NCBI RefSeq assembly: GCF_000482245.1 | Contig: NZ_AWNH01000110.1 | Span: 1-33,688 of the forward strand | Direction: 5' to 3' | DNA: 33,688 nt | Origin: Leptolyngbya sp. Heron Island J | GTDB lineage: Bacteria; Cyanobacteriota; Cyanobacteriia; Phormidesmidales; Phormidesmidaceae | Shown: positions 1-33,688 of the stretch, in pieces | How positions within the stretch are numbered: position 1 is the first letter of the stretch | Layout: each line of letters starts with the position of its first letter | Translations under genes and position numbers: made by a program | Notes under the pieces: model-generated | What the model saw: the letters and a program-made list of their open reading frames with translations, nothing else | Databases searched by the model: none | Told to the model about the DNA's origin: nothing

Positions 1-154
1 ATCGCACATCCACCTGTAACAACGATCACAAAACGTCCATCGGAATTGATAGGCAGCCCCCTGTTTCCCTACTCAGAACAGACAAAACAACGTTCTACCC
101 CCTCGGAGTTCCAACGCTCACCGACACACTCACACACCTATCAGGACTTTATCT

Positions 155-334
155 ATGAAACTCACTCATCTTGGTGCATCCTACACGCCCTCTGCTCAGA
201 CTATTGAAACTATGGAAACCGATACTGAGCTGTCCTTTATGGGTCGTACCTTCAAAATGAGAGCCCCCAAAGCCATGCCTGCTCAGCTCGCTGCTCGCAG
301 CCTCACCTATCGCGGCGTTCGCTACAGCGCCTAA
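155..334 (+). CDS. DUF4278 domain small protein (59 aa)
   Basis: A 59-codon ORF starting MKLTHLGASY, with an internal LSFMGRTFKM and a C-terminal SLTYRGVRYSA. Short cyanobacterial proteins of the DUF4278 family typically begin MKLTYRGVSY and repeat a (Y/F)RG(V/R)xY motif near the C-terminus, and this one has the same shape and length. The function of the family is unknown. AGGA at 143-146 lies 8 nt before the ATG and is a plausible ribosome binding site. Two terminator-like hairpins follow directly, so the gene appears to be a short monocistronic unit. A longer antisense ORF over the same bases is a shadow. I am fairly sure of the family and can say nothing on function. Confidence 0.8.
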   Translation: MKLTHLGASYTPSAQTIETMETDTELSFMGRTFKMRAPKAMPAQLAARSLTYRGVRYSA

Positions 335-368
335 GCCAAATTCCAACGTTTGACATAGCACAGTGAAC

Positions 369-399
369 AGCCTCTGGCAGCAGTGTCAGGGGCTTTTTT
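369..399 (+). terminator. Rho-independent terminator 1 after the DUF4278 gene
   Basis: The arms AGCCTCTGGCA and TGTCAGGGGCT pair over 11 positions with two G-U wobbles around the loop GCAG. Six T residues follow. It lies 35 nt after the DUF4278 stop codon. Confidence 0.8.
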
Positions 400-427
400 C
401 TCATCAGACTCTCCTACACACACTCCA

Positions 428-457
428 AGCCTCTGCCAACAAGGTAGGGGCTTTTTT
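428..457 (+). terminator. Rho-independent terminator 2, near-copy of terminator 1
   Basis: The arms AGCCTCTGCC and GGTAGGGGCT pair with two wobbles around the loop AACAA, followed by six T residues. It resembles the hairpin at 369-399 so closely that the two look like a tandem duplication. It also separates the plus-strand DUF4278 gene from the convergent umuC remnant. Confidence 0.75.
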
Positions 458-473
458 GTGAGAATAGAAAGCA

Positions 474-1740
474 TTACCTAAGGTTCACGAGAGGTAGCTC
501 ATCCCAATGAGTGGTGTAGCGTTGGGAGAAATACTCTGACCGCATGCCCCAGGTGGGTGCCAGTCCCATTGCGCCATACTTCACGGCATCAGCCGATAGC
601 TTGCTGTTAATCTGGTCCAGCGTTGCCATTAATCGGGCTCGTTTTTCATCATGAACTGGCCCACCCAGCAGACTGCCTTGGACTTCATCAGCCTGCACCA
701 ATTCTGTGGCAATCACTTTTGCTTTGAGATACTCATAGCCGGGTTCATAGGCCCTTTCTGCTAGCTGCATGGCAATCTGAATTAATCGGCCAGTGTCATT
801 GGTGGGTGGGTCTAGCTGAACTGTCCGCGCGGCTGAATATTGGTTCTCTTTCCGGTAATAGCTGGTGCGCATGATGACGGTAAAACAACCGGCTAGCAGA
901 TTATCTTGGCGAAGTTTTTCGGCGCAGCGGGTGGTGTAGGTTGAGATCGCTTCTTTCAAATCAGAAAGTTCGGTGACCAGGTGACCAAAGGACCGCGACA
1001 CAATACGCATTTTCTTGGGCGGGGCCACGGGTTCCATGGCAAAGCAAGGGGTGCCCCGCAGTTCTAGCACTGTCCGTAGGCCAAAAATGCCAAATCGTTT
1101 TTTGATCCAGCTATCTCGGGCCTGCTTTAGCTGGAGTGCGGTTTTAATGCCTGCCTGGAGTAGCTTGGCTTTGTTGCGACGGCCAATGCCCCAGACTTCT
1201 CCCACATCGATAGTGGCTAGCAATCCGTCTACGTCGTCTATGGTTTCGAGGTTAAGGACACCGTTGGTGGTTTGCGATCGCTTTGCTACATGGGCGGCTA
1301 TCTTGGCCAGGGTTTTAGTGGGGGCGATGCCGACGGATACAGGAATATTAGTCCACTGCTTGACGGTACGGCGAATGGTGTGGCCATAGTCGGTTAAGTC
1401 CAGGTGGGTAAAGCCGTCTAGGTCGAGAAAGGCTTCGTCGATAGAGTATTGTTCAACTTCGGGACTAAATTGTTGTAAGGTTTCGATCACCCGGTGGGAC
1501 ATGTCTTTGTATTCGATCACCCGGCGGGACATGTCTTTGTAGAGGACCGGGTTTGAAGAGAAGATATGGAGGCATTTTTGTTGTACCAGGTGACGAATGG
1601 AATACAATGTGGCCTGCATGGATACCAGTTTCTTGGCTTCGGCAGAACGGGCTACGACACAGCCATCGTTGTTGGATAATACCTCTACTGGTTTACTTTC
1701 AGGTCTGGTCGAAAGACTCTTTCGCAGGAAACAAAAATGA
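474..1740 (-). pseudogene. umuC: Y-family DNA polymerase V subunit UmuC, decayed
   Basis: Most of a UmuC translesion polymerase is present: LSNNDGCVVARSAEAK, the palm motif YSIDEAFLDLDG, the helix-hairpin-helix VWGIGRRNKAKLL, the little-finger region, and the C-terminal QRYTTHWDELPLV. The 5' end is broken. The conserved segment FVSCERVFRPDL lies in another frame. Restoring one G near 1700-1701 (CTGAA back to CTGGAA) joins it as RPDL-ESKPVEVLSNN. Upstream, the first catalytic aspartate segment (DCNNFY in intact homologues) is absent, there is no ATG, and an ATGA microsatellite takes its place. A 30-bp near-perfect tandem duplication at about 1484-1543 adds ten residues (YKDMSRRVIE then YKDMSHRVIE). 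No umuD-like gene was seen beside it. An active polymerase is very unlikely. Confidence 0.85.
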
Positions 1741-1760
1741 ATGAATGAATGAATGAATGG
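1737..1760. repeat. Tetranucleotide microsatellite (ATGA)n at the broken umuC 5' end
   Basis: Five ATGA units followed by ATGG on the plus strand, reading CATT repeats in the umuC direction. It sits where the first codons of an intact umuC would be. Confidence 0.9.
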
Positions 1761-1764
1761 AGTT

Positions 1765-1797
1765 AACAACTGCAGCTAGAGATATTCTGCAGTTGTT
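1765..1797. repeat. Inverted repeat upstream of the umuC remnant
   Basis: Perfect 11-bp arms (AACAACTGCAG and CTGCAGTTGTT) around an 11-nt spacer. No T tract follows the hairpin on either strand at usual terminator spacing. It borders the microsatellite and may mark the breakpoint where the umuC 5' end was lost, or be an operator-like site. Confidence 0.6.
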
Positions 1798-1970
1798 GCC
1801 CCCTTATTTTGTTTGCCTAATCTACTCGTACTCGACAGGTCAAAATAGCCATCGCCTCATTAGGTCGACCAGTTGCTAGAGGACGGCTCCAGTCGTTGGG
1901 TTCGGCATAGTTGAGTTTGAATAGGGTAATAACCACGGCATAATATAACCAGCCTGCTACCTCTAGCACC

Positions 1971-2552
1971 ATGATTGCCGTTCCCTCGCCCCAACAAATG
2001 ACCGTCGCCGCCTACCTGGATTGGGAACCCCGCCAGGAACTACGCTACGAATTCGTCAACGGCAGCGTCTTCGCCATGACCGGCGGCTCCTTACCCCACA
2101 ACGACATCGCCATTAACCTGCTCACAGTCCTGCGGCCCCACATTCGCAAACAAGGCTGCCGTATCAATATGGCCGATGCCAAAGTCAACATCACCCCACA
2201 AATTTATCGCTATCCAGACTTGGCTATCAGCTGCGACGAACGCGACAAAACCGCCCTGGATGCCCTACGGTACCCAAAACTTATTATCGAGGTCCTGTCG
2301 TCCGGCACAGAGACCTTAGATCGCAGCGACAAGTTCAAAGAATATCGAAGCCTACCTAGTTTAGAAGAATACATCCTGATCAGCTCCACTCAAATCGAAG
2401 TTGAAATCTATCGTCGAGGAGAAGGAAGATTGTGGCTCTATACTGCCTACCAGGCTGGAGATGTCATCCAGCTAGAGAGTGTTGGGTTTGAGTTTCCGAT
2501 TGAATTGCTGTATGAGGACGTGCGTTTGGAGAGCGAGGGAACAGGGGAGTAG
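1971..2552 (+). CDS. Uma2 family (DUF820) PD-(D/E)XK endonuclease-like protein
   Basis: A 193-residue protein of the usual Uma2 length. It shows the family marks in order: an N-terminal MTVAAYLDWE, YEFVNGSVFAMTGG (Glu27), a histidine at residue 43, YPDLAISC (Asp83), PKLIIEVLS (Glu107), a DRxxKFKEYRSL segment with lysines near 121-123, and LEEYILIS. These match the restriction-endonuclease-like core, with Asp83, Glu107 and a downstream lysine as probable catalytic residues. The family is greatly expanded in cyanobacteria and its role is unsettled, with links to transposons suggested. It is flanked by a umuC remnant and an IS66 remnant. No strong Shine-Dalgarno sequence precedes the ATG. The last few residues run into a purine-rich repeat and may have been altered by it. 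Confidence 0.88.
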   Translation: MIAVPSPQQMTVAAYLDWEPRQELRYEFVNGSVFAMTGGSLPHNDIAINLLTVLRPHIRKQGCRINMADAKVNITPQIYRYPDLAISCDERDKTALDALRYPKLIIEVLSSGTETLDRSDKFKEYRSLPSLEEYILISSTQIEVEIYRRGEGRLWLYTAYQAGDVIQLESVGFEFPIELLYEDVRLESEGTGE

Positions 2553-2584
2553 GGGAGAAAGGAGGCAGGGGAGAAAGGGAGAGA
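2529..2584. repeat. Purine-rich GGGGAGA-type minisatellite
   Basis: Imperfect repeats of GGGGAG, GGGGAGAAAG and GGAGGCAGGGG overlap the last codons and stop of the Uma2 gene. G-rich short repeats of this kind are common between cyanobacterial genes. It marks the border with the decayed DNA downstream. Confidence 0.65.
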
Positions 2585-2587
2585 ATT

Positions 2588-2857
2588 CTAACGGTTGCTG
2601 GCATCGGCAACGTAGCCAGCTTCTACGACACGGGCCACAAGCGTCAGAGGACTATTTGCTGCACTACAGTAATGACCATCTTGGGTAGCACTACGAATAG
2701 CATTAATATTGGTTGGGATGTAGACAACCAGAGCTGCTTGTTGTTTCGGCAGCTTTGCGATCGCACCTTTGACAACAGTCTCATAAGCATCATCTCCCAG
2801 AATGTCGGTATCCATTGTACGGTCTATGGTCAAAATGATTATCCATAGTGCAATCAA
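2588..2857 (-). pseudogene. 3' remnant of an unrecognised gene beside the IS66 fragment
   Basis: An open frame of 89 codons ends in AANSPLTLVARVVEAG, which looks like the C-terminus of a real protein, and contains a HIP1 site at 2757. I do not recognise the family. The frame opens just past the point where IS66 similarity ends (about 2880) and has only a TTG near its beginning. The simplest reading is the tail of a gene whose 5' part was lost when the IS66 element inserted and was deleted. It could also be a chance ORF. Confidence 0.3.
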
Positions 2858-2879
2858 CTGTTAAATCACCATAGGGCGC

Positions 2880-3552
2880 GGCATCTGCCACTGGAGCACT
2901 GAGAGCCTCGCTGATCTCATCGCGCAAGCGACCCACACTCCCACGAGAGAGACTGACCTCAAACAGGTCTGCCATTAGCGCACACACCTAGACGATACGG
3001 GCCACTCAACAAGGCGACTATCGCACTCAATCGTTCTCCATAGCCCGATGGGGATACCTCAGGCGGTAACCTTGCTTGGCTCAGATGACCACAGGCATCA
3101 CAGCTGAGTTGATGGAGCCGATATTCAATCACTATCGGCTCTATTGGTGGCAATTCTATCTCTTGATGCCGATGGAGGTGTTTATCATATCCCTTGAGTG
3201 ATGCCCCACAGTCTTCGCATATTGATGGCAAAACATCCTGAACTTGGTCACACACCTCGCTTGGCTGAAGCGTTCGGGCTTGACGCGGTGATGGCTTTGA
3301 CGACCGTTTGGGACGTTTTTTGCCTTTTCTTGTCTTGACTGACGACTGACCGAAACCCTCGCTCGATGGCAGTTTCGATGAATTGTTTAAAGTCTGATTC
3401 AGACGCTCTTCAAGCTGTTGGATAAGCTCGTCTTGTTGCCTCAGGCGTTCGCTCAATACCAGCACCAAGGCTCGGATACTCGGAGGCGTTGCTTCCCAGC
3501 CCGCTTTGGGTACCGTTATCCGTGAAATTTCAATCTCTTCGTCTATACTCAC
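2880..3552 (-). pseudogene. IS66-family transposase (TnpC), truncated and frameshifted
   Basis: The first part (GTG start at 3552) has the IS66 TnpC layout: a leucine-zipper-like coiled coil (RLRQQDELIQQLEERLNQ, then NNSSKLPSSE), a basic linker rich in K, R, S and P, a zinc-finger-like pair (CEDCG and CDACG), and LPPEVSPSGYGERLSAIVALL. After SGPYRL near 2985-2995 the match continues in another frame as LMADLFEVSLSRGSVGRLRDEISEALSAP, so a small frame-breaking deletion has occurred. Similarity stops near 2880 and the DDE catalytic domain and C-terminal region of the roughly 500-residue family are absent. No tnpA or tnpB partners and no clear terminal repeats were seen. It is a dead element. Confidence 0.82.
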
Positions 3553-3569
3553 AACTTAGCGAAGTTAGA

Positions 3570-3627
3570 CCCCTGCATTCCCTAAGATTTCTTTATCTTC
3601 CTGGGACGGTTACCGGTTTGCAGGGGT
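3570..3627. repeat. Inverted repeat between the IS66 remnant and AAA-WD40 gene 1
   Basis: Perfect 9-bp arms (ACCCCTGCA at 3570-3578, TGCAGGGGT at 3619-3627) enclose 40 nt containing a smaller AAGAT/ATCTT repeat. It could be a scar of the lost IS66 end or a regulatory site upstream of the 3716 gene. Confidence 0.45.
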
Positions 3628-3715
3628 ATCCATTGTCTTCAAACACCTGAATAGATGCAATAAGTATTAAGTAGTCCAGTAAGATAAATCCTAGACACAG
3701 GGTTGGGGGAAGATT

Positions 3716-6562
3716 ATGCAATATCAAATGCGCTATCAGATAGGTGGCACCCTCACAAATTACGATCCCACCTATGTTTTGCGCCAAGCTGATGATGTCC
3801 TCTATCGGCAACTGCAAGCAGGAGAGTTTTGCTATATCTTCAATACCCGGCAGATGGGAAAATCATCGCTGCTGGTGAGGACAAAAAAGCGCCTGCACCA
3901 TGATGGTCATCAGTGTCTCACTTTGGATATGACCAATGTGGGCACTGAGATGATTACCCCACAGCAGTGGTACAAGGGCATTTTAGGGGAATTGGTGAGC
4001 GGCTTACAGGCTGAGCAGCCATTTACGTTTTCGATGGCGGATCTACACACCTGGTGGCAAGGTCAGGGCGATATTCCCCTGGTGCAAAAACTGAGTCGGT
4101 TTTTAGGTGACATACTGCTCCCACAGTTGTCCAACCAACGACTGTTTATCATGGTGGACGAAATTGATAGCGTGCTGGCGTTACCCTTTGCTGTAGACGA
4201 CTTTTTTGCCCTGGTCCGTTACTGCTATAACCAGCGAGCTTTAAACTCGACCTTTCAGCGGATCACCTTTGCCTTGTTTGGGGTAGCTACCCCTGCGGAT
4301 CTGATTCAAGATAAAACCCGCACTCCGTTTAATATTGGTCATGCCGTGACGCTCCATGGGTTCTCACTGGCAGAAGCCGCTCATCTGGCCAATGGTTTAG
4401 CCGTGGGTAAACGGGAACCTAAAGCAGTTTTGCAAGCAATTCTCCATTGGACTGGAGGACAGCCATTTCTAACCCAGAAGCTGTGTCAGCTGGTCACAAC
4501 GGTGAATCAGAACGAAAATGATGCATCTTCTTCTCTGACTGATGCAGATTGGGTAGCCCAGATTGTTCAAAGTCGGATTATTGATCACTGGGAATCTCAA
4601 GACGAACCAGAGCATTTGAGGACGATTCGCGATCGCATCCTCCGCAATGAACCCAGAGCCGGTCGGCTACTAGGATTACAGCAAAAACTACTTGCTGGAG
4701 ACTTGGTGCCCTCCGACGATAGTCTAGAACAAACTGAATTGCTCTTGTCAGGACTAGTCATTCAGCAACAAAATACTTTACAGATCAGAAATCCCATCTA
4801 TCAAGCGGTTTTTGATCAAGCCTGGGTGAGCACCCAGCTAGCGAACCTGCGTCCTTACTCTCAGGCATTGCAATCCTGGAGCAATTCTGGGCAGCATGAC
4901 TCCTCTCGTCTGCTTCGGGGGCAGGCACTACAGGATGCTCAACAATGGGCTACGGATAAAAGCTTAGGAGATTTCGACTATCAGTTTCTCCGGGCCAGTG
5001 AGGCATTGGATCGAAAAGAAGCGCAGCAACAACTAGAACTGGCTCGCGCCCAGGAAGTTGAGGCTAGACTGCAGCAAGAACAGCGGGCCAGTAAACTACA
5101 GCGCTATCTACTGGGGGCAGTTTCTGTGGCACTCGTGGGAGCAATCGGACTAAGTGTTGCCGCCTTCTGGCAGTATCGTCGAGCGCTACACAACGAAAAT
5201 CAGGCCCGCCTCAGTGAGGTTGAGGCCTTAATGTCTGCCGCCCAGAGCAGTCTGGCTTCCCAACAAACCCTTGATGCTATCGTTGTCAGTGTTAAGACAA
5301 AACAACGTTTAAACACATTAAACGAAACGCCACCATCAGCGTTAGTTAACCAGGTGGATATCACCCTTAAACGCTCTCTCTATGCATCTCAGGAAATAAA
5401 TCGATTTTCCGGATCTAATACAGGTCTTTGGGGCATAGATTGGAGTCCAGATGGGGAGAGCCTGGTCACTATCGGTGGTACCAACGAAGTTCATCGATGG
5501 CAGCGAGATGGCACGTTGATGTGGAGCATCACTGACAGTGATGTGTCCCCTAACGTCAAAATTAAAATGAGCCCAGATGGTCGGATTGCCGTTGGGGGGC
5601 AAGATAGTCACATTCGCATTTATGATCCGAATGGACAACAACAGACTACATGGGAGGGTCATAGCGCCGAACTGTTTAGTGTGGATTGGAGTGCGGATGG
5701 AGACTATTTAGCCTCCGGGAGTGCGGATGGCACCCATGTGACAACGTTAACAGGACATACGAACCGTGCCACTTCTATAGCCTTTAGCCCGGACGGTCAA
5801 CAATTGGCCTCTGGCAGTAGCGATCGCACCATTAATCTTTGGAACTATCCCACTGGCACCTTACAAAAAACACTTAAGGGTCACACCAGTACAATCCTGA
5901 GCCTTCACTTTACCCCTGATAGTCAAACCCTGGTTGCTGGCAGCATTAAAGGCAATCTCAGCTTTTGGAGCCGGGACGGTGAGCCATTAAAAATGGTGGA
6001 CCAGGGTGCGGGCATTTTAGGATTAGATTTAAGTCCCGATGGACAACAGTTTGCCATTGCCCAACAAAACAATCAGGTCGCCATTAAACAGCTGGATGAT
6101 ACTCCAGTCTCTGCCCTAGATGCCTCATCCGTTATTGCCATTTTCAGTCCTAATAGCCAAACCCTGGCCACCGCCAATTGGGATGGCACAGTACAACTAT
6201 GGCAACCGGATGGTAGCTTACTGCACACACTATCTGGCCATGAAGGAGAAGTCTATAGCGTAGACTTTCACCCCGATGGTCAGCTGATCGCATCCGCTAG
6301 TTCGGACCAAACTGTAAGGCTTTGGTCTATCGATGGCACTCTACTCACAACTCTCTATGGCCACACCGCTTCTAGTCATGTAGTCTCCTTTAGCCCGGAC
6401 GGAATGTTTTTAGTTTCGGGCGGTGACGATCAAAATACAATTGTCTGGCACTTAGATAAAATCATGGAGCTCGATGACACAATATTTGCCTGTGGGTTGA
6501 TTGCTGATTATTTACGTACTAGCCCAAATATTGCCGAGAATGATCGGACAATCTGTAATTAA
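3716..6562 (+). CDS. AAA-like STAND NTPase, transmembrane, WD40 protein 1 (948 aa)
   Basis: Residues 1-380 form the cyanobacterial AAA-like domain: the opening YQIGGTLTNYDPTYVLRQAD, Walker A NTRQMGKSS (Lys49), Walker B LFIMVDEID (Asp148, Glu149), a sensor-like FALFGVATPADL, then WTGGQPFLTQKLCQ and a winged-helix-like part. An alanine/glutamine-rich coiled coil (about 425-465) leads to one predicted membrane helix (about 467-489). About nine WD40 repeats follow to residue 910, with an LIADYLRTSPNIAENDRTIC tail. By family it should be an ATP-driven switch with a propeller sensor on the far side of a membrane. The partner and output are unknown. GGGGGAAG lies 4 nt before the ATG. The next gene begins 19 nt after the stop and is a paralogue, so the two are probably co-transcribed. 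One WD blade near residues 665-680 is truncated and joins GSADGT straight to HVTTLTGH. Confidence 0.88.
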   Translation: MQYQMRYQIGGTLTNYDPTYVLRQADDVLYRQLQAGEFCYIFNTRQMGKSSLLVRTKKRLHHDGHQCLTLDMTNVGTEMITPQQWYKGILGELVSGLQAEQPFTFSMADLHTWWQGQGDIPLVQKLSRFLGDILLPQLSNQRLFIMVDEIDSVLALPFAVDDFFALVRYCYNQRALNSTFQRITFALFGVATPADLIQDKTRTPFNIGHAVTLHGFSLAEAAHLANGLAVGKREPKAVLQAILHWTGGQPFLTQKLCQLVTTVNQNENDASSSLTDADWVAQIVQSRIIDHWESQDEPEHLRTIRDRILRNEPRAGRLLGLQQKLLAGDLVPSDDSLEQTELLLSGLVIQQQNTLQIRNPIYQAVFDQAWVSTQLANLRPYSQALQSWSNSGQHDSSRLLRGQALQDAQQWATDKSLGDFDYQFLRASEALDRKEAQQQLELARAQEVEARLQQEQRASKLQRYLLGAVSVALVGAIGLSVAAFWQYRRALHNENQARLSEVEALMSAAQSSLASQQTLDAIVVSVKTKQRLNTLNETPPSALVNQVDITLKRSLYASQEINRFSGSNTGLWGIDWSPDGESLVTIGGTNEVHRWQRDGTLMWSITDSDVSPNVKIKMSPDGRIAVGGQDSHIRIYDPNGQQQTTWEGHSAELFSVDWSADGDYLASGSADGTHVTTLTGHTNRATSIAFSPDGQQLASGSSDRTINLWNYPTGTLQKTLKGHTSTILSLHFTPDSQTLVAGSIKGNLSFWSRDGEPLKMVDQGAGILGLDLSPDGQQFAIAQQNNQVAIKQLDDTPVSALDASSVIAIFSPNSQTLATANWDGTVQLWQPDGSLLHTLSGHEGEVYSVDFHPDGQLIASASSDQTVRLWSIDGTLLTTLYGHTASSHVVSFSPDGMFLVSGGDDQNTIVWHLDKIMELDDTIFACGLIADYLRTSPNIAENDRTICN

Positions 6563-6581
6563 TCATTGTTAGGGAGAAACC

Positions 6582-9500
6582 ATGCAATATCAGATGCGCT
6601 ATCAGATAGGTGGCACCCTAACCAACTATGATCCTACCTATGTTGTACGCCAGGCCGATGAAGATCTCTATCAGCAACTGCAGGCAGGAGAATTTTGCTA
6701 TGTGTTCAATACTCGGCAGATGGGGAAATCATCGCTGCTGGTAAGAACTAAAAAGCGTCTACATCAGGATGGTTATTACTGTCTCACCTTGGACATGACC
6801 AATGTGGGAACCGAGATGATCACTCCTCAACAATGGTATAAAGGCATCTTAGGCGAACTGGTCAGCGGTCTTCAGGTCCACCAGCCCTTTGAGTTTTCCA
6901 TGATGGATTTACAAACCTGGTGGCAACAGCAGGGAGATATGCCCCTGGTGCAGAGACTGAGCCGCTTTCTCAGCGATGTGTTGCTCAAACAGCTACCCCA
7001 GCAACGATTATTTATCATGGTGGATGAAATTGATAGTGTGCTGGTCCTGCCTTTTGCGGTTGATGATTTTTTTGCCCTGGTGCGCCATTGTTATAACCAG
7101 CGGGCCTTAAATCCTGATTTTCAGCGGATCACATTTGCCTTATTTGGAGTGGCGACACCGACCGATCTGATTCAAGATAAAACCCGCACCCCCTTTAACA
7201 TTGGCCATGCCGTTACGCTCCATGGCTTTTCCATGGCGGAAGCAATTCACTTGGCAGATGGCCTGGCAGTGGGTAGTCGAGACCCAAACACAGTTCTGGA
7301 GGCCATTCTGAATTGGACTGGAGGACAACCCTTTTTGACTCAGAAGCTTTGCCAGCTAGTCAGCCACGAACCATCGGCGGCGGCGGCATCGCCCACTCTC
7401 TCTGATCCAGACTGGGTGGCTCAGATTGTTCACGAGCGAATTATTGACCATTGGGAATCCCAGGATGAACCAGAGCATTTGCGAACAATTTGCGATCGCA
7501 TCCTCCGTCAAGAAGACTTAGCCGGTCGTTTGCTTAGCATCTACCAGCAGATCTTAGCGGCCTCCCAGCCTGAAAGCTTAGAATCCCCTGTCTCTGCTGA
7601 TAACTCTCTAGAACATACGGAATTATTGTTAGCCGGTTTAGTGGTGCGTGACCGGGGACAGCTAAGCATCAAAAATCCCATTTACAAGGCAGTTTTTAAC
7701 TTGGCTTGGGTTCAACAACAACTCCAAACCCTGCGACCCTATGCGCAGCTCTTCAATACCTGGCAGGTCTCAGACGGTACCGATAGCTCCCGTTTATTAC
7801 GTGGCAAGTCCCTGGTAGAAGCCCAGCAATGGGCAACAAACAAACGTCTGGGCGATGCGGACTACCAGTTCTTAAGAGCCAGTGAGACATTGGAACGAGA
7901 AGAAGCCCAACAGAAATTTGAAATCGCCCAGGCTAAAGAAGTTAAAGCTCGACTGGTGCAGGAACAGCGCGCCAGTAAACTACAGCGTTATTTGCTGGGA
8001 GCTGTTTCCCTGGGGATGGTTGGGGCAATCGGGCTGAGTGTTGTTGCCTTTTGGCAATCCCGCCGTGCGTTTCAGAATGAACAAAAGGCTGAGACAGAAG
8101 TTGTGCAAACTCTGATTACCTCCGCTAATGCCCTATTTGTGTCAAATCAGCGTCTGGATGCCCTGGTAGCTGCAGTCCGTGCAACTAAGCGCTTTCCAAG
8201 TTTAAAGTCTCAAACCTCACTGTTAACGTTAGGGCAACAGGTGGAATCCACCCTGCGGCAGTCTTTATATGGTGTTTTCGAAGTAAATCGGCTGACAGGC
8301 CATACCGATGTTGTTCATGATGTCGCCTTCAGTCCCGATGGTAAAACATTGGTGTCTGTAGGTACCGATCAACATTTACGCATTTGGGGACGAGATGGCC
8401 GTTTGCTGGACAGTGTTCACATATCAGAGGATGAACCTTTTTCAGTAGACTACAGTCCCAAGGGAGACATGATTGCAGTGGCCGATGGCGATGGCACTGT
8501 TAGTCTGTTGTCCCCAACGGGAGAAACGCTAAAATCCCTGACTGGGGATGGGGGAACCGTTTGGTTTGTCACATTTGATGCCACCGGTGAATTACTGGTG
8601 AGCACAAGTCAAGATGGGACTGCTAAGCTATGGTCCAAGGACGGTGAGTTGCTGCGCACATTTTCTCAAGATGATATTTCAGGGGCTGCCATTAGTCCAG
8701 ATCAACAATTAGTGGCTACAGCTGGTACAGAGGGTAAACTCTGGCGGCGTGATGGCTCCCTACAGGCTACGTTAACAGGCCATCAAGGAGCCTTATCTAA
8801 CATCTACTTTAGCCCTGACGGCGAACTTATTGTTGCCAGTGGTGACGATCAAACCATACATTTATGGCAGCCTGATGGCACTTTAATCAAAACCCTGGCG
8901 GCCCATGAGGCCAGCATTTGGGGAATGACGTTTAGCCCAGATGGAGAATTCTTTGTTTCCACCAGCGTGGATGGAACTGCCAAAGTTTGGAGCCGAGAGG
9001 GTGTTCTGATTGAAACCTTAAGGGGGCATGAGGCCAGTATTTGGGGAGTAGATGTTAGTCCTGACGGCCAAACCATTGCTACTGCTGGATGGGATCAAAC
9101 CATTCGTCTATGGCAACGGCGTAATCCCCTGCAGGAAACAATTTATGCTTCTGAGGGTTCTGTTTCTCAAATTGAGATTAGCTCTACAGGAGGACAATTT
9201 GCATCAGCGAGCCAGAACGGTGCAGTTCAGCTATGGCAGCGTGATGGGAAGTTGTTGAAAACCCTGGGCAATCATGGTGATGGAGCCTTCTCTATCGCCA
9301 TTAGTCCAGATCAAACCTATGTTGTCTCTGGCGGCAATGACAACACGGCTAAGCTATGGTCGGTGAATGGAAAGCCTCCTCAAACTTTAGGCAATCATCA
9401 GGATGCACTTTATGCGGTGGCGATTAGTCCCAATGGTGAAACTATTGCCACTGGTAGTTTGGATGGCATTGTTAACCTTTGGCATCGTGATGGCACCCTA

Positions 9501-10121
9501 CGGCAAACGATAGAAACGGGTAAATCTTCAGTGTTTGATCTGCAGTTTAACCCCGATGGTAAAACATTGGTGATCAGTGGTGCTAATGAATCCCTAAGTA
9601 TTTGGACCCTGGATGGGCAAAAGCTGAAGAGCATTGACCATGAGAAAACGATTAGTGCGATCGCATTTATGCCAGATGGCACTATGTTTATGACTGCCGA
9701 TGATTCCGCCATTCAACAATGGCAAGCCAGTGGTGAACTCGTGCAGGAATTCACCTTTGACCTGGCAGAAGCCACGTTTTTAGGTAATAGTATTGCCCTC
9801 AGCTCTAATGGTGAAATGTTGGCGGCTCCCCTATGGAATAGTGATCTTAAAGCCTGGCAGATTAAGCTATGGAAAGTCGATGGGACAGAGCTGACAGAAA
9901 TTACTACCTTAGTCGGACATCAGGGAGAAATTCGGTCTGTAGCTTTTAGCCCAGATGGTACCCAACTGATTTCAGCATCGTTTGATAAAACCATGGTTCT
10001 CTGGGATCTGAGTAAAGTCCTAAATCTCGATGAAATTACCCTTGCCTGTGATTTGATTGTTGACTATTTGAGCACCAGTCCAGACATTGCTGATAGCGAT
10101 CGCAAGCTGTGTGAGACTTAG
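6582..10121 (+). CDS. AAA-like STAND NTPase, transmembrane, WD40 protein 2 (1179 aa)
   Basis: Paralogue of the gene just upstream. The first 470 residues match closely: Walker A Lys49, Walker B Asp148-Glu149, the coiled coil, and KLQRYLLGAVSLGMVGAIGL as the single membrane helix (about 468-490). Synonymous codons differ throughout, so the duplication is not recent. The C-terminal half has about fourteen WD40-type repeats ending in W and a DG turn, enough for two seven-bladed propellers, and closes with the same DYLSTSPDIADSDRKLC tail. AGGGAG lies 5 nt before the ATG, within the 19-nt gap after the first paralogue. The role is inferred as a membrane-anchored sensor NTPase. WD40-STAND proteins occur in signalling and in antiphage defence, but no nuclease, TIR or protease effector domain is visible. 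HIP1 sites occur inside the gene at 7492, 9657 and 10096, so it looks native. Confidence 0.88.
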   Translation: MQYQMRYQIGGTLTNYDPTYVVRQADEDLYQQLQAGEFCYVFNTRQMGKSSLLVRTKKRLHQDGYYCLTLDMTNVGTEMITPQQWYKGILGELVSGLQVHQPFEFSMMDLQTWWQQQGDMPLVQRLSRFLSDVLLKQLPQQRLFIMVDEIDSVLVLPFAVDDFFALVRHCYNQRALNPDFQRITFALFGVATPTDLIQDKTRTPFNIGHAVTLHGFSMAEAIHLADGLAVGSRDPNTVLEAILNWTGGQPFLTQKLCQLVSHEPSAAAASPTLSDPDWVAQIVHERIIDHWESQDEPEHLRTICDRILRQEDLAGRLLSIYQQILAASQPESLESPVSADNSLEHTELLLAGLVVRDRGQLSIKNPIYKAVFNLAWVQQQLQTLRPYAQLFNTWQVSDGTDSSRLLRGKSLVEAQQWATNKRLGDADYQFLRASETLEREEAQQKFEIAQAKEVKARLVQEQRASKLQRYLLGAVSLGMVGAIGLSVVAFWQSRRAFQNEQKAETEVVQTLITSANALFVSNQRLDALVAAVRATKRFPSLKSQTSLLTLGQQVESTLRQSLYGVFEVNRLTGHTDVVHDVAFSPDGKTLVSVGTDQHLRIWGRDGRLLDSVHISEDEPFSVDYSPKGDMIAVADGDGTVSLLSPTGETLKSLTGDGGTVWFVTFDATGELLVSTSQDGTAKLWSKDGELLRTFSQDDISGAAISPDQQLVATAGTEGKLWRRDGSLQATLTGHQGALSNIYFSPDGELIVASGDDQTIHLWQPDGTLIKTLAAHEASIWGMTFSPDGEFFVSTSVDGTAKVWSREGVLIETLRGHEASIWGVDVSPDGQTIATAGWDQTIRLWQRRNPLQETIYASEGSVSQIEISSTGGQFASASQNGAVQLWQRDGKLLKTLGNHGDGAFSIAISPDQTYVVSGGNDNTAKLWSVNGKPPQTLGNHQDALYAVAISPNGETIATGSLDGIVNLWHRDGTLRQTIETGKSSVFDLQFNPDGKTLVISGANESLSIWTLDGQKLKSIDHEKTISAIAFMPDGTMFMTADDSAIQQWQASGELVQEFTFDLAEATFLGNSIALSSNGEMLAAPLWNSDLKAWQIKLWKVDGTELTEITTLVGHQGEIRSVAFSPDGTQLISASFDKTMVLWDLSKVLNLDEITLACDLIVDYLSTSPDIADSDRKLCET

Positions 10122-10414
10122 TTTTTTCTTTTCAGCCATAGGAACAGCTGGAAGAAATGTAAGGCAATCATTAATTTTTTCAGGACTTACTTTTTGGTCA
10201 TTTTACCTGTCACTAGCTGCTAAAAGGCCTGACAGCGAGCCGCTTTGCTCGTTAAGCCAATCGCTCTCTCACTTGAATGTAAGAACGTACACTCTTGAAG
10301 ATGACTTCGGTTGAGTTTATTCAAACTTGATTGGTTATGGGTCGTTTATGGGCAATTTGTGAACCGAAACCCCACATTCGACTTAGCTATTGCAACTAGA
10401 GAGGAGAACAAATT

Positions 10415-11548
10415 ATGACTATGTCAGCAGCCAAGCCGACATCAGCCAGTACTACATGGACTAAAGAGTTAGTGCAGTCCCACGCAAAAACAGCAGTGCT
10501 TATTGAGATGTATACACTGCCGTTTTATCTTACGGTGATGACCTCGATCATCTTGCCTAAGGAGGATGATAAGTCGGAAAAAGCAGTATTTGCGAAGGCT
10601 GTTTACGATATCATCTTGAGCGTTTGCATTGAAGAAATGCTACATCTACAGCTAGCGGCCAATTTGTGTTTAGCCTTGGATGTTAATGCCAAAGAGATTT
10701 TCCAGAAACCTACCTATGGTGAACCTGTTCCCTATTTAGCTCCCTACGATCCAGAAACCATGGGACCAAAGATGCCAAACCATGAGGCCCTACTAAAGGC
10801 ATCGTTGGGTCCATTGAATGAGGCCACTCTCAATACTATGTTAGATATTGAGACCCCAACAGAATTTGACGCCGCCTTAGACCACACCAGTCCCCAATAT
10901 CCCTACGCTACCATTGGGCAGATGTATGATGCGCTATTAAAAGGCATTCTAGAAGTTGAGAAATATGGCCCCGTCTTTAGTTGGTCTACAGAAAACCAAC
11001 AGTCGCAGTTTATGATCCCGCCAAAGTTTCAACAAAATGCCTTAAGAATTAATCAGACAATTGCGTCATTTGGTGATGCCCAACAAGCTGTGAACTTGAT
11101 TTGCAGTCAAGGAGAAGGCTTGAACATGGCACCTGTCACAGAACCTCCTTATCACGAAAGCCAGTTTCGTGTTGACGACACCTACCGGTTCTATACGCCT
11201 ATTCAAAAAAATAAAGATGGCAAAAGTAAGGTTGTCGATCCAGAAGAAGATGATCGGGCTATTCTCAACCAGTATGCTCACTATGGTCGATTTTTATGGA
11301 TTCATAACCAGATTACCCATAAAGGAATGGAATTCCCAGAAACCTATCCCATTGCCGCTGGTGCGCCTACCTTTGAACAGGGTAAAGCGGTGGGAGAACT
11401 TGTAGAGGGATTTGACTCATTTATCAAGACTCTAACCTCTATGTGGGGTGGTGGCGGTGCTAGCACGTTTTTTGATGCCATGTACAAGCTGAAGCCTCTA
11501 CCAACTCAGTGCTGGCAAGCGGGTATTGTGCCCCAATGGAAAGAGTAG
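10415..11548 (+). CDS. Ferritin-like VioB-type protein (377 aa)
   Basis: This matches the ferritin-like domain found in iminophenyl-pyruvate dimer synthases such as VioB. It shows a first helix with AVLIEMYTLPFYLTVM (Glu31), a second with ILSVCIEEMLHLQLAANL (Glu74 and His77 in an ExxH pair), a loop YGEPVPYLAPYDP, a helix LLKGILEVEKYGPVF, and a C-terminal half ending with the glycine-rich SMWGGGG. These residues suggest a di-metal four-helix bundle. In violacein synthesis the domain sits in a much larger protein that couples two indole-pyruvate imines, whereas here the protein is the stand-alone domain, so the substrate is unknown. The Shine-Dalgarno GAGGAGAAC lies just before the ATG. It stands alone on the plus strand, about 290 nt after the WD40 pair, with the ectA remnant behind it. 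Confidence 0.8.
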   Translation: MTMSAAKPTSASTTWTKELVQSHAKTAVLIEMYTLPFYLTVMTSIILPKEDDKSEKAVFAKAVYDIILSVCIEEMLHLQLAANLCLALDVNAKEIFQKPTYGEPVPYLAPYDPETMGPKMPNHEALLKASLGPLNEATLNTMLDIETPTEFDAALDHTSPQYPYATIGQMYDALLKGILEVEKYGPVFSWSTENQQSQFMIPPKFQQNALRINQTIASFGDAQQAVNLICSQGEGLNMAPVTEPPYHESQFRVDDTYRFYTPIQKNKDGKSKVVDPEEDDRAILNQYAHYGRFLWIHNQITHKGMEFPETYPIAAGAPTFEQGKAVGELVEGFDSFIKTLTSMWGGGGASTFFDAMYKLKPLPTQCWQAGIVPQWKE

Positions 11549-11611
11549 TCATAAAAACCTCTCCCTCAGAAACTAAAAACTTTGACTTGACATAATACAC
11601 GATTATGCATT

Positions 11612-11639
11612 GCCTGCTCTGATGCACTTCAGGGCAGGC
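11612..11639 (+). promoter_or_regulatory. Leader hairpin before the ectA-like gene
   Basis: The arms GCCTGCTCTGA and TCAGGGCAGGC form an 11-bp stem (one G-U) with loop TGCACT. It ends 6 nt before AGGAG at 11646-11650, the likely ribosome binding site of the ectA remnant. No T tract follows, so it may be a leader structure affecting translation rather than a terminator of the ferritin-like gene. The role is inferred. Confidence 0.5.
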
Positions 11640-11657
11640 GTCATTAGGAGTATGAAA

Positions 11658-12167
11658 ATGGTGCGATCGCATTTCTTGCCCTCTACTCTCGAACTAGGTC
11701 CACCCACGGACCTAGACGCATTTGCCTTCCAGGAATTATTAACTACCACACCATTTCTCTTCAACAATTCTCTCCATTGCAATCTGTTGCAATGCACCCA
11801 CTTTGCTGATACTTTAATCTGCGCCAAAGAGGCCAATCAGTTAGTTGCCTTTATCTTCGGCTATCGTATTCCCACACGGCCAGATACGTTATTTATCTGG
11901 CAAACAATTGTTACCGAACCCTATCGCGGGCAGGGATTAGCTACACACATGTTGCAAACGCTGCTTCGGTGTCCCAGCTGTCAGGATATTGTCTATCTAG
12001 AAGTCACTATCCCAAACTCAAATCAAGCATCCTAGGCCCTGTTCAACCGTCTGGCTAAACAACTAGGAGCGACTATGACAGTCTCCATTGCCTTTGATAA
12101 AGAGACCCATTTCCATGGCAGCCGCGAGACTGAAAAACTAATGCACATAGGACCTATTTGTCAATAA
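11658..12167 (+). pseudogene. ectA: L-2,4-diaminobutyrate acetyltransferase (EctA-like), amber-interrupted
   Basis: A GNAT-fold acetyltransferase with EctA hallmarks: PPTDLDAFAFQELL, NSLHCNLLQCTHFADTLICA, GYRIPTRPDTLFIWQ, the acetyl-CoA loop EPYRGQGLATHML, and YLEVTIPNSNQAS. EctA acetylates diaminobutyrate in ectoine synthesis. A TAG at 12033-12035 stops translation after 125 residues. The same frame then continues as ALFNRLAKQLGATM to a TAA at 12165-12167. Family members read NxAS-W-ALF here, so TGG has become TAG at codon 126. Without it the product would be 169 residues, normal for EctA. The start at 11658 was chosen because AGGAG is 7 nt upstream. An upstream in-frame ATG at 11610 would only add non-conserved residues. 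No ectB or ectC follows, so even an intact gene would be an orphan. Confidence 0.83.
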
Positions 12168-12517
12168 GCAGATGACTCTCCATCAGAGAATTACATCGTT
12201 CAACCAGCTGCTATATCAACTGTTTGGAAACGTTAGTGTTAAAGGTAAGAACTTAGCCTAAGTTCTTTAAACAAGAGGTACTACAAATCACATTTTCCCG
12301 ATACGATTCACAATATTTTGATCTACAGACTTAATTTCATATTAATGGCAGATCGATTTTTCCGATCCCCTTTCTCATTTTAGTTACCTTTATCCCCCTC
12401 ACACTTGCCTGTAGTGCTGCGTTGATTTCTTTGTTAGGTGGTTAGTCTGCTCTAGTACCAGGGACATTGGTGTCTGGGCTATAGAATGGCTTTACGATTC
12501 ACTTATCCACCAGACTC
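12168..12517. other. 350-bp gap between the ectA remnant and the GH30 gene
   Basis: AT-rich sequence between genes that converge on it. I saw no convincing ORF, RNA gene or clear terminator. There is no trace of ectB, which normally follows ectA. Confidence 0.6.
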
Positions 12518-14074
12518 CTATAAAGGATAAACAATAGTCTGAAAAGCATTGCTGGGAATGGAGATATTTACGCGCTCGGAATTTGAAGTTGGATCGCTAA
12601 TAGCATACTGATACGGCGAGTTGCTGCGATTGAGTACAACAACTACGATTTCATTGTGTGGAGTCTTAAACGCAACGACTTCTATCGCTAATCCGTCCCC
12701 TATTCCAATTCGCTTCGAACCGGGTGGAATGAATCGACTGAAATGCCCTATAGCATAGTACATAGGTTGTTTTATAATACGATATCGGTTGGAATCGTAC
12801 TTTGGCATGACGAGAATTGGGGCATCGCAGAAGTTGTTAGCATGATTTGGACCGCCCTTTGCGTCAAGGACAATATTCCAATCGGTCCAGCCAACTGCCC
12901 AATTTGTGAGATCGCCCCAAATATCATAGGCATAAGCTTTGCCACGCTCCCATCGACCCTGGTTCAAATCAGGACCGCATTTTTCAAATGGTCTACGATA
13001 CCCGGTGCAGGCTTCAGTTGCCAAGATGAATTTATCTGGAAATTGGCTGTGTGTTTTTTCAAGTTGCTCAAAAAACGGGCCTGCATACCAATGCACCCCA
13101 ATACCTTGCACATAGTCCTTAGCTGAATCTGTCCCGTTTAGCATAATCTCCGGCCAATTCACGTCAGATACGTTTGTGACATGATTTTCTAATTTGTGAA
13201 GCCACTCTTTTGGCAAACTCTTCCAATCTGGGGAACCGCCTGTGTAAATCTTCTGACCATCCAGCATAATGATATCGACGTTTGGATGCTCCTTTTTCAG
13301 TGTCGGCCCCAGATAGTTTGCAACAAAATCTCGCTCTTGCTCCGCACTAAAATCCATTGACTCCCAAGTGATGCCGATATCTCCAGTAGGCAACTTAAAT
13401 TCCCGTCCATTCGGCTCATTCTGAACAGTCACAGCCCAAATATCAACTCCCCGGTCATAATAAGCACTCAGGTATTTTGAGAAGTATAAGGCCCATGCCT
13501 GCTTGTACTTGCCATTCTTGTCTGATTTGAGTTGACCACCAACCCAGCCTTTATCCGCTCCAACTTTTCGAGAAGAGTAGTTCGTTTTCATCCATGGCGG
13601 TGCTGTCCATGGACTGGCAAAAAGCCTTAACGATGTCCCTCGAAGTGCATTAGCGCGCTTAATGATTGGGATTCTTTTCTCAAGATCCCATGTCTTATTT
13701 AAGGAAAAACTTAAGAGTTCAAAATCTTCTTCTGTATCGCAGTAGCAATAATATTCTTTTGAAAAATCGCAACTTCCGATTGGGATTCGCCCTATAGAGT
13801 AATTATTTCCACTAGGCCCGTAGTATGCTTTAAGAACTTCTTCCTGCTGATCCAGAGGCATACTCAAAATGTTTTCAATTGCCGCATCTGTAAACGCCCC
13901 GCCGAATCCAAGTATCTCCTGATATTCTTGCCCTGGTTTAATGGTTATGATTCGGCGATCATTGATATTGTTAGATCCAAAATTAACTTTGCGAGGATGA
14001 AGCCCATCTCCATAGAAGGAGTTATCATAGATTGACTTACTGGTCTCGTAGATCGTCGCTATTTTTCCACTCAT
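12518..14074 (-). CDS. GH30 glucosylceramidase (GBA1-like glycosidase)
   Basis: A 518-residue glycoside hydrolase family 30 enzyme very similar in layout to animal lysosomal glucocerebrosidase. Motifs in order: ILGFGGAFTDAA, IGRIPIGSCDFS, RLFASPWTAPPWMKTN, the acid/base in VTVQNEPN (Glu220), the nucleophile in LATEACTG (Glu354), VGWTDWNIVLDAKGGPNH, QPMYYAIGHFSRFIPPGS, and a C-terminal beta domain with VVVVLNRS. Both catalytic glutamates are present and the length is complete, so it should cleave the beta-glucosyl bond of glucosylceramide or a related beta-glucoside. No signal peptide is visible, so the product is predicted cytoplasmic unless exported otherwise. An AGGAA stands before the ATG. 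A 38-bp perfect palindrome lies 53 nt upstream. The region lacks HIP1 sites, consistent with acquisition. Confidence 0.9.
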   Translation of the reverse strand: MSGKIATIYETSKSIYDNSFYGDGLHPRKVNFGSNNINDRRIITIKPGQEYQEILGFGGAFTDAAIENILSMPLDQQEEVLKAYYGPSGNNYSIGRIPIGSCDFSKEYYCYCDTEEDFELLSFSLNKTWDLEKRIPIIKRANALRGTSLRLFASPWTAPPWMKTNYSSRKVGADKGWVGGQLKSDKNGKYKQAWALYFSKYLSAYYDRGVDIWAVTVQNEPNGREFKLPTGDIGITWESMDFSAEQERDFVANYLGPTLKKEHPNVDIIMLDGQKIYTGGSPDWKSLPKEWLHKLENHVTNVSDVNWPEIMLNGTDSAKDYVQGIGVHWYAGPFFEQLEKTHSQFPDKFILATEACTGYRRPFEKCGPDLNQGRWERGKAYAYDIWGDLTNWAVGWTDWNIVLDAKGGPNHANNFCDAPILVMPKYDSNRYRIIKQPMYYAIGHFSRFIPPGSKRIGIGDGLAIEVVAFKTPHNEIVVVVLNRSNSPYQYAISDPTSNSERVNISIPSNAFQTIVYPL

Positions 14075-14126
14075 GTCTGATTCCTTTCCCTAAATTTCAG
14101 ATGCTTTTGATTACATTATTGAGACA

Positions 14127-14164
14127 ATTAACTTGTTGAAAGATAAATCTTTCAACAAGTTAAT
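14127..14164. promoter_or_regulatory. 38-bp perfect palindrome upstream of the GH30 gene
   Basis: Arms of 18 bp (ATTAACTTGTTGAAAGAT and its exact complement) are separated by only 2 nt. The site ends 53 nt before the GH30 start, inside its likely promoter or leader. No T tract follows on the minus strand, so an operator for a dimeric regulator or an extended leader hairpin is more likely than a terminator. Confidence 0.6.
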
Positions 14165-14312
14165 GCAACACTTAAAATATTGCTAGATTGCAATAACTAT
14201 GAGTCTAACTATGCCGACAACAAAGGCAGCAGAACTCTCATATAATCAGTCAGTCTCGCCAATAACTATAATTCGAACTCTCAAAGAGTTTCATGAGGTT
14301 TGGTCAAAAGCT

Positions 14313-14364
14313 AAAATTCGAGTTTAAGGGCGCTCATTACCTATACAATGGGCACCCTTAAACT
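14313..14364 (-). terminator. Probable terminator after the 119-aa gene
   Basis: On the minus strand an 18-position stem (AGTTTAAGGGTGCCCATT pairing with AATGAGCGCCCTTAAACT, two wobbles) around an 8-nt loop is followed by CGAATTTTAG. It lies 67 nt past the stop of the 119-residue gene and would separate it from the GH30 gene. The T run is only four long. Confidence 0.55.
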
Positions 14365-14430
14365 ACGTTAAAGATCTATCCTAGCAAGCCAAAATCTAAA
14401 CAATGTAAGACATGTGTTCTCTGCACTAAA

Positions 14431-14790
14431 TTAGTCACGAGCCCATTCAAACAAGTATGAATAGCCAGCCTTCATATGTTCATTTTGGTTCGCTATGTAA
14501 TACATCAATGTGTGCGCGCCACCAAATTTAGCTTTCCAGAGAGTGAATGTTCTTTCTTTGAAGGTGTCGTAAGAAATCCTTGTCGAATTATATCTTTGAC
14601 TATCTTGACACTGACAAAGAACTATTTCAGAAGATTGAAGCCCTTTCCACCAGGTTATACCTGGACCCAGGCAAAGAACTATCTCGATTTCGCTTGGTAC
14701 GTCAATTTCCTGAGGATCTTTTGCATATATCTTATCTCCATCTGAAAGAGAGGTACTTCCATTAAGTTGAGACCAGCTAATCTCTATCAT
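14431..14790 (-). CDS. Hypothetical protein (119 aa)
   Basis: I do not recognise the family. The protein has no signal peptide or membrane helix and looks like a compact soluble beta-rich domain. It begins MIEISWSQLNGSTSLSDGDK, then shows VPSEIEIVLCLGPGITWWKG, an ESQ/CQCQDSQRY middle and a tail with FTLWKAKFGGAHTLMYYIA ending in YSYLFEWARD. The tryptophan- and tyrosine-rich C-terminus might suit a carbohydrate- or lipid-binding fold, but that is a guess. TTGAGGATAGAAA before the ATG is a good ribosome binding site, which supports a real gene. It is upstream of the GH30 gene on the same strand, but a terminator-like hairpin and 356 nt lie between, so co-transcription is uncertain. Confidence 0.6.
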   Translation of the reverse strand: MIEISWSQLNGSTSLSDGDKIYAKDPQEIDVPSEIEIVLCLGPGITWWKGLQSSEIVLCQCQDSQRYNSTRISYDTFKERTFTLWKAKFGGAHTLMYYIANQNEHMKAGYSYLFEWARD

Positions 14791-15165
14791 TTTCTATCCT
14801 CAATAACGTTACTTTACACGCTGAATTTAGTAGATTTAATCAGAATTAAGAAGGTATAAAACCGACTCAGAACCTTATCAGGCAAACATTTTATCGGCCT
14901 TTTTGACCGTCCCTAAAACCCTCATGTATCAAGGGCTCTACTATTTCCGATTAATTCTACTGAGCAAACTGAGCAACTGGCGGTGTGTTATGTCAATTTG
15001 TTAAACAAACCAATTGAGTATGCTAGCCAGGACCAGTGCATCTACACAACTATGATTAAGTTGACATAACTAATATAGACACAACAAGAGAGAAAAAATA
15101 GTGCTGCAGAGAAGAACTTTATCAATCAGCTAACTTCTCTCACTTCCAACTAGTGAATTGATCTG

Positions 15166-15200
15166 ACGTGCAAAAGGCAATAAAGGTGAGATCTATTGCA
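15166..15200. repeat. 35-bp direct repeat, copy A
   Basis: Matches 17083-17117 with only a few substitutions over 35 nt (shared core AAAAGGCAATAAAGGTGAGA). A second shared segment (core TAACTTCTCT, 15122-15146 and 16812-16836) lies upstream of each copy, but the spacing differs: about 20 nt here and about 246 nt in the other copy. Confidence 0.7.
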
Positions 15201-15268
15201 AAGAGAAGCCCACCACAATATCGGTGAGTAACCAGAGAACTGCCTCCTAATTGAATTGGTTGGGTTGG

Positions 15269-15490
15269 TTATTGTCTTTCATCATCTTTAGACCGACATA
15301 TTGATTGAATTCTGTAGCAGCCCCAAAGCCCCATAGGATAAATCAATAAGCGATTAAAGGTAATACCAATAGCGCCAATATCTTGCTCGACTATACGAAT
15401 AAAGATAGCGGCAAGCGATAGGAGAAAGATGCATAAAAAAGAAGGACTAAACCTAAAATCTCTTTTAGGTTTAGTCCCTTCGATACTCTC
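15269..15490 (-). pseudogene. Possible remnant of a small hydrophobic protein gene
   Basis: An open frame of about 73 codons without an ATG or GTG at its beginning reads FLCIFLLSLAAIFIRIVEQD followed by IGAIGITFNRLLIYPMGLWG and a charged tail ending KDDERQ. The ordered mix of hydrophobic and conserved-looking residues resembles a real membrane protein, but I do not know the family. The likely terminator of the upstream tail-collar gene overlaps its 5' part, so it is probably the broken end of an older gene. Confidence 0.25.
15435..15477 (-). terminator. Rho-independent terminator for the tail-collar gene
   Basis: On the minus strand GGACTAAACCTAAAA pairs perfectly with TTTTAGGTTTAGTCC (15 bp, loop GAGA) and is followed by TTCTTTTTTA. 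It lies about 170 nt after the stop of the 15648-16007 gene. Confidence 0.8.
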
Positions 15491-15647
15491 TCATTCTCCT
15501 CGACTGAAGATATAAAAGGGTATTCAGTAAATTCATGTTGAGATACTTAATACCTGAATTGCGCGTTGCTGTCAGCAAGCTGGCGATCACACTTTTTCTG
15601 TTGTTGTGGGAGATGCGATCTCACAAAATCCCAATAATAAATTGTCC

Positions 15648-16007
15648 CTAGTTGCTAGATGGATAAACACCATCCCACGCAATAATGTAGTTAACTGTTG
15701 TGTAGTTTATGCCACTAGCAACACTTTGAACTTGATCATACTTATGATCATATGAAGTCTTAAACTGAGCCCGTTGGCCAAGAGTATAAGCAGGCAAGCC
15801 AGGACCCTGGCCTTGATGAACAGGAGCCCTGCCGCGGAGATCAGGCAGCCCAAACGTGGTGCGACCATCCCCTCCATAGGTAGTTCCTAATAGACTATAC
15901 AGAGCGCTATAGTTAGAAATTGATAACAGTTGACCATCACACAAAAACCAGCCTGTGGGAGCAAAGTTTCCCGCAAACATGATGATCTGTCCCATATAGG
16001 GTTGCAT
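15648..16007 (-). CDS. Phage tail collar domain protein 1 (microcystin-dependent-protein-like), 119 aa
   Basis: The N-terminal half is a clear tail collar (COG4675-type) domain: MQPYMGQIIMFAGNFAPTGW, FLCDGQLLSIS, LYSLLGTTYGGDGRTTFG and LPDLRGRAPVHQGQGPGLP. The usual ending NYIIAxxGxxPSxN is also present. The segment between them (normally a VTLT-QMPxHxH stretch) is reduced, giving 119 residues against about 170-200 in typical members. The start at 16007 was chosen because GGAG lies 10 nt upstream and the conserved domain begins there. An in-frame start 60 nt further up adds only unconserved residues. It is a paralogue of the next gene up (16186-16539). Bacterial members of this group are often not part of any phage, and no other tail gene is nearby. 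The function is unknown. Confidence 0.82.
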   Translation of the reverse strand: MQPYMGQIIMFAGNFAPTGWFLCDGQLLSISNYSALYSLLGTTYGGDGRTTFGLPDLRGRAPVHQGQGPGLPAYTLGQRAQFKTSYDHKYDQVQSVASGINYTTVNYIIAWDGVYPSSN

Positions 16008-16185
16008 AGCCGTATTTCTCCAGGTAACAATCAACCAACCAACGGTGCTGTGACAGTCAGTCAACAAACCGCATGGTATCCATTCTTTTTAACGACATTG
16101 TCAATCAAGATTGCCAAATTCTAACCAGGGCGAAGAAATCTCCATTAGAGGATGAATTAGAATTTGAGACCCATTGCTTACAAGT

Positions 16186-16539
16186 CTAGCTACGAGGTGG
16201 AAAGGTGCCCTCAAGCGCGATAATATAGTTAATAGTCGTATAGTGTACGCCACTGTCAAGATCTTGATTTCCTCGCGCGCAGTTCTCAGTTGCAAACTGA
16301 CCTTGGCTTCCAAGATGGCGCGTAGATAAACCTTGCCCCTGCCCCTCACCGATGGCAATCCGTCCCCGAAGATCGGGCAAGCCAAACGTATTGCGACCAT
16401 CTCCTCCATAGGTGGTACCTATGATGCTGTACAACGACTGATTTTGCATGATCGACAAGAGTTGACCATCACAAAAGGTCCAACCTCTAGGTGCAAAGTT
16501 GCCTCCAAACATCATAATCTGCCCAATAAATGGTTCCAT
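16186..16539 (-). CDS. Phage tail collar domain protein 2, 117 aa
   Basis: Tandem paralogue of the 15648-16007 product: MEPFIGQIMMFGGNFAPRGW, TFCDGQLLSIM, LYSIIGTTYGGDGRNTFG, LPDLRGRIAIGEGQGQGLS, and the ending HYTTINYIIALEGTFPPRS. As in its neighbour, the central VTLT/HxH segment of longer relatives is missing, so the short form predates the duplication or was inherited by both copies. CGGAGA precedes the ATG at a workable distance. The gap between the two genes is 178 nt. Co-transcription from upstream of 16539 and termination at 15435-15477 would fit. It may act as a surface or adhesive fibre tip, but that is inferred only from the phage homologues. Confidence 0.82.
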   Translation of the reverse strand: MEPFIGQIMMFGGNFAPRGWTFCDGQLLSIMQNQSLYSIIGTTYGGDGRNTFGLPDLRGRIAIGEGQGQGLSTRHLGSQGQFATENCARGNQDLDSGVHYTTINYIIALEGTFPPRS

Positions 16540-16631
16540 AGTTCAAGATCTCCGGGTAACACTAATGATTGTTAATGGTATTATCTCATCCTAATAAGCA
16601 GACCGCTGGACAATGCTTACTCCGTCTACTT

Positions 16632-16731
16632 AGGAATGAGGATTTAATTGGGTCCTATCTTTTGCCGTACAGGCGTTCCATGGAACGCCTCTGCAGACAA
16701 CATTTTTGGGTCTTATAAAATCCTGATCCCT
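16632..16731. mobile_element. Foldback (MITE-like) element, copy 1
   Basis: A 100-bp unit about 94% identical to 22502-22601 in the same orientation. Its ends are imperfect inverted repeats (GGAATGAGGATTT against the complement of AAATCCTGATCCC). The middle carries the perfect 20-bp palindrome AGGCGTTCCATGGAACGCCT. It encodes no protein, so it would need a transposase in trans. The parent element was not found here. Confidence 0.75.
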
Positions 16732-17082
16732 GACAACAGACATTACCGATAACTGCAGATGGATTGTAGTTGAAAAAGGGAATCACAAATGTGTCAAAAA
16801 GAAGGAAACTGATAATCAACTAACTTCTCTTACCTCAATTTAACAAGCTTAGGGATTAGCAAACAAATAAAATACCCATACGAAATTATGTTGCTAGGAT
16901 GTCCTCCCCTTCGTAAGGAGGGGTGCCTTAGGCGGAGGGATCTTGACCAATAGCGCTATATCTCGATAACCCCCTGTAACTCCCCCTAAGCCCAAAGGGC
17001 AGGCTTCGCCAACGTAAGGGAGACAGTAGTCAAGCTAGTTTTTGACAGAGGATATATTATTTTCACACCTGTCCCTTATCTA

Positions 17083-17117
17083 GCATGTAAAAGGCAATAA
17101 AGGTGAGATATGTTGCA
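17083..17117. repeat. 35-bp direct repeat, copy B
   Basis: Partner of 15166-15200. In this copy about 246 nt, including a G/C-rich hairpin block, separates it from the associated TAACTTCTCT segment. That spacing would fit an insertion into an older duplicated unit. Confidence 0.7.
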
Positions 17118-17139
17118 TAGAGGTTATGTAGCGTACCCA

Positions 17140-17194
17140 CTTTTCCCACTATTTTGAGGGTACTCTGCTGTTGACCTTAACACCGTGGGAAAAG
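17140..17194. repeat. Inverted repeat CTTTTCCCAC / GTGGGAAAAG
   Basis: Perfect 10-bp arms at 17140-17149 and 17185-17194 enclose 35 nt. It lies about 210 nt upstream of the small ORF at 17402. The role is unknown. Confidence 0.5.
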
Positions 17195-17401
17195 CGCAAA
17201 AAGTACTCTCATATTCAAGATCTATCAAGCTGACGATATTTAGAACATTAAATACGCTAAATAAACTAGCGGGGACTTAAACATTAGCACACGTTAACCG
17301 AGCCTTAGGGCCACATAGCAACTGTTCTCAGGATAGCCGCTAGCACCCTGAAGGATTTTGGTGACATTCAGTAAACAAGTATCAAACGGGGCAACAATAT
17401 A

Positions 17402-17671
17402 ATGCATCGATCAGTATTTATAAACTATGCTGCTAACTACACCCCGCTGGCCGGCTTCAGCACAACATTCTTATGGATAATTGTAGCAGTTGTTACAGTA
17501 AACCTTGCCAAAAATCAGATGAATAATCCTGATCGTGACGTTATCACCAAGTCCCTGATAACCGGAAATGTGGTGCCTTCATCCGTCTTTGAACCTCCTG
17601 ATGATAACTCTCCTGACCGCACATCGGGTTTAGGCTCCCGCAGTAGCCGACAGGGAGTATCTAATGCGTAG
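17402..17671 (+). CDS. Hypothetical small membrane protein (89 aa)
   Basis: A possible small gene. After a short N-terminus it has one hydrophobic stretch (FSTTFLWIIVAVVTVNLA, about residues 19-37), then a polar, disordered, proline- and serine-rich tail (PPDDNSPDRTSGLGSRSSRQ). That shape fits a small exported or single-pass protein with a flexible tail, a common type of uncharacterised cyanobacterial protein. I do not recognise a family. The ribosome binding site is weak (ACGGGGC about 12 nt before the ATG). No antisense gene overlaps it, so it is not a shadow, but it could be a chance ORF. Confidence 0.35.
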   Translation: MHRSVFINYAANYTPLAGFSTTFLWIIVAVVTVNLAKNQMNNPDRDVITKSLITGNVVPSSVFEPPDDNSPDRTSGLGSRSSRQGVSNA

Positions 17672-17730
17672 ATGGCCTAATCAGCTCTTGACTGATGCAT
17701 CAACCGCTAAGACATAGTTTTGGGTAAGAC

Positions 17731-20454
17731 TCAGGACAGGGGCAGTCGTTTCTCTAAAATACTGCTAATTAACGTCTGGTTTTCTTCACTCTCAGTTTGT
17801 TGGAGATATTCCAGAGCAATCTGTCCAACAGCGGGATTTTTATGGGTAATCGCAATCAGCTGATGTAAGGTTTTTTGAAGTTGAATCTGTTTAAGTCGCT
17901 GGTTAGTAATCATCACAAAGACGAGAATAGCCAGGCTCCAGCATAAACTGGCAGGCAGCAGCGGTAGCCACCATCCGGCTAGAAAGCTAACGTAACAGAG
18001 AACAAACAAGGCTGTTAGCCCCAGAGCACCCACTATGAGAATAGGCAGGGAGAACTTAAACCACCAGGCGACCCAGCAACCTGCTATGGCCCAGGCTAGT
18101 CCCCAAAGTTCTTTGTAGGGGGGTGACCAGGTATTGAGCAGCGGGCGCTTGTCCAGGGCGGCCGCCAGCAGCTGGCTGATAATGTTGGCATGGACGGCGA
18201 TTCCCGACATTTCTTCGCGGGGTAACCCAAACCATGAGGTGTTGTAAGGCGTGCCGACTAAGTTTTGCACGCTTTCAGCCGTGGGGCCAATCAGCACAAT
18301 GCGATCGCGCAGTGTGCCCTGGGGCACCTGGTTGGTCAAGACCTGCTGCAGCGAATAGGTTTGAAATTTACGCTGGGTGCCCCAATAGTTGATTAATATT
18401 TGATAGCCGCCATCGTCAGCCCGCACATAGCCGCCATTGTTGCTGCGAAAAGGACGCAGTGTAGCCTGCCCCAAGCGAATCGTATCGGAGGTTTGAGGAG
18501 AGGTATCAGGATGAATGCCAACGGCTTCCAAATAGGCCAGGGTAATTTTTAGGGCCAGACTATAGTGCAGATTGCCATTGGGGGTACGCACTGATAATAA
18601 GGCTCGCCGCAGGTTGCCATCGGCATCAAACACCTGATCGGTAAATCCCACCTGTCCCTGGCTAGCTAATTTGGCGGGAGCGGCTACCTGATCGCCAATG
18701 ACTTTCTCGATACCCACCAGGTTAGGCATGGTCGCAAATAGCTGGGCGAGTTGGTCTGTACCCGGTCCAACCGGTAAGTCTCGATAAAACACCAGTCCAA
18801 TCTGCCGTGGCTCCTGAGCGTCTAAAGTTTGTAAAGTATCGGCAATTATCTGATCAGGAATGGGGTAGCGCCCTACCTGTTGTAGATCGGCTTCGTTAAT
18901 GGTGACCAGGGTAATCCGAGAATCCATACGTGTGTTGTTATGGCGAAGTTGGAAAAAGCTATCCAACAGAGACCATTCACTGCCCTGTAACCAACCGGTC
19001 AGACACAGCAACCACACGATTAGGGCCGTTCCACAGCCCACCAGCAAAATCCACCAGGGCGGCAGCCGTAAACGTTTGACTTGCTGGCGGCTAGCTAATT
19101 TGGCCTCGGCCAGCACCTGATTGGCTTCACGGGTTGCCGTCAGAGCAAACTGAACCTGTTCTCGCTGTTGTTGTTCTGCTACTAGCTTGGTTTCAATGCG
19201 CTGTTGTTCTTGTTGCTGGCTGGTGCGCAGAAACCGATAGTCCAGATCGCTAAGCTGTTTCTCATCGGCCCAGGCCATGGCTTCCTGGAGGGCAAATCCG
19301 CTCAGTAAATGGCTGGAATCTTTTTGCCCAGTGGCGATCCAGTGACTAAAGGGGTCTGAGTATGGCCGCAGCAGCGACAGCTGGTGGGTTACCCAGGTTT
19401 CATTAAAAATTGTTCGGTATATCGCATTTTTGACCTGGAGATAGCCATGATGATTGACGGCTATCCCTGAGAGCAACAGCTCGGTATGTTCTCGACTGCC
19501 GTCAAAGGCGACGGTCTGGTTTGCCAGGATCTGTTGATAAAGCCCCAGCAGACGCCCCGTCAGGGCAGGCTGGTTGAGAATACGATCGCGAATTGTCCGT
19601 AAATGTTCAGGTTCATCATTGGCTTCCCAATTTTCAATCAACCGGGTTTGGACAACCCAGTCAACCCAGTTAGGCTGGTCTACAGGTGGGGTACCCATTT
19701 CTGTTAATAACTGACAAATCTTTTGGGTTAAAAACGGTTGCCCACCTGTCCACTTGAGGATGTTGGCCAGGGACGACGGTGACAAACCTGAAGTTTGCAG
19801 ACCTGTGGCTAACGGTTCTGCTTCTGTCAAAGAGAACCCAGCTAAGGTCAGCGCTTGACCAATGTTAAAGGGAGTTCTTTGCTTATCCTGGAGCAAATCA
19901 GCAGGGCTGGCTACCCCAAACATGGCAAAGGTAATCCGGTGATAGTTTGGGTCCACCGCCCGCCGGTTATAGCAATAGCGAATGACCGCAAAAAAGTCAT
20001 CCACCGCAAACGGTAAGCCCAATACACTATCCACTTCGTCTAAAAAAATATAGAAATGGTCTTTGGGGCACTGTTCTAATAGCCGATCCACAATAAATCG
20101 GCTCAATTTTTGAGGTAGTGATATCTCTCCCTGGGTCTGCCACCACTGTTGAAACTGGTCAACATCAGCCAGTTGTAAATCGTGCCAAAGTTCAGCCAGC
20201 AGTCCTTTGTACCATTGAACAGGAGTGATGCGTTTGCTACCGATGCTGGTCAGGTCTACCATGGCACAGCGATGCCCGGCCTTTTGTAGACGATATTTAG
20301 TCCGTACCATCAGGGAAGACTTTCCCATCTGCCGAGAGTTTAGGACATAACAAAATGTTCCAGCCGTCAGAGCCTCTAGCAGACTGGTATCTGTCTGTCG
20401 TTCTACATAGGTGGGATCTGTTGCATTCAGCGTACCACCAACCCGATATCGCAT
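17731..20454 (-). CDS. AAA-like NTPase fused to a CHASE2 sensor domain (907 aa)
   Basis: The N-terminus is the same AAA-like chassis as in the two WD40 proteins: YRVGGTLNATDPTYVERQTD, Walker A NSRQMGKSS (Lys45), Walker B FYIFLDEVDS (Asp139, Glu140), FAMFGVASPADL and WTGGQPFLTQKICQ. A Gln-rich coiled coil (about 410-455) and a membrane helix (about 467-488) follow. The next 280 residues form a CHASE2 domain (LLDSFFQLRHNNTRMDSRIT, then GLVFYRDLPVGPG and LRDRIVLIGPTAESV). Three more membrane helices at about 790-860 and a short cytoplasmic tail end the protein. CHASE2 is a predicted extracytoplasmic sensor, usually fused to kinases or cyclases. Here the only enzymatic part is the N-terminal NTPase. 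It lies downstream of another AAA-like gene on the same strand, 334 nt away. No Shine-Dalgarno is evident. Confidence 0.88.
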   Translation of the reverse strand: MRYRVGGTLNATDPTYVERQTDTSLLEALTAGTFCYVLNSRQMGKSSLMVRTKYRLQKAGHRCAMVDLTSIGSKRITPVQWYKGLLAELWHDLQLADVDQFQQWWQTQGEISLPQKLSRFIVDRLLEQCPKDHFYIFLDEVDSVLGLPFAVDDFFAVIRYCYNRRAVDPNYHRITFAMFGVASPADLLQDKQRTPFNIGQALTLAGFSLTEAEPLATGLQTSGLSPSSLANILKWTGGQPFLTQKICQLLTEMGTPPVDQPNWVDWVVQTRLIENWEANDEPEHLRTIRDRILNQPALTGRLLGLYQQILANQTVAFDGSREHTELLLSGIAVNHHGYLQVKNAIYRTIFNETWVTHQLSLLRPYSDPFSHWIATGQKDSSHLLSGFALQEAMAWADEKQLSDLDYRFLRTSQQQEQQRIETKLVAEQQQREQVQFALTATREANQVLAEAKLASRQQVKRLRLPPWWILLVGCGTALIVWLLCLTGWLQGSEWSLLDSFFQLRHNNTRMDSRITLVTINEADLQQVGRYPIPDQIIADTLQTLDAQEPRQIGLVFYRDLPVGPGTDQLAQLFATMPNLVGIEKVIGDQVAAPAKLASQGQVGFTDQVFDADGNLRRALLSVRTPNGNLHYSLALKITLAYLEAVGIHPDTSPQTSDTIRLGQATLRPFRSNNGGYVRADDGGYQILINYWGTQRKFQTYSLQQVLTNQVPQGTLRDRIVLIGPTAESVQNLVGTPYNTSWFGLPREEMSGIAVHANIISQLLAAALDKRPLLNTWSPPYKELWGLAWAIAGCWVAWWFKFSLPILIVGALGLTALFVLCYVSFLAGWWLPLLPASLCWSLAILVFVMITNQRLKQIQLQKTLHQLIAITHKNPAVGQIALEYLQQTESEENQTLISSILEKRLPLS

Positions 20455-20788
20455 AGGCTATAAAAATCTTGGCGTTGCTGATCCTCAGTATGATTTCAAT
20501 GTAACGATCTTGCCGTATTGTGTTTCCAAGCAATCAATTTATATTTTGGATCAACACCTGCAAAATCTTCTCAAGCACTCGCGTTTAAGGTCCTAAAAAT
20601 GTCAAAAGTAGCCCGAGCAAAGCAGGCTCCTTGACGGTTACGTTTTGACTCTTACCTGCTGCATACTCATCTTCGCTCCATAGTTGTCCGATGTCTCAGG
20701 TTGATACAGGGGTTAGGTAACATGAATTAAAAATAACTTACTTTTCTTACCTGCTGAGCCTTCCCTGCTAAGACGTCTCCTGCAGGAA
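20455..20788. other. 334-bp gap between the two minus-strand AAA genes
   Basis: It contains a terminator-like hairpin (20604-20628) behind the HTH-AAA gene and presumably the promoter of the CHASE2 gene. No ORF of note and no clear -10/-35 pair. Confidence 0.5.
20604..20628 (-). terminator. Possible terminator of the HTH-AAA gene
   Basis: On the minus strand AGCCTG pairs with CGGGCT (one wobble) around a 7-nt loop, followed by ACTTTTGAC. It is short, so the call is tentative. Confidence 0.4.
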
Positions 20789-22213
20789 TCAAACCATGGT
20801 TTCCCGAGCAAACGTCTTTAACTGATGGCTGAAATAAAGACGATATAGCTCACAGCTGGGCTTGACGAGGGTTTGCTCAAAACTGACTAATCCCAGGCTA
20901 TCGAGTTTGTAACTCGCGATCCCATCCAGTACCACCCCATCTCCATGGGTGATCACCTGATAGTAGCTGGCCGCCACCGAAGGATCGCTGTTTAACATCG
21001 CCAGACAGCGCTGTAGATGGTCATGATAGATCCCTTGGGCGCTAGCAGCGGTAGCAATGATTTGCTCCAGAGACATCTGACCCTGCTGCAGCGTGTAAAA
21101 TGCCAACCCGGCTAGATGTGGATGGCCGTTAATCAAATAATAAAACGACCGGAATGACTGACCTGCTCGACCATGGAGCAAGGTCTCCACACCATAGCGC
21201 TGAGCCAGGTGGGTGAGCTGTTCCAGGGTAAAGGGGGGTAACCGAATAGGCAACCCGACATTAAATGGTGATTGATTGAGATGGAGTGGCACATAAAGGT
21301 CGGTGGCATGAACCAATACCAACCTTAGCTTTTGCCAGATGGCACTGTCCTTAGACCGTTCATGCCAAACCCTGAGCATCGGCAAAAAGTCTTGGACAAT
21401 TCTCGAGTAGCCAAAGATGCGATTGAGTTCATCAATGCCCAGCACCAATGGAGTCGAGATTTCCTTGAGCACATAGCGCTCAAAATAAAGCTTGCAATTA
21501 ACCTTACTGCCCATTTCTTGATCCCATAGGGCATCCACCTTTGACGGCAGTCCCAGCTGATGACTGGCGTTCGCACATAGCCAGCGGAGAAATTGGTCAA
21601 GATGGTCAAAGATTTCTCGGTCTACTTCCTGAAGATTGAGGGTAATGGTGCGATAGCCCTGACCCTGGGCGTGGTCAAGTAAACGATTGAGTAATGAGCT
21701 TTTCCCCATCCGCCGAGGAGCTTTAATCCTCAAGAGACAGCCGGGATAGCTCAGTTCATTAAACGCACTGGCTTCTTGGGGTAGACGCTCTACATAGAGG
21801 GGAGAATCTAGGGGTAAGGGACCCGATGGAAATCGACTGGCGGCGGTAACTGTCGGCGTCAGAGGTTTGACGGACGGGCGCGGAGAAGCCATCGTCTGGG
21901 CAGCTGGCGCAGCGGTTGGAATCGATACAGCGGCTGGTCTAGGGATTGACTGGGGCTGGTATTTCTGCAAACGCTCAGGGGTCAAAACCAGCCGTAGGCT
22001 TTTTTTGCTAACACTTTCTCCCAGAGCCACCGAAAGTTCTGACCAAAGCTTTGAGCCAATTTGTTTAATATACTCTGTAGCATAGCTAGAACTTTGGGCG
22101 ATTTCAGCATAGCTGCGATGAGACCAGGATTCTTGCAATACCAGGCGCTCAAGCGTCCCCAACTGTCTCTGCAAAAGCCGTTCTACCTTAGGTACAAGCG
22201 TGTCTATGTCCAT
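20789..22213 (-). CDS. vMAP-type HTH plus AAA-like ATPase (474 aa)
   Basis: Residues 1-85 form a helix-rich domain (QRQLGTLERLVLQESWSHRS, YAEIAQSSSYATEYIKQIGS) with a helix-turn-helix look, like the N-terminal domain of vWA-MoxR-associated cyanobacterial proteins. A Pro/Ala-rich linker (90-130) leads to an AAA-like domain: SPLYVERLPQEASAFNELSY, Walker A KAPRRMGKSS (Lys171), Walker B PLVLGIDELNRIF (Asp261, Glu262), and LRLVLVHATDLY as a sensor-like strand. A winged-helix-like NGHPHLAGLAFY region follows. There is no membrane helix, so it should be soluble. Such proteins often carry a C-terminal effector. This one ends after the NTPase. It may regulate or partner the CHASE2-AAA gene downstream on the same strand, but a gap and a possible terminator separate them. 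Confidence 0.82.
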   Translation of the reverse strand: MDIDTLVPKVERLLQRQLGTLERLVLQESWSHRSYAEIAQSSSYATEYIKQIGSKLWSELSVALGESVSKKSLRLVLTPERLQKYQPQSIPRPAAVSIPTAAPAAQTMASPRPSVKPLTPTVTAASRFPSGPLPLDSPLYVERLPQEASAFNELSYPGCLLRIKAPRRMGKSSLLNRLLDHAQGQGYRTITLNLQEVDREIFDHLDQFLRWLCANASHQLGLPSKVDALWDQEMGSKVNCKLYFERYVLKEISTPLVLGIDELNRIFGYSRIVQDFLPMLRVWHERSKDSAIWQKLRLVLVHATDLYVPLHLNQSPFNVGLPIRLPPFTLEQLTHLAQRYGVETLLHGRAGQSFRSFYYLINGHPHLAGLAFYTLQQGQMSLEQIIATAASAQGIYHDHLQRCLAMLNSDPSVAASYYQVITHGDGVVLDGIASYKLDSLGLVSFEQTLVKPSCELYRLYFSHQLKTFARETMV

Positions 22214-22354
22214 CAGGAAGCCAGTGAATCTGTAAAGTAACTAGCTCTCCAGGACAGTGCCAAGATAATTTAACTATCACCGGAGGCGGGTGAGAGTTGA
22301 ACTAATATTTTTCCCACTAGATACTATCACAGTGGGATTTGATTCCTGACCTAA

Positions 22355-22382
22355 GTGACCGATATCTAGAGAAATCGGTCAC
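22355..22382. promoter_or_regulatory. Inverted repeat upstream of the HTH-AAA gene
   Basis: Perfect 9-bp arms (GTGACCGAT and ATCGGTCAC) around 10 nt, 142 nt before the HTH-AAA start, with a second short pair CCCACT/AGTGGG at about 22313-22336. There is no T tract. An operator is possible. The rest of 22214-22501 shows no ORF. Confidence 0.45.
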
Positions 22383-22501
22383 ATTTAGCCAAGATTTAGC
22401 CAAAAATTATTAAAATTTCCCTTTTGTCAATTGTTATCTAGCCCAATTTTTGATCCTTAATCTATTAATCTTGAGCTTGCAGGACTTGATCCCTGGAACT
22501 A

Positions 22502-22601
22502 GGGAATGAGGATTTAATTAGGTCCTATCTTTTGCTGTACAGATGTTCCATGGAACGCCTCTGCAGACAACATTTTTGGATCTTATAAAATCCTGATCCC
22601 T
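22502..22601. mobile_element. Foldback (MITE-like) element, copy 2, abutting the Rieske stop codon
   Basis: Second copy of the unit at 16632-16731. Here the outer ends read CTAGGGA-ATGAGGATTT and the complement of AAATCCTGATCCCTAG, so both termini carry CTAG, as expected for insertion at a TA dinucleotide. The stop codon of the Rieske gene (22600-22602) overlaps the element edge. The central palindrome has two mismatches in this copy. Confidence 0.75.
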
Positions 22602-23052
22602 AGGACACCTTAACCAGGACACTCTCTCCCTCAATCAGGGTCTCATAAGATTCCAGGGGTCTAACGGCAGGCCCAATGGTGACCCTGCCATCCGTAGCAA
22701 ATTCAGAGCCATGACAGGCACAGGAAAATTTATCCGCCTCCCAGTCAACCGTACATCCTTGATGGGTGCATTTGGAGTTGAGAGCAATCACACTGTCAGT
22801 ATTGGCTGGATCGCGAACGACAATCACATTACCCACAGCCAGGCCTTTTTTGGTTAGAAACCCCTTGGTATCTAAATCTGCCACTGTACCAACGGTCTCA
22901 AATCCATCTGGCGCTTCTGACGCTGGTACTGAGTCTCCGACAGCAGGGGTATCGGATGCGGGTTCAGTTGGATTGCAGGCTGCGATCGCAACCGGCAGCG
23001 AAGTCGCCAACATCCCTAGCCCAACAAAATTCATAAACTCACGACGTTTCAT
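22600..23052 (-). CDS. Rieske [2Fe-2S] lipoprotein (150 aa)
   Basis: The start at 23052 (MKRREFMNFVGLG) is preceded by AGGAGAGAAGAG. An upstream in-frame start adds only unrelated residues. The N-terminus has a twin-arginine motif (KRREFM), a hydrophobic stretch and a lipobox IAAC (Cys26), so the protein is probably exported folded by Tat and lipid-anchored. The Rieske boxes are complete: CTHQGC (Cys95, His97, Cys100) and CACHGS (Cys111, Cys113, His114), giving two Cys and two His ligands plus the usual disulfide. It is not the cytochrome b6f Rieske, because it lacks the long membrane anchor and has a lipoprotein leader. It is last in a six-gene run with a di-haem peroxidase, so an electron-transfer role is inferred. 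Its stop codon touches foldback copy 2, so the C-terminus may have been trimmed. Confidence 0.88.
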   Translation of the reverse strand: MKRREFMNFVGLGMLATSLPVAIAACNPTEPASDTPAVGDSVPASEAPDGFETVGTVADLDTKGFLTKKGLAVGNVIVVRDPANTDSVIALNSKCTHQGCTVDWEADKFSCACHGSEFATDGRVTIGPAVRPLESYETLIEGESVLVKVS

Positions 23053-23080
23053 ACTCTCTTCTCTCCTACATTTCTGAAAT

Positions 23081-24184
23081 TTACTGGCCACTACCTGTCG
23101 CATCGAGCCACTGGCGTTTGGTCTGGTCAAGCTGGACCTGGGTTAGGGGGAAAAACCCTAACTCGCTCATCACCTCAGCCATCTCTGTCAGGTAAAAGTT
23201 GACAACAGCTTTGGTGGGTGTGCCTGCTGCTAGCTGTGTTTGATCCACGTAGATAAACAAGGATTGCACTAGCGGATAAGCATTACTTTCAACCGTATCT
23301 AAACTGGCGCTAATGCCGTTGATGGGAATCACCCGAAAGGTGGCAGTAAAGCGCTCATAAAGGGATTGATTGATAGACGCAAGACCATTGGGCACCGTAC
23401 TCAGAGTTTGCATCATCGGCTCTGGGTAGTCATAAAAGGTGGTATTTGCCGTCTTTAGTAACGCCGCCCCATCGGTTGGAAACAGCGTTCGGGTCAATAA
23501 AGCCATCGTCGATGAATTAGGCCCGATCATCCCCCGCTCAATTGTTGTATTTGGCCAACTTGTGTCCACATCGGACCACCTATCCTTGGTCAGAACGGCC
23601 TTTAATTTTTCAAGATCAATGCCGCGGACAAAATCGTTGTCTCGATTGACAACCAGCAGCAGTGGATCTTTGCCAATGGTCAATCCCAGGGGCTGACGGC
23701 CCTTAGCCTGGCACGCCTGAATTTCCGCTTCAGACATGGCCCGGTTAACACTTAAGAAATTAACGCTGCGGTCCTGACAAAATTGTTGAATCGCCTCCCC
23801 TGCCCTCAGCACATTAATATCTAACAAACCACCGTACCCTGCTTGAATCAGCCGCTGATACATCTGTTCATTAAACGCCTGCATCGTTGGGGCGCTGGCT
23901 ATAATGACATCCTTCTGGATTGCTAAGGGTGCATCTCTAGGCAGCGTCACCGAGCTGGTGTTAGCTGTAGGCTCCTGCTGAAGACGGCTGGTGGTCAAGC
24001 TCTCCAAATTTGGATCAATCAGGGGTTCTACCTCATTGACGGCCTGCCTGAACTGGGCATAGGGATTGTTCGGACTGTCCTCCGACTGAGAAACTGCGGC
24101 TTGACCACAGCTGGTGACCAGGCCCAAAAATAACAACAACCTCAAACGCGGCCAGAAGATTTTGAACAAAACAGAATAAACCAT
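23081..24184 (-). CDS. PstS-like periplasmic substrate-binding lipoprotein (367 aa)
   Basis: An N-terminal hydrophobic signal with lipobox VTSC (Cys26) is followed by a low-complexity linker and a type-2 periplasmic binding fold: VIIASAPTMQAFNEQMYQRL near the start of the fold, then FCQDRSVNFLSVNRAMSEAE, PLGLTIGKDPLLLVVNRDND, DLEKLKAVLTKDRWSDV, RGMIGPNSSTMALLTRTLF, and AYPLVQSLFIYVDQ. The I-vNR-(A)M-E-E and YPL-R-L-IY elements are typical of PstS-like phosphate binders, but no ABC permease or ATPase is adjacent, so it more likely serves as a ligand sensor or orphan binder. An AGGA that overlaps the previous stop region precedes its ATG, and the gap to the upstream gene is 7 nt, which implies translational coupling. 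The Rieske gene starts 28 nt downstream. Confidence 0.82.
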   Translation of the reverse strand: MVYSVLFKIFWPRLRLLLFLGLVTSCGQAAVSQSEDSPNNPYAQFRQAVNEVEPLIDPNLESLTTSRLQQEPTANTSSVTLPRDAPLAIQKDVIIASAPTMQAFNEQMYQRLIQAGYGGLLDINVLRAGEAIQQFCQDRSVNFLSVNRAMSEAEIQACQAKGRQPLGLTIGKDPLLLVVNRDNDFVRGIDLEKLKAVLTKDRWSDVDTSWPNTTIERGMIGPNSSTMALLTRTLFPTDGAALLKTANTTFYDYPEPMMQTLSTVPNGLASINQSLYERFTATFRVIPINGISASLDTVESNAYPLVQSLFIYVDQTQLAAGTPTKAVVNFYLTEMAEVMSELGFFPLTQVQLDQTKRQWLDATGSGQ

Positions 24185-24191
24185 GGGTCAA

Positions 24192-25304
24192 CTAGTCCTG
24201 ATGAGCGACGGGGGCTGGCTCTTGACGTTCTGTTTTCAACTGCAAAATGCACTTAGCTAAACGTCCAAGACTATTTTCCTGGGTTGTGTAATCCATCAGT
24301 TTGGATACGGCTTCTGATGTTTCCACGTCGGTTTTAGGGTTAAGAATATGACTCAAAGCTGTTGCCATGGTTTCTAGCTGGTTATTGCTTTGTCTCAGGG
24401 TTATCTGGGTCTCGCGATTCTGGTACCGTACCCACAGCAGCCCCCCGACCAGCAGCAATAGAAACCAGCCGTAGGTAAAAAAGCGAATCACACGGGTGGA
24501 GGCCAGGGCTAAACGATAGCTAGATTCAAAGGTACTTGCAATGGGAGCCGTGGAGGTATCCAGAGGTTTTAACAATTCCGTAGTGGCTTCTTCGATGAGG
24601 GGTTTGGCATTAAAAATAATATTGGAATGGGACTGTACCAGCTGGAGGGGTAGCTCGGTCTCTGAAATTTCCAAGGTGTTCTGCAGCTGATTGAGATTTC
24701 TCAATAGACTTTGCAGCTGATTAGATAAGGCCTCATCGGTGGTAGTGGTAAACAACAGCAGGTTGCGAATCAGCTGATTAAGTGTGTTATTTAGCGCCGC
24801 TAACTTTTCAGAATCGATGGTTTCTGTCGGCTCAAGCGTGCTCAGCTTAGTATCAATTTGATCGCTCAAAAAGGGAAGATAGCGGAGAGAGTTTTTTAGC
24901 AGGGCGTTGCGGGCCTTAAATACCTCACTCAGATTTTCCTTTTGCTCTAAAGAAGCCTGACGACTTTCGAGAAAATTACGAATTTCTCGCTGATCGCCAA
25001 CGTTAACAAAACTAGGAATGTTGGTTAGCGAATTTAGTACGTCCTCCTGCTCCACCAGGTTATTAACAATAGGATCGTAGTAGGCAAATAGCTCATAGCG
25101 AGCCCGTAGCACCTCCTGAGAGAAGTTAGCCTCTAGCTCACTAAGGCGGGCAACCTGATTACGATATTGCTGATACTGCTGGAAAGGCACCGGCAAGCTT
25201 TTATAGATGAGTGTCCCGGAAATGAGAAAGAGAAGTGTGGCAATTAAAATCCAGGCCCCTCGAATTTTATATCCCGAATTTCTAGAGAAACGAGACCCAA
25301 ACAT
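24192..25304 (-). CDS. Two-TM helical-bundle sensor-like protein, probably DAHL type (370 aa)
   Basis: Membrane helices at about 17-37 and 274-293 flank some 235 residues of almost purely helical sequence rich in Leu, Gln, Asn and Glu, which would lie in the periplasm. After TM2 come WVRYQNRETQITLRQSNNQL and a short helical tail with no kinase, HAMP, GGDEF or cyclase domain. The layout matches the double all-helical ligand-binding (DAHL) regions of sensor kinases, with the output domain missing. It may signal through a partner or bind the neighbouring PstS-like lipoprotein. Its AGGAG overlaps the TAG of the upstream peroxidase gene (14-nt gap), and the PstS-like gene follows 7 nt after its stop, so the three are almost certainly one transcript. 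Confidence 0.7.
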   Translation of the reverse strand: MFGSRFSRNSGYKIRGAWILIATLLFLISGTLIYKSLPVPFQQYQQYRNQVARLSELEANFSQEVLRARYELFAYYDPIVNNLVEQEDVLNSLTNIPSFVNVGDQREIRNFLESRQASLEQKENLSEVFKARNALLKNSLRYLPFLSDQIDTKLSTLEPTETIDSEKLAALNNTLNQLIRNLLLFTTTTDEALSNQLQSLLRNLNQLQNTLEISETELPLQLVQSHSNIIFNAKPLIEEATTELLKPLDTSTAPIASTFESSYRLALASTRVIRFFTYGWFLLLLVGGLLWVRYQNRETQITLRQSNNQLETMATALSHILNPKTDVETSEAVSKLMDYTTQENSLGRLAKCILQLKTERQEPAPVAHQD

Positions 25305-25318
25305 AAACGACGCTACTC

Positions 25319-26413
25319 CTATATTTCGCCCGTCAGGGACTGTAAAAACTGCATAATCAGATCCACATCCTCCTGGGGAATGTTCACACCCAATTGATAC
25401 TGACCCATGAGTTTAATGGCCTCATCTAAGGTTTTAGGATTGCCATCATGGAAATAGGGGGACGTGAGGGTAATATTTCGCAGTGTGGGCACCTTAAACA
25501 CATGTTTGTCCAGTTCATTGTTGGTGACGTTGTAGCGCCCTAGATCTTTTTCAGTAATCGGCGTACCCCGATCTGCAAAATAATCACCAAAAATCCCCAG
25601 GGTCTGAAACATATTGCCCCCTACCAGCATGCCCTGGTGACAGCTGACACAGCCATAGGACTTGAAGCGATCGTATCCGGCCTTTGCCTCATCCGAAATC
25701 GCATCCTTTTGTCCTCGCAGGTATTGGTCAAAAGGGGCATTGGGGGTATACAAGGAGCGCTGAAAAACCGCCAGGGCATCTCGAATATTTTCCGGTGTGA
25801 TGCCATCATTATAAGATTCCGCAAATCCTTCGCGATACTCTGATTCTTCACCAACTTTGCGAACCACATCCTGCCAGCTCATGCCCCCCATTTCTCCGAC
25901 TGAGGTAATCGGTCCTTTGGCCTGTTCTTCCAGACTCTCAGCACTGCCATCCCAATTGAATCGGTGCATAAATCCAGCATTAAACACCGTCGGCGAATTA
26001 ATCCCGGTATTACCGCCCGCCATGCCAATCGAAAGCGCTTTACGATCGGTTCCCCCCTTATCCAGGGCGTGGCATGTAGCACAGGAGACCGTATTATCGG
26101 CTGACAATCGAGGATCGTGAAATAGTAAGTCTCCCAGCTGCACTTTGCCTTGATCCAGCTCTATACTTAGCGGAATTGGCTGAATTGGCTCCGTTGATAT
26201 AATTGTTTCAGCGGCTACAGCTGACCCTGGTGCTTCTGTTACCGGACGTTGCCAAAATTGAGTCAGGCCCAGAGCTGCCAGTACTGCCAAACAAAACAAA
26301 ATTGCCAGCGCAACTATCTTCTTAAACCGACTTAATCTTACCCGAGATATGAGTCGAGAAACCATAGAAAAAACGCTCAACCAATAATTGAATAATCTGT
26401 TTACAACATCCAA
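25319..26413 (-). CDS. Di-haem cytochrome c peroxidase (CcpA/MauG family, 364 aa)
   Basis: Two haem c sites are visible: CATCH (Cys111, Cys114, His115) and CVSCH (Cys255, Cys258, His259). They are set in the expected context: LGDLLFHDPRLSADNTVSC, ALSIGMAGGNTGINSPTVFN, FNWDGSAESLEEQAKGPI, VFKVPTLRNITLTSPYFHDG, and MGQYQLGVNIPQEDVDLI. One membrane helix (about 32-52) anchors it with the enzyme in the periplasm. The family reduces hydrogen peroxide with electrons from small c-type cytochromes or similar carriers, or in the MauG branch oxidises protein side chains. The gene lies 37 nt after the cyclase-like frame and 14 nt before the DAHL-like gene. A later in-frame start (residue 17) is possible, and neither has a strong ribosome binding site. 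Confidence 0.9.
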   Translation of the reverse strand: MDVVNRLFNYWLSVFSMVSRLISRVRLSRFKKIVALAILFCLAVLAALGLTQFWQRPVTEAPGSAVAAETIISTEPIQPIPLSIELDQGKVQLGDLLFHDPRLSADNTVSCATCHALDKGGTDRKALSIGMAGGNTGINSPTVFNAGFMHRFNWDGSAESLEEQAKGPITSVGEMGGMSWQDVVRKVGEESEYREGFAESYNDGITPENIRDALAVFQRSLYTPNAPFDQYLRGQKDAISDEAKAGYDRFKSYGCVSCHQGMLVGGNMFQTLGIFGDYFADRGTPITEKDLGRYNVTNNELDKHVFKVPTLRNITLTSPYFHDGNPKTLDEAIKLMGQYQLGVNIPQEDVDLIMQFLQSLTGEI

Positions 26414-26450
26414 AAATCTGTATGTCTAACAACCTACCCTTTTGTCGGGC

Positions 26451-28562
26451 TCACACGGTTACCCCCACTGGCGCCTCTTCGGCAACTAAATGCCATGTAG
26501 CCAGTGTTTCCATACCTTCAACTGTGATTGAGCCGTGGGTCGATAGATTGTGACGGTCCTTGAGACGCTCATAGATTGGCTGAGTGACCACAATCTGATT
26601 GGGCTCTGCCTGTTCAGGAAGCTGGATTGCGACTCTAATAGCATCTCCCCACAGCTTATAGGTAAAGGGCTTAGTGCCGACCACTCCAGCTACAAACGAG
26701 CCAGAATGAACTCCTATCTTTAGGCTCAAATTTACCTGGTATTGACTATTGACAGATTGTAGTATCCTCAGCATTTCCTGAGCAACGTTCACGCCCCTTT
26801 GCTTATGGTCGAAGTACACATCTGATAGCCCACACACAGCTAAATAAGTTTCATCCGCCATATTTTGAGGTTCCAACCCAAATTGCTGTGATACTCTGTC
26901 AAATTCACTCATTAGGGCACTGAATGCCGTAGTGATTTTCTCAGATGAGGAATACTGAGCCAGCCCTAACACGGTTGCTGTCAAAATAGTCGCCTGCTGT
27001 ACCGTATTCGCAATGGGGTTTTCTCCTTTCTTAAATCGCGTAACAACGGGCTCAGGCAAAATGTTCTTTAGCAGCGTTTCATTTTCCAGTTCTTTGTTCT
27101 CTAGCAGCTGATTTTGATGGCTAAACCTTTGAGCCAGCTTCTGAAACAATCTTCCCAGCTGAGCAAATTCATCCGTACCATTTGCCGATACATCAATCGC
27201 TGATTCGCCCTCCTGAAGCTGTTCACTCGCTTTGATTAATCGTCGAACCGGACGGGCAAATGCCTGGCCTATCAACCCTGATAAGAAAGCTACAATCAAG
27301 GTAATAATAACCGCCATGGTACCCATATAAATTTGCATTGTCGTGATTGGTTCTAAGGCTTCGGCCTCGTCCATTTCCGCTAAAACAGCCCAGCGCAGTC
27401 CCTCGAGCCTGAGGGGTGCATAGGCGCTCAATACGGGCTTGCCCTTGTAGTCCTGGATAATTTTTGTATCTGTTTCGCCTGCCATAGCGGCTTGGGTAGC
27501 CTCAGTATCTACAGGCTGCAGCAAAACTGATGTGTTGAGGTTATACACCAGATCGACCGTCTGGGAGGACAAACCAATATCTCTCAGCGTTTCTCGATAG
27601 GCATCAGCATCGTCAATCAGCTCCCGAGATTGCGATCGCATCAGCGCATCTTCTCCCACCACATAGACCTGGCCAGTCTCTCCCAACCCTTCAGCTTCCC
27701 ATTCCTGATTACCGATCAGAATGGCATTTAGCCGCTCCGGCGGCATCTGTAATGCCAAAATCCCAACAATATGTGGCCCGTTAAAAATAGGCGTAGCCAA
27801 AAATGCCATCGGAGCCGCCATATTGGGCACATAGGGTTTGAAATCTACTATTTGGACAAAACCGCGACCGGGATTGTTGCGAACAGCAGCTACGATGTCA
27901 GCTAGGCCACTGAGTCGATAGGGACCACGATCTAAGCTGGTGGCAAAGTCGGGATGTTTGTAGGCAGAATAGACAATTTCACCACTGTTAAAATCGATCA
28001 GATAAAAATTACTGTAGCCATACTGGTCAATTAGCTTTTTAAAGGTTGGATGATAGGCAGCATGGTGCTGAGCATAGATGCTCTCATCTGTAGGGCTTGT
28101 ATTACCTTCCTCACTATCAACGCTGTTGACAAGATAGTGATATTGCAGATACTGACTGGCCTGACTGAGGGGACGATAGTTAGCAACAATTTGCGGACCT
28201 TCTACATTTTCGGCCAAGTTGGGTAGGAAGTTACTAGCCTAGTAAGTCTCAATCGTCTCTATCCACTCATTGGAAATCGTTTCATTTTGTAAGCTACGAT
28301 AGGCACCGTTAAACTCCACCATAGCCGATATCACGGTACGGTCCTCACTCAGAAGATCTAGCCAATCTTGGAAGCCTTTGATATAGGATTCAATCTGGGT
28401 GCCCTTCGACGCTCTTACGCTAGTAAGCTGGTCAAATACCTGACGTTGGAATGCCTGACGAAATCGTAGCCAGCTCAGAGTTCCTCCAATGAGCAGCGAG
28501 CCGAGACTAGCCCCTACAATCAAAGCCATTAGTTTAGATTTAATACGCAGCCTGTTCAACAT
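26451..28562 (-). pseudogene. Cache-HAMP-cyclase-like protein, interrupted by an in-frame amber codon
   Basis: One 704-codon frame broken by a TAG at 28239-28241. The upstream piece (107 residues) has TM1 (about 12-32) and ends WIETIETY. After the TAG the frame continues ASNFLPNLAENVEGPQIVAN to the natural stop. Relatives read ETYYANEFLPNLA here, so a tyrosine codon has become TAG. The rest has a large Cache-like sensor, TM2, a HAMP linker, a coiled coil and a class III cyclase-homology domain. That domain is degenerate. The first metal aspartate (FADIVGF in active enzymes) is replaced in ILTATVLGLAQ. The second survives in MADETYLAV. The transition-state Asn and Arg (WGDAVNxAxR) are lost in WGDAIRVAIQL. 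Even if read through it is unlikely to make cAMP or cGMP. A downstream TTG at 28217 could restart a truncated protein. The gap to the MscS-like gene is 63 nt. Confidence 0.85.
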
Positions 28563-28625
28563 CGCTGTGCTTCCCTTTGACGTCCGAATATTTCTGGCTC
28601 TATCTCTTTTTGTGAACTCAATTCG

Positions 28626-30107
28626 TTAGCAGACTGGCATTTGATGACCGTTAGACAGAGCAGTCGTAACTGCTACTTTAGCTACTTGAATTGATTTCTT
28701 ACGTTCCTCAATAAATTGAAGAATTTCAGCTGCAAATTTTGAATTGGTTCGAATCAGCTCAACAATATCTTCCGCAGGAACTACAACTAGTTCCACATCT
28801 CCTTCGGCAACGGTAGCAATCGGGCTGACTTCTCCTGGATAGATGGCCATTTCGCCAAATACATCGCCAATGCCAAACCGATTTGTTGTTTGTACATTGC
28901 CTGAACTGTCGGTAAGTTGTGCCATTACCCGACCACTGTAGACAGCATATAACCCACTATCAGACTTACCTTCTTGAGTAATGAGATCGCCTGTGCCGTA
29001 AATATGAAACTGTGCGCTGCCAGCCAGTTGTTCAAGCTGGGTATCGCTGATGCTGAATAGGTAGGATAGCGATCGCAGATAGTCAAACATTTCCTGCTGA
29101 CGATCCACGGGTGCTTGAGGAATCTTGCTAGGAAAACCATCATCAGCGCGGAACTGATATTGCTGCACCATGGGATAGGGAATGGTAAATCCCTCCCGCT
29201 GCACCATGTAGTAAAACTTGGACAAAAGTGTTGCCTTAGCCACCCAGGCACCTAATCCTGGAACTGCCAAAAACCAAAGATCGTAAGTAATGCTACAGTC
29301 TCCATAGGCACTCACCGCTGGAAAAGCGCTACCTGGCTCGACTTCTTTAACGCCCTCTGGTAGCTGGCTGAGAGCGAGTAACACTTGGTTAGGCGGATCG
29401 TCATAGGACAAACCTACCTGAATATAGTCCCAGGCGGCACCCTTGCCAAGATTACTAATACTGGCTCCTGACAAAGTCGCGTTGGGCACACTCCGCTTAG
29501 CAAATCCGTTATCAACCGTCACCGACCACCAGCTTTGATCGATCACTCTCGCTCCAGAACCATCAAAGCTAATCCAGTCACCCACTTCAAACGGCTTGGC
29601 AACCAGCAGCAACAGACCGGATACTAAATTACTCAGGGTATTTTGCAGCGCTAGCGCAAAGACCAATGAGCCCACACCGACTGCAGTGGTCAAGCTGCTG
29701 ATATCGACATCCCAGATACCCGTAATCAGATAATAGCCAATCCCGAGTACAACAATGGCTCTGGCTGCCTGAAAGAAGAGATTGGGGATCTGGACCTGGA
29801 ATTGTCTCTCAGGCTTCTGGTTTGTGAGGGTGGCATTAATCAAAAACACACCCGCCACGATGATCGCGATCCAGGTAATTGTTTCAACTAATCGACTGGG
29901 GCCTGCAGTGCTGGCAACTTGAAGTAACTGCCGCATCACCAGCAACAAGGCTAGGGGAGGCAGCACGTAGCGAAGAATCTTACGCAATGCCGAGGCTAAC
30001 TCAGGCTGCTGTTGCTCCAGACGCTCTGCAATCTCATTTAGGGCTACTCCTAGGAGTGGAAAACCAATGCCTAGAAGTAGCAGCCAGCTTATAAAGTCTT
30101 TGGTCAT
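28626..30107 (-). CDS. MscS-type channel with a cyclic-nucleotide-binding domain (493 aa)
   Basis: An N-terminal set of about four membrane helices ends in the MscS pore/beta region: DISSLTTAVGVGSLVFALAL, QNTLSNLVSGLLLLVAKPFE, VGDWISFDGSGARV, and VPNATLSGASISNLGKG. Residues from about 365 form a Crp-like cyclic-nucleotide-binding fold (YGTGDLITQEGKSDSGLYAV, FGIGDVFGEMAIYPGEV, ELVVVPAEDI). This is the bCNG arrangement, in which a ligand gates a small-conductance channel. In canonical domains the phosphate loop carries Arg (GExxxRxAT), whereas here it reads GEVSPIATV, so cyclic-nucleotide binding may be weak or altered. The ATG at 30107 was preferred over an upstream TTG. It is the first gene of the minus-strand run and lies directly upstream of the cyclase-like gene. 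Confidence 0.87.
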   Translation of the reverse strand: MTKDFISWLLLLGIGFPLLGVALNEIAERLEQQQPELASALRKILRYVLPPLALLLVMRQLLQVASTAGPSRLVETITWIAIIVAGVFLINATLTNQKPERQFQVQIPNLFFQAARAIVVLGIGYYLITGIWDVDISSLTTAVGVGSLVFALALQNTLSNLVSGLLLLVAKPFEVGDWISFDGSGARVIDQSWWSVTVDNGFAKRSVPNATLSGASISNLGKGAAWDYIQVGLSYDDPPNQVLLALSQLPEGVKEVEPGSAFPAVSAYGDCSITYDLWFLAVPGLGAWVAKATLLSKFYYMVQREGFTIPYPMVQQYQFRADDGFPSKIPQAPVDRQQEMFDYLRSLSYLFSISDTQLEQLAGSAQFHIYGTGDLITQEGKSDSGLYAVYSGRVMAQLTDSSGNVQTTNRFGIGDVFGEMAIYPGEVSPIATVAEGDVELVVVPAEDIVELIRTNSKFAAEILQFIEERKKSIQVAKVAVTTALSNGHQMPVC

Positions 30108-30673
30108 AGTTGAGCGATAATCGCTACTGAAACTTATTAAAATACTAATCGGTAGCAATCATATTTTATTAATTGAAAGATTTAACAGCATTTATATGTT
30201 TTTTACAGATGTAGCTTTCCTAAGAAAAAATTGTCTTTTAGTATGCGCTGAGCGACTTTGATACTATCCAAAATAGATAGGTCTCTAAAAAATAGGACAA
30301 CAGAAGCATACTTATATCACCTAACTCACTTTTTTGATGCCTACTTTATTCAGTATCAGTTTTAACAAAATAATCAACTGACACTCAAGAAAAGCTTTGT
30401 TCTAAGTACCTGTTTTCTCAAGCAACTCTTTGTAACAAGCTGCTTTGAATGCTGTGGAAAAATACTCAAAGTCTAACTAACCAATGAGTTGCGAGTTTAA
30501 ATCTCATAGATGAGCTGCATAGAATTGGTTAAAACAATCTGCCAATGCAGTCGTGTATATACGCTTATTTGGCTAAAAATATGACAACACCTTACTTTTT
30601 CTTGTCAAAAACCAGCTTTAATTCTTGTAGGCAGTTTCTTGTTTAGGCGACTGTGAAAACTTTTTAGATTTCT
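30108..30673. other. 566-bp divergent intergenic region
   Basis: AT-rich DNA between the minus-strand channel-peroxidase run and the plus-strand dehydrogenase operon. It should hold both promoters. I could not assign convincing -35/-10 pairs, operators or small genes. Confidence 0.5.
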
Positions 30674-31846
30674 ATGAAGTATGTAACTATCTTAGGTGCT
30701 GGCCAAATTGGTTCCGTAATTGCCAGCCTTCTACATCAAAGCGATAGCTATACCGTTCAACTAGGTGACATAGATGCTCAATCTCTAAACCGCTTATCCA
30801 TTTCCAATCTTGTTAACACCTTTGTTATCGATGTAACTGACGAAGTTGAAATTGTAAAAAGGTTAGAGGGACAAGACTGTGTTGTTTCCGCCTGTCCGTA
30901 CTGGTTGAATTCGGGTATTGCGCGAGCAGCTGCTAAAGCTGGAGTTAGCTACTTTGACTTAACTGAAGACATTACTACGACTAATGCCGTGCGTTCTATT
31001 GCTAAAACAGCTCCCGATGGATTACTTTTTGCGCCGCAATGTGGTTTGGCACCGGGCTTCATAGGTATCTTGGCGCATCATCTGTGTAGTTACTTTGAGC
31101 AACTTGATGAAGTGAAGTTGAGAGTGGGTGCATTACCCCAGTACCCATCTAACGCGCTAATGTATAACCTTACCTGGTCCACCAGAGGGTTAATTAACGA
31201 GTACTGTAATTCATGTGATGCTATCCAAAATGGCCAAAGGGTACAGGGAGTTCCCTTAGAGGAGTTGGAGAATTTCTCGCTAAACGGGATCAGCTATGAA
31301 ACATTTAATACTTCAGGTGGTCTAGGCACCCTTTGCGAAACTCTTGCAGAAAAGGTTCGGACTCTAAACTACAAGACCATACGCTATCCAGGGCACTGTG
31401 ACCTTATAAAATTTCTACTCAATGATCTACGTCTAAACAAACGACATGATCTGTTACAGGAAATTTTTGAACACGCTATTCCGATAACTCAACAAGATGT
31501 GGTTATTAGTTTTTGTACTATAACTGGCTGGCGAGACGGTCGTTTAGAACAAGTTAGCGATGCTCGGAAAATATATCCACTCACTTTACACGGAGAACCT
31601 GTGAGCGCTATTCAAATTTCAACAGCAGCTTCGCTTTGTGCGGTCTTAGACATGTATCTTAGCGGAAAAATTAGCCAAACAGGATTTCTAAAACAAGAGC
31701 AAGTTGATCTCAAACATTTTCTCTGTAATCGTTTTGGCCGTTACTATGCTGAAGCTAGTGAAGATATCTCTAACAGTCCTAAAGTTCAGAGCAATTATAA
31801 GACAAGTGATATCGACATAAACAAAAAAGTGGCAACTGTTGCATAG
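30674..31846 (+). CDS. Saccharopine dehydrogenase family protein (390 aa)
   Basis: The N-terminus is a Rossmann NAD(P) fold, MKYVTILGAGQIGSVIASLL (GAGQIG at 8-13), with LGDIDAQSLNRL as the cofactor-selecting strand. DCVVSACPYWLNSGIARAA, YFDLTED and FAPQCGLAPGFIGILAHHL are marks of saccharopine reductase-like, lysine 6-dehydrogenase-like and carboxynorspermidine dehydrogenase-like enzymes. The C-terminal half has the substrate domain (TSGGLGTLCETLAEKVRTLN, KTIRYPGHCDLIKFLL), usual for the family. The substrate cannot be read from sequence, though amino acids joined by reductive condensation, or lysine, are likely. A methyltransferase gene begins 18 nt after the stop, so the pair probably modifies a common amino-acid-derived molecule. 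Codon use is AT-richer than upstream and there are no HIP1 sites. No good ribosome binding site was found. Confidence 0.85.
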   Translation: MKYVTILGAGQIGSVIASLLHQSDSYTVQLGDIDAQSLNRLSISNLVNTFVIDVTDEVEIVKRLEGQDCVVSACPYWLNSGIARAAAKAGVSYFDLTEDITTTNAVRSIAKTAPDGLLFAPQCGLAPGFIGILAHHLCSYFEQLDEVKLRVGALPQYPSNALMYNLTWSTRGLINEYCNSCDAIQNGQRVQGVPLEELENFSLNGISYETFNTSGGLGTLCETLAEKVRTLNYKTIRYPGHCDLIKFLLNDLRLNKRHDLLQEIFEHAIPITQQDVVISFCTITGWRDGRLEQVSDARKIYPLTLHGEPVSAIQISTAASLCAVLDMYLSGKISQTGFLKQEQVDLKHFLCNRFGRYYAEASEDISNSPKVQSNYKTSDIDINKKVATVA

Positions 31847-31863
31847 AAAAGGGTCGATCTAAA

Positions 31864-32466
31864 ATGTCTACATCCCCTTCAAGTAATTGGCTGCAGTGGA
31901 TTTGTTCAAGCGTAGATTCTAATGATTTACGCGAGAAATATGATCAATGGGCAACTACCTATGAGGTTGATGTCGCTGATGTCTGGAAAGCTGTTCCATC
32001 AAGTGCGGCATCAATGCTCGCGAAATATGTGAGCAACAAACAAGCCAGCGTTCTGGATGTTGGGGTCGGTACAGGGTTTGTTGGTATGGCATTAGCTACG
32101 TTGGGATTTGAAAATCTTATTGGTCTTGATATTTCACCTGGAATGTTGGCACAAGCCGCTAAGAAACAGATCTATCATTCTCTACTGTGCTGTTCGATTG
32201 GAGATGAAACGTTTGCAACTTTAAAGAAAGCTACAGGTGTTGTTGCTACCGGGGTATTTGCAGAAACCCATGCTGGACCTGCTGAATTAGACGCGCTTCA
32301 GACAAAAATCAAGCCTGGCGGTGTACTAGTTTTGACTACCCGTCAGAGCTTTTTACCCAAGCTGCAGAGAGTGCTTGATCAGCCTGGGTGGGTTCTTCTA
32401 GAGCAAAAAACAATGCCGATTTATGATGATCCAATGCATCTCCTGGCATATCAAATTTCCTGCTGA
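31864..32466 (+). CDS. Class I SAM-dependent methyltransferase (200 aa)
   Basis: It shows the Rossmann-type methyltransferase motifs: motif I VLDVGVGTGFVG (63-74), motif II FENLIGLDISPGMLAQA, then GVVATGVFAETHAGP in the motif IV position and IKPGGVLVLTTR as motif V/VI. The opening DLREKYDQWATTYEVDV resembles the Williams-Beuren/METTL27-like group of small-molecule methyltransferases. The length (200 residues) is complete for this kind. AAAAGGG precedes the ATG by 11 nt. It lies 18 nt after the dehydrogenase gene and is probably co-transcribed with it. The substrate is unknown. The downstream IS630 element starts 22 nt after its stop and may have cut off further genes of the operon. Confidence 0.85.
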   Translation: MSTSPSSNWLQWICSSVDSNDLREKYDQWATTYEVDVADVWKAVPSSAASMLAKYVSNKQASVLDVGVGTGFVGMALATLGFENLIGLDISPGMLAQAAKKQIYHSLLCCSIGDETFATLKKATGVVATGVFAETHAGPAELDALQTKIKPGGVLVLTTRQSFLPKLQRVLDQPGWVLLEQKTMPIYDDPMHLLAYQISC

Positions 32467-32488
32467 TAATGAGAGATCTTATTGCTGG

Positions 32489-33688
32489 CTAGTGCAGTCT
32501 CAGGTCATCTCTTTTCCAATAATCCAAGAACCTGGATAATGGTTTGAAGCCACCGAGTCTTGATGGTTATCCAATGCCCAAGTCCCTCAAAGTTCGTCCT
32601 CTGAGCCCAGATGAGAAAACCGCCTTGGAAGCGGGTCGTCAGTCTTCCGAAGGGTTTACCGTGCGTCGCAGCCAAATCATATTAGCCAGTGCAGCGGGTC
32701 AAACACCCCCTGAGATTGCCAAGTTTGTGGGCGGTACTCGCCAGAATGTATGCCTTGTGATTCATGAATTTGAGGAACGAGGGTTGGCGTGCTTAGTGCC
32801 TCGTCCAAGTGGTCCCAAACCCGGCGATGAATTACTGTTCGATGCCACGAAGCGCGAACGATTAAAAACCATTGCTCACACCAGTCCCCGTGAGTATGGG
32901 CAAGCACGGTCCATATGGACCCTCAAAAGTCTGGCCCAGGTATGTCACGAGCAAGCCTTAGTAGAGGTCCCGGTGAGTCATGAAACCATTCGCCAAACCC
33001 TGTTACTGATGGGAGTGAGTTGGAAACGAGCTAAACAATGGATCACCTCTCCTGACCCGGACTATGCCCGAAAAAAGCGGCAACGGGACCGTCTCATCCT
33101 CATGGCGGCTCAACATGACACCTGGGTGGTTGGGTTTCAAGATGAGGTGTGGTGGTCCCGATTGACATACCCCGATATGCACGCTTGGAGCGAGGATGAG
33201 CCCCTCAAATTGCATCAAAAGCACTTTGAGAAAACAGACTCTGAGCCCAAAGCGATTGCCTGTTATGGTCTCTGGTGTCCCTGCTTAGCCATCATGGTGA
33301 TTCGATTTGTCCAATCCCGACCGGTTAGCGATCTGACCTGTCAATATTTAGAGTGGGTCTGTCAATCACTCTATGCCTTAGGTAAACGCGTTTTGGTCCT
33401 AATTTGGGATAACGCATCCTGGCATGTTTCAAAAGCCGTGCGTCAATGGGTTCGAGACCATAATCAGCTCATCAAACAGACGGGGGGATTGCGGTTGATT
33501 CTCTGTTTGCTTCCCGTGAAGAGCCCCTGGCTCAATGCAATTGAACCTAAATGGGTACATGCCAAACGGGCCATTGTTGAACCCACCAAGGTGCTTACAG
33601 CTGATGACATTAGGCAACGTGTTTGTGACTATTTTGAATGTGAGGTACTTCCCTCTTTAGTAAAAAAGACTGCTTGATTCTGCACTAG
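32489..33688 (+). mobile_element. IS630-family insertion sequence, apparently complete
   Basis: A 1.2-kb element with a transposase gene and terminal inverted repeats: left CTAGTGCAGTCTCAGG, right (complement) CTAGTGCAGAATCAAGC. The first nine bases match exactly, with a shared TCA further in. The CTAG at each end fits the IS630 habit of inserting at TA and duplicating it. The window stops at the right terminus, so the far flank cannot be checked. Confidence 0.82.
32574..33677 (+). CDS. IS630-family transposase (367 aa)
   Basis: An N-terminal helix-turn-helix (SEGFTVRRSQIILASAAGQT, PPEIAKFVGGTRQNV) is followed by a winged-helix segment and a DDE domain. The acidic triad is visible: Asp190 in VVGFQDEVWWSR, Asp279 in VLVLIWDNASWH and Glu324 in SPWLNAIEPKW, with the usual 34-44 residue spacing between D2 and E. 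The ATG at 32574 was chosen. A TTG ten codons upstream is also in frame, and neither has a strong ribosome binding site, as is common in these elements. No frameshift or internal stop is present, so the element may be active. It inserts in cis-linked TA sites and could in principle also mobilise small TA-flanked elements. Confidence 0.9.
   Translation: MPKSLKVRPLSPDEKTALEAGRQSSEGFTVRRSQIILASAAGQTPPEIAKFVGGTRQNVCLVIHEFEERGLACLVPRPSGPKPGDELLFDATKRERLKTIAHTSPREYGQARSIWTLKSLAQVCHEQALVEVPVSHETIRQTLLLMGVSWKRAKQWITSPDPDYARKKRQRDRLILMAAQHDTWVVGFQDEVWWSRLTYPDMHAWSEDEPLKLHQKHFEKTDSEPKAIACYGLWCPCLAIMVIRFVQSRPVSDLTCQYLEWVCQSLYALGKRVLVLIWDNASWHVSKAVRQWVRDHNQLIKQTGGLRLILCLLPVKSPWLNAIEPKWVHAKRAIVEPTKVLTADDIRQRVCDYFECEVLPSLVKKTA

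Follow-up and report, generated by a model that had tools for sequence, protein, structure and literature searches.

Leptolyngbya sp. Heron Island J, a cyanobacterium, carries a 98-bp non-coding mobile element that is a MITE of the ordinary kind. This identification is well supported, since the element codes for nothing, ends in imperfect inverted repeats of 23 bp and, in most near-complete copies, lies between equal 3-bp flanks. Its mobilization probably depends on the enzyme of a larger insertion sequence (IS) in the same genome, and comparison of end sequences and flanks makes it highly likely that these repeats are non-autonomous DNA transposons which a DDE transposase of the ISAzo13 family mobilizes in trans. 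MITEs themselves are a known kind of element; what is new is a MITE linked to ISAzo13 with a nested hairpin core that also occurs alone. Among the literature matches listed, we found no description of the 98-bp element in titles and the beginnings of abstracts, subscription papers lying mostly outside the scope of this search.

Structure, copy number and distribution of the element

The window, that is, the whole stretch of 33,688 nucleotides that was analyzed, is contig 110 of a genome of 8.06 Mb in 119 contigs. It contains two copies of the element, with the following features.

16633 to 16730, plus strand: MITE copy 1, 98 bp (sequence, copy comparison, genome search)
16630 to 16632, plus strand: target triplet TTA on the left of copy 1 (no exact duplication, TGA standing on the right)
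16731 to 16733, plus strand: target triplet TGA on the right of copy 1
16633 to 16655, plus strand: left terminal inverted repeat (23 bp) in copy 1 (18/23 identical to an ISAzo13 IS end)
16708 to 16730, minus strand: right terminal inverted repeat (23 bp) in copy 1 (18/23 identical to an ISAzo13 IS end)
16671 to 16690, no strand: central palindrome of copy 1 (20 bp, perfect)
22503 to 22600, plus strand: MITE copy 2, 98 bp (sequence, copy comparison, genome search)
22500 to 22502, plus strand: TAG target duplication on the left of copy 2
22601 to 22603, plus strand: TAG target duplication on the right of copy 2
22503 to 22525, plus strand: left terminal inverted repeat (23 bp) in copy 2 (19/23 identical to an ISAzo13 IS end)
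22578 to 22600, minus strand: right terminal inverted repeat (23 bp) in copy 2 (19/23 identical to an ISAzo13 IS end)
22541 to 22560, no strand: central palindrome of copy 2 (left arm with two changed bases)

The original prediction placed two foldback copies here, and both are present, with 94 of 100 bases identical over the span it gave; the unit of about 100 bp that it described is indeed a foldback, but the element proper measures 98 bp. Likewise, the inverted ends exist, not at the proposed length of about 14 bp but as imperfect 23-bp repeats whose consensus left and right sequences agree at 17/23 positions, and the proposed 20-bp central palindrome, AGGCGTTCCATGGAACGCCT, is exact in copy 1, whereas copy 2 has two altered left-arm bases. 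The CTAG reported at either end of copy 2 (22499 to 22502 and 22600 to 22603) was read correctly and is a C followed by the TAG target duplication. No open reading frame of at least 90 amino acids spans either copy, and the predicted fold of copy 1 is more stable than 200/200 shuffles on each strand (z scores of -3.69 and -3.96).

A search of the own genome returned 45 match rows at an E value of ≤0.001, which come down to 40 distinct places once five palindromic echoes of listed places are removed; a half copy at C59:4145-4194 raises the number of copies and pieces to at least 41. This total is a minimum, because the first look scored 40 among 89 candidates. Copy number, inverted ends and the target duplications described below thus bear out the view of the repeat as a foldback mobile element. 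The 31 own copies that were compared show a median divergence of 6.1% from their consensus, versus three right pieces of the IS, which are identical to each other, a contrast counted against present activity of the MITE.

Matches to the MITE were found in 8 of 39 genomes, the own genome included. Full-type copies occur in the own genome and in four of its seven same-genus relatives (G002, G004, G005 and G007), while G021, G023 and G029 contain short pieces only; no copy was found in the same-genus genomes G001, G003 and G006, the assemblies of which are 70, 91 and 75% complete. At one own-genome locus (L060, 2343 to 2640), a MITE copy missing most of the palindrome directly adjoins a miniature element of about 200 bases that, by eye, has similar ends and no palindrome. 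In G021, which belongs to the same family and another genus, a 100-base element (L044, 1426 to 1525) has ends of the MITE type (GGAATGGGAATTTAAC and GGGATCAGGATTTTATAAGATCC) around a middle that differs from that of the MITE, such ends being common to different genera.

Target duplications and end sequences shared with an ISAzo13-family insertion sequence

The flank test was made on 54 near-complete copies, the 12 incomplete ones among the 66 matches being left out. The 3 bp on either side are equal in 34 of these 54 copies (TTA in 19, TAA in 13, TAG in 1 and CTA in 1, the last being L037, whose end is uncertain), whereas 10,000 shuffles of the right flanks gave a mean of 15.0 and a maximum of 25 equal pairs. 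Equal flanks were found in 24 of the 36 own copies and in 10 of the 18 copies from relatives; they are missing in 20 of the 54, including copy 1 of the window (TTA/TGA). A separate count confined to the own genome gave 23 of 36, with a shuffle mean of 10.3 and a maximum of 19. In the 3-bp register, both 23-base ends face each other without a gap.

The triplet is preceded by C in 32 of the 34 equal-flank copies, which is not the case at most copies of the IS; this is a site preference that a 3-bp duplication leaves unexplained. The difference leaves room for another transposase making a 4-bp CTWA duplication, which would fit the C-preceded copies, the last base of the element also being C. We regard this alternative as improbable, since it puts the two ends one base out of register, since L039 and L109 have no C before the triplet and fit 3 bp only, and since all four MITE ends in the window match those of ISAzo13.

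A TA-targeting, IS630-like transposase had originally been suggested, and a MITE of an IS630/Tc1-mariner element would find some comfort in the TA contained in TTA, TAA and TAG and in the IS630-like transposase (DDE_3) encoded in the window at 32544 to 33677. However, the flanks show a duplication of 3 bp, not TA; a TA duplication would need a 1-base shift of the ends between the TTA and TAA copies, whereas 3 bp gives common ends. Moreover, the ends of the IS630-like element, CTAGTGCAGTCT and CTAGTGCAGAAT, are unlike the MITE end GGAATGAGGATT, a difference that had been noticed from the start, and the MITE ends match those of an ISAzo13-family IS in the own genome. An IS630 parent is therefore rejected on duplication length and end sequence, and we hold it to be very unlikely. 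The IS630-like element itself occupies positions 32489 to 33688, at the end of the contig, and is unrelated to the MITE.

A search of the own genome with an end pattern yielded 46 matches (0 and 1 in the backward control), which include MITE copies and places carrying an ISAzo13 transposase. The sequence GGAATAAGGATTTTATAGTATCC is found at the ends of contigs C15, C35, C71 and C84 and at an interrupted internal place in C83, and GGAATAAGGATTTAATAACTTCC at the ends of C38, C59 and C60; three right pieces of the IS are identical over 567 bases. The IS is thus split across contig ends, with no single copy having both ends and no exact overlap found between its left and right pieces. Contig breaks are expected at a recent multicopy IS. 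The consensus ends of the MITE agree with the 23-bp IS ends at 16, 18, 18 and 17 of 23 positions, and when every 23-mer on either strand of the window was compared with the IS ends, the four MITE ends scored 18 to 19 and the next best 16. The end identity between MITE and IS, 70 to 78%, was counted against ISAzo13 parentage.

Two parts of an ISAzo13-family transposase lie behind the C84 and C60 ends. The C-terminal piece matches NF033519 with an E value of 5.3e-75 and 252.9 bits (cutoff of 200), and the N-terminal piece matches it with an E value of 1e-50 and 172.9 bits, under the cutoff as a fragment; Pfam PF07592 is matched as well, and the matches of the two pieces to the IS630 model are weak (E values of 1.7e-6 and 5.8e-7) and below the cutoff. 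PF07592 and the MITE co-occur in the same five of the eight same-genus genomes (own included), PF07592 being found neither in the three same-genus genomes that lack the MITE, with their completeness of 70, 91 and 75%, nor in 14 control genomes; the matches in G002 and G007 are partial, several of them with stops. A full-size ISAzo13 IS with different ends (L075, in G004) is flanked by TTA on both sides, and ISAzo13 elements are reported to generate 3-bp duplications (PMC10045372).

Beyond about 23 bp, the interiors of the MITE and the IS are unlike by eye. The kinship is therefore one of ends only, and we do not claim membership by descent; an origin of the MITE by internal deletion of the IS was rejected on the same comparison. 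In the mechanism that we favor, the ISAzo13 transposase would bind the MITE ends as it does its own and then move the element, which would be joined to a staggered 3-bp target, the duplication arising by gap repair. Shared ends and a 3-bp duplication tie the MITE to the little-studied ISAzo13 family, and this link makes cross-mobilization by that family directly testable. Our literature search found no paper joining ISAzo13, cyanobacteria and non-autonomous elements.

Three further places contain sequences of this type. At L058 (G000:C55:1-427), an end like the right end of the ISAzo13 IS is followed by an element with an ISAs1-type appearance inserted within, and the reading frame near this end is one that we take to be of the ISAs1 type. 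The ISAs1-like end, CAGGGCTGATC, begins further in, so that the ISAs1-type element looks inserted into a related end; ISAs1 was set aside as the parent. At L059 (G000:C83), the ISAzo13 left end is broken after about 130 bases, and the adjoining reading frame resembles the N terminus of a Tn3-family transposase. Finally, a second repeat in the window (16849 to 17027) begins about 120 bases past copy 1 with TTA-GGGATTAGCAAACAAATAAAATACC, and its start resembles the ends of the ISAzo13 IS in G004; about 170 bases of it recur at 82 to 85% identity in five places of G006 and more weakly elsewhere, and its far end was not found.

The central palindrome and the possibility of a structured RNA

With up to two mismatches, the palindrome occurs at 56 sites in the own genome, more than the 41 copies and pieces of the MITE. 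The best MITE copies (21/54) have a perfect palindrome of 20 bases, and most copies have the stem GTTCC/GGAAC, L106 and L114 having GTTGC/GCAAC; both forms are also found standing alone. Among the standalone or partial sites that were measured, L064, L065, L067, L070, L111 and L112 are perfect palindromes of 30 to 56 bases, L066 is one of 20 bases, and L068, L069 and L115 are imperfect. In its degenerate form, the palindrome was found in 8 of 145 genomes of the class, a count that includes the own genome; six of the eight belong to a single family, and no genome has more than 81 sites. The backward control gave 0 in all 145. A literature search with the letters of the palindrome returned unrelated matches only.

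This independent occurrence, in the own genome as in relatives and across those eight genomes, would suit a reading in which the mobile unit is the palindrome itself, a REP or small dispersed repeat, the 98-bp frame being a mere neighborhood. Yet it is the ends of the 98-bp unit that bear the equal flanks and the conserved boundaries, and the arms too are conserved between copies. We give this reading hardly any weight for the MITE; it may be right for the palindromes that stand alone and still fail to account for the 98-bp unit.

A composite origin is conceivable, if clearly on the doubtful side: ISAzo13-type ends would frame an independent dispersed palindrome, the whole stem being swapped or repaired at once. 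Cited in its favor are the two stem forms and three copies whose symmetrical arms are extended. The half element L061 has a perfect palindrome of 42 bases, and the second copy at L033 and L039 have, by eye, longer symmetrical arms with central mismatches (exact measures of 8 and 4). Such arms may reflect hairpin-templated repair. In the main reading, too, the palindrome, which some cyanobacteria also carry as an independent small repeat at scattered sites, was probably captured by the element, and its retention might be guessed to mean that short foldback DNA is tolerated or aids mobility. If the composite origin is true, two kinds of small mobile DNA are united in one element, and the symmetry of the apex is maintained by hairpin-templated repair or by repeated capture. 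The shared palindrome provides a natural series on how the hairpins of foldback elements stay symmetrical.

Could the repeat instead be a structured RNA or a shared regulatory element, with no mobility? Each strand has a strong predicted fold, and in an alignment of 49 copies (L017, L031, L033, L037 and L038 having been dropped from the 54 for indels or uncertain ends) the apical stem is paired in 94.6% of cells, the arms being paired in 74.0%. The covariation score of the named foldback, 0.087, was reached by 1 of 500 shuffles, slid versions reaching at most 0.068, and three apical pairs are changed on both sides, two of these in at least two copies. Against this, the window has no Rfam match at the gathering score, the RNAalifold consensus of the 49 copies amounts to -1.03 kcal/mol with 6 pairs, and the cells of the named foldback are paired at 79.3%, versus 78.9% after shuffling. 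The pairs changed on both sides number 10, versus 6.5 after shuffling (23 of 500 shuffles reach 10, as does one slid control), and the corresponding cells number 16, versus 9.5 (7 of 500 shuffles reach 16); the tool itself warns that related sequences can exceed shuffles without structure. Hence, no covariation-supported consensus fold emerged, the excess over shuffles being weak, and RNA-type covariation, which the original prediction had named as the sign that would speak against mobility, is weak as well. Since the copies also have different neighbors and equal flanking triplets, a conserved RNA is disfavored by the Rfam search, the consensus fold and the pair counts, and we consider it very unlikely.

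Insertion sites and comparison with known systems

To look for empty sites, which the original prediction had proposed to find in relatives, the flanks of 16 own-genome copies were joined in pairs and searched in the seven same-genus relatives. At three sites (L008, L029 and L030), the joined flanks match one or two relatives in a single stretch that runs through the junction and contains no element: L030 in G004 and G005 (139 query versus 142 target bases, 81 to 82% identical), L008 in G007 and G001 (74 to 77%, with a diverged spacer) and L029 in G002 (74%, 21 bases longer). The element is thus absent at aligned sites, but none of the 16 is a base-perfect empty site; at L030, G004 and G005 have TGG at the position of the triplet, with three extra bases beside it, and no TTA. 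Both flanks of L008 are also present in G003, G004 and G005, and both flanks of L017 in G003, with no element and another spacer between them, while the L029 site holds other DNA in G004 and G005 and the L020 site several hundred other bases in the same two genomes. The L032 site is occupied in G004 and G005 (L105 and L107), so that some insertions are common to several species. For the ten remaining pairs, the two flanks never aligned together in the seven relatives, and for the window copies, only neighboring genes aligned, in G002, at 73 to 75%. Near the position orthologous to the L029 insertion, G005 has a different small foldback with the core GGTCCATGGAATG (L141).

When the element was removed in silico, 34 of the 36 own copies left no frame of at least 100 codons across the junction, L015 and L039 having junction-spanning frames of 110 to 123 codons (putative genes), which would be consistent with selection removing genic insertions. 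Copy 2 lies exactly at the stop codon of a Rieske-domain gene (22600 to 23130), which is rebuilt by the element base C22600 and the TAG duplication. In 4 of the 36 own copies, copy 2 included, the target triplet shares bases with the stop codon of a long frame, versus 63 of 2018 control triplets, which are other such triplets outside long frames; numbers this low give no more than a hint that stop codons make harmless targets. Between the two window copies, positions 17731 to 22213 contain two AAA_35 genes, one of which also has a CHASE2 domain; parts of their DNA match other places in the own genome and in related ones.

The parent family and a hairpin core capable of standing alone are the unusual features of this MITE. 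It resembles the ISAzo13 IS in the 23-bp end pattern (16 to 18 of 23), the 3-bp target duplication and the genomes of the genus in which it is found, and differs from it in being 98 bp long without a transposase and in its interior, as judged by eye. Nezha and other cyanobacterial MITEs, named in PMC3733652 and in the reference list of PMC10969869, are likewise small and non-coding, with inverted ends and many copies, a likeness of kind. The very small mobile repeats of cyanobacteria (Elhai et al. 2008, cited in PMC3733652) are short and dispersed and compare in kind with the standalone hairpin, whereas the 98-bp unit possesses ends and duplications of its own. Similarly, the standalone hairpins L064, L065, L067 and L070, with GTAG at the base of the stem, recall the GTAG-tagged cyanobacterial REPs, which include GTAG-12, -15 and -16 (PMC3733652). 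This likeness lies in the GTAG tag, and, unlike those repeats, the 98-bp unit is not a REP.
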